DNA of 64,000 nucleotides. It comes from Candidatus Latescibacterota bacterium. Its GTDB lineage: Bacteria > Latescibacterota > UBA2968. Shown piece after piece: positions 1 through 64,000 of the stretch. Position 1 is the stretch's first letter. Each line of letters starts with the position of its first letter. The translations under genes were made by a program, and so were the position numbers. Location of the stretch: assembly GCA_022823725.1 (NCBI GenBank), contig JAJEHL010000005.1:1-64000 (forward strand), written 5' to 3'. The notes beneath the pieces are model-generated. The model was not told where the DNA came from. It did not search any database and was given only the letters and a program-made list of their open reading frames with translations.

Positions 1-37
1 CCTTGACTTTGGGGGCTTTGTGCGATACTTTTTTCAT
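1..37 (-). CDS. Possible start of a divergent gene, cut by the window edge
   Basis: A possible reading frame begins with ATG at position 37 on the minus strand and runs off the left edge. Twelve codons are visible, starting MKKVSHKAPK. An AAGGA ribosome-binding sequence lies about 7 bases upstream of the ATG, which is the main support. The lysine-rich start could belong to a small basic protein, but too little is visible to name it. The 251 bases between it and the TonB receptor hold no other gene. They contain a small inverted repeat (CCAAT-TTAC-ATTGG, 91-104) that could be an operator, but I see no convincing promoter boxes. Confidence 0.3.
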   Translation of the reverse strand, partial: MKKVSHKAPKVK

Positions 38-288
38 CACGGGATCCTTTGGTTGAGGACACAGCGTTTTCAGGGTTGAATCTGCTGTATCCAATTTACA
101 TTGGAGCCTCTACTATTTCAACTAAGATAGGCACAACCTCATATATTATTTTACAAGACTATATATCGTCCATTTCATCAAGGCCATCGCATCTTAAATT
201 GTGTTCACACCGTTATTAATTTCAAAAAATCCCTAACCTAAAAAAATATCCGAAGTATTGCGGTAAAAATATAAAAAAGGGAGGACCA

Positions 289-3200
289 ATGTTTTTCTTC
301 AACAGATTTATTCCGATTCTGGTATGTGTGGTATTGCTTCCTAACGTGGTCCAGGCACAATCTGTTGGAACTATTACTGGCACAGTGACCGATGCCGCAA
401 GCGGCGAGAGATTAGAAGTGGTGCAGGTCCATATTTCGACTTTGAAACTGAGCGCAGTGTCGGACGCGCAAGGCCGCTTTACCATTCCAAATGTGCCTGC
501 TGGTGTGCACGAATTGAGGGCCGATCTAATCGGCTATACGACCGCGACAGCAGCAATTACTGTGACAGCAGGAGAAACCGTGACGGTTTCATTGCAGATG
601 AATCCCTCCGCGCTTTATCTGGATGAAGTGGTGGTGACGGGTACGGCATTTAAGGAGGCGCCCATCAGTATGACGTATGCGGTCGCGGTGGTTGGGCGAG
701 AGAAGATGGCAGAGCAGGGGTCTCCTCAGGCGGTTGACTTTTTTAAGAATCTGGGGGCAAGTCACGGCGTGATCGGCGAACGGAGCAGTTGGTACAATGC
801 GGGGCAGGCTGCCACGCTTGCGGAGAGCATTGCCAATGTGAACCTGCGCGGACTGGGGGCTTCGCGGACGCTGGTGTTGATCAATAGCCGCCGTCAGACT
901 TATGTTCCGGCGCGCTTGATTGGAGGACGCTTTGTCGATGTGAATGTTATTCCCTCTGTTGCCATTGACCGGATTGAGGTGCTCAAGGAGGGGGCGTCGG
1001 CTATCTATGGATCGGATGCCGTGGCTGGTGTTGCCAATTTTTTGACCCGCTCCGATTTTGAGGGTTTTGAAGTCTCGGGCGCGCACGAGTATTTCGAAGG
1101 CGCTGGCGATACAAATATAGGCGCGATATGGGGTAAAAAACTCGCCGATGGAACTCATGCTGTTATTTCTGCGGAATGGATGAGACGCCAGGAGCTACCA
1201 TCTACAGAGAGGGATTATTTGTTGCAGCCGTGGCACGGTGGCGGGCAACGCCTCGGATGGTCGAGTTTGGGGAATCCCGGCACCTTTGCCATTGGTGCGC
1301 CAGCTCCGTGGACCGCTGCCATCCACGCTCCCCGATGTGAGGAATTTGGCGGTTTCCGAGAATCCTGGACATGCCGATTCCGCTATCAGCAGTATGAGAA
1401 CCTGGTGGAGGAAATGAGTCATATCCGTGCTTTTGCTGAGCTCAATGGCACTCTGGACAATGGTACGGATTATCACGTAGAGTACCTGTGGGCTGAGGCC
1501 GAGATCCCCAATTGGTACACGACGCCTTCGTACCCTCCGTTCCCACTGACAGATACGAGCATTATGGAAGTCGCGTCCGACCATCCGGGACGGCAGGCAT
1601 TCTGCGAGGACTACGGTGCAAATCCCGGCGATTTGTATTACGACGCCTGCCAGGGTGGGGAGAACTGGTATTTCAATGGTCGGCCCTTTGGAAACTCTGG
1701 TCCCGGACGTATTTTGAGCCGTCAATCGAATACTTTGCGCATGGTGGCTTCGGCAAATGGCGATTTTAAGGCGGTCGGCGGTCGAGATGCCCATTTTGAT
1801 GTGGGTCTTGCTTATTCGCGCACTTCGGGCAATTACAATTTGCCGGGGGTGTACATCGAGCGGTTATTCCTCGGCTTCCGCGGTTTTGGGGGACCAGATT
1901 GCGGCGTTGACGTGGAGGCAGATCCGACGTCTCTTGCGGGGATGAGACTCGGACGGATCTACAACCAGGTAGCAGGACAGGGCAACTGTCATTACTACAA
2001 CCCCTTCGGCAATGCCATAGAGTTCACGGATCAATATGGATCGAATTTTGAGAACTCGCCGAATCCCGGTTATCGCCCCGATCTTGCGAATAGTCCCGAA
2101 TTGCGGGAGTGGCTCGCCAATCAGGAAGTCGATCTACAAAGCACCGCGGATATGCTGGTCGCCGATGCGACGCTGACGGGAACATGGACAGAGAACGTCT
2201 GGCTCAACGCGAGTTATGCCGCCGGGTATCAGTTCCGCAAGCTCAGTGCTACTGGCGATCCAAACGATCCGGGCGATGTGACCATCAATCCATGTCCGGT
2301 TCCGGGGGATAAGGGGTGCTCAGAGGAAGATAAGTTCGGTCCCTATGCGTTCACAAATGTGAATCGGCCATACTCCGAAGACCAGACGGTACACCGCTTT
2401 TTTGGTGAAATCCCCCTGAGTCTGGGAGAGCGCGTTGATGTGCAACTCGCCGCGAATTACGAGTTCCACGATGTGGCGAGTAGTTTCGATCCCAAGGTCG
2501 GCTGGCGCGTGCAACTTGCGGAATCCCCAGCCCATTCGCTGTTTATGCGAGGCTCGGTGCAGACGACATTTCGCACGCCATCGCTGGACGATGTGAATGA
2601 AAGCCCGTTATCGACACTCGAGTGGATTAACCAGACGGGTGCGTACCAGACGGTCGATAGAATTGGGAGCAAGGACCTCAAACCGGAACAGGCTTTTACC
2701 TATAATGCGGGCCTCGCGCTGGTGACAGAGGCTGGATTTGAAGCAACTTTCGACTATTGGCGCTACGATTTCAGCGATGTCATAGGCGCTATGCCCTACG
2801 GTGCCATTACCGGCCTTTACTCATCCGAAGATCAGCGCGTGCGGGATGCGGTGAAGCGATTTATTGTCTGTCCGGATGGAGTGGGCACTGGTACATGCGC
2901 GGCCTCAGCACTCGAGCGGGTGCGGGTTGATATTGTCAACTGGCCGGGGGTCAAGACTTCGGGAATCGATGTGCATTTGAGCACGCGGATGCCAGCGGGT
3001 ACAGGGCAATTCGCGGCCAGTCTGGATGGTACTTATACGCTGTCGTATGAGACAAAGGAGTTGATGCTGAGCGGCAGCGATCTGGTGCTCCAGGAGGGGG
3101 CAGACGCCGCGGGTTACTTGAATTTTGGCAATCCGATTGCGACTTCGCTTCCCAAGTTGAAAGGACGGGTATCGGCGGGCTATCACTGGAAGACTTATAG

Positions 3201-3489
3201 TTTGGTGAGTTATGTGAATTATATTTCGTCTTATGAGGACCGGGGGTCAATGGGGTCCGATAATGATACTATTAGAAATTTATTCGGTACTATTGATTCG
3301 TTTGTCACATGGGATGTGAGTTTTCTGTGGAATGTGTCCAGAGGCGTAAATATCGCATTTTCTGGAATGAACCTGCTCGGCACCAGGCCACCTCTGGTGA
3401 ATATCGAACAAGCCTATGATGGCTTCACGCACGATCCCAAAGAGCGGCGGTTGAAGTTGGGCCTTACCTATAAACTCGAGAGTTTTTAA
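289..3489 (+). CDS. TonB-dependent outer-membrane receptor with carboxypeptidase-regulatory-like N-terminal domain
   Basis: This is a 1066-residue outer-membrane receptor of the kind that uses TonB/ExbB energy to import oligosaccharides, siderophores or other large ligands. A signal peptide covers about residues 1-23. A CarboxypepD_reg-like beta-sandwich follows at about 28-110 and ends in the characteristic LDEVVVTG linker. The plug domain is at about 120-255 (NLRGLGASRTLVLIN, IDRIEVLKEGASAIYGSDA), and the rest is a 22-stranded-type barrel ending in the terminal phenylalanine expected for outer-membrane insertion. The start follows a GGGAGG ribosome-binding site. Several predicted extracellular stretches carry paired cysteines, suggesting disulfide-stapled loops. 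No SusD-like partner lies downstream. The next gene, an RraA-like aldolase, starts 7 bases after the stop and is probably co-transcribed. The substrate is unknown. Confidence 0.95.
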   Translation: MFFFNRFIPILVCVVLLPNVVQAQSVGTITGTVTDAASGERLEVVQVHISTLKLSAVSDAQGRFTIPNVPAGVHELRADLIGYTTATAAITVTAGETVTVSLQMNPSALYLDEVVVTGTAFKEAPISMTYAVAVVGREKMAEQGSPQAVDFFKNLGASHGVIGERSSWYNAGQAATLAESIANVNLRGLGASRTLVLINSRRQTYVPARLIGGRFVDVNVIPSVAIDRIEVLKEGASAIYGSDAVAGVANFLTRSDFEGFEVSGAHEYFEGAGDTNIGAIWGKKLADGTHAVISAEWMRRQELPSTERDYLLQPWHGGGQRLGWSSLGNPGTFAIGAPAPWTAAIHAPRCEEFGGFRESWTCRFRYQQYENLVEEMSHIRAFAELNGTLDNGTDYHVEYLWAEAEIPNWYTTPSYPPFPLTDTSIMEVASDHPGRQAFCEDYGANPGDLYYDACQGGENWYFNGRPFGNSGPGRILSRQSNTLRMVASANGDFKAVGGRDAHFDVGLAYSRTSGNYNLPGVYIERLFLGFRGFGGPDCGVDVEADPTSLAGMRLGRIYNQVAGQGNCHYYNPFGNAIEFTDQYGSNFENSPNPGYRPDLANSPELREWLANQEVDLQSTADMLVADATLTGTWTENVWLNASYAAGYQFRKLSATGDPNDPGDVTINPCPVPGDKGCSEEDKFGPYAFTNVNRPYSEDQTVHRFFGEIPLSLGERVDVQLAANYEFHDVASSFDPKVGWRVQLAESPAHSLFMRGSVQTTFRTPSLDDVNESPLSTLEWINQTGAYQTVDRIGSKDLKPEQAFTYNAGLALVTEAGFEATFDYWRYDFSDVIGAMPYGAITGLYSSEDQRVRDAVKRFIVCPDGVGTGTCAASALERVRVDIVNWPGVKTSGIDVHLSTRMPAGTGQFAASLDGTYTLSYETKELMLSGSDLVLQEGADAAGYLNFGNPIATSLPKLKGRVSAGYHWKTYSLVSYVNYISSYEDRGSMGSDNDTIRNLFGTIDSFVTWDVSFLWNVSRGVNIAFSGMNLLGTRPPLVNIEQAYDGFTHDPKERRLKLGLTYKLESF

Positions 3490-3496
3490 AACAAAA

Positions 3497-4237
3497 ATGT
3501 CTGAGCACGATCCTTTTGATCTGAGAAAATACTACCGTTATTTGCGGGTTGTTGATGTGGTAGATGCGATGGATGGGGTTGGGTATTTCAATACGGGATT
3601 GGTGGATGCCGATATTCGCCCCTTGTGGCAGGGAATGAAGTTCTGGGGCGTGGCATTTACCGTGCGCTGTGTGCCCGCAAATCGCCCAATGTGGAAACTG
3701 GATACGACCGAGGAGATTGTGAAGGCTCATGGCGCGTGGTTCAGCGAGGTGGGCAACCTGAGTTATCGCGATGAGATTCGAGAAGGACATGTCGTGGTTA
3801 CAGATACGGGAGGAAGCGGTGAGGTCGGCATGTGGGGGTCTGCAAATAGTCTTGGCCTGATTGCCAAAGGCGCTGTTGGGATTGTGACGGATGGTTATTG
3901 CCGGGATACTGGTGAGTTGATTTTGCAGAAGACCCCAATTTGTTCGCGAGCGAGAGGTCGAACGATTATTCCTGGTCGGATTATGGCAGTTGAAGCACAG
4001 GTTCCCGTCGGGTGCGGCGGTGTGCAGGTACGGCCCGGCGATATGGTGGGATGCGATGACGACGGCGTTGTTGTGGTGCCCTGTGAAATTGCACATGAAG
4101 TCGCTATTCACGCTCGTGCGATTTTGATTGCCGATATGAAATCGCGCAAAAGGCATTATGAAACCCTGGGCATGCCTATGGATGAGACTGTCGATTGGGA
4201 ATCTGTGGAAGCGTATTACAAGGGTCTCGATATCTAA
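3497..4237 (+). CDS. RraA / HMG-aldolase family protein
   Basis: This 246-residue protein belongs to the RraA fold, which includes 4-hydroxy-4-methyl-2-oxoglutarate/oxaloacetate-type aldolases as well as regulators of RNase E. The central block GSANSLGLIAKGAVGIVTDG leads into CRD (R136, D137), matching the family's substrate- and metal-binding Arg-Asp pair, and GDMVGCDDDGVVVVP follows at about 177-191. A catabolic aldolase or decarboxylase role is more likely than RNase regulation, because the surrounding genes are sugar-acid enzymes and there is no RNase E context. The gene sits 7 bases after the TonB receptor and is followed by two strong hairpins, so it probably ends the receptor transcript. 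The C-terminal region of about 40 residues is longer than in the shortest family members. Confidence 0.85.
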   Translation: MSEHDPFDLRKYYRYLRVVDVVDAMDGVGYFNTGLVDADIRPLWQGMKFWGVAFTVRCVPANRPMWKLDTTEEIVKAHGAWFSEVGNLSYRDEIREGHVVVTDTGGSGEVGMWGSANSLGLIAKGAVGIVTDGYCRDTGELILQKTPICSRARGRTIIPGRIMAVEAQVPVGCGGVQVRPGDMVGCDDDGVVVVPCEIAHEVAIHARAILIADMKSRKRHYETLGMPMDETVDWESVEAYYKGLDI

Positions 4238-4241
4238 GCGT

Positions 4242-4272
4242 AAGCCCGTCAAGTTGTGATGACGGGCTTTTG
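4242..4272 (+). terminator. Rho-independent terminator after the RraA-like gene
   Basis: A 10-bp perfect stem (AAGCCCGTCA at 4242-4251 with TGACGGGCTT at 4260-4269) has an 8-base loop and a short T-rich tail. It begins only a few bases after the stop codon. Confidence 0.8.
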
Positions 4273-4292
4273 TTGTTCCAATATGTACACAA

Positions 4293-4328
4293 CACGTGAG
4301 GTGATTTCACGCCTCACGTGTTTTTTTT
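4293..4328 (+). terminator. Second terminator hairpin, overlapping the end of the convergent gene
   Basis: A 9-bp stem (CACGTGAGG at 4293-4301 with CCTCACGTG at 4312-4320) is followed by eight Ts. It would stop plus-strand transcripts. Its right arm and T-run also encode the last residues (KKTREA) of the convergent enolase-superfamily gene, so the terminator is embedded in coding sequence. Confidence 0.75.
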
Positions 4329-5563
4329 CGCACGGGAGATTTTTGCGATTCGCTGTACAATTTGTCAAATGCTTCTGTGCCGTCGTCTTCAATGACGTCG
4401 AGTGATGAGTCGGGTTCTGATATGGGCTGGGCATCTTCGGGATAGACGTGGTGCATGTCCTGTTTTGTGCAAGCGTAATAGGTGACTTCACCACTTTTGC
4501 GGCGGTACGCGTACAGGTGGCGCGGGGGATCAATCCAGGTGTAGTCTGCGGCGTATTGTTCCAATGCGGCGGGATCAATTTCTACGCCGAGGCCCGGGGT
4601 TTCGGTGACGCGGTAAAAGCCGCCCCGAACTTCGATCGCGGGTTTTACGAGTTGATGTTCCCAGATGTTCATGCACGTAATGGCGGGCCATTTGGCCTGA
4701 GGGAGGACCGCACCCAAATGCGCTGCCCAGGCTGTTGTGATGCCAGAGCCGACGAGTTGCAGCCAGAAGGGTTTGTTCCATTGTTCGCATACGGATGCTT
4801 GTTTGAGGAGGCGCGAGGCGCCTGCACAGATGACAAAACCATCAGTGACATCTTCTTTCATGGTCGTTTCAATAGGTGGATTGTTGTAGTGCATGGCAAT
4901 GGGCCGCGCGATCAGATTTCTGATTTGCTTATTGCCCGCCACGTCGTTTTGTGGAATCGGCGTTTCGATCATCGCCACTTCGGGATAGGCTTCCAATTCC
5001 CGAAGATGTGGGATTGCATTGGCGGAGTTGGCGAGGGTGCCGTTGTAGTCCAGGTCGAGGTGAAAACCGGGTGGAACTACTTTTTGAACAGCCTGAATGG
5101 CCGCGTGCAGGTCAAACCAGGGACGGGCTTTGAGTTTTGAACTGGTATATCCCGCCTGGGCGGCTTGTCGGCACTCTTCTGCCCATCCTTCGGGGGGCAT
5201 GTCCATATTCCACCAGGAAATTGGACACCAGTCGCGCACTTTTGTGCCCAACAGGCGGTATATGGGAACGCCTTGCGCTTTTGCTATAGCATCAAATAGA
5301 GCCATTTGTACGCCAGCGCCGAGGCTGTCATCCCACATCAATTCAGCGGCGGGTCTGCCGACGATTCTGTCTTCGATATCGCCCGGTACTTTGGCCCAGG
5401 TGTAGTTGGGTATGGTTTCTCCCCATCCCTCAATGCCATTTTCGAGCGTGATATGGCAAATCTGGTGTATCCGCCAGTGTGGAAGCCAGTAGCCGAGGTG
5501 TTTCTGGCTGTGTGGCGTGAAGGGCACGTCGAGATTGATGAGTTCAATGGTTTTGATTTTCAT
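4307..5563 (-). CDS. Enolase-superfamily enzyme (mandelate racemase/muconate lactonizing type) with altered active site
   Basis: This 418-residue protein has the N-terminal capping domain (IELINLDVPFTP) and TIM barrel of the mandelate racemase/muconate lactonizing group, which abstracts a proton alpha to a carboxylate. I chose ATG 5563 because GGAGG lies 6 bases upstream; a longer frame from 5608 exists but lacks such a site. The strand-2 lysine pair is present (SKLKARP), as are the first two metal ligands (LDLDYN and MIETPIP). The third metal ligand is not obvious: the strand-5 segment reads RPIAMHYNN with histidine where aspartate or glutamate is usual. The strand-6 lysine also seems lost (GFVICAG). 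An acidic tail of about 50 residues extends past the barrel. The substrate cannot be predicted. Confidence 0.85.
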   Translation of the reverse strand: MKIKTIELINLDVPFTPHSQKHLGYWLPHWRIHQICHITLENGIEGWGETIPNYTWAKVPGDIEDRIVGRPAAELMWDDSLGAGVQMALFDAIAKAQGVPIYRLLGTKVRDWCPISWWNMDMPPEGWAEECRQAAQAGYTSSKLKARPWFDLHAAIQAVQKVVPPGFHLDLDYNGTLANSANAIPHLRELEAYPEVAMIETPIPQNDVAGNKQIRNLIARPIAMHYNNPPIETTMKEDVTDGFVICAGASRLLKQASVCEQWNKPFWLQLVGSGITTAWAAHLGAVLPQAKWPAITCMNIWEHQLVKPAIEVRGGFYRVTETPGLGVEIDPAALEQYAADYTWIDPPRHLYAYRRKSGEVTYYACTKQDMHHVYPEDAQPISEPDSSLDVIEDDGTEAFDKLYSESQKSPVRKKTREA

Positions 5564-5773
5564 ATTTGCCTCCGGGAAAGTTGATGTGTATAGCGCACGA
5601 TATGACACGCATAGCGCGATGTCAAGTACAACGGGAGAAAGAAAACGTGCATAGGCTAAAAAGTTGGTTTATATTGGAGTTCAGTAAACGAATCAACGAA
5701 GTTCGCATTGATTTTGGATGGTAGGACGGGGACAATGAACAGGTCTGGACTACGACCAGTTGTACTCCGCTCC

Positions 5774-5819
5774 TTAATTCTTAATTCCTAATTTTTAATT
5801 CTCAATTTTTAATTCTTAA
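5774..5819. repeat. AT-rich short tandem repeat (AATTAAGAATTA family)
   Basis: Imperfect tandem copies of TTAATTCTTAATT lie just before the ribosome-binding site of the next gene. The same unit, in the opposite orientation, occurs at 18001-18020 and 30111-30139. Upstream of it, 5564-5773 shows no other gene and presumably holds the divergent promoters. Confidence 0.7.
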
Positions 5820-5832
5820 AAGGAGGCGATGT

Positions 5833-6822
5833 ATGGCAGTGCAGTGTATTCATCTGGGTGTTGGCGGCAGAGGAAAGTGGCCGGTTGCTATGTTTGCTGA
5901 GCGAGATGATGTGGAAAGTGCGGCTTTTGTCGATGTTCACGAAGGCAATATGAATGACGCTATGGAAGTGTCGGGTTTGCCCGAGTCGAAGTGTTTTAGA
6001 TCGCTTGAACAAGCCCTGAACAACGTGGAATCGGATTGTGTAATCGTTATCACGCCTCCAGATTCTCACGCGGATATGATTTTGGAAGCGGTAAGGGCGG
6101 GAAAGCACGTTCTGGTCGAAAAGCCGTTTACGAAGACTCTGGCGTCGGCAAAGCATGTTGTGGAGGAAGCCGATCGCATGGGGGTCAAGGTGGGGGTGAG
6201 CCAAAATGCCAAATACAATGCAGCGACGATGACACTATCGCGTCACTTGAGAGAAGAGACGTATGGCAAGGCGAGTTTCGGGCTTTTTACCAAGGTGGGA
6301 TGGCGCAGCAAGGGGGTACACCATTCGGGTCACGACGATCATTCTTATTTGTGGGAACGAGGCATTCACGACCTGGATACGATGCGATATATTATGGGCG
6401 AGTTGCCCGTGCGAATGTGGGCGCATAGTTTTAATCCGCCATGGAGTCCGTATAAGGGTGGGGCAGGTGTTTCGGGATGGGTGGAATTTGATGGGGGCGC
6501 AACTGCGACCTATTTTGCGACTTTTGAGCCGCATAAATCGGGTGGTGAAACCCGGGTGGATGTGGATGAAGGTACGCTTTCTCTTGAGGGTGGCAATCTC
6601 GTTTTGACGCGCCGCAAAGCTGATCCGGAAATATTGCCTCTGGATGGGGGACCTGCTTCGACAGATTTGATTGTCAATCAATTTGTCGCGTGGATAAATG
6701 GCGGTGAAGAACCCGAGTTTTCCGGGCGCAATAATCTGGTGACTGTGGCGATGGTCGAAGGGATGGGGATTTCCTCAGAGTCCGGGCGAATTGTGTCGCT
6801 CAAGGAGTTTGTGAACGTGTGA
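5833..6822 (+). CDS. Gfo/Idh/MocA-family oxidoreductase
   Basis: This 329-residue NAD(P)-dependent sugar or polyol dehydrogenase has an N-terminal Rossmann fold (LGVGGRGKWPVAMF) and the family EKP motif in HVLVEKPFTKTL, whose lysine takes part in catalysis. The C-terminal alpha/beta domain follows, with GIHDLDTMRYIMG at about residues 177-189. The start is supported by AGGAGG 8 bases upstream. Members oxidise or epimerise sugars, inositols and uronates; the substrate here is unknown. It is the first of five family members in the window. Confidence 0.9.
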   Translation: MAVQCIHLGVGGRGKWPVAMFAERDDVESAAFVDVHEGNMNDAMEVSGLPESKCFRSLEQALNNVESDCVIVITPPDSHADMILEAVRAGKHVLVEKPFTKTLASAKHVVEEADRMGVKVGVSQNAKYNAATMTLSRHLREETYGKASFGLFTKVGWRSKGVHHSGHDDHSYLWERGIHDLDTMRYIMGELPVRMWAHSFNPPWSPYKGGAGVSGWVEFDGGATATYFATFEPHKSGGETRVDVDEGTLSLEGGNLVLTRRKADPEILPLDGGPASTDLIVNQFVAWINGGEEPEFSGRNNLVTVAMVEGMGISSESGRIVSLKEFVNV

Positions 6823-6855
6823 GTGGGGTGTTGCCATCATCCGGATGAGGGGCAC

Positions 6856-7920
6856 ATGAACTATATCGGAAGCAAGTATTCTCTGCGTGACTTCCTTGAG
6901 GAGGGTATTTTAAAGAATGTAAATTCGGATTATAAGGTGTTCTGTGATGTTTTTGCTGGCACTGGTGTTGTGGGGGCGCATTTTAAGCAGAAGGGCTTTA
7001 AGATTATCTCTAACGATATTCAGCATTATGCTTATTGTCTCAATCGCGCACTTGTAGGCATTAATCGCATCCCTTCATTCTCTGGAATTCTGGATGATCT
7101 GATACCTGCTGCACAATCCTGCAATACTATCGACACTGTATTGGAATATCTCAATAATCTGAATGGAAAATCCGGATTTATCTATCGCAATTATTGCCCG
7201 GGGGGAACAGAGGGGACGGAGTTTAAGAGACAGTATTTCTCCGATGAGAATGGCACGCGGTGTGATGCAATTCGGATACAGATTGAGGAGTGGTGGCAGT
7301 CGGGCAAGCTGACGGAGGATGAGTATTTTTATCTTTTGGCGAGTTTGATCGATGCTGCAGATCGGGTTGCAAATACGGCGTCGGTTTATGGTGCATTTTT
7401 GAAACATATCAAGAAGAGTGCGATGAAGCCCCTGCAATTGAAGCGTCTTGCCATTGTCGAAAGCGGTGAGGACCACGAAGTACACAATGTGAATGGGCAG
7501 GAGTTGGTTGAGCGTCTGTCTTGCGATGTGCTGTATATGGACCCGCCCTATAATCATCGCCAGTACTGTGCAAATTATCATGTGCTGGAGACACTGGCGA
7601 GGTATGATAAGCCAGCCTTGAAAGGCGTGACTGGGCTGCGGCCACAGGACGATCAAAAATCGGATTTCTGTATGAAGAGACGGGCTTTACCCGCATTTGA
7701 GAAGATGGTTAAAAAGACTTCGGCGCAGTATGTATTCCTCAGCTATAATAGCGAGGGGATTATGGGTAAGGATGAGATTTTGCAGACAATGGGACAATAC
7801 GGCAAGGTGGATCTGATGACGCGGGATTATCAGCGTTTTCGGGCGGATGTGGATCGGGAGAATCGGGTTTATAAAGCAGATCAGGTGGAGGAGTATCTAT
7901 TCTGTCTGAACAAGCAGTGA
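6856..7920 (+). CDS. D12-class DNA adenine-N6 methyltransferase, orphan
   Basis: This 354-residue protein has the order of motifs seen in Dam/DpnM-type N6-adenine methyltransferases. YIGSK at residues 3-7 is the SAM-contacting motif X, DVFAGTGVVG at 31-40 is motif I, and DPPY at 229-232 is the catalytic motif IV. I chose ATG 6856 because GAGGGG lies just upstream; an in-frame GTG at 6823, immediately after the previous stop, is a less likely start. No restriction endonuclease or specificity gene is adjacent, so it looks like a solitary methyltransferase used for regulation or marking, or acquired by transfer. The about 190-residue spacing between motifs I and IV is typical of the group. The target sequence is unknown. 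Confidence 0.88.
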   Translation: MNYIGSKYSLRDFLEEGILKNVNSDYKVFCDVFAGTGVVGAHFKQKGFKIISNDIQHYAYCLNRALVGINRIPSFSGILDDLIPAAQSCNTIDTVLEYLNNLNGKSGFIYRNYCPGGTEGTEFKRQYFSDENGTRCDAIRIQIEEWWQSGKLTEDEYFYLLASLIDAADRVANTASVYGAFLKHIKKSAMKPLQLKRLAIVESGEDHEVHNVNGQELVERLSCDVLYMDPPYNHRQYCANYHVLETLARYDKPALKGVTGLRPQDDQKSDFCMKRRALPAFEKMVKKTSAQYVFLSYNSEGIMGKDEILQTMGQYGKVDLMTRDYQRFRADVDRENRVYKADQVEEYLFCLNKQ

Positions 7921-7932
7921 GGTACAGGACGT

Positions 7933-9069
7933 TTGATAGGTCAGATCACATATATTGCATTGTTTTTGGTGCTGGTTTTTGCAGTTCATCAACCATCTCA
8001 AATACAGGGAAAAACGATGATTGTTGCAACGCAGAGTTCATCGGAGAAGTCAAAAGCCGCAGCCGATTTTGTGGGCGATGGCGTGGGTGATCAGGAGGAG
8101 ATTTACGAGGCAATTCACGCGCTTCCATCATCTGGCGGGACTGTGACGCTGATGGAGGGCACGTATGATATTCGCAAGGTAGAGGGCAAGCTCGGAGGGG
8201 TGATCATTGACCGCAGCAATGTGACGCTGGCAGGGCAGGGGACAGCCACGCGGTTGATTCTGGCACCGGATCAAAATACCAATGTGATCCGCATTATCGG
8301 GAATGGCGTGGGAAATATTGTGATTCGGGATCTCTGGGTAGATCAGAATCGGGACCAGAATCCGTATAACGGGGCTGAGTTTGTAAATATTTCACACGGA
8401 CGATTCGAATATAATGGCATTAAAGCGTTTTGTGCAGAGCCAGGCGGGTCCAGTCCGGAGCCGACGCACAATATTACGATTGAGAATTGTACGGTGTTGA
8501 ACGCGCAGAGGCTGGGTATTATGCTCGATGGGCCCAATATGCGGGTGGTGAATAACCACCTGGGCAATGCCCACTCCGATGCGGTAGAGCTTCTGGAGGG
8601 TCCGGGTTTTGTGATGGGAAATTTTGTGGAGATTACCGGGCGCACGCATGTTGCGGTGGGTTCTGATCGCGGAAATTCGATTATTATGGCGAATAATGTC
8701 GTGCATGTGCGAGAGGGGGGCGATCTGGATATTGCTTTTCGGTCCTGGGCAGATTCAGAGCGGCATGTGATTTCCAATAATATCGTTATGGTGGATCAGG
8801 GCGGAAAGTTGGGCCTGGCGATGGATGTGCGCGGGTTTGATACGTCTGTTACGGGAAATGTGATTCGGGGACGGGACGAGGCGGAGCGCCTGCCTCTGTG
8901 GCTTACTGGCGCAGGTATGGCGGTAACAGGCAATCATTTTCAGAATGTGGAACTGATCGTGAATGATCAGACCGGTACGAATCGCCCGATTCTGATTCAG
9001 GGTAATATAATGGAAAATTCCGACGTTTCGCATGAGGTGGGGAATCTGATTCGCTCGGAGGGAGATTGA
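7933..9069 (+). CDS. Secreted right-handed beta-helix (pectate-lyase-like) protein
   Basis: This 378-residue protein starts with a hydrophobic signal peptide (about residues 1-26, TYIALFLVLVFAVHQ) and continues as a pectin-lyase-fold right-handed beta-helix. The first coil has the usual pattern of a glycine-rich turn before GGTVTLMEGTYDI, and later coils show repeated NITIENCTV, NMRVVNNHL and SIIMANNVV rungs. The start is TTG at 7933; ATG 8017 would remove the signal peptide and is therefore less likely. Such proteins usually cleave or bind acidic polysaccharides outside the cell, but no catalytic residues could be assigned. The next gene begins 2 bases past its stop. Confidence 0.8.
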   Translation: MIGQITYIALFLVLVFAVHQPSQIQGKTMIVATQSSSEKSKAAADFVGDGVGDQEEIYEAIHALPSSGGTVTLMEGTYDIRKVEGKLGGVIIDRSNVTLAGQGTATRLILAPDQNTNVIRIIGNGVGNIVIRDLWVDQNRDQNPYNGAEFVNISHGRFEYNGIKAFCAEPGGSSPEPTHNITIENCTVLNAQRLGIMLDGPNMRVVNNHLGNAHSDAVELLEGPGFVMGNFVEITGRTHVAVGSDRGNSIIMANNVVHVREGGDLDIAFRSWADSERHVISNNIVMVDQGGKLGLAMDVRGFDTSVTGNVIRGRDEAERLPLWLTGAGMAVTGNHFQNVELIVNDQTGTNRPILIQGNIMENSDVSHEVGNLIRSEGD

Positions 9070-9071
9070 GT

Positions 9072-9506
9072 ATGAGCGAAAATAAGCTGGCGTTTGATCA
9101 TATACACATCATCAGCGAGGATCCGCGAGCTTCGGCAACGTGGTACGTCGATAAGCTGGGCGCGACGATCAATGGCGAGATCGAACTTCGCAGCGCGCCG
9201 CAGATTAAAGTGGGGCTCGGAGGGATGACGCTTCTGATCCGAGGAAGACGATCTGGTGAAGATCCGTCTATGCCCGCGCCGATGCGAGATTTCGAGGATT
9301 ATTCGAGTCATAATGAATACGGCACCGATCACTTTGGTTTTACGTATCATGGCGACTTGCGGGCGTATTGCGAGGTGTTGCGCGATAGGGGAGTGAAATT
9401 TGTTGTCGAGCCGTGGGAATTTATACCAGGTAGCGGCGGTGTGATATGCTATATCGCCGCGCCTGATGGCGTGAGTATCGAGCTTGTTCAGGGAAGAGCG
9501 CGTTGA
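9072..9506 (+). CDS. VOC (glyoxalase/bleomycin-resistance) superfamily protein
   Basis: This 144-residue protein is a member of the vicinal-oxygen-chelate fold, with two paired beta-alpha-beta-beta-beta modules. Likely metal ligands are the histidine in FDHIHII near the start, the histidine in TDHFGF in the middle and the glutamate in VSIELVQ near the end. Possible activities include isomerisation, lyase or dioxygenase reactions; the substrate is unknown. ATG 9072 is preferred because GGAG lies 7 bases upstream inside the end of the previous gene. A GC-rich hairpin (GCGCGTT/AACGCGC, 9498-9519) spans its stop codon but has no T-run. Confidence 0.85.
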   Translation: MSENKLAFDHIHIISEDPRASATWYVDKLGATINGEIELRSAPQIKVGLGGMTLLIRGRRSGEDPSMPAPMRDFEDYSSHNEYGTDHFGFTYHGDLRAYCEVLRDRGVKFVVEPWEFIPGSGGVICYIAAPDGVSIELVQGRAR

Positions 9507-9538
9507 CTATAAAACGCGCCGTGGATAAAAATAGCATC

Positions 9539-9567
9539 TTGCCTCTTGAAGCCATCTGCATTATTTT
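9539..9567 (+). promoter_or_regulatory. Candidate promoter of the toxin-antitoxin pair
   Basis: TTGCCT (9539-9544) and TATTTT (9562-9567) are separated by 17 bases. Transcription would start near 9574, which supports the ATG at 9603 over the one at 9579 as the antitoxin start. Confidence 0.35.
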
Positions 9568-9602
9568 TAAGATAGGTTATGAAAACTCAAAAAGGAATCT
9601 TT

Positions 9603-9914
9603 ATGCCTCAGAAAATTACTGCTGTAATCGGTTCAGGCGATCAGTCAGGCACGCCGATAGCCTTGATGCAACAAGAACTTGCCAGAGCAAAAAGGAAGAT
9701 TCGTGCCATCAATGAAGATGTGCTGAACTCCAGGGGACTTACCGAAGATGAAGCGGATGCGGCCATTGAGGCAGGACTGATAGCAGCAGATCAGAAATAC
9801 TGGTGGCTTGAAGACTGGCAGAAGCGTTACCGAAAAGCTGAAGAGGATATTAGAAAAGGATGTATCCAGGAGTTTGATAGTCCCGAAGCATTTCTCAATT
9901 CCCTGCCTTCATGA
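9603..9914 (+). CDS. Putative type II antitoxin
   Basis: This 103-residue, mostly helical, charged protein directly precedes a RelE/ParE-type toxin and overlaps it by four bases (ATGA), the usual arrangement for an antitoxin. I do not recognise its DNA-binding family. The middle (QQELARAKRKIRAINED) is basic and helical, and the C-terminus (DSPEAFLNSL) resembles the toxin-wrapping tails of several antitoxins. ATG 9603 has AAAGGA about 8 bases upstream. Its function is inferred from position and size. Confidence 0.6.
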   Translation: MPQKITAVIGSGDQSGTPIALMQQELARAKRKIRAINEDVLNSRGLTEDEADAAIEAGLIAADQKYWWLEDWQKRYRKAEEDIRKGCIQEFDSPEAFLNSLPS

Positions 9915-10168
9915 GATACATCCAGACCAACCAATTCAGGGAGGCATTTGCAAAGCTCCCCCAACACATCCAACAACGAGCCAAAAAACAACTCGCCCTC
10001 TTTTTTCAAGATTATCGCTATCCCTCCTTGCAGACAAAAAAGATGGAAGGTCACAATGACCTCTTTGAAGGCAGAGTTACCAGAGGCTACCGCTTTATTT
10101 ATCGCATTACTGGTGATATTTGTTACATCATCGATATTGGCACACATGATATCCTAAACCGATATTGA
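9911..10168 (+). CDS. RelE/ParE-superfamily toxin
   Basis: This 85-residue basic protein has the RelE/ParE toxin pattern: an N-terminal helix pair (FREAFAKLPQHIQQRAKKQL), a beta sheet with RGYRFIYRI, and the C-terminal strand DIGTHDILNRY. RelE-type members cut mRNA at the ribosome, while ParE-type members poison gyrase. The sequence looks closer to the RelE/HigB-like ribonuclease side, but this is not certain. It overlaps the preceding putative antitoxin by ATGA. The pair is an accessory insertion between metabolic genes. Confidence 0.75.
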   Translation: MRYIQTNQFREAFAKLPQHIQQRAKKQLALFFQDYRYPSLQTKKMEGHNDLFEGRVTRGYRFIYRITGDICYIIDIGTHDILNRY

Positions 10169-10200
10169 TTATGTGTGTCGAATAAAAAAGGAGATTTGAT

Positions 10201-11097
10201 ATGTCGAAACAGAACTATCGCGTTGCGCCGCCGGGGTTTACGTGCGAGCAGTGGAACGAATTTCAGGAGGATGGCATGCTCGTTGTGGAAGATGCGTTGA
10301 CAGACGAGGAATGCGATCGCTATATCGAAATGATGGATGCTGCGGCTGCCCGCAGTGAAAAATACGATCCCGCGAAGTTTTTTGGTCCAAACAATATCGT
10401 GGAGCGGTATCCCGAATTTGCCGAGTTGATTGATCACCCCCGGCACATCGGCTTTATGCACGATGTGTATGGCGAATTGTTAAAACTCCATATTTCGCAA
10501 TTTTTCTTGCGTCCCCGCGATACCAGTCGCAACAAGTGGCATCCCGATGGCGCGCGCGCTTTGCCCTATGGCGTTTTTTCACCAGTGTTGCCCATACAAA
10601 TCAAAGTGGCGTATTGGCTGACTGATCTTCCCGAGCCGGACATGGGAAATTTTGTCTATATGCCCGGTAGCCATAAGGGGCAGTATTTTGATTTTTACGA
10701 TACCCATGACAAAGTTCCTGGCGAAAAGGTAATTTGCCCGAAGCGCGGCACAATGACGTTTATGCACTGCAATACATGGCATCGCGTAGCGCCGAATAAT
10801 ACGGATGTTGTGAGAAAGAACATCTTTTTGGCTTATTGTCCGTCGTGGATTTGCGAAGCGGACCGGCACCAATGTGATCCCGATTGGCTCGCTACACTGA
10901 ACCGCGAACAGCGCATTATTATGCGAAGTTACAATAGCGGATATGCGAGGACCAAGCCCGCGGCCAGTGAATTTCCGCTCTTTCTGGATAGGGAAACGGG
11001 TTCCGATCGAGACTATGGTGTTTGGCCCGATCACGTTGCGTTACATCGGCGCAAACGCATGACCACAGTTGAAAAATTTGAGTTGGCATCTACTTGA
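10201..11097 (+). CDS. Phytanoyl-CoA dioxygenase (PhyH) family Fe(II)/2-oxoglutarate oxygenase
   Basis: This 298-residue protein is a member of the PhyH family, which hydroxylates small molecules using Fe(II), O2 and 2-oxoglutarate. The iron-binding facial triad is readable: H114 and D116 in NKWHPDGAR, and H194 in CNTWHRVAPN. R205 is the likely 2-oxoglutarate-binding arginine. The start has AGGAG 8 bases upstream. The stop overlaps the start region of a 2-hydroxyacid dehydrogenase, so the two enzymes are probably made together, and a hydroxylated product may be oxidised by the partner. The family includes many uncharacterised catabolic enzymes, so the substrate is open. Confidence 0.88.
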   Translation: MSKQNYRVAPPGFTCEQWNEFQEDGMLVVEDALTDEECDRYIEMMDAAAARSEKYDPAKFFGPNNIVERYPEFAELIDHPRHIGFMHDVYGELLKLHISQFFLRPRDTSRNKWHPDGARALPYGVFSPVLPIQIKVAYWLTDLPEPDMGNFVYMPGSHKGQYFDFYDTHDKVPGEKVICPKRGTMTFMHCNTWHRVAPNNTDVVRKNIFLAYCPSWICEADRHQCDPDWLATLNREQRIIMRSYNSGYARTKPAASEFPLFLDRETGSDRDYGVWPDHVALHRRKRMTTVEKFELAST

Positions 11098-11111
11098 TGC
11101 AGGAGGCTGTT

Positions 11112-12056
11112 GTGAAGGTATTAATTAACGATCGCCTGGACGATCACCACCTGACGCAGATTCAATCGTCGGCTGAGGATATCGATCTGATTATCCCCGA
11201 GTCAAGTGATGATGCGCTGGATATTATGCCCGAAATTGACATCATTTTGGGGGGCATGAGCCGCGATATGTTCAAACGCGCCGAACGCCTGAAGTGGGTG
11301 CAGACCTGGGGCGCGGGTGTCGATGGAATGATGTATGCCGAGTTTGTCCATAGTGAGGTGATTCTGACGAGTGCAAAGGGCACTGTGGGCGTTCATTTGT
11401 CGGAACACGCGATGGCTCTTTTACTCGGATTGACCCGGGGAATTGCACGCGCGATCAGAACGGCTGATTGGGATGAGCGCATGCCGATCCGCCACGCATC
11501 GTGGGAATTGATCGATAAAACAATGGGGATTGTGGGGTTGGGGGGCACGGGAGGCGATGTGGCAATCCGGGCGCATGCGTTTGGCATGAAAATTATCGCT
11601 GTTGATCCAGAGGATGTCGAGGTGCCAGACTGTGTAGAGGCCTGCTGGAAGATGGATCGCTTTTACGATCTTTTATCCGCGTCTGACATCGTGGTGGTCT
11701 GCTGTCCGTTGACAGAGGAAACACGCGGACTTTTCGACCGCCTGGCATTTGAGAAGATGCAGAATCACGCGCTTTTGGTCAATGTCACGCGGGGTAAAAT
11801 TATGGATGAAGCATCTCTGGTTGAGGCATTGGAAACCGGACAGATTGCCGGGGCGGGGTTGGATGTGACGCCGCAAGAGCCATTGCCCGATAGTCATCCG
11901 TTGTGGCATATGCCCAATGTTATTATCACACCGCATACTGCGGGAGGATCTCCCAATAGGCAGGACCGCATTGTGAAACTGTTTTGCGAAAACTTGCGGC
12001 GTTTTCTGAATGGGGAAGATATGCTGAGTGTGATCGATAAAAATAAAGGATATTGA
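11112..12056 (+). CDS. D-isomer-specific 2-hydroxyacid dehydrogenase
   Basis: This 314-residue NAD-dependent enzyme interconverts 2-hydroxy and 2-oxo acids. The nucleotide-binding motif is visible in MGIVGLGGTGGDVAIRAHAF, the catalytic arginine in NVTRGK, and the catalytic histidine in ITPHTAGG. The start is uncertain: GTG 11112 has AGGAGG 5 bases upstream, while ATG 11097 overlaps the PhyH stop (TGATG) and would add five residues. Either way the gene is coupled to the PhyH gene. It lacks a downstream terminator; instead a new promoter lies 13 bases past the stop. Confidence 0.87.
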   Translation: MKVLINDRLDDHHLTQIQSSAEDIDLIIPESSDDALDIMPEIDIILGGMSRDMFKRAERLKWVQTWGAGVDGMMYAEFVHSEVILTSAKGTVGVHLSEHAMALLLGLTRGIARAIRTADWDERMPIRHASWELIDKTMGIVGLGGTGGDVAIRAHAFGMKIIAVDPEDVEVPDCVEACWKMDRFYDLLSASDIVVVCCPLTEETRGLFDRLAFEKMQNHALLVNVTRGKIMDEASLVEALETGQIAGAGLDVTPQEPLPDSHPLWHMPNVIITPHTAGGSPNRQDRIVKLFCENLRRFLNGEDMLSVIDKNKGY

Positions 12057-12068
12057 ATCCGTTTTCTC

Positions 12069-12097
12069 TTGACACAATGTTACAAATATATTGATAT
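12069..12097 (+). promoter_or_regulatory. Sigma-70-type promoter ahead of the structured RNA
   Basis: TTGACA (12069-12074) is followed after exactly 17 bases by TGATAT (12092-12097), predicting a start near 12104. A perfect TATAAT at 12133-12138, without a good -35 box, could give a second start near 12145. The 12057-12361 gap contains this promoter, the structured RNA and a repeat, but no gene. Confidence 0.55.
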
Positions 12098-12144
12098 TTA
12101 CAACGAAACATATACTGGAATGTATTACTCAGTATAATTCTATG

Positions 12145-12244
12145 ATTTAATGGTCTCGGGCAAGGGTGACCCGAGGTCATGTGCCCTTCTCTCAAGTAGG
12201 AATCCCTGTGTTGGGGTCACCGAATCGGGAGAAGGGCGTTTTTT
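12145..12244 (+). ncRNA. Candidate structured RNA (small RNA or cis-regulatory leader) ending in a terminator
   Basis: About 100 bases have strong, competing pairing potential. CTCGGG (12155-12160) pairs with CCCGAG (12170-12175). GGTGACCC (12165-12172) is perfectly complementary to GGGTCACC (12214-12221). GCCCTTCTC (12183-12191) pairs with GAGAAGGGC (12229-12237), which is followed by six Ts and looks like the terminator. The second and third helices cross, so they form either a pseudoknot or alternative folds, as in a switch. I compared it by eye with common riboswitch and SRP-RNA motifs and found no match. It may be a free small RNA or a leader controlling the transporter gene that starts 118 bases later. 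Confidence 0.55.
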
Positions 12245-12290
12245 GTGTGGCAGCACCTCCTTAAGACGTTATATTAGGCGTTAAAAGCAG

Positions 12291-12340
12291 GTAAGAGGTA
12301 AGACGTAAGGGGTGAGAGGGATGCCTTTAACGTCTCACGT
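12291..12340. repeat. GTAAGACGTAAG-type short repeat
   Basis: GTAAGAG, GTAAGACG and TAAGGGG copies are followed by an inverted CGTCTCACGT. It lies between the structured RNA and the transporter start, and resembles other short intergenic repeat families in this window. Confidence 0.5.
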
Positions 12341-12361
12341 TTTTCGTATAGAGGTTTTTGA

Positions 12362-14308
12362 GTGGCTTTAGCAAGAGAAGCTGTTGTTCCTGAATCTGCC
12401 AGATCCACCGTGACATTCCGCGCACTCGTTTTGGGTACTTTTCTCACGGTGATGGCGACAATTGCCGGGTCTTACGCGAGATTTATTCTCCACACTACGA
12501 GATTGGATCAAAACCATCTTTCAGTCGCTGCTGTTTTTCCCATTGTTGTGATCGCGCTCGTGCTTTTGCGCCCGCTCAAGCTAAGTCGGGGCGAGCTTAT
12601 TGTCATGTTTTCTATGGCATTGATTGGCGCGACTATGCCCACGTATTTTGTCGGGAAATTGATCGCCAATTTTACGGTGCCGTATTATCTGGCAACCCCT
12701 GAGAATCAGTGGGCGACCTATTATGAGCCCTATTTGCCAGAGTGGTCTATTCTGCCCGCCAGCGAATCTCTGCGATGGTTTTTTGAAGGACTACCGCGCG
12801 GGGTTTCCGTGCCGTGGGATGCGTGGATTGTGCCCGTGTTCTGGTGGATGACTGTAATTGCGGCTTTTTATGGTTGCTGTCTTTTTTTAATGGTCATTCT
12901 GCGAAAACAGTGGATAGAGTACGAGCGCATTGACTACCCGCTGATGGAAATGCCTTTGGCTGTGATGGAAGAGGACAAAAGGCAGGGCTTTTTTCCAATT
13001 CCCATTATGAATAACCCGTTGTTCTGGGCGGGTTTTAGTCTTACGTTGTGTATTATCCTGTGGAATGTTATTTCTTATTTTAGTCCGACTTTTCCGACGA
13101 TTCCATGGCGCTTTGCGAGTATTCAGTTTGGGCGCGAATTTCCCCCCATTCCCGTGCGTCTATATCTGATGGTTGTGGGCTTTGGGTATTTTATAAATCT
13201 GGATATTTCGCTGAGTCTGTGGGTGTTCAATGTGCTGACCAATCTGGAAAATGGATTTTTTAACCGCTTTGGCCTAAAAGCCGGTGCAGATGAGGAGTAT
13301 TCCACAGGCCCCCTGGCGATGGGCGCGCAATCTATGGGGGCGTTCATTGTGGTGGTACTCGTGGGTTTCTGGATGGCACGCGGGCACTTGCGCGGGGTTT
13401 TTCGCAAGGCATTTTATCGCGATGACTCGGTTGACGATTCCGATGAGATTGTTTCGTATCGCACGGCGGTTTTTGGTCTTATGGCCTGTTCTGCCTACCT
13501 GATTGTGTGGCATTTGGCAACGGGCATGGCGTTTAAGTATATCCCGATTTTTCTTTTTGGTGCTCTGGTCATGTATCTGGGGATTACGCGGGTTATTGCA
13601 GAGACCGGTCTGATTTCTATTCGCGCCCCCCTGATGCCGCAACCTTTTGCCATGTTTGTGATGGGGTCAGATGTGCTTTCACAACAGACGCAGGTTTCTA
13701 TCGCGCTTTCGTATTCATGGTGCAGCGATACAAAAACCACAATTATGCCCGCGCTTGCCCATTCCGTAAAGCTTTACGATACTATTCGGGTCAATCAGCG
13801 AAGGTTGATCATTCCCATTGTTCTGGCAATGGGTGCCGGGGTGTTGGCTACATTTGTCTATACAATTTATATGGGTTATTTGAATGGCGCTGCAAATTAC
13901 GGCGGTATTTTTCACGGGGGTCTCGCGCGGTTTCCCTGGGATAATCTGGTCAAGAAGTCGAAAGATCCATTTTCTGTGCAGTGGTTGCCTATTATGTATA
14001 TGAGTATTGGCGCTGTGGTGACGCTGCTTTTTATGATTTTGCGCTATCGAGTCGCGTGGTGGCCGCTTCATCCGATTGGGTTTGCAGCCGGGCCGGTTTA
14101 TCCGGTTAATAATGTCATTTTTGCAATTTTTCTCGCTTGGGCGATCAAGTCTATTGTTTTGCGGATTGGGGGTATTCGCGCTTATCGCACTGGTCGGCCG
14201 TTTTTTATAGGGCTTATTATGGGGCATTTTGTGGGGGCTGGCATTTCGTTTGTCGTCGATATGATCTGGTTTCCGGGACAGGGGCATAGTATTCCGTTTT
14301 CGGATTAA
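12362..14308 (+). CDS. Polytopic membrane protein of the DUF6785/DUF6784 (OPT-like) type
   Basis: This 648-residue integral membrane protein has about 14 hydrophobic segments spread over its length, starting with RALVLGTFLTVMATIAGSY. It resembles the large DUF6785-type proteins distantly related to oligopeptide transporters; this assignment is from memory of the family pattern and is not certain. The start is GTG 12362, with AGAGG about 8 bases upstream. It opens a long same-strand array of sugar-acid enzymes and is the obvious candidate for the uptake step. A structured RNA lies just upstream. Confidence 0.7.
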   Translation: MALAREAVVPESARSTVTFRALVLGTFLTVMATIAGSYARFILHTTRLDQNHLSVAAVFPIVVIALVLLRPLKLSRGELIVMFSMALIGATMPTYFVGKLIANFTVPYYLATPENQWATYYEPYLPEWSILPASESLRWFFEGLPRGVSVPWDAWIVPVFWWMTVIAAFYGCCLFLMVILRKQWIEYERIDYPLMEMPLAVMEEDKRQGFFPIPIMNNPLFWAGFSLTLCIILWNVISYFSPTFPTIPWRFASIQFGREFPPIPVRLYLMVVGFGYFINLDISLSLWVFNVLTNLENGFFNRFGLKAGADEEYSTGPLAMGAQSMGAFIVVVLVGFWMARGHLRGVFRKAFYRDDSVDDSDEIVSYRTAVFGLMACSAYLIVWHLATGMAFKYIPIFLFGALVMYLGITRVIAETGLISIRAPLMPQPFAMFVMGSDVLSQQTQVSIALSYSWCSDTKTTIMPALAHSVKLYDTIRVNQRRLIIPIVLAMGAGVLATFVYTIYMGYLNGAANYGGIFHGGLARFPWDNLVKKSKDPFSVQWLPIMYMSIGAVVTLLFMILRYRVAWWPLHPIGFAAGPVYPVNNVIFAIFLAWAIKSIVLRIGGIRAYRTGRPFFIGLIMGHFVGAGISFVVDMIWFPGQGHSIPFSD

Positions 14309-14340
14309 TCCGCAGATGAACGCAGATGAACGCAGATGAA
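14308..14340. repeat. ACGCAGATGA tandem repeat
   Basis: Three head-to-tail copies of CGCAGATGAA follow the stop codon of the transporter. A related copy occurs at 45841-45871, and a reverse-strand relative at 61774-61826. Confidence 0.8.
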
Positions 14341-14386
14341 AGGCAAAGAGGGGGCGTCTCGCGTCTTAAGGGTGGTGGGGTCGGGC

Positions 14387-14414
14387 GAACTGACAACTGA
14401 CAACTGACGACTGG
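14387..14414. repeat. AACTGAC tandem repeat
   Basis: Three and a half copies of the 7-base unit AACTGAC, the last one altered to GACTGG, lie immediately before the ribosome-binding region of the next gene. Confidence 0.75.
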
Positions 14415-14423
14415 AGTTTTGAA

Positions 14424-15515
14424 ATGCAAATTACAGGTATTGAACTCGATGCCGTGCAGGTCAATCACCGGGGGGATTGGGTGTTTGTACATGTACTTAC
14501 GGATGAGGGTATCCAGGGTATAGGGGAGATGCGTTCGGGCAACAATTATGCGGCGCAACTATCGGCTTTGCGTGATCTGGGTGAATCGGCCAAAGGGTGC
14601 GACCCGAGAAAAATTGAAGCTCTTGTGTCGCGCTATACAAGCACAGAACGCACAAAGGTGGAATTGTTCGCCTTGAGTGCGTTTGAACAAGCACTATGGG
14701 ATATTTTGGGCAAATCGCTCAATGCACCTGTTCACGCGCTTTTGGGAGGCGCGTGTCGAGATGAGATCCGGTTATATGCGAATATCAATCGGGCGACGAC
14801 AGACCGTTCACCTGAGGGATTTGCTAAAAATGCGGCGGCGGCGGTGGCAGAGGGATTTGATGCGGTCAAGCTGGACCCTTTTGATGGGGTACGCGGTGCC
14901 GACAATGCCAGAGACGCTGCAAGGGGTATTGCGTGTATGCAAGCAGTCCGCGAAGCCATAGGGACAGAGGTCGATTTGCTCGTGGATTGTCACAGTAAGT
15001 TCACGGTTCGCGGCGCAATTGAGGTTGCGGATGAGGTGCGCGATGTCAATCTATTCTGGTTTGAGCAACCCACACCCGAAGCGAGTCTCGATAATTGTCT
15101 CGCTGTTAAAGAAAGGTGTGGATTGACCATTGCGGGAGGCGAGCAGCGGGGATTGCGGCGAGATTGGGTTGAGGTGGTGGAGAATCTCAGCATGCATATT
15201 CCCATGCCCGATGTGACGGTTGTGGGCGGTATCGGCGAGTTAAAAAAAATAGGGGATATGCTCCATGCCTGGGGATTGCCCACGGCGCCACATGGTCCTT
15301 TTGGTCCGGTTGTGATTGCGGCTGGCGTGCATGCGATGGCGTCTTTGCCGGGGTTTCTCATTCTGGAATACGGCTGGGGCGAGATTCCCTGGCGAAAGGA
15401 TTTGACCATTCCCGGCGAGGAGGTTGTGAATGGGCGCATTCGCATCAATGATCGACCGGGTCTGGGCGTTGAATTAAATCCCGAGATGGTAGAGAAGCAC
15501 AGAATTCAAGTGTAA
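14424..15515 (+). CDS. Enolase-superfamily sugar-acid dehydratase or racemase (mandelate racemase subgroup)
   Basis: This 363-residue protein has a complete mandelate-racemase-type active site in the expected order. The strand-2 lysine is in DAVKLDPF. Metal ligands are in DLLVDCH, WFEQPTPE and AGGEQRG. The His-Asp catalytic dyad is supplied by MPDVTVVGG and TAPHGPFGP. Members commonly dehydrate acid sugars such as gluconate, galactonate or mannonate. KxD at strand 2, rather than KxK, points to a sugar-acid dehydratase more than a racemase. The neighbouring transporter and TIM-barrel isomerase fit that role. Confidence 0.87.
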   Translation: MQITGIELDAVQVNHRGDWVFVHVLTDEGIQGIGEMRSGNNYAAQLSALRDLGESAKGCDPRKIEALVSRYTSTERTKVELFALSAFEQALWDILGKSLNAPVHALLGGACRDEIRLYANINRATTDRSPEGFAKNAAAAVAEGFDAVKLDPFDGVRGADNARDAARGIACMQAVREAIGTEVDLLVDCHSKFTVRGAIEVADEVRDVNLFWFEQPTPEASLDNCLAVKERCGLTIAGGEQRGLRRDWVEVVENLSMHIPMPDVTVVGGIGELKKIGDMLHAWGLPTAPHGPFGPVVIAAGVHAMASLPGFLILEYGWGEIPWRKDLTIPGEEVVNGRIRINDRPGLGVELNPEMVEKHRIQV

Positions 15516-15546
15516 ATACAATAGTGATAACACAAAGGAGCATTTG

Positions 15547-16404
15547 ATGTTTAAAAGTCTCAATGCGGGTGCTATTGGCGTAAGAGGAAGCGTTGATGAG
15601 TTGATCGGCTATGCAAAACGCGCTGGATTTCAGGGGGTTGATCCCAATATTCAGGAGATAACTTCTCTGGTCAATGCGCATGGTGCAGAACATGTGAAAG
15701 GGCTGTTTGCCGATGCCGGTTTGAGAATGGGCGCGTGGGGGTTGTCTGTGAATTGGCGGGGAGATGAAGCCGAGTACAAAGCAGGTCTGGCGAAGTTGAC
15801 CGATTTTGCTGCTGCAGGTGCTGCGGTGGGAGCTACGCGAGTTGCTCAATGGGTGCCTGCGGCTTCTGAAGACCTCAAATTTGGCGACAATTTCAGGTGG
15901 CATATTGATCGCTTTAAGCCGATTGCCGAAATTCTGGGTGAACATGGATGCAGTCTGGGGCTGGAATTTATCGGACCGCGCACGCTACGGGAGGATAAAC
16001 CTTATGGATTTATTCACTCGATGGATGGCATGCTCGCACTTGGCCATGCTATTGGCACGGGTAATGTGGGATTGCTTCTCGATTGCTGGCACTGGTACAC
16101 GGGTTTGGGGACGATATCAGATCTGATGGGGTTGACGGCTGACGATGTGGTGCATGTTCACGTCAATGATGCACCCGATGGCGTTTATGTGGGCGATCAG
16201 ATTGACAACAAACGCGCTTTGCCAGGTGAGACGGGTGTGATTGATCTGGTTGGTTTTTTGAGCGCGCTGCAAAAAATTGGCTATGATGGTCCAGTGTCGC
16301 CCGAGCCTTTTAGCCAGTCGGTGCGAGAAATGGCAGCGCAAGATGCCGTGCAAACAACGCACGACGCGCTGGATAAGGGATGGCAAGCCGCTCAGTTATC
16401 CTGA
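15547..16404 (+). CDS. Sugar phosphate isomerase/epimerase family TIM-barrel enzyme
   Basis: This 285-residue protein is a xylose-isomerase-like TIM barrel (AP-endonuclease 2 fold) related to hydroxypyruvate isomerases and ketose epimerases. The expected metal-binding residues are visible: a glutamate in LGLEFIG, an aspartate and histidine in LLDCWHWYTG, a histidine in VHVHVND and a glutamate in VSPEPFS near the end. ATG 15547 has AAAGGAG upstream. It follows the dehydratase by 31 bases, and the SIS-domain gene starts 11 bases after it, suggesting a shared catabolic transcript. Confidence 0.85.
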   Translation: MFKSLNAGAIGVRGSVDELIGYAKRAGFQGVDPNIQEITSLVNAHGAEHVKGLFADAGLRMGAWGLSVNWRGDEAEYKAGLAKLTDFAAAGAAVGATRVAQWVPAASEDLKFGDNFRWHIDRFKPIAEILGEHGCSLGLEFIGPRTLREDKPYGFIHSMDGMLALGHAIGTGNVGLLLDCWHWYTGLGTISDLMGLTADDVVHVHVNDAPDGVYVGDQIDNKRALPGETGVIDLVGFLSALQKIGYDGPVSPEPFSQSVREMAAQDAVQTTHDALDKGWQAAQLS

Positions 16405-16415
16405 GGAGGATTTCG

Positions 16416-16970
16416 ATGGAGGCTTTTGTCGAGAATTACATCGCGCAAAATTTGACTTTGCTCAAGTCGCTGGATGCCAGGGAGATTGCCCGTATTATTG
16501 CCGAGTTTGAGAAGGCGAGAGATGCGCGCAAGAGAATTTATGCCATCGGCAATGGGGGCAGCGCGAGTACGGCGTCGCATTTTGTGAACGATATGGGCAA
16601 GGGTGCTTCAATTGGGCGCGAAACGCGCTTTAAGACGATTCCGCTGACGGATAATGTGGAATGGATGACGGCGCTGAGCAATGATTTGTGCTACGAAGAT
16701 GTATATGTTGAGCAATTGAAAAATTTTGCAGAACCCGGCGATGTTTTGCTGGCGATAAGCGGCAGTGGAAATTCCGAAAATGTGTTGCGGGCGGTGCGGT
16801 ATGCCAACGAGGTTGGCTGTGTCACTATTGGGTTTACGGGATTTGAGGGCGGAAAGCTGAGAGAGCTTGTTCAACATTGTGTGGTGATTCCCTCTGACCA
16901 CATGGGGCGCATCGAAGATATGCATCTTATTTTGCAGCACATGATCTGTTATTATTTTATGGAACAGTGA
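16416..16970 (+). CDS. SIS-domain phosphosugar isomerase (GmhA/DiaA-like)
   Basis: This 184-residue single SIS-domain protein resembles sedoheptulose-7-phosphate isomerase GmhA and its relative DiaA. The phosphosugar-binding loops are GNGGSAST (45-52) and AISGSGNSENVL. A histidine in LQHMICYYF at the end matches the catalytic or zinc-binding helix position. ATG 16416 has GAGGAGG upstream. No other heptose-synthesis genes are nearby, so conversion of a phosphosugar in the surrounding pathway is as likely as lipopolysaccharide synthesis. Confidence 0.82.
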   Translation: MEAFVENYIAQNLTLLKSLDAREIARIIAEFEKARDARKRIYAIGNGGSASTASHFVNDMGKGASIGRETRFKTIPLTDNVEWMTALSNDLCYEDVYVEQLKNFAEPGDVLLAISGSGNSENVLRAVRYANEVGCVTIGFTGFEGGKLRELVQHCVVIPSDHMGRIEDMHLILQHMICYYFMEQ

Positions 16971-16979
16971 GCATCATGC

Positions 16980-18008
16980 ATGGTTCAATTGTCTGGATGT
17001 CTGCTAATTCTCGTGTTCGGCTTTGGATCCGAGATCGGGTATCTCTATCAGTTGCTCAAAGGTCAGGCCGCAATTCTGTGGAAGGCAGAGCCCATTAATG
17101 AGGTGCTGGAAACGGGAAGGCTCTCGCCCGATCAGCGCGCAAAATTGGAACTCGTGCAGGCTATCCGAGTGTTTGCCCAACGCGAGATTGGTCTGAATAC
17201 CTCGAAAAATTACACCACGTATGTCGATATCGGACGCGGGCCGGTGTCGTGGAATCTGGTTGTTTGCCCCAAAGATCGTCTTGAACCGCTTGAGTGGTCT
17301 TACCCTATCGTGGGCGCGGTTCCCTACCGGGGGTATTTTGATCGAGCAAAAGCCGAGGAAGCCCGTGATCGCTATGTGACTGAAGGGTATGACACCTATT
17401 TGCGACCGGTGAGCGCGTATAGCACACTGGGGTGGTTTTCAGATCCCGTGTTGAGCACGATGTTGCGCTATCCCGAAGGCAACTTGACCGATCTCATTAT
17501 TCACGAGTTGACACATGCAACTGTGTGGATAGAAGGAGATGCCACTTTCAACGAGAGCCTGGCGAGTTTTATTGGTGAAACCGGGGCGTTGATGTGGTTG
17601 CAGCGCAAATACGGTACCGATTCCGAAGTGGTGCATCAAGTGCTTGCCAGGCGTGCAGATGGTATTGTTTTTCGCAAATTTATGCGCGATATTGCTTCTC
17701 GCCTCAATTTGCTTTACCAGTCCAACTCTCCCCATAAGATAACGCAACGCCAGCAGATTTTTGATTCCGCACGTGCAGAATTTCACACGCTCCCTCTTAA
17801 GACCGATCTATATGCCCGCTTTCCTTCGTGGGAACTCAACAATGCGCGGATGGCTCTTTACCGGGTTTACCGAGAGCGCACGGATGTGTTTGCGCGCGTG
17901 TATCTGGCGTGTGATAATGATTTGAAAGCTACGGTTGAGGTTTTGCGCCAGTGCGCAAATGCGGAGGATCCGGCATTGTGGCTGGAGGAATGGTTGCGTA
18001 AAAATTAA
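16980..18008 (+). CDS. Predicted zinc aminopeptidase (COG4324-like)
   Basis: This 342-residue protein resembles the predicted aminopeptidase family. The N-terminal segment YLYQLLKGQAAILWK matches the family's conserved opening, HELTH (175-179) is the zinc-binding motif, and E192 in NESLASF is the probable third ligand. The family usually carries a lipoprotein signal. Here LSGC appears at residues 4-7, too close to the start to be a good signal peptide, so either the N-terminus is mis-set or a hydrophobic anchor is used. The ribosome-binding site is weak. Its place in a sugar-catabolism array is unexplained. Confidence 0.7.
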   Translation: MVQLSGCLLILVFGFGSEIGYLYQLLKGQAAILWKAEPINEVLETGRLSPDQRAKLELVQAIRVFAQREIGLNTSKNYTTYVDIGRGPVSWNLVVCPKDRLEPLEWSYPIVGAVPYRGYFDRAKAEEARDRYVTEGYDTYLRPVSAYSTLGWFSDPVLSTMLRYPEGNLTDLIIHELTHATVWIEGDATFNESLASFIGETGALMWLQRKYGTDSEVVHQVLARRADGIVFRKFMRDIASRLNLLYQSNSPHKITQRQQIFDSARAEFHTLPLKTDLYARFPSWELNNARMALYRVYRERTDVFARVYLACDNDLKATVEVLRQCANAEDPALWLEEWLRKN

Positions 18009-18020
18009 AAATTAGGAATT
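18001..18020. repeat. AT-rich repeat (AATTAAAAATTAGGAATT)
   Basis: This copy of the AATTAAGAATTA repeat family overlaps the stop codon of the previous gene and supplies the AGGA that serves as the ribosome-binding site of the next one. Confidence 0.6.
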
Positions 18021-18024
18021 CACT

Positions 18025-19179
18025 ATGACTTACAGAGTCGGTATTATTGGATGCGGTTCCATTGCGCGCAGTCACGCCGATGGATATTTGCGCGTTGCCA
18101 ATGCAGAGATGGTGGCGGTTGCCGATCCCCATCCGGTTGCGCGCGAGCAATTTTGCGAGGAGTTTGGCATTCCCAAAGCATACCCTTCGGTGGAGGAGAT
18201 GGTAGAAAAAGAAGATCTCCATATCGTCAGCGTTTGTACATGGCATCTTCTCCATCCGGATTGTACGATTGGCGCCGCGAATGGCGGTGTGCCGGGTGTT
18301 ATTTGCGAAAAGCCGATGGCGATTGGCCTTGGCGAGGCAGATCGCATGCTGGATGCGTGTAAAAAAAATGGGACAAAGCTGGTGGTCAGTCATCAGCGGC
18401 GTTTTACTCCCGGTTGGGAAAAAGCGCGATCGTTGATGCGCGAGAAGGTTATTGGCGATGCTATAATGGTGCATGGACAGGTTGCGCAGGGGGTGATCAA
18501 CTGGGCGACGCATACTATTGATGGCATTCGCTTTGTGCTGGATGATCCAGAGGCCGAATGGGTGATGGGTGCTGTCGAGCGGCAGACGGATCGCTTTGAG
18601 CGCGATACACCGATTGAGGATGCGTGTATGGGCCTGATCGCATTTGCTAATGGCGCTCAGGCTTTGATCCAGGCGGATTTGAACAGGCCTGGTGAACAGG
18701 CTGGGCATTTTCAGATTCGCGGCTCTGAGGGGTTGATGGAGGTGACAGAAAATTCGGTTCGCGTATTCAATGCGACGACCAATGGATGGGAAGATGTCGA
18801 AATTGTAGCGGACGAGAGGCATCGCGCAATTGGGGGCGAGACCAATGCCGCTTCTGTGCGCGAGTTGATCGCGTGGTTAGAAGGCGGTGAGGAACACCGC
18901 GCTTCGGGGCGCAAGGCGCGGGCGACTGTCGAGATTATGATGGCGCTGTTTGAATCTGCACGGCAACATCGGGTCGTGCATCTACCTCTTGAGGAGATGG
19001 GTTATCCGCTGCAATTGATGATCGAAGAGGGCAAGCTGCCCGTTGCAGTACCCGGACGATACGATATTCGCGCATTTCTCAATCCCGAAGGGATGGATAA
19101 AGCGGCTTACAGGCGACTGCGGGCTGAAGGCGTGAGCCATTCTGCGGCGATGCGCCAGCTTGCAGAAGAAGAGCACTGA
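18025..19179 (+). CDS. Gfo/Idh/MocA-family oxidoreductase
   Basis: This 384-residue NAD(P)-dependent oxidoreductase has the Rossmann motif GIIGCGSIARSHADGY at the N-terminus and the catalytic EKP motif in VICEKPMAIGL. It has a C-terminal extension of about 50 residues past the standard domain, ending in a helical tail (MDKAAYRRLRAEGVSH). The likely substrate is a sugar or polyol handled by the surrounding array. It shares its 5' end with an AT-rich repeat, and the next gene starts 8 bases after its stop. Confidence 0.9.
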   Translation: MTYRVGIIGCGSIARSHADGYLRVANAEMVAVADPHPVAREQFCEEFGIPKAYPSVEEMVEKEDLHIVSVCTWHLLHPDCTIGAANGGVPGVICEKPMAIGLGEADRMLDACKKNGTKLVVSHQRRFTPGWEKARSLMREKVIGDAIMVHGQVAQGVINWATHTIDGIRFVLDDPEAEWVMGAVERQTDRFERDTPIEDACMGLIAFANGAQALIQADLNRPGEQAGHFQIRGSEGLMEVTENSVRVFNATTNGWEDVEIVADERHRAIGGETNAASVRELIAWLEGGEEHRASGRKARATVEIMMALFESARQHRVVHLPLEEMGYPLQLMIEEGKLPVAVPGRYDIRAFLNPEGMDKAAYRRLRAEGVSHSAAMRQLAEEEH

Positions 19180-19187
19180 GCGATACT

Positions 19188-21590
19188 ATGGACGCAAACC
19201 GTAAATTTTTACCTTTTTTAGTTATCCTCTTTGTGGGAAGTGGATGCGCCGCGCTCATTTACGAAATTGTATGGTTTCAGATGTTGCAACTGATTATCGG
19301 GTCTTCGGCAATTTCTCTGGGTATATTGCTGGGTACGTTTATGGGCGGGATGTGTGTCGGTAGTGTGATGCTCTCGCGCATTATTTCAATGCGCTACCAT
19401 CCGTTAAAGGTCTATGCGCTTTTGGAATTGGGCATTGGTATTATAGGCTTGATCCTGCTCTTTGTACTGCCCCTGGTCGGCACGATTTATATCGGTGTGG
19501 CAACTTATGGCTTCGGGGGACATTTCTTGCGGGGAATTGTTTGTGCGATCTGTCTTTTTTTTCCCACGGTGCTGATGGGCGCAACCCTGCCTGCGATAGC
19601 GCGGTGGACAGAATCAACGCCTCGCGGTGTTTCGTGGCTCGGCTTTTTTTACGGGGGCAATATCGCTGGTGCTGTTTGCGGGTGTTTGTTCGCGGGTTTT
19701 TATCTGTTGCGCCTGTACGATGTGGTTACGGCGACTTATGTGGCGGTCGCGCTCAATTTTGCTGTGGCACTTATCGGATATGGGTTGGCGAAATGGGCTG
19801 AATACGATGCGCCAATGGGAAAGACGGCCACGCGCGGCCTGTGGATAAAAGAAGCCTGGCGAGTTTATGTGACCATTGGAATTTCCGGCGCGTGCGCGCT
19901 GGGTGCTCAGGTAATCTGGACGCGGTTGCTGTCACTGATGATGGGGGCGACTGTTTACGCTTTTTCGATTATCCTGGGGGTTTTTCTGATCGGGTTGGGT
20001 GTAGGTAGTAGTGTGGGGGCATATTTTGCACGCACAAAAGTAAATCCCAAAATTGCGCTTGGTTGGTGCCAGCTTCTTCTTGTTGGTGCTATTGCCTGGG
20101 CGGCTTACGCGCTTTCCGAGTTGCTTCCTTACTGGACATCGGGCGGAACAACCACGGTGCGTTTTCAACTGGATTTGCTGCGTTGCTTTGTGGCTATTTT
20201 TCCCGCGACCGTGTTGTGGGGAGGTAGTTTCCCGCTGGCTCTCGCTGCGGCGCGTTCGCAGGGAGGCGATCCCGGTGCTCTGGCTGGAAGTGTGTATGCG
20301 GCCAATACGGCAGGTGCAATTGTGGGGGCACTCGGTTTTAGTGTGGTTTTGATCGCGTTTTTGGGGACACAGATGGCGCAACAGGTGTTACTCATCCTTT
20401 CTGCATTTGGGGCCGTTTTGATGTTTGGGCGAAGTTTGTGGCAAGTGCGCGATGCGGGCAGAACTCTCAGGTCAGATCGGTGGGTCGGTGTTGTGGTAGG
20501 TGTAGCCTTGCTGGTGTGGAGTCTGTCGGGGCCGCCGCCGTCGTTAATTGCTTACGGTCGTTCACTTCTCGATTGGGGAGAGGACGCGACATATATTTAC
20601 GCTGGTGAAGGGATGAATGCATCGGTTGCAGTGTCTGAGTTGGACAATGGCGTGCGGAATTTTCACGTTAGTGGAAAAATTGTGGCTTCCAGCGAGCCAC
20701 AGGATATGCGTTTGCAACGCCTGTTGGGACATCTTTCTGCATTGATGCACAGGGAGCCGCGTTCTGTGCTCGTGGTTGGGTGTGGTGCAGGAGTGACGGC
20801 GGGAACTTATGTTTTGTATCCGAGTGTTGAACGCATTGTGATCTGCGAGATTGAGCCATTGATTCCGCCAGCAGCCGATGTGTATTTTGGTCCTGAGAAT
20901 TACGATGTATTAAAAGATCCCCGCGTGGAGATCATTATTGACGATGCGCGACATTATCTGCTGGCAACAGATGAGAAATTCGATATTATTACGTCTGACC
21001 CGATCCATCCCTGGGTTAAGGGAGCTGGTGCGTTGTATTCGAAAGAGTATTTTGAATTGTGCAAAGAGCGTTTGAATCCCGGAGGTGTTGTGACGCAGTG
21101 GGTTCCGCTTTACGAGTCGCGGTTAGATGCGGTGAAGAGCGAGATCGCGACATTTTTTCAGGTTTTTCCAGACGGGACAATTTGGGGTAATCAAAATGAT
21201 GGTGAGGGATATGATGTCGTGCTATTGGGACAGAAAGACCCTCGCGTCGTAGATGTCGATGCTTTGCAGGCGCGTTTGGATCGCGAGGATTACACAGAGG
21301 TGTGGGACTCGCTTAGCGATGTGTCTTTGGGATCTGCTGTTGCGCTGCTTTCGATGTATGCCGGACGCGCTCGTGATTTGGATGAATGGCTCACAGATGC
21401 ACAGATCAATCTGGATCGCAATATGCGGCTTCAGTATTTGGCGGGATTGGGGTTGAATAACTATGAAGCAGATGCGATTTATACGGCGCTTTTGGAGTAC
21501 GCACATTATCCCGCGAATTTTTTTGTTGCAACAGAAGAGACAGAAGCCGCATTGAAGGCGCAACTCGATCTGCAGCATAAGGGTAGATGA
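19188..21590 (+). CDS. Fused membrane (MFS-like) and spermidine-synthase-like protein
   Basis: This 800-residue fusion has about a dozen hydrophobic segments in its first 430 residues, beginning VILFVGSGCAALIYEIVWF, and a soluble C-terminal domain of the spermidine synthase type. The latter shows the SAM-binding loop VLVVGCGAG (about 527-535), the acidic residue in ICEIEP and the SDPIHPW segment (about 603-609). Such fusions are widespread, but their function is unsettled; aminopropyl transfer or another SAM-dependent reaction coupled to export has been proposed. No speD or speA is nearby. The opening CAALIYEIVW is a hallmark of the family. Confidence 0.87.
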   Translation: MDANRKFLPFLVILFVGSGCAALIYEIVWFQMLQLIIGSSAISLGILLGTFMGGMCVGSVMLSRIISMRYHPLKVYALLELGIGIIGLILLFVLPLVGTIYIGVATYGFGGHFLRGIVCAICLFFPTVLMGATLPAIARWTESTPRGVSWLGFFYGGNIAGAVCGCLFAGFYLLRLYDVVTATYVAVALNFAVALIGYGLAKWAEYDAPMGKTATRGLWIKEAWRVYVTIGISGACALGAQVIWTRLLSLMMGATVYAFSIILGVFLIGLGVGSSVGAYFARTKVNPKIALGWCQLLLVGAIAWAAYALSELLPYWTSGGTTTVRFQLDLLRCFVAIFPATVLWGGSFPLALAAARSQGGDPGALAGSVYAANTAGAIVGALGFSVVLIAFLGTQMAQQVLLILSAFGAVLMFGRSLWQVRDAGRTLRSDRWVGVVVGVALLVWSLSGPPPSLIAYGRSLLDWGEDATYIYAGEGMNASVAVSELDNGVRNFHVSGKIVASSEPQDMRLQRLLGHLSALMHREPRSVLVVGCGAGVTAGTYVLYPSVERIVICEIEPLIPPAADVYFGPENYDVLKDPRVEIIIDDARHYLLATDEKFDIITSDPIHPWVKGAGALYSKEYFELCKERLNPGGVVTQWVPLYESRLDAVKSEIATFFQVFPDGTIWGNQNDGEGYDVVLLGQKDPRVVDVDALQARLDREDYTEVWDSLSDVSLGSAVALLSMYAGRARDLDEWLTDAQINLDRNMRLQYLAGLGLNNYEADAIYTALLEYAHYPANFFVATEETEAALKAQLDLQHKGR

Positions 21591-21621
21591 TGACAGGTTT
21601 AGCACAGGAGGAACTTACAAT

Positions 21622-22740
21622 ATGGAAAAGGTGAGAGTTGGTATTATTGGCATTGGCGGTAGAGGGAGTGGTCACGCGAAATATTTTCCGGCGGGCGATA
21701 TTCCGCATGGGGAGTTGACAGCGGTGTGTGATACCGACCCGGATAGGATTCAGTGGGCGCGTGAAACCCTGGGGGAAAACGTGCGGACATTTGACAATGG
21801 CGATGATTTGATCACTTCGGGAGCTGTTGATGCGATTATTGTGGCAACGCCGCATTACGACCATCCGACTTATGCGATAAAGGGATTTGAGAACGATTTA
21901 CATGTTCTGATAGAGAAACCCGCAGGCGTATATACCAGACAGGTGTATGAGATGAATGAGGCTGCCGAAAAAAGTGGCAAAGTATTTGCCCTGATGTTCA
22001 ATCAGCGAACCCGTCCACACCATCAAAAATTGCGAGAATTGGTGGCTTCTGGAGAATTGGGGGATATTCAGCGCACGAATTATCTCGTCACAAGCTGGTT
22101 TCGCGCTCAAAGTTATTACGATAAGGGCGAATGGCGCGCGACATGGTCGGGTGAAGGGGGCGGTGTGTTGATGAATCAGTGTCCTCATAATTTGGATCTG
22201 TGGCAGTGGATTTGCGGGATGCCCTCGCGCGTGCGCGCTTTTATCAGCTATGGCAAATATCACGATATTGAGGTTGATGACGATGTCACTGCCTATGTGG
22301 AATACGACAGCGGTGCGACGGGCGTATTCATTACCACAACCGGAGAGTTTCCCGGAAGCAACCGGCTGGAGATAGCTACGGATCGCGGCAAGGTGGTTAT
22401 GGAAAACAACAAAATTGTGTGGTGGCGTTCAAATGTTTCCCTGAGCGAGTTTTCTCGGGGATATACGGGCGGCTTTGGCAAACCCAGGGCGGAAAAGCTC
22501 GATATTCCCCTCGGCGAAGATGGCGGGGCGCACCGCGGCATAATTAATAACTGGTGTGACGCCATATTGAATGACAGCCCACTACTCGCGCCCGGGGTTG
22601 AGGGCATTCGTGGGGTTGAATTGGCGAATGCGATGCTTTTGTCTTCCTGGCTGGACGATTGGGTCGATATTCCCGTTGATCGAGATCTGTATTTTGAAAA
22701 ATTGCAAGAAAAAATTCAAAATTCGCAGCAAGGGACTTAA
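21622..22740 (+). CDS. Gfo/Idh/MocA-family oxidoreductase
   Basis: This 372-residue protein has GIIGIGGRGSGHAKYF at the NAD(P)-binding end, EKP in VLIEKPAGVYT, and GGGVLMNQCPHNLDLWQWI, which matches the conserved histidine helix of the substrate domain. AGGAGG lies 10 bases before the start. The next gene starts one base after its stop, so it forms a tight pair with the following enolase-superfamily enzyme. Confidence 0.92.
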   Translation: MEKVRVGIIGIGGRGSGHAKYFPAGDIPHGELTAVCDTDPDRIQWARETLGENVRTFDNGDDLITSGAVDAIIVATPHYDHPTYAIKGFENDLHVLIEKPAGVYTRQVYEMNEAAEKSGKVFALMFNQRTRPHHQKLRELVASGELGDIQRTNYLVTSWFRAQSYYDKGEWRATWSGEGGGVLMNQCPHNLDLWQWICGMPSRVRAFISYGKYHDIEVDDDVTAYVEYDSGATGVFITTTGEFPGSNRLEIATDRGKVVMENNKIVWWRSNVSLSEFSRGYTGGFGKPRAEKLDIPLGEDGGAHRGIINNWCDAILNDSPLLAPGVEGIRGVELANAMLLSSWLDDWVDIPVDRDLYFEKLQEKIQNSQQGT

Positions 22741-22741
22741 A

Positions 22742-23893
22742 ATGGCACCGAGTATTGCGACATTGGATGAGGCGGCTGAAAAATCCGTTCTGGTCTTAGA
22801 TGGGCTGGATGAGCCGGTTGTGATCGAATCTATTCGGTTGCTCAAAGATGAGCGGGAGTATTACGTGCATGTGCGATCAAAAGATGGTGCCGAAGGTCTG
22901 GCGTTTACGAATGGGCGGGCGCAATACGTATATCCGATTCTCAACCAGTTGGTGATTCCCTATTTTATTGGGAAAGATGCCCGCGACCTTGAAGACCATC
23001 TGTGGGGTGTGTACCGCCACAGCAGCAATTACAAATTGCAGGGGCTGGCTTTCTGGTGTTGTGTGGCGTGGATTGAGATGGCGCTGTTGGATTTGCTCGG
23101 TCGGATTGCACAAAAATCCATTCCCGATCTCTTGGGCGGCGTTGTGCGCGAGTGGGTTCCCTTTTATGTTGCGAGTGGGCGCAGGGATAGCACACCAGAA
23201 GAAGAAGTGGTTTATTTACAGAGTCTGATCGATGAGACGGGCGCGCCAGCCGTAAAGTTTAGAATTGGTGGACGCATGAGCAAAAATGCGGATGCCATGC
23301 CCGGTCGAACACCAAATTTGATCGCGTTGTCTCGCAAGGTACTCGGCGATGAGATCGATATTCACGCGGATTCCAATAGTTCTTACGACCCGCCACAGGC
23401 GATTGAAGTGGGACGTATGCTCGAAGATATTGGAGCCGTTTATTTTGAAGAACCATGTCCGTTCGATCATCTCGAAGATACGAAGATCGTTGCCGATACG
23501 CTGGATATCCCCGTTTCTGGAGGCGAACAGGAGTTTAGCGACCGGCGATTTCGATGGATGATTGCCAATCGCGGTGTGGATATTGTTCAGCCCGATTTGC
23601 ATTATTACGGGGGGCTTATTCGCTCGACGCGCGTTGCGCGAATGGCCGCTCTGGCTGAGATGCCGACAACTGTGCATATTTCGGGAGGTTTTGGATTTAT
23701 TTATATGCTTCACTTTGCCGCCTGTACACCGGATATCGGTCGATATCAGGAATACAAAAGAGGGATTGAGAAATACCGCGAGTGGTTTGATCCCGCACTC
23801 GAGATTCGAGATGGGAAGATGAGTGTTCCCAAAGGGGCGGGGTGTGGAATTGTAGATATTCAGGGGATTATTGACGGTGCGGATCGCTTATAG
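22742..23893 (+). CDS. Enolase-superfamily enzyme (mandelate racemase subgroup)
   Basis: This 383-residue acid-sugar dehydratase or racemase candidate starts at ATG 22742, one base after the preceding stop. The active site reads AVKFRIGG (strand 2), DIHADSN, YFEEPCPFD and SGGEQEFS (metal ligands), then VQPDLHYYGG and TVHISGG for the Asp-His dyad. Compared with the enzyme at 14424 it has an N-terminal domain with a longer lead-in and is probably specific for a different acid sugar. It is followed by an MFS transporter that may import its substrate. Confidence 0.87.
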   Translation: MAPSIATLDEAAEKSVLVLDGLDEPVVIESIRLLKDEREYYVHVRSKDGAEGLAFTNGRAQYVYPILNQLVIPYFIGKDARDLEDHLWGVYRHSSNYKLQGLAFWCCVAWIEMALLDLLGRIAQKSIPDLLGGVVREWVPFYVASGRRDSTPEEEVVYLQSLIDETGAPAVKFRIGGRMSKNADAMPGRTPNLIALSRKVLGDEIDIHADSNSSYDPPQAIEVGRMLEDIGAVYFEEPCPFDHLEDTKIVADTLDIPVSGGEQEFSDRRFRWMIANRGVDIVQPDLHYYGGLIRSTRVARMAALAEMPTTVHISGGFGFIYMLHFAACTPDIGRYQEYKRGIEKYREWFDPALEIRDGKMSVPKGAGCGIVDIQGIIDGADRL

Positions 23894-23906
23894 GACATAT
23901 TAAATC

Positions 23907-25247
23907 ATGGAAATAGCACAGCATGGGGGACCGCCGCTGCGCGATGTGGTGGCGGCAAGGCGCTCGCAGAGAGAGACGCGCCGAAATAGCTGGTTGCTGG
24001 TGATCAATGGCGGCATGGTGATGATGGCCTATACGTTTATCAGCGCGGACCTGGTGATGCCAGCCTTTGTACAAACACTGACCACATCCAGTATTCTGGT
24101 GGGTATGGCGGGCGCGCTCATGAGAATGGGGTGGGCCTGGCCGCAGGTCTTTATCTCTCGGATTATCGAACCCAAACCCCGAAAGATGCCCTTGCTGATC
24201 GGTGCGGGCATGGCTCGAAGTGCGATGTGGATTCTGGTGGGTGCGATGACCATTTTTTTCGGCGGGCTGGATCCCGCATTTTTTTTGTTTTTATTTATGG
24301 TATTTTACGCTTTGGGAACATCGCTGATGGGCGTGATGAACGTGCCGTGGATGGATTTGATGGGCAAGGCGATTCCCGCGTCGCATCGGGCTAAAGTTTT
24401 TGCTCTGCGTCGCTTTTCAGGCGGTGTGATGTCCATGGTTGCGGGCGTTCTGATTTCCTATATCCTGAGCGCACAAAGTGGCCTCTCGTTTCCGAATAAT
24501 TACGCGGTATTATTTATGCTCTCTGGTTTGGGTACCGCGCTGGCCGTACTGACATTTGGCATGATCCGCGAGCCTATTGAAAAGAACACGCGCGCCCAGC
24601 TTTCTCTGAAAAATTATTTGCTCAGTGGGCTGAGTCTGATGAAAGATGATGTGAATTTCAGACGTTTGTGCATGGTGCAATTTTTGTGGGGCTTTAGCAT
24701 GATGGGCGGGCCGTTTTATGTACCTTACGCGATTTCTGGTCTGGGGATTGGGGTGGTTTATATTGGATTTTATGTGACTGCGATGCAATTTAGCTCGGTT
24801 TTTTCAAATGTGGCGTGGGCATGGGTGGGGCGTTACAAGGGCAATCAAGCCTTGTTTTTATATGGGACCTGCTTGCTCGCACTGTCTATTTTGGTTCCAA
24901 TATGTATCGTGTATGTGCCCAATCACACCTTATGGATCTGGGGCAAAGAGGTGGATTTGAGGGTTGTGGTGTATGCGTTTACGTTCATTTTTTCAGGCGC
25001 AGCCCAAAGCGGCATGTATTCGGGACGCATGACGTATGTTCTCGATATTGCGCCTGCTGACCGAAGGCCGACTTATACCAGCTTTATGAATATGTTTATG
25101 TTTCCGCAAGGATTGTTGCCCATCCTTGCCGGGGTGCTGGTCGCGTGGATTTCCTACCAGAATTTGTTTCGCATTTCCCTGTTGTTCATCCCATTTGCCG
25201 CAGTGCTCGCGTATCAGTTAAAACCCGTTATTCACCGCGAGGACTGA
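23907..25247 (+). CDS. MFS transporter
   Basis: This 446-residue inner-membrane protein has about 12 hydrophobic segments and begins with a cytoplasmic arginine-rich stretch. It belongs to the major facilitator superfamily and probably carries a sugar or sugar acid for the adjacent enzymes. It starts 13 bases after the enolase-superfamily gene, and its last 16 bases overlap the 3' end of the convergent disulfide oxidoreductase gene. No terminator separates the two. Confidence 0.83.
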   Translation: MEIAQHGGPPLRDVVAARRSQRETRRNSWLLVINGGMVMMAYTFISADLVMPAFVQTLTTSSILVGMAGALMRMGWAWPQVFISRIIEPKPRKMPLLIGAGMARSAMWILVGAMTIFFGGLDPAFFLFLFMVFYALGTSLMGVMNVPWMDLMGKAIPASHRAKVFALRRFSGGVMSMVAGVLISYILSAQSGLSFPNNYAVLFMLSGLGTALAVLTFGMIREPIEKNTRAQLSLKNYLLSGLSLMKDDVNFRRLCMVQFLWGFSMMGGPFYVPYAISGLGIGVVYIGFYVTAMQFSSVFSNVAWAWVGRYKGNQALFLYGTCLLALSILVPICIVYVPNHTLWIWGKEVDLRVVVYAFTFIFSGAAQSGMYSGRMTYVLDIAPADRRPTYTSFMNMFMFPQGLLPILAGVLVAWISYQNLFRISLLFIPFAAVLAYQLKPVIHRED

Positions 25248-26611
25248 ATTTCTTCAACGAGGTCTTCTGCCGGATAGGTGAGAATTTCTGCTAATGTGGG
25301 GTGATAATGGGGTATGTTCATGAGGTCGTGTACTGTGCCTCGAAAGTGCATGATGGCGATGAGTTCGTGGAAGAGTTCGCCTGCTTCTGGGCCGACAATA
25401 TGCCCACCGATGATTTCGCCTGTTTTGGGATAGCAGAGGATTTTGACAAATCCATGGGTTTCCCCCAGGACCATGGATTTGCCGTGGTCATCAAAGGGAT
25501 AGGACGCAACGCAATAGGGGATGTTTTGCTCGCGGCATTCTTTTTCGGAGAGGCCCACAGACGCAAATTGCGGATCGGTGAAGATCACTTCGGCTTTGAG
25601 CCTGTAGTCAATGCGCTGCTTTTGGGTCCCATCAACGGCGTTGTGACCGGCTATCTCGCCTTGCCGAACGGCGATGTGTACAATTTCGTATAGTCCAGTG
25701 CAATCGCCCGCTGCATAAATATTGGGCGCGTTGGTACGCATGTGATGATCCACGAGAATGCGTCCGCGCTCGACGTTTACGCCGGCATTTTCGAGTGCGA
25801 GCGATTGGATAGCGGGCACGCGTCCCAGAGCATGGAGGATTATATCTGCTGACGCGCGACGGAGTTTGCCATTGTGGTGAAAGTGGGCGATTTTGGCATT
25901 GTTTTTGGTCGTAAATTTTTGCAATTGCGTATCGGTAAAGACTTCCATGCCTTCTTCTCTGAAGCGGGCTTCCACGGGACGTGCGAGGTCTTCGTCTGTG
26001 CTGCTGAAGATGTGATGGCTGCGTTGAATGAGTGTGGTGCGCGTTCCCAGACGGCAGAAGAATTGCGCAAATTCCGTCGCGACAGGTCCACCGCCTAAGA
26101 CGATCATCGATTCTGGCAATTCCCGCAGTTCAAGTGCTTCATCGCTGGTGATATAGCCGACTTCTTTCAAGCCGGGAATGGTGATGTCGGCAACGGTTGA
26201 TCCCGTGCTGATGATGAAACTTCGCGCGGTGATATTTTGTTTTTCCACTGCGATGGTGTTGCGATTGACAAACTGCGCCGTGCCGTTGATGAGCGTAAAT
26301 CGCGGATTGCGAAGTTGCTCAATGCGATAATCTGCAAATTCGCTGACGAGTGCGCGTTTGCGGTCGTTGATTTCGTCGAGATTTGCACGCAAGTTAGAAG
26401 CGCGCAGGCCAAATTCTTTTGCGCGGCGCATCAGGGACATGATTTCGGATGAGCGCAGAATGGTTTTGGTGGGCATACAGCCGCGCAAGATGCACAGGCC
26501 ACCGAGAGGCCCTTTGTCGATAATAGCAACTTTTGCGCCGAGTTCCTGTGCTGTACGTGCGGCGGCGTATCCCGCACTCCCGCCGCCTATGACAATGACA
26601 TCGTAATCCAT
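25232..26611 (-). CDS. FAD-dependent pyridine nucleotide-disulfide oxidoreductase (dihydrolipoyl dehydrogenase-like)
   Basis: This 459-residue protein has the full class I layout: an FAD-binding GGGSAGYAAA near residue 10, the redox-active disulfide C40/C45 in GGLCILRGCMPTK, an NAD(P)-binding GGGPVATEFAQFF, and the catalytic His-Glu pair in HYHPTLAEI near the C-terminus. Dihydrolipoyl dehydrogenase, mercuric reductase and glutathione reductase share this layout. No 2-oxoacid dehydrogenase subunits lie nearby, so the partner is unclear, and the GLCILRGC spacing is the only specificity clue. AAGGAA precedes the start. Confidence 0.85.
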   Translation of the reverse strand: MDYDVIVIGGGSAGYAAARTAQELGAKVAIIDKGPLGGLCILRGCMPTKTILRSSEIMSLMRRAKEFGLRASNLRANLDEINDRKRALVSEFADYRIEQLRNPRFTLINGTAQFVNRNTIAVEKQNITARSFIISTGSTVADITIPGLKEVGYITSDEALELRELPESMIVLGGGPVATEFAQFFCRLGTRTTLIQRSHHIFSSTDEDLARPVEARFREEGMEVFTDTQLQKFTTKNNAKIAHFHHNGKLRRASADIILHALGRVPAIQSLALENAGVNVERGRILVDHHMRTNAPNIYAAGDCTGLYEIVHIAVRQGEIAGHNAVDGTQKQRIDYRLKAEVIFTDPQFASVGLSEKECREQNIPYCVASYPFDDHGKSMVLGETHGFVKILCYPKTGEIIGGHIVGPEAGELFHELIAIMHFRGTVHDLMNIPHYHPTLAEILTYPAEDLVEEIQSSR

Positions 26612-26752
26612 GGTGGTTTCCTTAGAAGTAAGATGTAAAATTAAGACGACCCAGTCCCTCTGGCATTTCCCCTTTTACTTTTTAGAGAACGATTGGGTGT
26701 GCTGACAACTTAAAATGTCTCTTGGATTTGAGCAAGGAGTTTGGAGGTTTTT

Positions 26753-27829
26753 ATGCATGAACTCGTGGATGGTATTGTGCCTGTAGAGGCGAGAGAACAG
26801 GAGCGGTTGGTTCAGGTTGGCGATTTGAGAGAGACGGCGCAACGGCTTTATGAAGCAGTTGGTGTGCCGAGGGCAGATGCGCAGTTGATGGCCGATTTGC
26901 AAGTTGAGACAGATGTACGCGGGGTTCACTCACACGGTACGCGTGCTCTGCCAAACTACTTAAAGCGCATTCAAACTGGTCATACAAATCCAAAACCCGA
27001 AATTCGCGTTGTCCGCGAAGGTCCTGCGTCTGCAACGGTAGATGGCGATGGGTGTTTGGGACATCTGGCATCTTATCGAGCGATGCAACTGGCTATCGCA
27101 AAGGCGAATGATCTGGGTATTGCCGCGACAACAGTTATAAACAGCCGTCACTACGGCGCAGCGGCTTGTTATGCGACAATGGCATTGGACTGGGATATGA
27201 TCGGTTTTTGCGTGTCGAGCAGCAGCCGAGGTGTGGCACCTTACGGGGGGATTGATCGGTTGTTGGGCAATCACGCGCTGGCTTATGCGATTCCGGCGGG
27301 TCGGGAATATCCCATTGTTCTGGATATGGCGACAGGGCGGTCCGCCTGGGGGCGGGTGGGTACTATGCGTTTGTACGGACGGAAATTAGATGGCGAGTGG
27401 GTGTTAGATGAGGATGGGCAGGTGACAGATGATCCGGCACGCGCGCACGCGCTGGTAGCGCCTGGTGGTACGAAGGGATCGGGATTGAATGTGGTGATGG
27501 ATGTTTTGAGCGGTATTCTGCCTTTTGGCCTGGCAACGGTGAATCGGGAAGATGAATATCAGGGGCAGCGGCGGGCCAGTCACTTTTTTCAGGCGATCAA
27601 AATCGAGACATTTTGCGATGTATCTGATTTCAAACGGGAAGTTGATCGGATGGTCCAAACGATTCGGGCTTCTCGCCCAAAAGAAGGGGTGGATCGCATT
27701 TACGTGCCCGGTGAGATCGAGTGGCTTAAAAAGGCGGCCTGGGAAAAGACGGGGATTCCGCTGCATAAAACCCATGTGGAAAGTTTGGAAAAAGCGGCTG
27801 AGGAATTGGGTGTAGAGGTGGCGTTTTGA
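26753..27829 (+). CDS. Ldh-family (malate/L-lactate/ureidoglycolate type) dehydrogenase
   Basis: This 358-residue NAD(P)-dependent enzyme belongs to the type-2 malate/L-lactate dehydrogenase family, which is unrelated to classical LDH and acts on 2-hydroxy acids. The conserved opening GVHSHGTRALPNYL holds the catalytic histidine. NSRHYGAAACYA and LDMATGRSAWGRV follow in the family order. The start is ATG 26753, with GGAGG 6 bases upstream. The next gene overlaps its end by four bases. Confidence 0.87.
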   Translation: MHELVDGIVPVEAREQERLVQVGDLRETAQRLYEAVGVPRADAQLMADLQVETDVRGVHSHGTRALPNYLKRIQTGHTNPKPEIRVVREGPASATVDGDGCLGHLASYRAMQLAIAKANDLGIAATTVINSRHYGAAACYATMALDWDMIGFCVSSSSRGVAPYGGIDRLLGNHALAYAIPAGREYPIVLDMATGRSAWGRVGTMRLYGRKLDGEWVLDEDGQVTDDPARAHALVAPGGTKGSGLNVVMDVLSGILPFGLATVNREDEYQGQRRASHFFQAIKIETFCDVSDFKREVDRMVQTIRASRPKEGVDRIYVPGEIEWLKKAAWEKTGIPLHKTHVESLEKAAEELGVEVAF

Positions 27830-28911
27830 TAGAGGATGTCCGAGATTTTCAGATGGAAGAGAATAATAAACCGCTGGTCTCAATTATTATTCCCCATTAT
27901 TTGGGAGATATTCTTTCCGATTGTCTGGAATTTGTCTATGCGCGGACATCTGATGTTCCCTTTGAAGTTATTGTAGCAGATGACCAGCCCTATCCCGATG
28001 GCAGCCTGGATCGGGCGTTGGAGAAATTTCCGGATATTCGCATTGTGAAGACGGGTGGGGGACATGGGCAGCCGAGCAAGGGGATGGGCGCCGGGTGTAA
28101 CCGGGGGTTGGAGGTTGCAAAGGGGACGTATGCGATGTTGTTAAATTCGGATGTGGAGGTGGGCGAAGGGTGGTTGCCGCCGCTGATTAATGCACTGAAA
28201 TCCGATCCTGCAATTGGGGCGTGTCAGTCCAGAGTGCGGTCGTTGCAGAATCGCAAAATGTTTGATTATGGCGGGGCTGCTGGCGGACTGATGGACAGAT
28301 GGGGGTTTACGTTTTGTCAGGGCAGGATATTTGAGTTTGTCGAAGAAGATGTGGGGCAATACAATCACCCCCGCGATATTTTTTGGGCTATTGGGGGAGC
28401 TATGTTTTTGCGTATGGACTGTCTCGATAAAACGGGATTGATCGATGAAGGCTTTGTAATGCATATGGAAGAGATTGATTTGTCTTGGCGGTTTCACCTT
28501 GCGGGGTATCGCATCGTATATGCGCCCGATTCTCTCGTATATCACTACGGCGGCTTTACGCTGGGTGCAGAGAGTTATAAGAAAGCGTATTTTAATCACC
28601 GCAATCAACTCGTGATGTTGTTGAAAAATTTTTCCTTTTCGCGACTATTGTATAAATTCCCGATTCGCGTGGCTATGGAACTGGCAAATTTGGGATTGCT
28701 GCTAAAGGGCAATTGGAAACATCCCGTTGCGGCGATAGCCGGGCTTTTTTGGGTGCTGCTGCATCCGTGCAATATTTGGCGGCGACGGCGAGAATCACAG
28801 CGGTTCAGAAGTGTGGGAGATGGCGAGATTGAACATCGTCTTTTCAAGGGATCAGTAGTTTATCACTATTTTATTCGCGGTGTCAAAACGGTGCGTGAGA
28901 TAGGCGCGTGA
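27826..28911 (+). CDS. Family 2 glycosyltransferase
   Basis: This 361-residue GT-A-fold transferase starts with VSIIIPHYLGDI, has the metal-binding acidic motif in LLNSDVEVGEGWL, and the catalytic-base segment HMEEIDLSWR. A hydrophobic stretch near the C-terminus (AIAGLFWVLLHP) may anchor it to the inner membrane. It would add a sugar to a glycan or lipid acceptor. The start is TTG 27826, overlapping the previous stop; ATG 27853 is an alternative that would shorten it by nine residues. Confidence 0.83.
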   Translation: MIEDVRDFQMEENNKPLVSIIIPHYLGDILSDCLEFVYARTSDVPFEVIVADDQPYPDGSLDRALEKFPDIRIVKTGGGHGQPSKGMGAGCNRGLEVAKGTYAMLLNSDVEVGEGWLPPLINALKSDPAIGACQSRVRSLQNRKMFDYGGAAGGLMDRWGFTFCQGRIFEFVEEDVGQYNHPRDIFWAIGGAMFLRMDCLDKTGLIDEGFVMHMEEIDLSWRFHLAGYRIVYAPDSLVYHYGGFTLGAESYKKAYFNHRNQLVMLLKNFSFSRLLYKFPIRVAMELANLGLLLKGNWKHPVAAIAGLFWVLLHPCNIWRRRRESQRFRSVGDGEIEHRLFKGSVVYHYFIRGVKTVREIGA

Positions 28912-28978
28912 ACGAATAGACGAACCCCGCCCAACCATCCAAACAGTGGAAATTTTGTAGATTCGCGTGAGGAAAACC

Positions 28979-30130
28979 ATGAAAGCAATCGGTCTCATGT
29001 CTGGAACTTCTGCCGACGGGGTAGATGCCGCGCTTGTGGAGATTGGCGAATCTGATCTGTCTCTGCTCGGATATGTCGAGGTGCCTTTCCCCCAAGATGT
29101 CAGAAAGGAGATTTTGTCGCTTTGCGAAGATGGGCGGGTCGATGCAATATGCCGCATGGATGCCGCGCTTGGGGAATGGTTTGCAGAGGCAGCATTGCGC
29201 GTATGCGAGAAAGCCAATGTCAGCGCTGGAGAAATCGATATCATTGGATCACATGGGCAGACGATTCATCATTTGCCCGCGCTTACCGTGGTCGCCAACA
29301 AAAAGGTGAGATCAACGCTGCAAATTGGCAATCCCGCGGTGATTGCAGAACGCACGGGAATCACGACCGTATCGGATTTTCGGTCGCGGGATATGGCTGT
29401 GGGTGGACAGGGGGCACCACTTGTTCCGCTGGTAGATCATCTGTTGTTTCGGTCTGAGCACATGGGACGTGCGATGCTCAATATCGGCGGCATTGCGAAC
29501 GTCAATATATTGCCCGCAAACTGTGGGGCGTCAGACATTTTTGCTTTTGATACAGGGCCTGGCAATATGGTTGTCGATGGGGTTGTGCAGGCGATTACGC
29601 GCGGCAAACTGAGTTTTGATAGGGATGGAGCAATTGCGGGCAAAGGACAGGTGTGTGAGGGGCTGTTGGATGTTCTTATGGCACATCCCTTTTTGGACCT
29701 GGAACCTCCCAAATCAACGGGACGCGAGGATTTTGGGACCGATATGGTTCAGAAAATTCTCGATTGGGAGGGAAAACGAGAAGATATCCTGCGTACGGCA
29801 GTGCAATTCACGGTGGAAAGCATTGTACTTGGGTTGAAAAGATTTGTTTTGCCCAGGTGTGAAATCCACGAGGTGATTGTAAGTGGAGGCGGTACCAAAA
29901 ACCCGCTTATGATGGATCTATTGGCTCTGGCTCTGGGAAATATTATACTCATGAAATTGGATGATCTGGGAGTGGCATCAGAAGCAAAAGAAGCCATTGC
30001 ATTTGCGATCCTTGCCTATCAGACCCTGAATGGGCATCCGGGAAATGTGCCAGGCGTCACCGGTGCTGATAAACAGGTGGTATTGGGATCTATTACACCG
30101 GGAAAAAATCAATTAAGAATTAAGAATTAA
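28979..30130 (+). CDS. anmK: Anhydro-N-acetylmuramic acid kinase
   Basis: This 383-residue kinase recycles 1,6-anhydro-MurNAc from turned-over peptidoglycan by hydrolysing the anhydro ring and phosphorylating the sugar. The N-terminal GLMSGTSADGVDAALVEI is diagnostic; GSHGQTIHH and DFRSRDMAVGGQGAPL follow. I chose ATG 28979 with GTGAGG upstream; a GTG four codons earlier is possible. The C-terminal residues are encoded inside an AATTAAGAATTA repeat, so repeat growth appears to have altered the protein's end. No murQ or nagZ is nearby. Confidence 0.93.
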   Translation: MKAIGLMSGTSADGVDAALVEIGESDLSLLGYVEVPFPQDVRKEILSLCEDGRVDAICRMDAALGEWFAEAALRVCEKANVSAGEIDIIGSHGQTIHHLPALTVVANKKVRSTLQIGNPAVIAERTGITTVSDFRSRDMAVGGQGAPLVPLVDHLLFRSEHMGRAMLNIGGIANVNILPANCGASDIFAFDTGPGNMVVDGVVQAITRGKLSFDRDGAIAGKGQVCEGLLDVLMAHPFLDLEPPKSTGREDFGTDMVQKILDWEGKREDILRTAVQFTVESIVLGLKRFVLPRCEIHEVIVSGGGTKNPLMMDLLALALGNIILMKLDDLGVASEAKEAIAFAILAYQTLNGHPGNVPGVTGADKQVVLGSITPGKNQLRIKN

Positions 30131-30139
30131 GAATTAGGA
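30111..30139. repeat. AATTAAGAATTA tandem repeat
   Basis: Three direct AATTAAG copies followed by AATTAGG overlap the 3' end of anmK. The gap to the next gene (30140-30266) contains an open frame of doubtful reality. Confidence 0.75.
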
Positions 30140-30266
30140 ATGGATGTTGCGCAGTATCTGGATAATCCATATCCCAAAGTGCCGTTCCGAAAATTCATCA
30201 ATCAAGGATTGATTCGACGCGCTGTTTTTTTTAGATTTATCAAATTCAAATTTCGGGATAACAGCT

Positions 30267-31091
30267 ATGATTTTGGACATCTTACTCATTGCAACAGGAG
30301 GGGCGTACATCGCCAGTGCGCTGGGTTACGCTTTGCATTTTCACCAGCCCAGAGCATACTGGCGCGTTTTGAGTACCTGGGGAATATGGGGCGCATGGTG
30401 TATGCACACTGTGCTGTTGGCTGTTATTACAATTTCTGCGGGCGAAGTGCCTTTGACCAGTCAGGTATTGCCATCGCTGTGTGCATGGTTAGTTGTGGTT
30501 GTTTATATTTATCTGGAAGTGAGTACGCGAGATCGATCTTTGGGCGTGCTGATTGTGCCCATTGTGGTGGTTTTACACGTTTTGACGCTTACAAAATTGC
30601 TGGGTACTGGGGATATTCAGGTTACGGGGTATAGCGGTGGATGGTTTGAACTGCATGTGCTGGCTTATGGCCTTGCGTACACGGCTTTTGCGATTTCCTG
30701 TGTTGGGGGTGTGATGTATCTGATGCTTTTAAGCGAAATTCAGGCCAAGCATTTGGGGTTTTTCTATTCTCGTCTGCCTTCACTCGAGGTGCTGAACCAG
30801 ATTAATAACCGCGCAGCCACCTTTGGTTTTGTCTTTTTGACGGGCGGTACGATTGCCAGTTCGGTATGGGCTTTTCAACACCTTTCACAGTTTTCTATTT
30901 GGCGCGAGCCAGTATTTTTACCCGTTTTGATTGCCTGGGTTATTTATGCGGGCAATGTCGTCGCGCGGTGGTGTGGTGGCTGGCAGGGGAAGCGAGCTGC
31001 TTTTCTGTCTATTATGGGTTTTGTCCTCGTGATTCTGGCATTTCCCGTGATGGGCATTCTTTTTTCTGGTCCCCACAATTTAGGACCTTAA
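30267..31091 (+). CDS. CcsA/HemX-like membrane protein
   Basis: This 274-residue membrane protein has about 8 hydrophobic segments and the tryptophan-rich character of the CcsA/HemX cytochrome c assembly family. WFELHVLAYGLAYTAFAISC at about residues 125-144 matches the conserved WxxxHVxxxxxAYxxF pattern of the haem-handling region. As in Bacillus, where hemX sits in the hemA operon, it lies just before siroheme and haem genes: the next start is 4 bases away. It could act in haem export, cytochrome c maturation or HemA regulation. The ribosome-binding site is weak. Confidence 0.8.
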   Translation: MILDILLIATGGAYIASALGYALHFHQPRAYWRVLSTWGIWGAWCMHTVLLAVITISAGEVPLTSQVLPSLCAWLVVVVYIYLEVSTRDRSLGVLIVPIVVVLHVLTLTKLLGTGDIQVTGYSGGWFELHVLAYGLAYTAFAISCVGGVMYLMLLSEIQAKHLGFFYSRLPSLEVLNQINNRAATFGFVFLTGGTIASSVWAFQHLSQFSIWREPVFLPVLIAWVIYAGNVVARWCGGWQGKRAAFLSIMGFVLVILAFPVMGILFSGPHNLGP

Positions 31092-31094
31092 ACC

Positions 31095-31724
31095 ATGCGT
31101 TATCCCGTGTTTTTGAAATTGGAAGGTAGATTATGCGTGGTGATAGGAGCGGGGCGCGTTGCCGAACGCAGAGTGCGCGGTCTGTGTGATGCAAAGGCGA
31201 GGGTTCGGGTTGTGGGTATAACCGCGACCGAGGGCATTTTGAAATTGGCCGATGAAGGTGTGGTCCATCTCTATCAACGGGCATTTGAGCCGAGCGATTT
31301 GGATGGCAGCGCGCTCGTGATTGCCGCGACTGATCAGGTAGATGTCAATCGGGCGGTGCAAACGGCGGCGAAATGCCGAGGGATTTTGTTCTGTGGCGCA
31401 GATCCACATACAGATAGCGATTTTATTGTGCCCGCAGTTGTGCGGCGGGGCGATTTACAGGTGGCGATTTCCACAGGGGGCAACAGCCCTGCATACGCCG
31501 CATTGTTGCGCCGAGAAATTGAGGCTTTTTTAGAAGATGGACACGTGGGTTTTCTGGATATGATGGGGGATTTAAGGCGCAGAGTTTATGCGCGATTCCC
31601 CAATGCGCCAGAGCGTCGTCAAGCGTTCTGGCAACAGTTGGTGACAGATGATACGCTTTCCCTGGCGCGCCAGGGAAAATGGACTGAAATTGAGGAGCGG
31701 ATTGAAGTATGTCTCTCGTCGTAA
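31095..31724 (+). CDS. Precorrin-2 dehydrogenase / siroheme synthase N-terminal type
   Basis: This 209-residue protein matches the CysG N-terminal or Met8-type enzyme that oxidises precorrin-2 to sirohydrochlorin and may also insert iron. The Rossmann motif VIGAGRVAERRV lies at the start, and ISTGGNSPAYAALLRREIE is the highly conserved signature of the family's dimerisation region. It overlaps hemA by 16 bases. The matching methyltransferase is fused to HemD further down the same operon. Confidence 0.9.
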   Translation: MRYPVFLKLEGRLCVVIGAGRVAERRVRGLCDAKARVRVVGITATEGILKLADEGVVHLYQRAFEPSDLDGSALVIAATDQVDVNRAVQTAAKCRGILFCGADPHTDSDFIVPAVVRRGDLQVAISTGGNSPAYAALLRREIEAFLEDGHVGFLDMMGDLRRRVYARFPNAPERRQAFWQQLVTDDTLSLARQGKWTEIEERIEVCLSS

Positions 31725-33010
31725 TTGGGCTGAGTTATCGCACGGCTCCTGTTGAAATCCGAGATGGGGTCGCGGTATTGCCCCAGGCTCTGGATGCGGT
31801 TCTCCAATACTTTTCCAGTGTGCCCGAAATCGTGGAATGCGCGGTTTTATCGACGTGCAATCGCTCGGAAGTCTATTGTATTACAGCGGATATTCACGCT
31901 GCTCTCGCGGCTGTAATCGCGGGGTGGAGCGAGCAAAGCGGATTGGACGCCGACGCATTGGGACAGCACCTATTTGTCTATCGCGATACGGAAGCTGCGC
32001 GCCACCTTTTTGGGGTCGCCTGTGGTTTGGATTCTATGGTAATGGGCGAGCCACAAATTGCCGGTCAGGTGAAAGATGCCGGCGCTGCTGCACTATCTAT
32101 GGGAACGAGTAAGACCGTGCTGAATCGCTTATTTCGCGCTGCGACCGAAGTTTCAAAGCGGGCGCGTACTGAAACGGAGATAGCAACGGGCGCAGTTTCT
32201 GTCAGTTTTGCGGCGGTGGAACTCGCAAAGAAAATTTTCGGCAATCTCGAAGGGCATACAGCCCTGGTGCTCGGTGCTGGCGAGATGAGTGAATTGACGG
32301 CACGTCATCTCGCCGATAATGGGGTGAAGTCTTTGCAGGTGACGAGTCGGACGTTCGCGCGGGCGCAAGATTTGGCAGGGCGCGTGGGCGGTCGCGCCAT
32401 TTCATGGGACGACGGGATAGGCAATTTGCACAACGCAGATGTTGTGATCAGTTCTACGAGCGCGGAAACTTATGTACTGGAACGTCCCCATGTGGCAGCG
32501 GCGATGCAAAAGCGCAATAATCGCTCGATGTTTTTGATCGATATTGCCATGCCGCGCGATATCGATCCAGCAGTTGGCGAACTGTACAATGTGTTTTTGT
32601 ACGATCTCGACGACCTGGAGTCTGTTGTGGGTGCGAATTTGGAAAAGCGGAAAATTGAAGCAGATAAAGTCAGTACAATTATAGAAGAAGAGGTGGAGAA
32701 CTTCTCTGCATGGATAAATTCTCTGGCGGTTGTTCCCGCAATTGTGGCACTGCGTGGGCATTTTCAATCTTTTATGGACTCGGAACTCGCGCAGGCCAAG
32801 CTCAGTGAATTTTCAGAAGATCAACGCGCTCAAGTTACCAATTTGATGCGCCGTTTTATGAATAAAGTGTTGCATAAACCCGTGACGCGCCTCAGAGAGG
32901 CTGGCGAGGAAGAAGATGGCGGGACGTATGTGGCTGCACTTTCCTATTTGTTTGATCTGGTCGTTGAGGAATATCATGAAAAAGAGATTAAAGAGGTGCG
33001 CGGCTCATGA
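31709..33010 (+). CDS. hemA: Glutamyl-tRNA reductase
   Basis: This 433-residue enzyme reduces glutamyl-tRNA to glutamate-1-semialdehyde, the first committed step of the C5 haem pathway. The catalytic C50 falls exactly at residue 50 in LSTCNRSEVY, followed by GLDSMVMGEPQI and the NADPH-binding VLGAGEMSELTARH. The C-terminal dimerisation helix region is intact. It overlaps sirC by 16 bases and hemC by 4 bases. HemL and HemB, needed next, are not in this window. Confidence 0.96.
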   Translation: MSLVVIGLSYRTAPVEIRDGVAVLPQALDAVLQYFSSVPEIVECAVLSTCNRSEVYCITADIHAALAAVIAGWSEQSGLDADALGQHLFVYRDTEAARHLFGVACGLDSMVMGEPQIAGQVKDAGAAALSMGTSKTVLNRLFRAATEVSKRARTETEIATGAVSVSFAAVELAKKIFGNLEGHTALVLGAGEMSELTARHLADNGVKSLQVTSRTFARAQDLAGRVGGRAISWDDGIGNLHNADVVISSTSAETYVLERPHVAAAMQKRNNRSMFLIDIAMPRDIDPAVGELYNVFLYDLDDLESVVGANLEKRKIEADKVSTIIEEEVENFSAWINSLAVVPAIVALRGHFQSFMDSELAQAKLSEFSEDQRAQVTNLMRRFMNKVLHKPVTRLREAGEEEDGGTYVAALSYLFDLVVEEYHEKEIKEVRGS

Positions 33011-33939
33011 AGGTGATTATCGGTAGTCGGGGCAGTGCGCTGGCTTTGTGGCAGGCCAACTGGGCAAGGAAAAAATTGGCGCGAGCATATCCCGATCTCA
33101 GCGTCGAGATTGAGGTGATTAAAACGGAAGGAGACCGCCTGTCGGAAATACCACTGTCTCAAATTGGTGGCAAGGAGGTGTGGACAAAGGAGATTGAGCT
33201 CGCGCTGCTATCGGGCAGTATTGATCTGGCGGTTCACAGTTTGAAAGATATGCCGACCAGGTTGCCAAAGGGATTGGTTTTGGGCGCGGTGAGTGCGCGA
33301 GAAGATGCGCGAGATGTGCTGGTCAGCAAAAATAATCGGGTGTTTTGGGATTTACCAGAAGGCGCGACGGTTGCTACGGGCAGCTTGCGGAGACAGGCAC
33401 AGTTAAAATACGCGCGGCCGGATTTAAATTTTGTGACGATTCGAGGGAATGTAGATACGCGCGTCAAAAAGCTCAAAACGGAAAATTTGGATGGCATTAT
33501 TCTGGCTGCAGCGGGTTTGAAACGGTTGGGATTGGGAGATCGCATCGCGGATTTTATTGATCCAGAAATCTGTTTGCCAGCGCCCGGGCAGGCTGCGCTG
33601 GGGATAGAAATACGAGAAGGAGATGATAGGATTACAGATCTTGTCGGCGTCTTGAATTGTGCTGAAACGCAACAGGCCGTTACGGCAGAGCGCGCGATGC
33701 TGGCGGCATTGGGGGGAGACTGTAGCGTTCCAATTGGTGGATACGCGGCCGTTGACAAGGCTTCTGTTGACGTTCTAATGCTGTCGGGCATCGTTGCAAC
33801 ACCGGACGGACGTCGGGTGATATCGGAGAGGGCAGAAGGACGGGCATCATCTGCCGAACAGTTGGGAATGCGCGTTGCCAAGGGATTGATTGAGCAAGGT
33901 GCGGAAGAGATTTTGAATCGCGACGGGAGACTGCGGTGA
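33007..33939 (+). CDS. hemC: Hydroxymethylbilane synthase
   Basis: This 310-residue enzyme polymerises four porphobilinogen units. It opens with VIIGSRGSALALWQANW, has the cofactor-handling VHSLKDMPT and TGSLRRQAQL, and carries the dipyrromethane-attachment cysteine in LGGDCSVPIGGY. It overlaps hemA by ATGA, and the following heparinase-family gene by GTGA, so three genes are translationally linked. Confidence 0.96.
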   Translation: MKVIIGSRGSALALWQANWARKKLARAYPDLSVEIEVIKTEGDRLSEIPLSQIGGKEVWTKEIELALLSGSIDLAVHSLKDMPTRLPKGLVLGAVSAREDARDVLVSKNNRVFWDLPEGATVATGSLRRQAQLKYARPDLNFVTIRGNVDTRVKKLKTENLDGIILAAAGLKRLGLGDRIADFIDPEICLPAPGQAALGIEIREGDDRITDLVGVLNCAETQQAVTAERAMLAALGGDCSVPIGGYAAVDKASVDVLMLSGIVATPDGRRVISERAEGRASSAEQLGMRVAKGLIEQGAEEILNRDGRLR

Positions 33940-36020
33940 GTGAATATGAACCGCCTGCCTACGAGGCAGAGGTATTCTGGGGGCAGGTAAAACGCGGCAT
34001 TTCGGGGCTGGTATTGCCAGAGAATGTGTCGGATCCGAAAAGCGAGGCGGTCGCCTGGCAGGCGTGGCATGTCTATCTGGCAAATAGGGACCAACCGACG
34101 TGGCATTTCGATTCGGAACGATTTGGTGACGCCATGCGAACGCATTGGCCGGGGTTGGCACGGGTATGGATCGAGGAATCGGACCGGCTGATCGATGGGA
34201 AAATGGTGTATGGGGAGTCGGTAGTGCCTTATGTGCCAGGGGTCGGGTTGGATTGGAGTGCAAATCCGGACCGGACGATGAACTGGGGTGGGTTGCATTA
34301 TATGTTTTTTCTCAGATGGCCGATCCGGGCGGCGATGTTGACCGGAGAGGGGAAATATGTGCGGGCGGTTGCGGACTGCGTGCGGAGCTATCTCGACCAG
34401 ATCGATGATATCCGCGACGAGGCGATGGTGTTGAATCGGGGGATGAAGGCGGGTGGGATTTATGCAGTTTGGAATACGTTATCCGTCGGGTTGAAGCTGA
34501 AGGCACTGGGCGAGGCGCTGTATGCGCTGCGCGCCCATCCAGAGTGGACAGTGGCGGATTGCCGGGCAGCGTCCATCCTGATCTGGCGTCTGGGGCAACA
34601 CCTGCATGGGCAGGTGGCTTCACAGACCGCGGTGGCGTGGCAGCAGCAGCTAAATTTCATTGCTTCGGGCAGCGGTGGCATGGGCGGTGTCGGAGCGTTG
34701 CTCCCGGAATGGGAGGCTGCTGATAACTGGCTGGAAGCGGGGCGACAGATTCAGGAAGTGTTGCTTTTGAACCAGGTCTATCCAGATGGATTTCAAAAGG
34801 AAATCTGCACGCAATATCACAAGACGGTCATCCGGTCATTTGCAACTCTGCAGATGATTCTGGCCCGTCGTGGACTACCCAGCTTCTACGATACCGAGCC
34901 ATTCCGAGCGCGGTTTTTGGCGATGCATCGATTTCTGGCTGAGATTCTGACGCCAGATGGTTTTACGCCAGCAATTAATTCGGCGGTGTACGCGCAGGAT
35001 TGGCCCGCATTTCTGGCTTCGGGAAATAGCTTCTTCAAAGATCCGGTGCTTCAGTGGCATATCGACCGCAGGTACCATCCCCAATTTGTGCCAGTACAGA
35101 AGGGAGGGCCGGGTTGGGGCAATACAATATTGAACGACCTGTGCGTTCCGAATCCGACAGATGAGCGGGAAAGGGCACCCGCACCAGTTTCGCGCCTGTT
35201 TTCTGATTCGGGCATCGCCGTACTTCGAGATGGATGGGATCGCGAGGCGAATGTGCTGGTCCTGGACTTCGGGCATCCGGAAGGCGGACATGCTTACGGG
35301 GCGCAGGCTTCATTTTCAGCCTGGGTGAAAGGACGTCCGGCAGCCCTGTCTCCCGGATCTCCATTTGCATATAGCGATCCGGATTACCGTACCTGGTATC
35401 ATGGCACGAGAGGACAAAATACGGTCTGGATTGACGAGGATGACCAGGACCTCTGGCGCCCGGGTGAAAAACGAAGGGTCTGGGGGCGGTTGCTCGATTG
35501 GCGAGATGAAGAAGCGGAGGCGTATGTACGCATATCACACGAAGGTTACCTGCGCTCAAAGGGGGTGCGGCACGAACGTACGGTGCTGCTGAAAAAGGGG
35601 AGATATTTTTTAATTCGCGATCTACTGGATGCCACAGAAAGTGACGTTGCACACACCCTACGCTGGACGCTGCGCTGTCCTGACGAATTGTGCGAGGCAG
35701 AAAACCGCATGATTATAAGCTCCGGTGATCCGGGCATCAGACTGGCACCTGCGTGGTCCGACGCGATTCGCGATGTGGAGATCGGTTGGGGACCGAGCAT
35801 GGTCCCATTGACCTATCAACCAGATATGTCGGCACAAAAGGCGCGGGTCTGCCACGTCCGGTTCGTTCAGAAGATTGATGCAGGAACGCAGGCGCGGTTT
35901 CTGGTGTTGATGGTCTCTGGGGAATGTGAAGACGGAGCGGTTCAAGGCGCGGTCACTGATGGTAGAATTGAGGCCACCGTCACCGCGTGGGGAGAGACAG
36001 AGCGCATTGTGATGCCCTGA
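33936..36020 (+). CDS. Heparinase II/III-family polysaccharide lyase-like protein inside the haem operon
   Basis: This 694-residue protein has an alpha/alpha toroid N-terminal half (NWGGLHYMFFLRWP, LRAHPEWTV) and a beta-sandwich C-terminal half of the heparinase II/III type. The signature block reads GGHAYGAQASFSAWVKGRP, then LSPGSPFAYSD, and GTRGQNTVWID. The family pattern usually has GHGH and HNT, so one histidine is replaced by tyrosine context and another by glutamine. No signal peptide is present, so it should be cytoplasmic, unlike most secreted lyases. GTG 33936 overlaps the hemC stop, and the CobA-HemD gene starts 25 bases after its stop. A lyase on unsaturated uronate oligosaccharides is the likely chemistry. 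Confidence 0.83.
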   Translation: MSEYEPPAYEAEVFWGQVKRGISGLVLPENVSDPKSEAVAWQAWHVYLANRDQPTWHFDSERFGDAMRTHWPGLARVWIEESDRLIDGKMVYGESVVPYVPGVGLDWSANPDRTMNWGGLHYMFFLRWPIRAAMLTGEGKYVRAVADCVRSYLDQIDDIRDEAMVLNRGMKAGGIYAVWNTLSVGLKLKALGEALYALRAHPEWTVADCRAASILIWRLGQHLHGQVASQTAVAWQQQLNFIASGSGGMGGVGALLPEWEAADNWLEAGRQIQEVLLLNQVYPDGFQKEICTQYHKTVIRSFATLQMILARRGLPSFYDTEPFRARFLAMHRFLAEILTPDGFTPAINSAVYAQDWPAFLASGNSFFKDPVLQWHIDRRYHPQFVPVQKGGPGWGNTILNDLCVPNPTDERERAPAPVSRLFSDSGIAVLRDGWDREANVLVLDFGHPEGGHAYGAQASFSAWVKGRPAALSPGSPFAYSDPDYRTWYHGTRGQNTVWIDEDDQDLWRPGEKRRVWGRLLDWRDEEAEAYVRISHEGYLRSKGVRHERTVLLKKGRYFLIRDLLDATESDVAHTLRWTLRCPDELCEAENRMIISSGDPGIRLAPAWSDAIRDVEIGWGPSMVPLTYQPDMSAQKARVCHVRFVQKIDAGTQARFLVLMVSGECEDGAVQGAVTDGRIEATVTAWGETERIVMP

Positions 36021-36045
36021 TCCCACTGATTGCTGAGAGCTATTC

Positions 36046-37539
36046 ATGCAAACTGGACGTGTATATCTCATAGGTGCCGGACCAGGCGATCCGGAATTGA
36101 TAACTGTGAAGGGCCTGCGCCTGATTCGGGAAGCCGATGTAATATTGTATGACGGGTTGGCGAATCCTGAATTTTTAAAGGAAGCGCGGCGGGGATGTGA
36201 GTGTATCAATGTGGAAAAGCGCCCGGGTTTTCAGCGCGTGCAACAAGATGAGATCAATCAGATGATGGTCGATTTCGCCCAAAAAGGGCTGATGGTGGTG
36301 CGATTAAAGGGGGGCGATCCCATTGTTTTTGGGCGCGGTGGAGAGGAAGCTGAAGTCCTTAGAAAACACAATGTTCCGTTTGAGATTGTACCGGGTATTA
36401 CCAGTGCAATAGCAGCGCCCGCTTATGCGGGTATTCCGGTAACGCATCGCGGTATATCTCCTCATGTGACGATTGTAACGGGAACAACGGCCTCACTTGA
36501 AGGGGAAGGAGAAGTCAATTGGGAGGGGTTGGCAAAAGTGGGGGGTACGCTCCTGATTTTGATGGGCACGCGAAAACGAAGTGAAATTGCCCGACGTCTC
36601 ATCGCGGGAGGGCACCCGCCCGAAACGCCCGTTGCGGCCATAGAGTGGGGATCCTTGCCATTGCAACGGACTGTGAGAACGACGTTGGGGGAGATCGGCA
36701 GTGTCGAGATGACCAATCCCGCAGTCATTGTCGTTGGAAAGGTCGCGGCAATGGATCTGGATTGGTTTGCGTCTAAGCCCCTGTTCGGCAAAACGATTGC
36801 CGTGACGCGGGCGCGCACACAGGCGAGTGAATTGGTACAACAGCTACGAGAGTTGGGCGCGCAAGTGCTGGAGGTGCCGACTATTGCATTTGCCGAGCCT
36901 GAAAATTGGCGCGAGGTCGATGGCGCTATTGCAGATATTCATTCTTATGATTGGCTTGTTTTGACGAGTACAAACGGAACTGATCGCTTTTTTGAGCGTC
37001 TGTTTAAACAAGACCGCGATGTACGCGCATTGGGGGAGATAAAAATTGCGACTATTGGCGCGGCAACATCGTCACGAGTGCGCAAGTGGCATCTCAATGT
37101 AGATCTCGAAGCGACGAATCGCGCTTCAGAAGGCTTGCTCGCGGATTTTGGCGCAGATCTTTCAGGACAGCGCTTTTTGCTACCTCGTCCTGAAAAGTCT
37201 CGGGATGTGCTTGCCAATGGACTTAGAGAACGTGGTGGTGAAGTGCGAGAAGTTGTTGTTTACAAAACTGGTATGCCCGAGTGCTTGCCCGAAAAATTTT
37301 TGCAGTTGCTACAAGAAAATGCCATTGATCTGATCGCGTTTACGAGCTCTTCTACGGTCTTAAATTTTGTGAGTCTGCTAAAAAAGACAGGGCAAAACTG
37401 GGGATCCTTGCCAGCAGCGTGTATCGGTCCCATCACAGCTCGAACTGCAGTTGCACAGGGATTTGATGTGGTTGTCGAACTTGACGAAACATCGGTATCT
37501 ATTTCTGGTCTTGTACAAGCGATTGCAGCATATTGTTAG
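36046..37539 (+). CDS. Fused uroporphyrinogen-III methyltransferase and uroporphyrinogen-III synthase
   Basis: This 497-residue protein combines two steps of tetrapyrrole synthesis. Residues 1 to about 245 are the SUMT/CobA methyltransferase (YLIGAGPGDPELITVKG, VRLKGGDPIVFGRGGEE, VPGITSAIAAPAYAGIP). Residues from about 250 are HemD-like (AVTRARTQASELVQQL, LVLTSTNGTDRF, LIAFTSSSTVLNF). It would cyclise hydroxymethylbilane to uroporphyrinogen III and methylate it towards siroheme, matching the sirC-like gene. This fusion is common in Firmicutes and other lineages. A short hairpin beyond the stop lacks a T-run. Confidence 0.93.
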   Translation: MQTGRVYLIGAGPGDPELITVKGLRLIREADVILYDGLANPEFLKEARRGCECINVEKRPGFQRVQQDEINQMMVDFAQKGLMVVRLKGGDPIVFGRGGEEAEVLRKHNVPFEIVPGITSAIAAPAYAGIPVTHRGISPHVTIVTGTTASLEGEGEVNWEGLAKVGGTLLILMGTRKRSEIARRLIAGGHPPETPVAAIEWGSLPLQRTVRTTLGEIGSVEMTNPAVIVVGKVAAMDLDWFASKPLFGKTIAVTRARTQASELVQQLRELGAQVLEVPTIAFAEPENWREVDGAIADIHSYDWLVLTSTNGTDRFFERLFKQDRDVRALGEIKIATIGAATSSRVRKWHLNVDLEATNRASEGLLADFGADLSGQRFLLPRPEKSRDVLANGLRERGGEVREVVVYKTGMPECLPEKFLQLLQENAIDLIAFTSSSTVLNFVSLLKKTGQNWGSLPAACIGPITARTAVAQGFDVVVELDETSVSISGLVQAIAAYC

Positions 37540-37558
37540 ATAATATGCAAAAATGCGG

Positions 37559-37587
37559 TTGACATATAGGCGGGTAAGCAGTAAATT
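37559..37587 (+). promoter_or_regulatory. Promoter of the cohesin-like secreted protein
   Basis: TTGACA (37559-37564) is followed after exactly 17 bases by TAAATT (37582-37587). Transcription would start near 37594, 50 bases before the start codon. Confidence 0.55.
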
Positions 37588-37643
37588 TGCAAAATATAGT
37601 ATATTTATTAAGTGCGTTTACACTTTTAATAGGAGGAACCATT

Positions 37644-38450
37644 ATGAAACGTTTGATTATTGCGACATGTTTAGGGCTGGGGCTCATTGGCTCGGCCATT
37701 GCTGGACCTCTGACACAGGGTATAGAATTTACAGGCGGTGAAAATAGCCTGGCAGGTCTGGTGCTGCAACGCACGCAAAATATCGTTGCCGAAGATGGTG
37801 TTTTGAAGTTGCAAGTCGCTATCAATTACGCGCAGAAATTGAAGGGCTATGGCTTTGTGCTGCAATACGATCAATCCAAGTATGAATTTGTCGAAGCGCA
37901 ACAGGTCGATCAAAATCTGCTCGATATGAACAGCGGACAACCCGCGCTCTTTCTCGCGTCTAACAAAACGCCCGGGCAAGTGGCTGTTGGCGCGATGAAG
38001 GTCGATGGTCAAGCGGTCAGTGGCGATGGTGCTCTGGTCGAGTTTACGTTTAAAACCACACAGACGCCCCTTGCCTCTGATTTTCAGATCCTCGACGGTG
38101 TGATGGTTGATTTGGCTGGCGGTATTGATGCGATTACCAATATTGAAATAGGCTCCCTCAAGCCCATGCCCCAAGATTACGCGCTTGGGCAAAATATCCC
38201 GAATCCTTTTAACCCCTCCACGACGATTGAATATCGGTTGCCCGAAGCCGGTGATGTCCAACTGGTGATTTACAATTTGCTCGGACAGGAGGTTCGCACC
38301 TTAGTTCGCGAGTCGATGGATGCGGGTTTTCACTCGGTCGTTTGGGATGGCACGGATGAATTTGGCAAGCAAGTGGCCAGTGGGATTTATATTTATCGCA
38401 TGTCAGTGGCCGATTTTACCCAGGTTCAACGCATGATGTTGCTGAAGTAA
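37644..38450 (+). CDS. Secreted protein with cohesin-like domain and FlgD-like Ig/sorting domain
   Basis: This 268-residue protein has a signal peptide (1-20) and a beta-sandwich of the cohesin type at about 45-170 (VLKLQVAINYAQKLKGYGFVL, VAVGAM, LVEFTFK). A FlgD-like Ig domain occupies about 195-255 (NIPNPFNPSTTIEYRLPEAG, YNLLGQEVRTLV, VASGIYIYRM), and it ends in MMLLK. That final domain marks secreted or surface proteins in several FCB-group lineages and may be a sorting signal. Cohesins bind dockerins. ATG 37644 has AGGAGG 8 bases upstream. It is transcribed from its own promoter and ends at a strong terminator. Confidence 0.85.
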   Translation: MKRLIIATCLGLGLIGSAIAGPLTQGIEFTGGENSLAGLVLQRTQNIVAEDGVLKLQVAINYAQKLKGYGFVLQYDQSKYEFVEAQQVDQNLLDMNSGQPALFLASNKTPGQVAVGAMKVDGQAVSGDGALVEFTFKTTQTPLASDFQILDGVMVDLAGGIDAITNIEIGSLKPMPQDYALGQNIPNPFNPSTTIEYRLPEAGDVQLVIYNLLGQEVRTLVRESMDAGFHSVVWDGTDEFGKQVASGIYIYRMSVADFTQVQRMMLLK

Positions 38451-38507
38451 TGGCGCATTCGGAAAGGGTACAACTGGCAGGTAAATTCTCAGGTCAGTTC
38501 ATTTTCG

Positions 38508-38540
38508 AGGCCGCTTCTTTTGAGGCGGCCTTTCTTTTTT
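38508..38540 (+). terminator. Terminator after the cohesin-like gene
   Basis: AGGCCGC (38508-38514) pairs with GCGGCCT (38525-38531), followed by TTCTTTTTT. It lies just before the ribosome-binding site of the next gene. Confidence 0.85.
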
Positions 38541-38552
38541 GGAGGGAGTATC

Positions 38553-39596
38553 ATGATTCGCGTTGGACTGGTGGGCTATGGTTTGGGGGGGAAAGTCTTT
38601 CACGCACAATTGATTCAGATGGCACCTGAACTCGAACTCTACGCAGTTTGTTCGCGTTCATTAGAAAAACGTCAAGATGCAGAGGCCGATTTTCCACAAA
38701 TTGTGACGTATGACACTTTTGACGCGCTATTGGACGATGACAATGTCGATCTCGTTGTACTGGCGACACCACACGATACGCACGCACCGATGGCTATTCA
38801 GGCAATGGACGCGGGCAAACATCTCGTAACAGATAAAATTATGTGTTTGAATGAGTCCGAAGCGCTATCAATGATTGAAGCGTCTGAGCGCAATCAGGTG
38901 CTTTTGAGTGTGTATCAAAATCGGCGATGGGACGGCGATTTTTTGACTTTGCAACATATACTTACAGAGGGAATACTGGGCGATATTTATACAGTTGAGT
39001 CCAATATCACAACTTATGGCGGACCACATGTTGGGTGGCGTGCGTGGAAAAAATACGGTGGAGGGCGCGTACTCGATTGGGGAGCACATCTGGTCGATCA
39101 GGCTCTCAACCTTTACGGCCCGACAGTTGAGACCGTTTTTGCCGATTTGCAATATCGCTATCCCAAGGACAAGGCCGATGTTGAGGCTCTGGCTCTGATT
39201 CATCTAAGATTTGCAAACGGAGTGCGATATTTTATAGAATTGGGCACTGCGTGGATGTATGCCAAGCCGCGCTATCATGTGCGCGGCGCACTCGGAAGTT
39301 TCAGAAAATACGGCATAGACCCTCAAGAAGCAGCGATGAAGGCAGGAGTCTTTGGTGTACCCGTTCCAGAAGACCCTGCGCGTTATCAATTGCGCGTTAA
39401 TGAGCGCGGACAAACCGTAGAGCACCCCGTGTCGCCCAGGTTTGGCAGTTATCGCACGTATTACGATAATGTGGGCGCGGCACTTGTACATGGAGAAGAA
39501 TTGCTGGTTAAACCGAAGGAATGTTTAGAGGCCATTCGCGTGATTGACGCAATCAGGCTATCGGCAGAACGAGAAGAGGTTGTCAAGCTGATATAG
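38553..39596 (+). CDS. Gfo/Idh/MocA-family protein with altered catalytic motif
   Basis: This 347-residue protein begins VGLVGYGLGGKVFHAQL, a Rossmann motif. The segment normally reading EKP is here HLVTDKIMCLN, so the glutamate and proline of the motif are lost while the lysine is kept. The substrate domain is otherwise recognisable (GGGRVLDWGAHLVDQAL, with aspartate and histidine). ATG 38553 has GGAGGG upstream. The change may mark a subfamily with a different reaction or a non-catalytic role. It is preceded by a terminator and followed within 15 bases by a small membrane protein. Confidence 0.83.
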   Translation: MIRVGLVGYGLGGKVFHAQLIQMAPELELYAVCSRSLEKRQDAEADFPQIVTYDTFDALLDDDNVDLVVLATPHDTHAPMAIQAMDAGKHLVTDKIMCLNESEALSMIEASERNQVLLSVYQNRRWDGDFLTLQHILTEGILGDIYTVESNITTYGGPHVGWRAWKKYGGGRVLDWGAHLVDQALNLYGPTVETVFADLQYRYPKDKADVEALALIHLRFANGVRYFIELGTAWMYAKPRYHVRGALGSFRKYGIDPQEAAMKAGVFGVPVPEDPARYQLRVNERGQTVEHPVSPRFGSYRTYYDNVGAALVHGEELLVKPKECLEAIRVIDAIRLSAEREEVVKLI

Positions 39597-39610
39597 GAAA
39601 GGGTAGTTTT

Positions 39611-39766
39611 ATGGTGTGGGGCATTGTATTATTTGTCATTTTTACGGGTTGTTATCTGGGGCAGTGTGTGTCTTCTGGCCTGGGCGAAAAGCGCGGCTGG
39701 TCGTTGCAGTGGATCTGTTGGTTGATCACGAGTTTGACAATTTTGATCTGCTATTTCATAGTATAG
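39611..39766 (+). CDS. Small membrane protein of 51 residues
   Basis: ATG 39611, with AAAGGG about 8 bases upstream, opens a 51-codon frame. Two hydrophobic stretches (IVLFVIFTGCYLG and WICWLITSLTILICYFIV) flank a short charged loop with GEKRGW, so it should span the inner membrane twice. It is packed between the Gfo/Idh/MocA gene and the DUF402 gene on the same strand, which supports it as real. I do not recognise it, and short proteins like this are often missed. Confidence 0.55.
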   Translation: MVWGIVLFVIFTGCYLGQCVSSGLGEKRGWSLQWICWLITSLTILICYFIV

Positions 39767-39776
39767 GATCAACGCC

Positions 39777-40256
39777 GTGTTGTTTTGCGAATTAAAACGC
39801 CATCTCAACAAGCCCGATGAAACATATAGGTGCGATTTGGTTGCCCGGGACACAGATTGGGTGGTTTTGTCTTATGTGTCAAACCGCGCCTGGGATTTCG
39901 CTGGCACCCACCTGCCTGCTGGTTCTCAAACGCTGGCGTTTTACCAAACGGCTGTCGCACATGTCCTGTGGCGAATGTGTGTCCCTTCAGGTGATCTGAA
40001 AGGGCATTTGTTTCATATTTGCCGAGATGTACAGGTGGAAGAACGCAGGGTTAGTTATTTGGATCTGCTTTTGGATATATGGATAGATTCCAATGGTGTT
40101 GTCGAGGTTTTAGACCGAGAAGATGTGGATATGTGTTATAGAGAAGGAAAACTGTGTGAAGCCGACCTGAAATCCATAGCGGCAGAAGAGAAACGAATTG
40201 TAGCGCACTGGCCCGGACTGGTGCGCGAGATGGACGCGCTGTTGAGCGGTTTATAA
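39777..40256 (+). CDS. DUF402 domain protein
   Basis: This 159-residue protein has the DUF402 signature: RVSYLDLLLDIWIDSNG followed by VVEVLDREDVDMC, with a long acidic and helical C-terminus. Members include FomD and Ntdp-like nucleoside phosphate hydrolases, which use two metals held by such aspartates. The start is GTG 39777. Its last bases overlap the convergent galU by six bases. Specific substrate is unknown. Confidence 0.8.
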   Translation: MLFCELKRHLNKPDETYRCDLVARDTDWVVLSYVSNRAWDFAGTHLPAGSQTLAFYQTAVAHVLWRMCVPSGDLKGHLFHICRDVQVEERRVSYLDLLLDIWIDSNGVVEVLDREDVDMCYREGKLCEADLKSIAAEEKRIVAHWPGLVREMDALLSGL

Positions 40257-41138
40257 TGATTTATTTTTTTCTTCGAGCAGTGGGATGAGTTCTCTGAGGT
40301 ATTTGCGAAAATCTTTGGCAATGGCCGGATGGTTGAGGGAAAAGGCCACCGATGTTTTGAGGTATGAGAGGAGGTCGCCTACCGTGTGCCACTCTCCTTC
40401 AATAGCGCATGCGTAAACCGCTCGGGATTGGCTCATCAATTCGATGGCGTCGGTGAGTTGATATTCTCCATTTTCAGCAGGTTCGATCTGTTCGAGGAAG
40501 TCAAAAATTTCGGGTCCAAATATGTAGCGCCCAAGGGTTGCGAGATTTGATGGTGCCCTTGCCGGATCGGGTTTTTCAACAAGTCCTTCAACGAGATAGA
40601 TGTCGTTTATGCGTTTGGCTTTAATAGCACCATAGCTGCTGATGCGTTCTTGCGGCACTTCTTTGACCGCGAGGATCGAACTGTTATATTTTTGGTAGTG
40701 ATCGATCATTTGCCCAATGCAAGGGCGTTCTGAAACGACGAGGTCGTCGCCGTAAAGAACGGCAAAGGGTTCGTCGCCAATATGTTTGCGGGCTTTGAGA
40801 ACGGCGTGTCCTGTACCTAACTGGTCTTTTTGTCGCACGTAATGGATATCGGCCAGTTGTTCGATTCGATCGAGGGTTTCGAGCATTTTTCGATCTGCGC
40901 GTTCATGCAATGCATGGGCGATTTCGATGTTGCGATCAAAGTGATCTTCAATTGCGCGTTTCCCTCGGCCCGTGATGATTAAGATATCTTCGATACCCGA
41001 ATTAACGAGTTCCTCAATGATGTACTGAATTGCTGGTTTGTCAACAATGGGCATCATTTCTTTGGGCAGGGCCTTAGTGGCGGGCAGCATGCGGCTGCCG
41101 TGCCCCGCGGCGGGGATTACTGCTTTCCTAATTTTCAA
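40251..41138 (-). CDS. galU: UTP-glucose-1-phosphate uridylyltransferase
   Basis: This 295-residue nucleotidyltransferase makes UDP-glucose for envelope and storage sugars. It opens with AVIPAAGHGSRMLPATKALP and KEMMPIVDKPAIQYI, the classic GalU sequence with a G-x-G-S/T-R nucleotide-binding loop, and has YGDDL and EGLVEKP at the metal- and sugar-binding positions. I chose TTG 41138 because GGAGG lies 5 bases upstream; a TTG four codons earlier is in frame. A TTGACA-like -35 on the minus strand lies at about 41205-41210. Confidence 0.93.
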   Translation of the reverse strand: MKIRKAVIPAAGHGSRMLPATKALPKEMMPIVDKPAIQYIIEELVNSGIEDILIITGRGKRAIEDHFDRNIEIAHALHERADRKMLETLDRIEQLADIHYVRQKDQLGTGHAVLKARKHIGDEPFAVLYGDDLVVSERPCIGQMIDHYQKYNSSILAVKEVPQERISSYGAIKAKRINDIYLVEGLVEKPDPARAPSNLATLGRYIFGPEIFDFLEQIEPAENGEYQLTDAIELMSQSRAVYACAIEGEWHTVGDLLSYLKTSVAFSLNHPAIAKDFRKYLRELIPLLEEKNKSL

Positions 41139-41460
41139 CGGGACCTCCAATGCCGAGACTTGTCAAACTATCTGAATGACAAATTTCAGATTGCCAGAAA
41201 GAAATGTCAAGGATATTTTCCCACAATATAGTGTCTCTCGTTACTTGACTTTATTTTTTTAAAGCGTTATTATCTTGCATCTTCTCTCCTCCTTTTGCTA
41301 CTTCTGTTAATTTCCCCCTATTCAGAAGTCGCCTTCCCGCTGCCATTCAACGATTTTCCGACAGGCAGTTGTGAATACCGAGAAAAACAAACCCATTTTT
41401 TTAACTAATTTTGCCGGATAGTTGTTCGTCTTATCAATACCGGTGGGAGATACTTCAGCT
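41139..41460. other. Divergent promoter region between galU and mreB
   Basis: This 322-base stretch holds no gene. It contains an inverted repeat TTGTCA-N11-TGACAA (41160-41182) that could be an operator, a candidate minus-strand -35 box for galU (TTGACA, read from 41210 to 41205), and the mreB promoter. The remainder is T-rich and otherwise featureless. Confidence 0.6.
41245..41273 (+). promoter_or_regulatory. Promoter of mreB-mreC
   Basis: TTGACT (41245-41250) and TATTAT (41268-41273) are separated by exactly 17 bases. Transcription would start near 41280, leaving a leader of about 180 bases before mreB. Confidence 0.55.
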
Positions 41461-42480
41461 ATGGCTTTTTGGTTTTCAAACTTGTTTTCTAATGATATTG
41501 GTATTGATCTGGGAACTGCCAATACACTGATTTATGTCAAAGGGCAGGGGATTGTGATCAATGAACCTTCAATTGTTGCCCTTGAGCGTCATACGCGCAA
41601 GCCGCTGGCCATTGGTGCTCAAGCAAAAGAAATGCTTGGGCGCGAAAAACCGGATATAGAGGTGGTGCGCCCGCTCCGCGATGGCGTTATCGCCGATTTT
41701 GATGTGACTGAGGAGATGCTGCGCTTTTTTATTTCTAAAGTGCAAACAAATAAACTGCTGGTCAGACCACGCGTTGTGATTTGTGTTCCTTCTGGTGTCA
41801 CACCTGTTGAAATGCGCGCTGTAAGCGAGGCTGCCGATCGCGCAGGTGCCCGCGAAGTTTATTTAATAAAAGAGCCCATGGCGGCCGCGATTGGCGTTGG
41901 GTTGCCTATAAAAGATGCAGTGGGATCTATGGTCGTTGATATTGGCGGTGGAACAACGGAGATCGCCGTGATTGCACTGTCTGGCATTGTGACGTCGAGA
42001 TCGATTAAAACAGCGGGCGATGAATTGACAGAAGTCATTGTGCAATTTCTCAAACGCAAACACAATCTGCTGGTGGGAAGCCGCAGTGCAGAGCAAATCA
42101 AGTGCGCTATTGGTACTGCTATAGGACTTGAAGAAGAACTGCAACATATGTGCCGTGGTCTGGAGATGGTGCAAGCGATTCCCAGAGTTATTAATGTCCA
42201 TTCAAAAGAAATCAGGGAGGCATTGGCTGGTTCGGTAAATGCGATTGTTAACGCTGTGCGCCGAACACTCGAGCAGACCCCCCCCGAATTAGCCGCCGAT
42301 ATTCTCGACAATGGCATCATTTTAACAGGGGGTGGGGCATTGTTGCGCGGGCTGGATCGGCGATTGGTCAATGAGACGGGTTTGCCCGTTATGGTAGCCG
42401 ATGATCCGTTGACCTGTGTGGTGCGAGGCACGGGTAAAGTCCTCGCAGATATCCATAGCTACAGGAACGTTTTGGAATAG
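41461..42480 (+). CDS. mreB: Rod-shape-determining actin homologue
   Basis: This 339-residue protein forms membrane-bound filaments that direct side-wall peptidoglycan synthesis. Actin-fold phosphate loops are clear: IGIDLGTANTLIYV near the start and VVDIGGGTTEIAVI at about residue 160, with GGGALLRGLD near the end. ATG 41461 gives the standard N-terminus with a short amphipathic lead (MAFWFSNLFSN) that could bind the membrane. mreC starts two bases after its stop. Confidence 0.96.
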   Translation: MAFWFSNLFSNDIGIDLGTANTLIYVKGQGIVINEPSIVALERHTRKPLAIGAQAKEMLGREKPDIEVVRPLRDGVIADFDVTEEMLRFFISKVQTNKLLVRPRVVICVPSGVTPVEMRAVSEAADRAGAREVYLIKEPMAAAIGVGLPIKDAVGSMVVDIGGGTTEIAVIALSGIVTSRSIKTAGDELTEVIVQFLKRKHNLLVGSRSAEQIKCAIGTAIGLEEELQHMCRGLEMVQAIPRVINVHSKEIREALAGSVNAIVNAVRRTLEQTPPELAADILDNGIILTGGGALLRGLDRRLVNETGLPVMVADDPLTCVVRGTGKVLADIHSYRNVLE

Positions 42481-42482
42481 CT

Positions 42483-43292
42483 ATGCAACGCATTCGTGTT
42501 TTTTTACGTGCTCACCGTAAGGGAGTTGTGCTGAGCATTGCGATTTTTACGTCGTTGATATTGATGTTGTTCGACTCCTCAATACAGGCGCGATTCCCAC
42601 ATAGTGTTGCTCTTGGATTGATGTCTATTGGGCATCGTATCCTCGCCTGGCCGATAGGGCTTTCATCGCTACAATACGAAAATGAGGCTCTGCGCGATCA
42701 GAACTTGCGCCTTTCCCTCGAATTGCTCAAACTCAGAGAGGCTCAACTTGAAAATGCACGCCTCCATGCCTTGTTGCATTTCAAGTCGCAGCAGGCGGCT
42801 GAAAAATCTTATATCGTTGCGCGGGTGATTGCACGCAATCCCGCGAGAATTGCAAATACGATATTGATTGATGCCGGTGCAGATGAGGGGATACAGGCCC
42901 GCATGCCTGTTGTGACTGCGGATGGATTAGTGGGGCGTATCATGGAAGTACACGGATATACTGCTATTGTGCAGTTGCTCATAGATCACAACTGTCGGGT
43001 CAGTGCCGTGGTGCAGCGACACAGTCGTGTAAGCGGTATTGTGTCTTTCGAGGATGGCACATTCTATTTGAAAAATGTGTCGCTTCGGGGGGATATTAAA
43101 GTCGGTGATCTGATCGTATCGTCCGGTTTGGGCGAACTGTTTCCAAAAGGGCTTTATGTGGGGCAGGTCGTCAAAGTAGGGGACGATGAAGCACAGGGTT
43201 TATTTAAAGAAATCATTTTGGTGCCGGGCGTAAATTTCTATAATTTGGAAGAAGTCTTTGTGCTAAAGACCTCTTCGCAGATTAATAATTAA
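42483..43292 (+). CDS. mreC: Rod-shape-determining protein MreC
   Basis: This 269-residue protein has one N-terminal membrane segment (GVVLSIAIFTSLILMLF), a periplasmic coiled coil (about 60-100, ALRDQNLRLSLELLKLREAQ) and the paired beta-barrel domain (VIARNPARIANTILIDAGADEG, PVVTADGLVGRIMEV). It links MreB to the elongation machinery. mreD, pbp2 and rodA, which normally follow, are absent here: a terminator and a convergent gene come next. Confidence 0.95.
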   Translation: MQRIRVFLRAHRKGVVLSIAIFTSLILMLFDSSIQARFPHSVALGLMSIGHRILAWPIGLSSLQYENEALRDQNLRLSLELLKLREAQLENARLHALLHFKSQQAAEKSYIVARVIARNPARIANTILIDAGADEGIQARMPVVTADGLVGRIMEVHGYTAIVQLLIDHNCRVSAVVQRHSRVSGIVSFEDGTFYLKNVSLRGDIKVGDLIVSSGLGELFPKGLYVGQVVKVGDDEAQGLFKEIILVPGVNFYNLEEVFVLKTSSQINN

Positions 43293-43295
43293 AGG

Positions 43296-44768
43296 TCATA
43301 ATTGAATTGATTTTTTGAGTTCCCTGAGGGCAGTGCCTTCAGGGGATTTTTTGTAGTAGGTATCCAGAGGGAAGCATCCCGATATCATGCCATTTCGGGG
43401 GGCTGTGGTGCAGTCGCTAAAGGTCCGGCAGAGTTTGCGTTTGGACGTTTCGCCCTTTTGAAGCACATCTACGGGCAAGTCGGGATAGGATAGTACCATG
43501 CGCCCCAGACCGATAAAATCTACCTTGCCATCGCGCACGAGCGTTTGGGCAACATGGGGCAAAAATTCTTGAAGATAGGAATAAGCCGTGCCGACGATGA
43601 GCAAATCGGAAAATTCTTTTTTGATTTGCGCCGTAATACTAACTTGACGTGCAACGCCCACAAGTGGATCTTCGGGAGGTTGATAGCCATCAGAAGGGGG
43701 GAAATAAGCAGGCCGCTGAATGTGGGGGTTGTAGTAAGGACTGCCTGCTGAGAGGTTGACAAGCACAATATCCAGTTCGCGCAGCAATTCGAGAAAACGA
43801 CAGGTTTCGGAGATATTGGCGGCGATGGGATTGTCTTCATCAATGCCAAAGCCGTATTTATAGGGCAGGCATTCGGAAAAATCTTCGGGAATGCCGGGTC
43901 CGAGTTTTTTGCCTTCGGATTGTTCGGGATCGGGATAAAAAGGCACAAAATCGAATGCGCTGAGGCGCACGCCTATTTTGAGACCAGGACAATCGGTGCG
44001 AATGCCCGCGACGATTTCGCGAAGAAATCGGGTTCGGTTTTCAAATGAGCCGCCATAAGGTCCCGGTCGAGTAAAAGCGCTTAAAAATTCGTGCCCGATA
44101 TAACCGTGACAGTGTTTGACATCGACAAACTGATATCCGAGGTCATACGCCATGCGTGCAGCACTGCAATAGTCGTCAATCAGGCTTTTGATTTCGCTAT
44201 CGGAAAGCACGGGATCGTCAGAGTCGATGCCAAATTTGCTGTCGAGAATCGGATGGCGATACACAATGCGGGGTTCGAGTTTGATTTTATCATTGGGTCT
44301 GCAAAAACGGCCCGAGTGGGTCAGTTGAAGGCCGATGAGCAGGTCATCGGTGCTGCCGATGTGTTCCCGGTGTGCCGATAGGAGTTCTTCGCGGAGTTTG
44401 CCCAGGCCGACTTTGGTATGTTCGGCAGCAAAGAGTTGATTGGGATTTGCGCGTCCTTCGTGGCGCACTGCAACGGCTTCGCCGCCCCATATTAATTTTG
44501 CACCACTAAGGCCAAAGTTGTGCCATCTCCGGAGGGTATATTCCGAGGGATTGCCATCGTTTTCGCCGTCCCAGCCCTCCATGGGGTGGATGCAAAAGCG
44601 ATTGCCAATGCGAAAGCCCTGACACGCGCTTGTTTGGGCAAGTGGAGATTCTGGTGCTTTGAGAATTTCGTCATCGCAGGGAAGGTCAATCCCCAGACTG
44701 TTGACATGTGCTTTGAATGATTCGACGGTTTTGTGATGTCCGATGCGCTGGTATTTTGCCAGAGGCAT
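43296..44768 (-). CDS. Old-yellow-enzyme-family flavin oxidoreductase
   Basis: This 490-residue protein has a TIM-barrel FMN-binding domain of the NADH:flavin oxidoreductase type, with [25 protein letters not shown] and [11 protein letters not shown] as landmark segments. An N-terminal region of about 60 residues precedes the barrel. The C-terminus carries [19 protein letters not shown]; the last two cysteines have the 11-residue spacing seen in iron-sulfur OYE relatives, but the first does not fit, so a cluster is doubtful. The start ATG 44768 has AAGGAG 6 bases upstream. The function may be reduction of an activated double bond; the substrate is unknown. Confidence 0.85.
43322..43352 (+). 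terminator. Terminator of the mreBC transcript, embedded in the convergent gene
   Basis: CCCTGAGGG (43322-43330) pairs with CCTTCAGGG (43336-43344), including one G-T pair, around a 5-base loop, followed by GA and six Ts. It sits inside the last codons of the convergent oxidoreductase. Confidence 0.8.
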
Positions 44769-44867
44769 TGGCACTCCTTGGGCGAAATGGTTTGCATTAT
44801 ATGCCTTAGAAAGCTATGAATATACCAAAGGATGTTTTGGGAAGCAATGTTTCTGAAAGGAGTCACT

Positions 44868-45836
44868 ATGGCAGTAGAGAATTATGTCCAGATTGTCGTG
44901 CCTGGCGATGAGCCGGTACAGATTGCGGGATCACCCCATCTCGAACGATTGACAAGTTATGGCGATGTGACGCTTTACGATACGCGGCCTGCGTCATCAG
45001 AAGAGAAGATCGAACGGGTAAAAGACGCCGATGTGATTATGAACACGCGCGGTGCTGTGACGTGGGGCGAGCAAGAGTTTAGCCAATTGCCAAAGTTGAA
45101 AATGATTACGACGTGTTCTATTGGCACAGATATGTTCGATCTGGCGGCTGCAAAAAAACATGGGATTGTGATATGCAACCAGCCGGGCAGAACAGCACCG
45201 GTTGTGGCAGAGCACATGTTTGGCCTGATGTTCGCCGTTGCAAAACGCGCGGCATATTTAACCACAGAGATGAAAAAGGGGAACTGGCCCCGGCGAGATA
45301 ATGTGATGCTTCAGGGCAAGACTCTGGGGATTATTGGCGCGGGCAATATTGGTGCTGAGATGGCGCGACTCGCCCGAGCGATTGGGATGGAGGTGATTGC
45401 GTGGACATTTCATCCGTCATCTGAACGGGCGGAAAAACTCGGTGTGCGATTTGTCGAGTTAGATACACTGCTCGAAACTTCTGATGTCGTCAGTCTGCAC
45501 GTGGCGTTGACAGATGATACTCAGGGGATGATCGGTAAAGCCGAATTGGAAAAGATGAAAGCAGATGCGCTATTGCTGAATGGCGCACGCGGCGCAGTGG
45601 TTGATACGCCCGCACTGGTCAATGCGTTAAACAGTGGGTATATCGGCGGAGCGGGTATTGATGTGTACGAGGAAGAACCGACACCGCCCGATCATCCCCT
45701 TTTTGCGTGTGAACAGGTGGTGCTTACGCCGCACTGTGCAGACATGACGCCCGAAGGTGTCGATCTGCTCAATAGCGGTGCTGTGGAGAATGTGATCGCA
45801 TTTTTGGAGGGGCGGACGCAAAATGCGGTGACTTAA
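44868..45836 (+). CDS. D-isomer-specific 2-hydroxyacid dehydrogenase
   Basis: This 322-residue NAD-dependent enzyme has LGIIGAGNIGAEMARLAR (nucleotide loop), the catalytic arginine in LLNGARGAVVD, the glutamate in DVYEEEP and the histidine in LTPHCADMTPEG. ATG 44868 has AAAGGAG 7 bases upstream. It is transcribed away from the oxidoreductase with 99 bases between the two, so they may share a regulatory region. It differs from the enzyme at 11112 in having a conserved TPHC active-site segment. Confidence 0.88.
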   Translation: MAVENYVQIVVPGDEPVQIAGSPHLERLTSYGDVTLYDTRPASSEEKIERVKDADVIMNTRGAVTWGEQEFSQLPKLKMITTCSIGTDMFDLAAAKKHGIVICNQPGRTAPVVAEHMFGLMFAVAKRAAYLTTEMKKGNWPRRDNVMLQGKTLGIIGAGNIGAEMARLARAIGMEVIAWTFHPSSERAEKLGVRFVELDTLLETSDVVSLHVALTDDTQGMIGKAELEKMKADALLLNGARGAVVDTPALVNALNSGYIGGAGIDVYEEEPTPPDHPLFACEQVVLTPHCADMTPEGVDLLNSGAVENVIAFLEGRTQNAVT

Positions 45837-45840
45837 AAGT

Positions 45841-45871
45841 ATCCGCAGATGAACGCAGATGGGCGCGGATG
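45841..45871. repeat. ACGCAGATGA-family repeat
   Basis: ATCCGCAGATGAACGCAGAT, then GGGCGCGGATGG: a degenerate copy of the tandem repeat at 14308-14340, again just after a stop codon. Confidence 0.75.
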
Positions 45872-45898
45872 GACATGGTGCTTATTGAACCTGTCGCA

Positions 45899-46984
45899 TT
45901 ATTTCGCTTCTATATACCCCTCTCGGGTCAAGAGTTCGGCCATCAGGACAGCCCCCCCTGCTGCACCGCGTACAGTATTGTGACTGAGGGCGATGAATTT
46001 GTAATCGAAGAGATTGTCTTGGCGCAAGCGGCCGAGCGCGATGCCCATGCCATTTTCCGCATCGCGGTCTAAGCGCGTCTGCGGACGGTCATCGCCTTTG
46101 ATGTACGCGAGAAATGTTTTGGGCGAGGAGGGCAGTCCTGTAGCTCGGCGGTCGCCTTCAAAGGCTTGCCAGCGCAAGAGGATATCTTCAACTGTGGGTT
46201 TTTTGTCAAAGGATACAGATACGGCTGCCATGTGACCATCTGTGACGGGAACTCGAACGCATTGGGCTGAAATGATTGGACTGCGCCTGGGCACAATTTC
46301 ATCTTTGACAATTTTGCCCCAGATTTTGTGGGGTTCGTTTTCGCTTTTGTCTTCTTCGCCACCGATATAAGGGATGACGTTATCTGTCATTTCTGGCCAT
46401 GTTTCAAAGGTTTTTCCCGCACCGGAAATGGCCTGATATGTGCATATAGAGGCACTCGAAGGCCCAAACTCTGACAATGCGTGAAAAGCCGGTACATAAG
46501 GCTGAATAGAGCAATTGGGTTTTACGGCAATAAAACCGCGTTGGGCACCCAGACGTTTGCGCTGCTCCGGAATGATTTCTGCGTGCTCTGGATTGATTTC
46601 TGGCATAAGAATGGGCACGTCGGGGGTCCAGCGGTGCGCCGAATTATTGGAGATGACCGGGGTTTCGGCTTTTGCATAAGCTTCTTCAAGTTTGAAAATC
46701 TCTTCTTTTTCCATGTCGAGCGCGCAACAGACGAAATCGACTTGTGATGCGATCGCGTCAATCTCGCGCACATCTTGCACGACGAGATCGGACACCGTTG
46801 CGGGAATGGGTAGATCGCATTGCGCCCATCGGCCTTTTACGGCTTCTCGATAGGTTTTGCCAGCAGAGCGCGGACTGGCAGCAACGACGGTGATTTCGTA
46901 CCAGGGATGATCGGCGAGCAATGTGACAAAGCGCTGCCCGACCATGCCGGTTGCGCCGAGAACTCCTACTTTGAGTCTGGACAT
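45899..46984 (-). CDS. asd: Aspartate-semialdehyde dehydrogenase (archaeal/fungal type)
   Basis: This 361-residue enzyme makes aspartate semialdehyde, the branch point to lysine, threonine, methionine and diaminopimelate. The NADP loop is GATGMVGQRF (10-19), the catalytic cysteine is C158 in VKPNCSIQ, and a histidine near GHMAAVSVSF is likely the base. The NCSIQPYVPA segment is of the fungal/archaeal subclass rather than the E. coli type. ATG 46984 has AAAGGA 8 bases upstream. A lysine riboswitch with terminator precedes it, so lysine should repress it. Confidence 0.93.
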   Translation of the reverse strand: MSRLKVGVLGATGMVGQRFVTLLADHPWYEITVVAASPRSAGKTYREAVKGRWAQCDLPIPATVSDLVVQDVREIDAIASQVDFVCCALDMEKEEIFKLEEAYAKAETPVISNNSAHRWTPDVPILMPEINPEHAEIIPEQRKRLGAQRGFIAVKPNCSIQPYVPAFHALSEFGPSSASICTYQAISGAGKTFETWPEMTDNVIPYIGGEEDKSENEPHKIWGKIVKDEIVPRRSPIISAQCVRVPVTDGHMAAVSVSFDKKPTVEDILLRWQAFEGDRRATGLPSSPKTFLAYIKGDDRPQTRLDRDAENGMGIALGRLRQDNLFDYKFIALSHNTVRGAAGGAVLMAELLTREGYIEAK

Positions 46985-47013
46985 CGATTTTTCCTTTCTG
47001 CGGATTTGAAAAT

Positions 47014-47247
47014 AAAAAAACAGCCGGTTGCCAGAGTAGAAGCATGCCGACTGCATATAGCAGAGACTGCCCACAAGAGAGTGCTCCACGGGATCGTTTC
47101 CCGTGACAGTTCAGCAGATGTTATCTGCTGCCCCAGCTAAATGCCTTGCGGAGGGCATTTGGCTTCGGCATCTCAACCCTTTCATCTGGCCTGTAGATCC
47201 GCTTTTTTATGTCAGATTACTGATGATGAGATGCGCCTCTACTCTTG
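47014..47247 (-). promoter_or_regulatory. Lysine riboswitch (L box) controlling asd
   Basis: Read on the minus strand from 47247, the leader contains the conserved L-box segments in order: GAGGCGCATC, CAGTAATCTG, GATGAAAGGGTTGAGATGCC, GAAGCC, GGCATTTAGCTGGGGC, GAACTGTCACGG and CCGTGGAG. P1 can form between CAAGAG (47247-47242) and CTCTTG (47079-47074). The expression platform is a 7-bp hairpin (47053-47047 with 47027-47021) followed by seven Ts (47020-47014). TCTACTCT in its loop is also complementary to AGAGTAGA at the 5' end (47245-47238), offering an alternative fold. A minus-strand TTGACA at 47285-47280 is a plausible -35 box, but the -10 is weak. Confidence 0.95.
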
Positions 47248-47311
47248 GAGGGAAGAAACTTCACATATTCTTTATTTTTTGTCAACCTGAAAATGGAATA
47301 TGCCGCTGATA

Positions 47312-47340
47312 TTGACAGGCAAAGAATCTCAGATTATCAT
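47312..47340 (+). promoter_or_regulatory. Promoter of the sulfatase-fold gene
   Basis: TTGACA (47312-47317) and TATCAT (47335-47340) are separated by exactly 17 bases. This promoter lies back to back with the asd leader in a gene-free stretch of 407 bases (46985-47391) and sets the sulfatase start downstream of it. Confidence 0.6.
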
Positions 47341-47391
47341 AATGGGATGGGGATAGATCAATCCATGTTTGCATCACACAAGGAGAATTTT

Positions 47392-48798
47392 ATGAATATG
47401 GTGGTGATTTGTTGCGATACGTTTCGCGCAGATATTGTTGGATCGAATAAAAAACTGAGTCATGTTAAAACCCCTCATTTGGATCAATTGGCTTCTGATG
47501 GCTTGACTTTTGATCGCTGTTTTGCTGAGGGTTTGCCGACAATTCCTTTTCGGCGGTGTGTGTTTACGGGTATTCCGTCTTTTCCCTGGCGGTTCGATAC
47601 GCCAAATGAAGGATTACAGCCGGCAGGCTCTGGCTGGCATCCAATTCCGCCAGATCAGGATACGCTCGCGGAACGCCTGCACGATGCGGGTTATGTTACG
47701 GGTCTGGTCGCAGATACCTATCACATGTTTAAGCCGACGCAGAATTTCACGCGGGGTTTTTTGTCGTGGCGATTTATTCGCGGTCAAGAACAAGATGGAT
47801 ATCGCTCGGGGCCGCTGTCGCGTATCGATCTGGCAGCGCATGTGCGGGATGGAGATGCAGATCCCAGGAAACATGGGGTAATGGTTCAGTATTTGCTCAA
47901 TATGCTGGATCGGCAGGAGGGCGAAGAGAATTATCTCGCTGCTCAAGTGTTCCGCGAGGCATCGCAGTGGGTGGAGGACAATAGGAGCAACAAGCCGTTT
48001 TTCCTGTGGATTGACAGCTTTAGTCCACACGAGTTATGGGATCCACCCAGGCAGTATGCCGATGCTTATTTTTCTGATCCTTCGGTGAAGGATTATATCC
48101 ACCATAGAGTCTTACCCCTGAGCGAGGCGACAGATGCGGAAATCGAGCGCACAAAAGCATTGTATATGGGCTATGTTACGTTTGTAGATCGCTGGATTGG
48201 GCATTTGCTGGAAACGATTGACCGCTTGAATTTGCAGGACGATACTGTGGTGATGTTTATATCCGATCACGGCACGCAATTGATGGATAGGGGGCGGTTT
48301 GGCAAGGGCGGTGACGCGCTATTTCCATTTAATACGCAGATCAATTGGATCGTTCGCCATCCGGATGGGCCGCGCGGACAACACGCAGATATCTGGACAC
48401 AGAATCAGGATATTACGCCGACGATTCTCAATATGCTGGGCGTTGACTATGAAGATATGGATGGGGCAGATGCCTGGGCAAGTGCAACGGGGGCGTGTGA
48501 ACCGGCTCGGGATTACATCACAACGGGATGGGCAACGAGTTTTAATGTGCGGGATGATCGCTACAGCGTACACATGGATGTGGGGACAAGGTCTCCTGAG
48601 GCTACGGTTTACGATTTGAGTGTGGATGCTGATGAGGAAAATCCTCTGACCGATCCGCCACGCGAGGTCGTCGCGCAGGCATTGGAACGGGCGCGTGCTG
48701 TGATTGGTGATTTTCCCGATGTGTTCAGCGCGTACAAACAAAGACACGCGGCACGGGCGATGCAGACGTTTATGAATAAGTATAATCTGGGTACATAA
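47392..48798 (+). CDS. Sulfatase-fold hydrolase with threonine at the nucleophile position
   Basis: This 468-residue member of the alkaline phosphatase superfamily has a metal-binding D9 at the start (CCDTFRAD), the Asp-His pair in FISDHGT and the lysine in FGKGGDALF. The sulfatase signature C/S-x-P-x-R is here T50-I-P-F-R54, so the cysteine or serine that would become formylglycine is missing. A threonine nucleophile is used by phosphodiesterase/pyrophosphatase relatives, so the substrate may be a phosphoester rather than a sulfate ester. ATG 47392 has AAGGAG 6 bases upstream and lies downstream of a good promoter; longer in-frame starts overlap that promoter. There is no signal peptide. Confidence 0.85.
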   Translation: MNMVVICCDTFRADIVGSNKKLSHVKTPHLDQLASDGLTFDRCFAEGLPTIPFRRCVFTGIPSFPWRFDTPNEGLQPAGSGWHPIPPDQDTLAERLHDAGYVTGLVADTYHMFKPTQNFTRGFLSWRFIRGQEQDGYRSGPLSRIDLAAHVRDGDADPRKHGVMVQYLLNMLDRQEGEENYLAAQVFREASQWVEDNRSNKPFFLWIDSFSPHELWDPPRQYADAYFSDPSVKDYIHHRVLPLSEATDAEIERTKALYMGYVTFVDRWIGHLLETIDRLNLQDDTVVMFISDHGTQLMDRGRFGKGGDALFPFNTQINWIVRHPDGPRGQHADIWTQNQDITPTILNMLGVDYEDMDGADAWASATGACEPARDYITTGWATSFNVRDDRYSVHMDVGTRSPEATVYDLSVDADEENPLTDPPREVVAQALERARAVIGDFPDVFSAYKQRHAARAMQTFMNKYNLGT

Positions 48799-48808
48799 GG
48801 GGCTGGAC

Positions 48809-49705
48809 TTGAACTACACCGTTGAACAACATCCCGACCACCACCGGCTGCATCACATCACAATCGATGCCGATGCCGCAGCGGCTTATGTGCGCGAGGT
48901 GGCAGATCTTTCAGAACAGCGATTGACTTATGTGCCATATCTGCGATTGATCGCCGCCGATTGTCTCCAAAATATCGTCGGTGGCGATTTTGCCGAGTGC
49001 CTCAATAGCATTGTTAGAGACCGCGCAACCGGGGGTTTTACTATATCTGTTGAGGGTGGGTTTGAGACGATGGATCAGCGGGTTGCTTTTGGGACGGCTG
49101 TTTCGCATGCGATCGGGATTCCCAATTTTGACGATATGACGGGGAATTATTACGCCTGTTTTGAGGTGAAGGATACGGATAGTAGCGATTCGTATTTGAG
49201 ACAGGCATATCGTCTGTTCACGCTCCATACCGATGGCACGTATGTCCGCGAGCGCACGGACTGGATTTTGATGATGAAGATGGCGGAGCACGATGCGGTG
49301 GGGGGGGAGTCGCGGCTGTTGCATCTAGATGATTGGGAGGCATTAGAGCACTTTGCCAGCCATCCGTTGGCTTCTTTGCCTCTGGTGTATCAGTCGCCGC
49401 CGAGTAAGAATTATCCCGTTGTGATTGAAAAAACGACGTTCTACGAACAAGATGGCAAGGCGTGTGTGTGTTTTATCGATCAGTTTGTCTATCCTGAGAC
49501 CATTGAACAGGGGCGATATCTGCGCGATCTGTCCGATTCGATGGAAGCGTCGCAGGGGGTGGTGTCGCTGCCCTTGCCGCCCGATCATCTCGTGGTGCTC
49601 AACAACCATTTCTGGCTGCACGGCCGCGAGGCATTTGAGAAAAATCCCGAGCTCTATCGCTTGTTGATGCGTCAAAGGGGATATTTCAGGAAGGAAAATG
49701 CTTAA
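48809..49705 (+). CDS. CsiD/GlaH-like 2-oxoglutarate-dependent dioxygenase
   Basis: This 298-residue protein matches CsiD/GlaH, the glutarate 2-hydroxylase of lysine breakdown in enteric bacteria, over most of its length. Shared segments include DSDSYLRQ-like SDSYLRQ, LMMKM, LLHLDDWE, PPSKN, FIDQFV and LLMRQRGYF. The iron ligands are H140 and D142 in LHTDGTY and H271 in FWLHGRE; the late RQRG arginine would bind 2-oxoglutarate. The start is TTG 48809, 10 bases after the sulfatase-fold gene, so the two form an operon. It overlaps the convergent secreted-protein gene by four bases. Glutarate as substrate is plausible but not shown. Confidence 0.88.
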   Translation: MNYTVEQHPDHHRLHHITIDADAAAAYVREVADLSEQRLTYVPYLRLIAADCLQNIVGGDFAECLNSIVRDRATGGFTISVEGGFETMDQRVAFGTAVSHAIGIPNFDDMTGNYYACFEVKDTDSSDSYLRQAYRLFTLHTDGTYVRERTDWILMMKMAEHDAVGGESRLLHLDDWEALEHFASHPLASLPLVYQSPPSKNYPVVIEKTTFYEQDGKACVCFIDQFVYPETIEQGRYLRDLSDSMEASQGVVSLPLPPDHLVVLNNHFWLHGREAFEKNPELYRLLMRQRGYFRKENA

Positions 49706-52239
49706 AAATTCGGCACTGGAAAATTTGGAAGCGGGGTATTGCGAAACATCTCCCACTCTGCGCGGAGGTCGTTGAGCCAGGGAGGAAGGGTTTGGAGGCG
49801 TGATTCGAGCTGGGCTTCGAAGAGCGATTCTGGCTCAACAGGGCTGCCATTGGATTCGATTACTTGGAGGGTGCGTTCATTAAAGGTGGCGGGGTCGCCG
49901 TGCAACCCGACAATAATGGGCTGCACAAATCGGTCGCGCGCATTGCCCGGTTGCCAAAAATCGTAGTGTCTCAGAATGCCTCGATGTTTGAAATTCCAGA
50001 GCACATAATGTTTGAGGTGATTGGGATAATTGGCGAGAGACGCGCCGCTGCCATACAGGATACCGCCATTGACGCGGTCGAGCAAGTTGGCATAAGGTTG
50101 GGCACCGTGAGCGTCAATGCGCTGATTGGGACGCATGTCATAACGCCAGTACACGGTTCCGGCAGAGCGGCTACTCGTACCCGGTCCGTGCCAGTGGCCT
50201 GCGAGGTCTTCTGAAAGCCCGATCCATACGCCATAACCACCATCGCTAGCAATAGATGAATGGCCCAGATTTCCTCCCTGTGTGACGTGGTACACGGATA
50301 TGGCAGAACTCGAACCGATGCGAAGGGCGCGATTGCAATTGATGAAGGATGTGCGCCGGATCCAGGAATTGACGCATCGGGTGAGCCGGAGTAAACTCCA
50401 GCCGCCATCGTGGATAGCGTCTTTGTGGTGGACAAATTCATCTAACCACGAGCCGTGAAAACTGATGTCTTCAATGCCAATTTCCTCGAGGTGCTGATAT
50501 TCGCGCACAGTCCAGTTATAGGTGTGGTTGACATCGGTGTGCAGAGGTTCATTGAGGCGAATCCGATTGCCCTGTATTTCGGCAATGCTGTGCTTTTCTC
50601 GCACTTGTATCCCGTTGGTCAACATGGTCGTCCAGATGGATTCTGCCGAGTAGGGCGCGAGAAATTCCGAGATGGCTGCGGTGCTGTTCATATAGAGCGT
50701 AATCCATTGACCGGGAAAGAGCCTGGAAGCATCGGCTACTGTGATATAGAAGGTTTCTCGATCGGCACTTTCCGCAATGGACGTCAGGGATCTATCGCTT
50801 GTGTTGCGGGGTTGAAAAATGAACATATAGGGCGATGTCCACAGTTGTTCGGGATTGAGTGGCGGCATGTAGTTCACCTGCCTGATGATTGTGCCTCCGC
50901 TTCGACTACCGCTTCCTCTGAGGATGAGATTGCTGCTGCGGATGTAGATGGGCTGGTTGTTGTCGGTGCTGGTATTGACGAGAAATTCGCCGGGGGGGAA
51001 GAAGACAATGCCGCCGTTGTTTTGCTCAGCTGCGGTAATAGCGCGTACGATAGCTGCCTGGTCGGAAAGGCCATCGTTGGGGACGGCGCCGTAAGCTGTG
51101 ACGTCGAATATGTCGCCCTGGCTATCGGGAACAGGTTTGTCAAAGTAGTGATAGCCCGCGTAGGAAAAATCGGGTAAAATGGGTTCTGTAGCGTTCTCTT
51201 TGGCTGCTACAAACTGTGTCCAGGTGCGTGCGGGACCACTCTGAGGTAAGTAGGATATCCAACTGCTTCGCGTTTGGATATAATCTGCAACCTGTGCCCA
51301 AATAGGGATGGGGTGTGTACTGGTGGGATCGCGTGAGGTGAGGAGGGATTTGGGGATTGGCACGCGAATCCAGGTTATTCCCGCTTCAATGGCCTGTGTC
51401 AACAGAGTCTGAGTTTCGGATCCCACCGCAACGCTCAATGGTTGTGTGGTATGGTTTTCAAATGCGATGGGTATGTACCACTGCGTGCCGTCAGATCCGA
51501 ATCCAGCGACGAAAGTGAGAAAATCCCCAAAACCGATTTGTCCGTCAGAATTGAGATCGTAGAGGGGATCGTATTCTGTATTGGTCTGCGTTGCTCCAAA
51601 TTTCTGGGCAAAAAGAAGAAAATCAGTAAAGCCAACGGCTCCGTTGCCATCAAAATCGAGATGTGTAACGGAGCCAGTTTTTTCCTGTATTGGCGCGTCA
51701 ACTTGCCAGGAAAAGGTCTGATCGACTGTTGCAATATGGTCGATGAGCAGGCGCGCATTTGAACTTTGACTGGTTTCTGTTCTAAATATGATGTATCGCC
51801 TGTTGTAATCGGGTTCTCCTCCCCACCTGTCGTATTGGGGTTTTGCCAGTTCTACGGTGGCAAGTTGCCACCCCTGGGGCGGTGTTTGTCCCTCCCAGAT
51901 CGTATATACGGCTTCCCAGCCGCCAACAAGGGGATAGTTGCGAACTTTGATTTTGAGGTCCCGCAGGCCACTGCCTTCTGCTTTCCACCAGAAGCTCAGG
52001 CTGTGTTTCTGGGAGATGTCCTGTCCTGTACTAAAAAAATTGTATGTAAAGAATCCCGTCTGACCTGCCGGCAGGGAAGCGGAGATGGCAAAGCGCCCCT
52101 CTGGCGCGTCTTTAGACAATTGTAAGCCACTGGACCATCCGGAAAGATTGTCGCAATAGGTCAGCGTTTGCACCGGATCGCTGGCGAAGCAAGTACAGGC
52201 CCATAGCAATACAATTGTGAAGGTGATGGTTGGTCGCAT
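49702..52239 (-). CDS. Secreted dockerin-like / beta-helix protein (DUF4955-type C-terminus)
   Basis: This 845-residue protein has a signal peptide (1-19), an N-terminal carbohydrate-binding-like beta sandwich (about 25-175), and two EF-hand-type loops, DFDGNGAVGFTDF at 195-207 and DLNSDGQIGFGDF at 228-240, spaced as in a type I dockerin. Next comes a right-handed beta-helix (about 380-700; DVTAYGAVPNDGLSDQAAI, NGGIVFFPPGEFLV) and a C-terminal region of the DUF4955 type. It probably binds or cleaves a polysaccharide outside the cell. AGGAAA precedes ATG 52239. Dockerins bind cohesins, and a cohesin-like protein is encoded at 37644. Confidence 0.83.
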   Translation of the reverse strand: MRPTITFTIVLLWACTCFASDPVQTLTYCDNLSGWSSGLQLSKDAPEGRFAISASLPAGQTGFFTYNFFSTGQDISQKHSLSFWWKAEGSGLRDLKIKVRNYPLVGGWEAVYTIWEGQTPPQGWQLATVELAKPQYDRWGGEPDYNRRYIIFRTETSQSSNARLLIDHIATVDQTFSWQVDAPIQEKTGSVTHLDFDGNGAVGFTDFLLFAQKFGATQTNTEYDPLYDLNSDGQIGFGDFLTFVAGFGSDGTQWYIPIAFENHTTQPLSVAVGSETQTLLTQAIEAGITWIRVPIPKSLLTSRDPTSTHPIPIWAQVADYIQTRSSWISYLPQSGPARTWTQFVAAKENATEPILPDFSYAGYHYFDKPVPDSQGDIFDVTAYGAVPNDGLSDQAAIVRAITAAEQNNGGIVFFPPGEFLVNTSTDNNQPIYIRSSNLILRGSGSRSGGTIIRQVNYMPPLNPEQLWTSPYMFIFQPRNTSDRSLTSIAESADRETFYITVADASRLFPGQWITLYMNSTAAISEFLAPYSAESIWTTMLTNGIQVREKHSIAEIQGNRIRLNEPLHTDVNHTYNWTVREYQHLEEIGIEDISFHGSWLDEFVHHKDAIHDGGWSLLRLTRCVNSWIRRTSFINCNRALRIGSSSAISVYHVTQGGNLGHSSIASDGGYGVWIGLSEDLAGHWHGPGTSSRSAGTVYWRYDMRPNQRIDAHGAQPYANLLDRVNGGILYGSGASLANYPNHLKHYVLWNFKHRGILRHYDFWQPGNARDRFVQPIIVGLHGDPATFNERTLQVIESNGSPVEPESLFEAQLESRLQTLPPWLNDLRAEWEMFRNTPLPNFPVPNF

Positions 52240-52564
52240 GGGTTTTTCCTGTCAATTGTTCTATTGGAGGTTTATCTAATATACTCAATTAGAGCTTGGG
52301 GAGACAAATCTTTCGTGCCATCTTGTCTGTTGATGCGGACACGCAGACAGCTCGTTGATGTCAAAATGAGATTTTTGTGGCGATTTGACAGGTCCAAAAA
52401 TCGGCTAGAATATTGGAAAAACGCTGATGAAAATTTTTAAGATATTTATTTTCAGTATTTTATTTAAATTTTTTGAGAAAATAAAAAATTGTGGCACGGG
52501 AGTTGCAACAGAAATAGGGCGAGACACGTAAGCAACCAACAACCCAATAACAGGAGGTATTGAG
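52240..52564. other. Intergenic region upstream of hsp20
   Basis: These 325 bases contain no gene. They hold the divergent start region of the dockerin-like protein, a long AT-rich stretch (about 52430-52490) that could bend DNA or bind IHF, and the sigma-54 promoter described separately. No enhancer-binding inverted repeat was recognised with confidence. Confidence 0.6.
52492..52507 (+). promoter_or_regulatory. Sigma-54 (RpoN) -24/-12 promoter of hsp20
   Basis: TGGCACG-GGAG-TTGCA matches the RpoN consensus TGGCACG-N4-TTGCW at every defined position. It lies 58 bases upstream of the hsp20 start and next to an AT-rich block. Such promoters need an ATP-hydrolysing activator. Confidence 0.82.
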
Positions 52565-52999
52565 ATGGCACTTATTCGTTGGCAACCCCGAGAGTCTCGT
52601 GGAATTCAGCGCGAGATTGACACCCTCGTGAACAAGTTCTGGGGCGACCCACATACCTGGCACGGCACGGGCTGGCATCCGAGTGTGGATGTGGCAGAAT
52701 CGGAGAACGAATTTACTGTTTACGCCGAATTGCCCGGGCTGAACAAAGAAGATATCAAGGTGACGCTCGAAGACAATATGCTCACGATTGAAGGCGAGCG
52801 GAAGCGCACAGCAGAGAAGGAGAACGCACAGGTTCACCGCAGTGAACGCTTCTACGGAACATTCAAACGGGCCTTCACACTGAGTTCCGAGATCGATGCC
52901 AACAAGGTTTCGGCGGATTATAAGGATGGGATTTTGACCCTCACTTTGCCCAAGTCCGAAGCAGCGAAACCCCGCCAAATCGATGTTGCGGTATCGTAA
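52565..52999 (+). CDS. Small heat-shock protein, Hsp20/alpha-crystallin family
   Basis: This 144-residue ATP-independent holdase has an alpha-crystallin domain at about 37-135 (PSVDVAESENEFTVYAELPG, ADYKDGILTLTLPKSE, with the usual A-x-x-x-x-G-x-L pattern). The C-terminal I-x-V motif in RQIDVAVS mediates oligomer formation. The start has AGGAGG 8 bases upstream. It is expressed from a sigma-54 promoter and lies before a terminator that separates it from clpB. Together they would hold and then disaggregate misfolded proteins under stress. Confidence 0.93.
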   Translation: MALIRWQPRESRGIQREIDTLVNKFWGDPHTWHGTGWHPSVDVAESENEFTVYAELPGLNKEDIKVTLEDNMLTIEGERKRTAEKENAQVHRSERFYGTFKRAFTLSSEIDANKVSADYKDGILTLTLPKSEAAKPRQIDVAVS

Positions 53000-53021
53000 T
53001 TGAGTGCGCTCGTCAATTGCC

Positions 53022-53055
53022 GGGCCATCTCGCAAGGGCGGGATGGCCCTTTTTT
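53022..53055 (+). terminator. Terminator or attenuator between hsp20 and clpB
   Basis: GGGCCATC (53022-53029) pairs with GATGGCCC (53042-53049); inner CGC/GCG extend the stem to about 12 bp with a 4-base loop. Six Ts follow at 53050-53055. It ends just 15 bases before the clpB start, so clpB must be reached by read-through or a separate promoter. Confidence 0.85.
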
Positions 53056-53069
53056 ATGGAAAAAACAAA

Positions 53070-55679
53070 ATGGATATGAACAAATTGACACAGAAATCGC
53101 AGGAGGCCGTGCAACAAGCACAAGCTATAGCACTGCGATATGGACATCAGGAAGTGGATGGTGAACACCTGCTCGTAGCTTTGATCGCGCAAGATGATGG
53201 CTTGGTGCCCCGCATGCTCGTGCGTGTGCAAGTAGATGGCGATGTCCTGAAATCGGAACTTGAAAAGGAATTGGCGCGGCTACCGAAAGTTTCGGGACCA
53301 GGCGTTGAACAGGACAAAATTTATGTGACACAGCGTTTTCAAAAGCTGTTTCTATCTGCTCAGGGCGAAGCTGAAAGGCTGAAGGATGAATATGTTTCAG
53401 TAGAGCATCTGGTGTTGGTGCTGATCGGCGAGGGCGATAAGACTCTGGCGGGGCGCATTCTGAAACAGTTTAATATTACGCGGGATAATTTTTTATCTGT
53501 TTTAACGCAGATTCGCGGCAATCAGAGTGTGAAGAGTGCCAACCCGGAGATGGCTTATGAGGCACTTGAAAAATATGGTGTTGATCTGGTTGCCGAAGCG
53601 CGTTCGGGCAAATTGGATCCCGTGATTGGGCGCGATGAGGAAATCCGCCGTGTGATTCGCATTTTGTCGCGCAAGACCAAGAATAATCCCGTGCTGATCG
53701 GTGAACCCGGTGTGGGAAAGACCGCGATTATCGAAGGGCTGGCGCAGAGAATTGTGCGGGGCGATGTGCCCGAATGGCTTAAAGATCGGTCGGTTTTTTC
53801 ACTGGATATGGGTGCATTGATGGCTGGCGCGAAATATCGGGGCGAATTTGAAGAGCGTTTGAAAGCTGTTTTGAATGAGATCAAACAGAGCGACGGCCAC
53901 ATTTTGTTATTTATTGACGAGGTTCACACGATTGTGGGCGCGGGTAAGACGGAGGGATCTACGGATGCGGGGAATATGCTCAAACCAATGCTGGCGCGAG
54001 GCGAATTGCACTGTATTGGTGCGACAACGCTCGACGAACACCGCCAGTATCTCGAAAAAGACGCTGCTCTGGAGCGGCGCTTCCAACCCGTGATGGTCGA
54101 TGCGCCATCTGTAGAGGATTCTATTTCGATTCTGCGGGGTTTGCGCGAGCGATTTGAGATTCACCACGGGGTGGGGATTCAGGATAATGCGCTGGTCAAT
54201 GCCGTGGTGCTGTCAGATCGATATATTTCGGATCGTTTTTTGCCCGATAAGGCGATTGATCTGGTGGATGAGGCGTGTGCAATGGTGCGGACAGAGATCG
54301 ACTCCATGCCTTCGGAACTGGATGCTGTGACCCGGCGCGTGATGCAATTCGAGATTGAGGAAGCCGCGTTGAAGAAGGAAAAGGACGAGTCGAGTCGGGA
54401 GCGGTTGCAGACACTCCAGAAAGAGTTGGCGGATTTGAGGGATCAGGCAGATGCGATGCGCGTGCAGTGGGAGAATGAAAAGCAGGAACTGGATGGGGTG
54501 CGAACTTTGCGAGAGGAGATTGAGCAAACAAAACGCGAGATCGAAGAGGCGGAGCGACAGTACGACCTCAACCGCGCCGCAGAGTTGAAACACGGCACAT
54601 TGCCCGATTTGGAACGGCAACTCAAAACTGTCGAAGATTCTCAAACAATGGATAATCGGTTGCTGCGCGAAGAGGTGACCGAAGAGGAAATCGCCGAGAT
54701 CACATCGCGGTGGACGGGTATTCCGGTGACGCGATTGGTCGAGGGAGAGCGCGAGAAGCTGCTGCGATTGGACGATATTTTGCACGAGCGCGTCGTCGGG
54801 CAGGATGAGGCGGTTTCTCTGGTGGCCGATGCGGTGATTCGGGCGCGCGCTGGGATCAAGGATCCGCGTCGTCCCATCGGTTCGTTCATTTTTTTAGGCC
54901 CATCCGGCGTTGGCAAGACCGAACTCGCTCGCGCGCTATCAGAAGCACTTTTTGATAGCGAAGACAGTATGATTCGCATCGATATGAGCGAATATATGGA
55001 AAAACACGCAGTGTCGCGTCTGATCGGCGCGCCTCCGGGCTATATCGGTTACGATGAAGGCGGGCAATTGACGGAAGCCGTGCGTCGCAAACCGTATTCG
55101 GTTATTTTGTTCGACGAGATTGAAAAGGCACACGGCGATGTTTTCAATATTTTGCTTCAGTTGCTCGACGACGGCCGCTTGACAGATGCACAGGGGCATG
55201 TCGTGGATTTTAAGAATACGGTGGTAATTATGACGTCAAATATCGGTTCGCCGTATTTGCTCGAAGGCGTGACCGATGATGGCGAAATCCGCGAATCTGC
55301 ACGCGACGCTGTGATGGCAGAATTGAGACAACAGTTCAGGCCCGAATTTCTCAACCGCATAGATGATGTGGTGCTGTTTAAGCCACTGTTGTTGTCCGAG
55401 ATTGCCAAAATTGTGGATTTGCTTATTGTGGATTTGCATAACCGGTTGTCCGACAGACAGATTGGCCTCACACTCACAGAGAAAGCAAAGGTATTTATCG
55501 CCCGCAAAGGATTTGATCCAGTATTTGGTGCGCGCCCTCTCAAACGGTTTTTACAGCACGAGTTGGAGACGCGCATTGGGCGTGCGTTAATCAGCGGTGA
55601 TATCTCGGACGGTGCACAGATTGAGGTGGATGTGGCAGAGGATGAGTTGGTGGTTAAAGGCGCGGAAAGTGGGGAGTAA
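53070..55679 (+). CDS. clpB: ClpB/Hsp104 disaggregase
   Basis: This 869-residue hexameric AAA+ chaperone rescues aggregated protein with DnaK. It has the N-terminal repeat domain (1 to about 145), a first AAA module with Walker A GEPGVGKT (211-218), a long coiled-coil middle domain (about 400-530; rich in [11 protein letters not shown] and [11 protein letters not shown]), a second AAA module with GPSGVGKTE at about 610, and the C-terminal cap. The start is ATG 53070, or ATG 53076 (MNKLTQK); its ribosome-binding site is weak. The hsp20 gene lies upstream beyond a terminator. Confidence 0.96.
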
Positions 55680-55701
55680 GAAGGGAGGAGTATGTATGAT
55701 T

Positions 55702-55743
55702 AAGCCCGGGTAAGCTTCTGGAGAAGTTTATCCGGGCTTTTGT
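55702..55743 (+). terminator. Terminator after clpB
   Basis: AAGCCCGG (55702-55709) pairs with CCGGGCTT (55732-55739), and the inner AAGCTTCT/AGAAGTTT continues the stem to about 18 bp with G-T pairs. A short T-rich tail follows. Confidence 0.85.
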
Positions 55744-55851
55744 TTTCTCCATCGCCTTTTCCTCTTTACTCATGTTATTCTGTGCTGTATCATTTGGAAT
55801 CACTTCCGTTTTATTCTGTAATATCCAATTCAGATATTTGAGGAGGCACTC

Positions 55852-56892
55852 ATGGCAGAAAGAGTAAAAGTGGCCGCGTTGGGGCTGGCGCACGATCACG
55901 TATGGTCAAATTTGCGCGCGCTCAAGGCACTGGACAATGCCACCCTATTGGCTGGTGCAGATGGCAATGCAGAGTTGCGAGAAAAATTTGTCGAAGCTAC
56001 TGGTTGTGAAGTGGTATATGATGATTTTGAAGCGTTGCTGGACAATGAGGAGCCGGATGCGGTATTTGTATTTACTCCGACCGCACATCACGCCGATGTT
56101 GTGGAATTGTGTGCGCCGCGCGGGATTCATGTGATGGTTGAAAAACCGATGGCGGCGACCTTAGAGCAAGCGGATCGCATGTTGACGGCTGCGCGAAAGG
56201 CGGGGACGGTGTTGATGGTCAATTGGCCGACGGCGTGGAATCGCGGCATCCGCACGGCTTATCGCCTGGTGCGAGAAGGTGCAATCGGCCAGGTGTGGCA
56301 ACTGTTGTGGCGCGGTGGGCATTGTGGGCCGGATGAGTTGGGTTGTTCCGAGCATTTTTGCGATTTCCTATTTGATAGTCATCTCAATGGCGCAGGTGCT
56401 TTTAACGATTACGGGGGATATGGCGCGAGTTTGTGTGTGTTGTTTTTGGGGCGACCAAATCGCGTGGTGGGAATGGCGGGGCGGCTGTTGAAAACGCATT
56501 TACCCGTAGATGATAATGGAATGATGATTTTGCGCTACCCAAATGCGATGTGCCGGCTGGAGATGACCTGGACAGAAGCTGTGCCGAACAAGCCGCCGCA
56601 CGATTTGATGTTACACGGGACGAAGGGAACGATTATTGCGGGAAGTGAGGTTGTTTTGTACACGCGCGGTAGCAAAGATGGCAAGACAATTGCGCCAGAT
56701 GCATTGCCCGAAGGGGAGAATAATGCTTCCGAGCATTTTATTCATTGTATTCAATCTGGCACATCGCCCGGTTTTGTGACTTGTGCGGATTTGTCGCGCA
56801 ATGCACAGGAAATTATGGAGGCGGGGCTTATTTCTGCGACCAATGGCATTGCCATGGCATTGCCCATTGAAGATCATTTGTTCAGGGAGTAG
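55852..56892 (+). CDS. Gfo/Idh/MocA-family oxidoreductase
   Basis: This 346-residue protein has an N-terminal Rossmann fold (VAALGLAHDHVWSNLRALK) with an unusual LGLAHDHV in place of the common GxGxxG, and EKP intact in VMVEKPMAATL. The substrate domain has NDYGGYGASL. AGGAGG lies 8 bases before the start. The penicillin-acylase-family gene starts 4 bases after its stop, so they are likely co-transcribed. Confidence 0.85.
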   Translation: MAERVKVAALGLAHDHVWSNLRALKALDNATLLAGADGNAELREKFVEATGCEVVYDDFEALLDNEEPDAVFVFTPTAHHADVVELCAPRGIHVMVEKPMAATLEQADRMLTAARKAGTVLMVNWPTAWNRGIRTAYRLVREGAIGQVWQLLWRGGHCGPDELGCSEHFCDFLFDSHLNGAGAFNDYGGYGASLCVLFLGRPNRVVGMAGRLLKTHLPVDDNGMMILRYPNAMCRLEMTWTEAVPNKPPHDLMLHGTKGTIIAGSEVVLYTRGSKDGKTIAPDALPEGENNASEHFIHCIQSGTSPGFVTCADLSRNAQEIMEAGLISATNGIAMALPIEDHLFRE

Positions 56893-56895
56893 GGG

Positions 56896-59166
56896 ATGCG
56901 GTGGTTTATTATCGTCGTATTTACTATTGCTTTTGCCACTCAAAGCGGGGCGCAAGAAAATGTGATTAATCGAGACAGCCTCGCGGTTTTGCTGGCCGAA
57001 GTGCCGGTTGATACACTGGCCGCAAAACTGGGGGATTCTCTGTTTTCACCCCCAGAGGGTAGGGCACATATTTTGCGCGATGCCTATGGCGTACCACATA
57101 TTTATGGGCGCACAGATGTGGATGTCGCATTTGGTTTTGGCTATGCACAGGCAGAAGATCATCTGCTGCAGATGTTGAAGAATTTTCGCCAGGCCAGAGG
57201 GCGTTTGGCCGAGGTCGAAGGCATTTCGGCCTTAAAATTAGATGAAATGGCTTTGCGATGGCGCATTCACAGTGTTGCCGGTGAGCGGTATGGAGATATC
57301 TCTGAGGATACGCAGCACTATATTGCGGCTTTTGTTGGGGGCATCAACCACTATATTGAGATTCATCGGCAGGTATTACCGCAGTGGGTTCAGGATGTGC
57401 GAGCGGTAGATGTAGTGGCGCTTGCGCGGTGGATTTTGTTTTTGTTTGCCGAACAAACCGGTAAATCCGAATTGGCCCATGTGGGATTGGCGACAACGGT
57501 TCCCAAATTGCCGGGATCCAATATGTGGGTTGTAGGACCGTCCCGGTCTGGCAGTGGCGCGCCCGTGCTGGCGATGGATGTGCAGTTGCCGTACACAACG
57601 CCCTTTCAGCTTTGCGAGGCGCATCTGATTAGCAATGCGGGTTTGGATGTGATGGGGGCGACATTTTTTGGGTTGCCAATTATTTTTGTCGGTCACAATA
57701 ATCACGTTGCCTGGTCAATAACCGCCAATGATATCGATGTTTTTGATTTGTACGAGGAGCGTCTGGATCCGATCAATCCCAGACGCTATTTTTATGGGAA
57801 CGAGAAAAGGCGCGTGGTGTCGAGACATGTGAAAATTGGCATACATAGCGAGCAGGGGATTCGGGAAGTTGAGCGCGAGTTGCGCTATACCGATCACGGT
57901 CCTGTGTACAAGACGATTGGCAACTGGGCTTATGCGGCGCGTACGAGTGTAGAAAATCGCGTGGATGCAATAGGGCAATTGCTGGGGATGAATCGCGCGG
58001 TGACACTGAACGATTTTCAGCAGGCGCTTTCGCTTATGGAGTTACCGGTTTTCAATGTGATATACGGCGATGTGACAGGCGAAATTTTTTATGTGTTTAA
58101 TGGCCGCTGTCCCGTGCGATCAGAAGATTTCGATTGGCGTGCGCCCGTGCCGGGTTGGACGCCTGAAACAGAGTGGAGAGGTGTGATCGCATTTTCCGAA
58201 TTGCCACAAGTGCATAATCCCATTTCGGATTTTTTGCAGAATTGCAATGTTTCGCCAGATTTAGTTGCGATTGATAGTGGTCTTAAAATGGATGATTTTC
58301 CACCTTTTTTGGGGTGGGGAACGCCCAATTATCGCGCACAGCGGGTTGTGAACTATTTGCTCGCGCATCAAAATATCGCGGTTGGTGATATGCAGATTTT
58401 GCTGCGGGATGATTATCTCGTTGACGCAGAAGAATATAAGGGGCTGATTTTTCGCGCGTATAACCGCGCCTGGCCCGTGCTATACGACCCCAACTGGGAG
58501 GTCGGCAAGGCTGTTCACATTCTCAGGGCATGGGATAATCGGGCGAGTTTAGAGAGCGTTGGCACGCTTTTGTTTTCGATTTGGAAGGCCCGATTCGATT
58601 CGTCGTTCGCACAGGTTCCGCAAAAGCGAGATATTTTGGTTCGGGAAAAGGTCGCACTGGAGGCATTGCAACAAGCGGTCGCATATATGATCGCGACTTA
58701 TGGACGGTTGGATGTGCCCTGGGGGCAGGTGCATTATTTGAAGCGGGGAGAGCGCACTTTCCCGATGAGCGGTGCGCCTTCTGGCACGGAGGCTTTGCGT
58801 CAGACGCTGACCCGAATAGAAGCAGATGGCACAATGGTTATCGAAGGTGGATCGGCTTTTGGGATGGTGGTTTCGCTGATGCAGCCAGTGCAGTCGTGGA
58901 GTGCGTTAGCCTATGGGAATAGCGAAGATCCCGAGTCCCCCCATTATGACGATCAGGCCGATTTACAACACCGCAATACCTTTAAGAAGACAGTTTTTAC
59001 AACTGGTGATTTGCAACCTGCTCTGACTGGTCTTACAACGGTTCCTTACGATCCCGAAGAAGCAGAGCGTCAATCGCTGAAGGCTCTCTGGCGCAAGCAG
59101 TTGCAAACAGGTATGGTCACATCTGATTCCACAAAGACTGAGTCAGAATCCTCACAAGACAATTAA
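56896..59166 (+). CDS. Penicillin acylase family (S45) N-terminal nucleophile hydrolase
   Basis: This 756-residue periplasmic hydrolase has a signal peptide (about 1-19) and the layout of a penicillin/glutaryl/acyl-homoserine-lactone acylase precursor. The A-chain begins with RDAYGVPHIYG. The expected autocleavage site lies before S208 in LPGSNMWVVG, making the serine the N-terminal nucleophile of the B chain. Amide substrates range from beta-lactams to quorum signals; this cannot be resolved by eye. A weak ribosome-binding site (GGGAG) precedes ATG 56896. Confidence 0.88.
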   Translation: MRWFIIVVFTIAFATQSGAQENVINRDSLAVLLAEVPVDTLAAKLGDSLFSPPEGRAHILRDAYGVPHIYGRTDVDVAFGFGYAQAEDHLLQMLKNFRQARGRLAEVEGISALKLDEMALRWRIHSVAGERYGDISEDTQHYIAAFVGGINHYIEIHRQVLPQWVQDVRAVDVVALARWILFLFAEQTGKSELAHVGLATTVPKLPGSNMWVVGPSRSGSGAPVLAMDVQLPYTTPFQLCEAHLISNAGLDVMGATFFGLPIIFVGHNNHVAWSITANDIDVFDLYEERLDPINPRRYFYGNEKRRVVSRHVKIGIHSEQGIREVERELRYTDHGPVYKTIGNWAYAARTSVENRVDAIGQLLGMNRAVTLNDFQQALSLMELPVFNVIYGDVTGEIFYVFNGRCPVRSEDFDWRAPVPGWTPETEWRGVIAFSELPQVHNPISDFLQNCNVSPDLVAIDSGLKMDDFPPFLGWGTPNYRAQRVVNYLLAHQNIAVGDMQILLRDDYLVDAEEYKGLIFRAYNRAWPVLYDPNWEVGKAVHILRAWDNRASLESVGTLLFSIWKARFDSSFAQVPQKRDILVREKVALEALQQAVAYMIATYGRLDVPWGQVHYLKRGERTFPMSGAPSGTEALRQTLTRIEADGTMVIEGGSAFGMVVSLMQPVQSWSALAYGNSEDPESPHYDDQADLQHRNTFKKTVFTTGDLQPALTGLTTVPYDPEEAERQSLKALWRKQLQTGMVTSDSTKTESESSQDN

Positions 59167-59209
59167 AAATCTCTTTATTTTTAAAGTTTTTTTGTATCAG
59201 GAGGTATTC

Positions 59210-61633
59210 ATGCGTTTTTGGGTATTATTTTTCACGCTGATAGCAGTTGTAATTTCCGATCATGTGTATGCACAGGGGACAGTGCAACAGGTGGTGGGTG
59301 ATCTCGTCTATGTGGAAGGGCTTTCGGCTGATCTGGATGGCAAATTGCGGGTGGTGGGCGATGATGGTGCGGTTTTGCAGGTGATCAAGGTGTTGCCCAA
59401 CGTGGTGGTTGCGCGCGTGGTGGAGGAGAATGGTTTGCCAGTAAAATCTGGTGATCAAATTCAGGCGGATGATGGTACGCTTGCAGGATCACCGCGCAGG
59501 GTGGTGCATGCAACGCGGGTTGCCGAAGCACCGCGCATTGATGGGCGGTTGGACGATGCAGTCTGGCAACAGGCGCAGGCTGCGGAGGGTTTTGTCCAGC
59601 GCGATCCGAAATACTGGATGCCGATTACTGAGCGGACGGTTGTGAAAATTATTTATGACAATAAAAAAATTTATTTTGGTTTTGAATGTTACGACAAAAA
59701 TCCCGGTCTCATTGTGACCAATAATATGCGTCGAGACTCTCAGCTTTCTGGCGACGACAATATTCAGTTGTTGCTCGATCCGTTTAATGACAACCAGAAT
59801 GGGGTTTTCTTTTTTGTCAATGCACTCGGCGCGCGGACCGATATGCTTTTGTCAAATGAAGGGCGAACGACGAATGAAGATTGGGATTGTATCTGGGAGG
59901 CGCGGTGTGTACGTCACGAGAGGGGCTGGACTGCCGAAATAGCGATTCCGTTTGATCAACTCCGTTTCAATCCGTCTGATGAGATGGAATGGGGGATTAA
60001 CATGGGGCGTTATATCGGTCACAAGAACGAAGAGACCGCGTTTATTGTCGGGCGGCACACGCCTTCGCCCCGGCGGCGGTATCAGATGACAGATATGGGT
60101 GTGTTGCGCGGATTAAAGGCTGTCGAGAGAAAGCGACTTTTTCAGGTCAAGCCTTATGTGTTGCCGGGAACTTCGCGCAATTTTACAGGCGATGAGGGTG
60201 AAAATCGCACGTTTGAAGCGGGGGCAGATATGCGCTATGGCCTGACGTCCAATCTCGCGCTGGATGTGTCTTATAATACGGATTTTGCCCAGGTCGAAGC
60301 CGATCAAGAGCAGGTGAATTTGACTCAGTTTTCCCAGTTTTTTCCCGAAAAGCGCGAGTTTTTCCTGGAAGGAGCGCAATTATTTGATTTTGGCGAGGCC
60401 GCGTCAACTCGCGGCGGCGATGTACGACCGCCAACGCTGCTGTTTTACAGCAGAAGAATCGGTCTGGATGGGGGGCGGCCCGTACCGATTCTCGCAGGGG
60501 GCAAATTGGCTGGCAAAGCCGGACGCACGAGCATTGGTGCGTTAAATGTGCTGACGGATTCAGAGATGTTGGATACGCAGACGCTGCCGCGCAGAAATTT
60601 TTCCGTGTTGCGGATGAAACGCGATGTGCTCGCGCGGTCCAATGTGGGATTTATTTGGGTAAATAAACAAAGCGAGGTGTCCGATGGCGGGTGGGGCGAC
60701 TACAATCGCGCAGGGGGGCTGGATTTCAGTTTTTCGCCTTCAACCGCGGTCAATGTGCAGGCGTTTTACGCGCGTACCTGGGATAAGGACTCAGAAGAAG
60801 TGGATGATGCGCGGTATCTTCGCTTTTCGTATAGCGGAACCAAATACTCGGGTTCGGCAACTGTTCTGGATGTGGAAGATGATTTTGAGCCGGAGGCGGG
60901 ATTTGTCAACCGTCGGCGCGGCATTCGGGGATTTCGGCGCTACAATGTCAATCTATCCTACTTGCCGCGTCCCAGGGTAGCCAATATCCGCAATTTGAGG
61001 TTCACGCCCGATATCCAGGTAATTGAAGACGACACAGGCGAGATACCGTTCCAGCGGTTCAGATTTGATGGCGTTCTCGCTCTTCAGACGGCTGACCGCT
61101 TTTTGGTGCGCATGGAGAGGACTCGCGATGTCGTCACGCGGCCTTTTAGACCGTCGCGCAAGCGGCCCGATGTCGCCATTCCGCCGGACAAATATACTTT
61201 TACATCGTTCAGGCTGGGACCGGATACGGCAAGTTATCGCAAATTGCAGTTGGATTTTGATTTTCTGGTCGGGACCTATTATACGGGACACCTGTATCGG
61301 GTAACCGCAGAGAATGCCTATCGGCCCAATGGGAGATTGGGTATTGAGCTGATTTACGATGGCAATTGGATTCGCTTACCCCAGGCTAATCTCAATATCC
61401 AGGCGTTGAGTACGCGGTTGATTTACTCGTTTACAACCGATTTCTTTTTTAAAGTTTTCGCACAGTGGAATAGTGACAGCGAATCCGTAGGCGCAAACTT
61501 TTTGCTCAATTACCGTTTTCGTCCGGGCAGCGATATTTTCTTTGTCTATGATCACGGGTTTGGAACCGCTGGCGACTTGCACCAGACCGGCCGCGCGCTG
61601 CTGCTCAAGGTGTCGTATTTGATTGGGTTGTGA
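59210..61633 (+). CDS. DUF5916 barrel protein with CBM9-like domain
   Basis: This 807-residue protein has a signal peptide (about 1-21), a carbohydrate-binding family 9-like domain at about 95-280 (APRIDGRLDDAVWQQA, VVKIIYDNKKIYFGFECYD, GWTAEIAIPFDQLRF), and a long beta-strand-rich C-terminal region. Together these match DUF5916 outer-membrane-type proteins, often found near hydrolases. It likely sits in the outer membrane and binds sugar or aids transport. ATG 59210 has AGGAGG 6 bases upstream. A hairpin with a T-run for the opposite strand lies about 90 bases beyond its stop. Confidence 0.82.
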   Translation: MRFWVLFFTLIAVVISDHVYAQGTVQQVVGDLVYVEGLSADLDGKLRVVGDDGAVLQVIKVLPNVVVARVVEENGLPVKSGDQIQADDGTLAGSPRRVVHATRVAEAPRIDGRLDDAVWQQAQAAEGFVQRDPKYWMPITERTVVKIIYDNKKIYFGFECYDKNPGLIVTNNMRRDSQLSGDDNIQLLLDPFNDNQNGVFFFVNALGARTDMLLSNEGRTTNEDWDCIWEARCVRHERGWTAEIAIPFDQLRFNPSDEMEWGINMGRYIGHKNEETAFIVGRHTPSPRRRYQMTDMGVLRGLKAVERKRLFQVKPYVLPGTSRNFTGDEGENRTFEAGADMRYGLTSNLALDVSYNTDFAQVEADQEQVNLTQFSQFFPEKREFFLEGAQLFDFGEAASTRGGDVRPPTLLFYSRRIGLDGGRPVPILAGGKLAGKAGRTSIGALNVLTDSEMLDTQTLPRRNFSVLRMKRDVLARSNVGFIWVNKQSEVSDGGWGDYNRAGGLDFSFSPSTAVNVQAFYARTWDKDSEEVDDARYLRFSYSGTKYSGSATVLDVEDDFEPEAGFVNRRRGIRGFRRYNVNLSYLPRPRVANIRNLRFTPDIQVIEDDTGEIPFQRFRFDGVLALQTADRFLVRMERTRDVVTRPFRPSRKRPDVAIPPDKYTFTSFRLGPDTASYRKLQLDFDFLVGTYYTGHLYRVTAENAYRPNGRLGIELIYDGNWIRLPQANLNIQALSTRLIYSFTTDFFFKVFAQWNSDSESVGANFLLNYRFRPGSDIFFVYDHGFGTAGDLHQTGRALLLKVSYLIGL

Positions 61634-61719
61634 TAGGCTCTCTCTATCAGACAAAATAGAGGGACAGAAATGTACAACCTATTATGCGTTCTGATTCTAT
61701 CAGCTGTATATTTGAAAAT

Positions 61720-61750
61720 AAAAAAGCACCCGGGTATCGTCCGGGTGCTT
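61720..61750 (-). terminator. Bidirectional terminator between the DUF5916 and PEGA genes
   Basis: AAGCACCCGG (61724-61733) pairs with CCGGGTGCTT (61741-61750). The minus-strand transcript then meets a run of Ts (61725-61720), so it mainly terminates the PEGA-protein mRNA. Confidence 0.8.
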
Positions 61751-61773
61751 TCTGTTTGTTGAAAAAGGGTATT

Positions 61774-61826
61774 ATCTGCGTCTATCTGCGTAAAACGCTC
61801 AAATTACTCGCGTTTTTTCTGCGGAT
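61774..61826. repeat. ACGCAGAT-family repeat, reverse orientation
   Basis: ATCTGCGTCTATCTGCGT and a separate CTGCGGAT (61819-61826) are the reverse complement of the repeat family at 14308 and 45841. They lie between the terminator and the stop codon of the PEGA gene. Confidence 0.65.
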
Positions 61827-61832
61827 GCATTC

Positions 61833-63533
61833 TCACAGCGCAAGGGCAACACCTATCCCAACGATGGGGATGAGCAGGTATTTGAGAATCCCACTGCGTT
61901 TGCCCTGGATGTTGCCGAGGATAGATGTTTCCAATTTTTTGTTCCCTGATTTGTAATACATGCATTCTGCACCAGGAGTCGCGGCAATGGCAGTGACCCC
62001 GGGCCAGACGGGTTTGATGCTGCCTGTGGGATAGAGAATGATATTTTCGCGATGGCGTTTGTAATCGCCCATTTTGACCAGAAGCGCATATTCTCGACCA
62101 AAAGTAACTTGATCTCGTTGAACAACAGGACCGAGTTCGTCCCCGATTACAGCTTGCAAGAGAACCGTATCCGACCTGGTTTTAGCGGTGGGCAACCACA
62201 GGCTGACACGCGGTGATATAGGTAGAAAAGCGGGAGTATCTGATACGCGGAATGAAATGGGAATGGCCATATTCTGCGTATCCTTGAGCCTGTAGTGGCC
62301 TTTGGGTAGGGTGAGGGAAAACTCTTGCTCCTGATTGGCGATATTCTCGTTCAAGATGTGTTCGGCAAGGGTAGTGAGGCTATCGTACATGGCCTGTTCT
62401 TGTGGTGATGTGGCCGGGGGCATGGGTGCTTCTCGTGTGAAGCGCACCTGTTCAAAGCGCAGGGTGTTGAGGGGCGTGTTGCGAATGGCGAGATAGGCCG
62501 CATTCACGTTGACATCTAATCGACCGAGACGCGTGTGCCAGTGTTCGGCAAAGCGCGTGAGATCGCCCAGGCGGGACTCGCTTTCCCCTGGCAGGGGATT
62601 GGGTTCTTGTTCGATGGGAAAGGGAGAACGTTCACGGGCTTCTTCAAAGAGTACCTGCGCTTCTGAGAAGCGGCGGTATTTGCCGAGTACAATGCCGCGA
62701 TACACGTCAATTTGCGACAGCGCACGGAGCAGGCCGCGTTCGCTTTTTCCCATAAGACGCATCGTGCGTTCTAATTCGCGCGTCTGGTGGCTATAGTATT
62801 TCAGATCTTCGATAAAAGGCGTCAAGCGCGGATCGCTGAGGCGGATAGACGCATTGGTTTCAACCGCGGGTGCTGTTTCGCCAATGGCCAGGGCAGCGGC
62901 GAGGAGTTGCGCGCTTTCGGCGAGGTATTGGTCTGCGATATCCACAAGACCGGGTATAGACAATCCCGTGAGCGGTATCGGATTGCGGGTAAGCCTAATT
63001 TCTATGAGTTTGCCGCGCGGGGGCAGAAAGAGGTCTCGTTCGATGAGGTTAAAGCCGGGTTTGCTGATTTCGAGGCGGTATTTGCCCACAAAGAGGTCCG
63101 ACTGATATGCCACATCGCCGCGTTCGATGTTGATAAACCCGGTGAAGGTCGTGTCTTGATCTGCAAATCGAAGGTGGATTTCTGCACCTAAGGCCGCGAG
63201 TTGATCTGATCGAATCTCCAGATGCGCTTTCTGGCGTATGAGCGCAATATGCACCGTATCTGCCAAAACGGTTGTCGTAAATGTGCGCGTGTAGGGCTGG
63301 TAGCCGTGTGCATACGCTTGAATTTTATCGCCAATGTCCAGTAACTTTTCTGTGGCAAATGGCGTATGACCCGCTTCCTGTCCGTTGATGAAGACCTGGG
63401 CACCTGTGGGTTCTGAGCGGATGTGAATTTTTGTCTTGAGAAACATTCTCGGCAAAGGCTCTGTTTCTTGAGCCTGGATATGGAGCGGTGTGGTCAGCAG
63501 GATGCAAAATAAAATGAATCGCAGTGTGTTCAT
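61833..63533 (-). CDS. Secreted PEGA-domain protein
   Basis: This 566-residue protein has a signal peptide (about 1-20; FILFCILLTTPLHIQAQ) and two PEGA-type beta sandwiches: IHIRSEPTGAQVFINGQEAG at about 35-55 and a second around 110-160 (AHLEIRSDQL, DVAYQSDLF). The middle is helical (about 195-400), and it ends in a hydrophobic segment (YLLIPIVGIGVALAL) that may anchor it. PEGA domains are common on surface proteins, but their ligands are unclear. ATG 63533 overlaps the stop of the upstream TPR gene (ATGA), and no strong ribosome-binding site precedes it, so translation is probably coupled. Confidence 0.78.
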   Translation of the reverse strand: MNTLRFILFCILLTTPLHIQAQETEPLPRMFLKTKIHIRSEPTGAQVFINGQEAGHTPFATEKLLDIGDKIQAYAHGYQPYTRTFTTTVLADTVHIALIRQKAHLEIRSDQLAALGAEIHLRFADQDTTFTGFINIERGDVAYQSDLFVGKYRLEISKPGFNLIERDLFLPPRGKLIEIRLTRNPIPLTGLSIPGLVDIADQYLAESAQLLAAALAIGETAPAVETNASIRLSDPRLTPFIEDLKYYSHQTRELERTMRLMGKSERGLLRALSQIDVYRGIVLGKYRRFSEAQVLFEEARERSPFPIEQEPNPLPGESESRLGDLTRFAEHWHTRLGRLDVNVNAAYLAIRNTPLNTLRFEQVRFTREAPMPPATSPQEQAMYDSLTTLAEHILNENIANQEQEFSLTLPKGHYRLKDTQNMAIPISFRVSDTPAFLPISPRVSLWLPTAKTRSDTVLLQAVIGDELGPVVQRDQVTFGREYALLVKMGDYKRHRENIILYPTGSIKPVWPGVTAIAATPGAECMYYKSGNKKLETSILGNIQGKRSGILKYLLIPIVGIGVALAL

Positions 63534-64000
63534 GGGGAGGTATCCTGTTTTTTGCTGAGTAGCGCGCTGCTGTGCTTTTCTTCGAGTTGACGCGCTTGCA
63601 CATAGTTGCCCTGACTTTTGGCAATCCGATGAAATTCTTCCCAGTAGCGTTCTGGCGAGATGCGATAGGCCATCTCCGCGGCCTGGTATGCTTTTGCACC
63701 CACATTTTGCAGATCGGAGTTGAAATAGGCAATAGCCAGGGTGATCAGGGCTTCGCCGCGGTCTTGCCAGCCAAAGGAGGTTACAGGATAAATGGTAGAG
63801 ATGGCCTCGCGGTACGCGCCTTCTTTGAGTTTTACGCTCGCCAAACTGAGTGAAAGCCCACCGTAGGTATCGCACACTCTCGGTTCGTATTGGTTGTGCG
63901 CGTATGCGTATTTGGCATATTCAACGGCTTTGGGCAAGTCGTCCCGGTAAGCGGTGAAGGCCATGTCGAGATAGAGGGCGGCGCGAGAGGTGTCGGATCT
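63530..64000 (-). CDS. TPR-repeat protein, 5' end outside the window
   Basis: An open frame runs from the right edge to TGA at 63532-63530. About 155 residues are visible, containing helical pairs with the tetratricopeptide spacing (AVEYAKYAYAHNQYEPRVCDTYGGLSL, EALITLAIAYFNSDLQNVGAKAYQAAE, ERYWEEFHRIAKSQGNYVQA). TPRs bind proteins or peptides. It overlaps the PEGA-protein start by four bases, so the two genes form an operon. The upstream part of the protein cannot be seen. Confidence 0.72.
   Translation of the reverse strand, partial: RSDTSRAALYLDMAFTAYRDDLPKAVEYAKYAYAHNQYEPRVCDTYGGLSLSLASVKLKEGAYREAISTIYPVTSFGWQDRGEALITLAIAYFNSDLQNVGAKAYQAAEMAYRISPERYWEEFHRIAKSQGNYVQARQLEEKHSSALLSKKQDTSP

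Follow-up and report, generated by a model that had tools for sequence, protein, structure and literature searches.

The intergenic region at 12057-12361 of the window, the 64,000-nt stretch of DNA analysed here, raises the question of what kind of RNA might lie between a gene for a D-isomer-specific 2-hydroxyacid dehydrogenase (11094-12056, plus strand; Pfam PF02826, PF00389) and one for a DUF6785/DUF6784 membrane protein (12362-14308, plus strand; Pfam PF20581, PF20580; GTG start). The original prediction described a structured RNA of no known class, bounded by a promoter and a terminator, in which a helix crossing the terminator stem would form either a pseudoknot or mutually exclusive folds, and which could act as a ligand sensor or as a small regulatory RNA.

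Anatomy and conservation of the RNA

Both transcription signals named in the original prediction are present on the plus strand, which carries all elements of the locus. A σ70-type promoter (12069-12097) consists of TTGACA (12069-12074) and TGATAT (12092-12097) separated by 17 bases, and an 11-pair stem (12183-12193 with 12227-12237) is followed by the tract TTTTTT (12239-12244), which is invariant across ten aligned genus genomes and ends 117 bases before the start of the DUF6785 gene in the window. From the positions of promoter and terminator, with a start estimated at about 5 nt past the −10 box, the predicted transcript spans 12102-12244. The 5′ part (12098-12149) is poorly conserved, contains an AT-rich hairpin (12111-12118/12129-12136) in the best fold, and is largely absent from the copy in genome G008. 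The best fold of 12140-12246 has two hairpins in succession, P1 and then P2, with an energy of −45.4 kcal/mol as compared to −32.3 ± 3.9 kcal/mol for 200 shuffled sequences (z −3.4), two of which fold as well. P1 (12150-12180) pairs 12150-12160 with 12170-12180 around the loop CAAGGGUGA (12161-12169), and most relatives retain GGGUGA in this loop. P2 (12183-12237) is the terminator. Its outer stem, P2a, includes one G-U among its 11 pairs; above it lie a loop-E-like core (12195-12224), in which AGUA (12195-12198) is opposite GAA (12222-12224) with GG/CC closing, and an upper stem (12199-12200/12220-12221 and 12202-12206/12213-12217) capped by the hexaloop UGUGUU (12207-12212).

The RNA was found in 11 of 11 genomes of the window's genus. 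Among ten of them, invariant positions number 26 of 29 in the promoter, 30 of 31 in P1, 50 of 55 in P2 (80 of 86 for the two hairpins together) and 7 of 7 at the end with the U-tract. The corresponding values are 19 of 52 for the 5′ spacer, 45 of 117 for the stretch past the terminator, and 63 of 86 and 41 of 59 for the flanking coding ends, so that conservation is higher in the promoter and hairpins than in either neighbouring gene. The extent originally given for the element was accordingly reduced: 12069-12244 was retained, but 12245-12361 is poorly conserved. About 52 bases between the terminator and the DUF6785 start, at approximately 12299-12350, are missing from aligned relatives and hold an inverted repeat, TAACGTCT/AGACGTTA, with upstream sequence. 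In G008 (L034 1652-1990), a nucleotidyltransferase-like ORF, read on the near-identical L013, sits immediately before the promoter and RNA, between them and the 2-hydroxyacid dehydrogenase gene.

A covariance model built from six distinct copies (R1) identified diverged copies of the RNA in three further Latescibacterota genera, with scores of 104.9 and 57.8 bits in G013 (L035 and L038), 54.2 bits in G012 (L036) and 60.6 bits in G020 (L044). Weak R1 matches at L039, L040, L041 and L043 (17-20 bits) were interpreted as simple terminators or chance matches. Genomes of family f4, from the same class, gave no match to R1 or to a model of the P2 core (R2) under stricter filters, with which weak matches can be lost. 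In an alignment of nine distinct sequences (A6), 98.0% of P1/P2 cells pair, a percentage that leans towards the model because the alignment was fitted to it, and two-sided changes are present in 12 of the 29 P1/P2 pairs (5 of 11 pairs in P1 and 7 pairs in P2); neither value was reached in any of 500 shuffles. When partners were slid by 1-3 columns, pairing fell to 43-56%. Six copies aligned independently with MAFFT led to the same conclusion, with 99.4% pairing and five two-sided changes. By these sequence comparisons the RNA is real and evolutionarily conserved, with two hairpins and its own predicted promoter and terminator.

No Rfam 15 family scored above its gathering threshold at the locus in a covariance-model search. 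The only match in permissive mode, RAGATH-23 (RF03099) over 12093-12186, excluded P2 and reached 20.7 bits against a gathering threshold of 92.6 (E 0.17), and was dismissed as chance. The relatives, searched up to E 10, likewise gave no family above gathering threshold, and a literature search found no described small RNAs for Latescibacterota. As judged from Rfam 15 and this literature search, the RNA family is not previously described, and the claim of a structured RNA outside the known classes holds, with its structure supported by covariation. Elsewhere in the window, an ordinary lysine riboswitch (RF00168, 99.5 bits; 47071-47249, minus strand) directly precedes an ORF (45899-47089, minus strand) that reads like aspartate-semialdehyde dehydrogenase.

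The crossing helix

The feature to which the original prediction drew attention, an 8-bp helix between 12165-12172 and 12214-12221, is present in the letters as a perfect complement crossing the terminator stem. Within the genus it might be a genuine pseudoknot or switch, formed on top of the two conserved hairpins: all eight pairs are kept in the scored genus sequences other than those of the GACTC/GGATCACC type, and an 8-bp helix outside the sequence's own best fold arose in only 17 of 400 dinucleotide shuffles (about 4%). However, four genus genomes carry GACTC/GGATCACC arms that interrupt the helix (scored on one of the four) and leave P1 (G-C to G-U) and P2b (U-G to U-A) paired, and four copies from other genera form only 5, 5, 4 and 5 of the 8 pairs. 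The arms share bases with P1 and P2b, two helices that covary, but the crossing helix itself has no pair with a two-sided change and scores no higher than its own shuffles. An exclusive fold that contains it is 16.1 kcal/mol less favourable, and when the 5′ part is folded by itself, P1 persists and the crossing helix does not form. The crossing helix, being unconserved, without covariation and energetically costly, was therefore rejected as a functional element; that it acts as a pseudoknot or switch is highly improbable, and it most likely arose by chance, to which the resemblance between the GGU/ACC letters of the two hairpins may have contributed. The proposal of mutually exclusive folds was abandoned along with it, since no competing antiterminator fold was found (a gap of 22 kcal/mol).

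The P2 core at other loci

In the P2 stem, AGUAGG opposite CCGAA has the letters typical of a loop-E (sarcin-ricin-like) motif, with AGUA opposite GAA between predicted Watson-Crick pairs. Such motifs occur in loop E of 5S rRNA, the sarcin-ricin loop of 23S rRNA, stem I of T-boxes, and the lysine and glutamine riboswitches. The P2 motif resembles these in having AGUA opposite GAA and G-C closing pairs, but differs in lying inside a terminator hairpin, in a first A that varies outside the genus, and in the lack of any Rfam match at the locus. All 11 diverse copies compared keep GUAGG and GAA unchanged and vary at the first A of AGUA, and the wider core follows the consensus GUAGGAACC-loop-GGUGACCGAA; the outer stem changes in sequence and keeps its pairing.

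Further copies within the phylum were found with R2; one match, L104, was set aside as unsupported by its own fold. An exact-pattern scan of an 84,980-species collection, which detects copies near the consensus only, returned 32 stretches, and those with a stem around the core and a close U-tract all came from this phylum. Pattern matches outside Latescibacterota had no stem plus U-tract and were considered chance or unrelated. The repeats GAGGGGAAGTGGTTCCGTAGGAACCGAAAGGGTGACCGAA, found almost unchanged in a Riflebacteria MAG and RUG334 (L053, L060, L070), have no matching terminator and appear to be a repeat element of unrelated kind. G060 (L045 576-647), from a distant family of the phylum, has a P2 hairpin with a AAGUAGGAACC/GGUGACCGAA core and U-tract, and no P1, shortly before a σ70 factor gene.

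Copies found with R2 terminate a second type of RNA, the 5′ part of which is GAGUGGUACCGAUUGGUC. Five copies in five genera (L112, L111, L115, L109 and L113) adjoin aroA; four lie between dnaE and aroA, and all five end in the same P2 hairpin. On the RNA strand of these stretches, taken from about 45 nt before to 80 nt past the GTGGTACCG motif, each copy has the σ54 promoter pattern TGGCAY-N5-TTGY 36-37 nt before GTGGTACCG, as compared to a background rate for the pattern of 0.004 per 120 nt, and ACTCTGAGTGGTAC is invariant among the five. With this pattern at a fixed distance, the aroA-linked relatives therefore look like separate transcription units. The aroA-linked RNA in G021 (L103) lies on the opposite strand to aroA, pointing away from it and converging on an FtsX-like gene. 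A weak R2 match before aroA in G014 (L098), with a diverged hairpin, no 5′ domain and no σ54 pattern, was rejected.

Other second-type copies follow a gene for a MPIFVSRFSPERS-like protein; those in G011, G012 and G013 face a convergent gene as the next plausible one. In some second-type RNAs an ordinary terminator replaces the P2 core. The RNAs behind the MPIFVSRFSPERS-like gene at L110, L108, L119, L114, L116 and L117 (alignment A7) have a 5′ hairpin around UUCGGAGUGGC, and a possible covarying pseudoknot was seen among them by eye (CAGGU..AAGCCG..ACCUG..CGGCUU in G013); copies are in tandem in G021. L099 and L107 cover two of the MPIFVSRFSPERS-linked places and had no Rfam match. Kinship with T-boxes, prompted by GUGGUACCG in second-type relatives, was discarded because the Rfam T-box model gave no match up to E 10, and kinship with the glutamine riboswitch, suggested by resemblance of short motifs, because no Rfam match was found.

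Small RNA, leader or 3′ UTR

The locus probably encodes a stand-alone, trans-acting sRNA of about 140 nt rather than a riboswitch or attenuator. By kind the RNA is a bacterial intergenic sRNA; its family has no entry in Rfam 15. Sequence and conservation predict a promoter and an intrinsic terminator of its own, and its secondary structure is conserved, as expected for a bacterial sRNA. Trans-acting sRNAs with an intrinsic terminator, a kind that includes Hfq-dependent sRNAs, are alike in possessing their own promoter, in shortness, and in hairpins and a U-tract terminator; the RNA of the window likewise has no noted conserved reading frame, and some copies have no downstream gene. Unlike them, it matches no known family and holds in its terminator stem a loop-E-like core shared across loci. 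Counting against an sRNA are the DUF6785 gene invariably located 3′ of the RNA, on its strand, throughout the window's genus, the leader-like position of several relatives before aroA or a gene for a small zinc-ribbon-like protein, and the absence of the P2 core from some second-type RNAs.

Alternatively, the RNA could be a cis-acting leader in which the P2 terminator controls the DUF6785 gene as an attenuator or riboswitch, with P1 and P2 as the sensor. The same DUF6785/DUF6784 gene lies 3′ of the RNA on the same strand in 11 of 11 genus genomes, including G008 with its changed upstream gene, and among relatives three have the zinc-ribbon-like protein gene next on their strand and four lie ahead of aroA. 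A sequence of this kind would share with attenuating riboswitches, such as the lysine riboswitch of the window, a structured RNA with a terminator upstream of a gene, but it differs from them in having neither a competing antiterminator nor a constant downstream gene across genera. A search for a mutually exclusive antiterminator fold found none, the crossing helix being 16 kcal/mol worse and unconserved; the gap without P2a was 22-29 kcal/mol across four sequences, and no crossing helix formed in the 5′ part on its own. The downstream same-strand gene is constant inside the genus and absent or different outside it. L035, the closest copy outside the genus, sits between convergent genes with no same-strand gene downstream, which also leaves the suggested sugar-acid riboswitch or attenuator unsupported, and L103 (pointing away from aroA), L106, L107, L116 and L117 likewise have no such gene. 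Within the genus, the stretch from terminator to gene is poorly conserved. An sRNA is favoured over a leader because the G008 promoter stays with the RNA though the upstream gene differs, because the terminator has no competing fold, and because L035 has no same-strand gene behind it and relatives lie in unrelated places. Since the DUF6785 neighbour is constant in the genus, a genus-specific leader for that gene retains some probability, although a leader is on the whole unlikely. Of the two functions originally put forward, the small regulatory RNA was thus preferred to the ligand sensor.

The position of the RNA directly behind the dehydrogenase gene, on the same strand, and the strength of the P2 terminator would also suit a mere 3′ UTR of the upstream operon, with no function beyond ending transcription. 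Arguing against this are the conserved promoter between the dehydrogenase gene and the RNA, the conservation of P1, which termination does not need, and of the loop-E core and hexaloop, and the persistence of promoter and RNA in G008 behind a different gene. We consider a 3′ UTR of this kind quite improbable.

As an sRNA, the RNA would be transcribed from its own σ70-type promoter and end at P2, giving the transcript of about 140 nt (12102-12244). P1 would present the conserved G-rich loop (GGGUGA), and P2 would serve both as intrinsic terminator and as a recognition module around the loop-E-like internal loop. Because the P2 sequence is conserved on different RNAs, we infer that P2 may dock a protein partner; the sRNA would then act in trans, with targets reached by the P1 loop or by the partner of P2. 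A terminator-borne core common to what appear to be different RNAs is unusual. More tentatively, and with considerable doubt, the shared P2 hairpin might be a common docking site for otherwise different sRNAs, some of them under σ54 control, in a phylum-specific regulon with its own RNA-binding partner.

The interest of the locus does not lie in the eye-catching crossing helix. An RNA family supported by covariation and outside Rfam is added to an uncultured phylum, together with a recurring, terminator-borne candidate recognition module, associated in one branch with σ54-type promoters, that can be searched for in metatranscriptomes.
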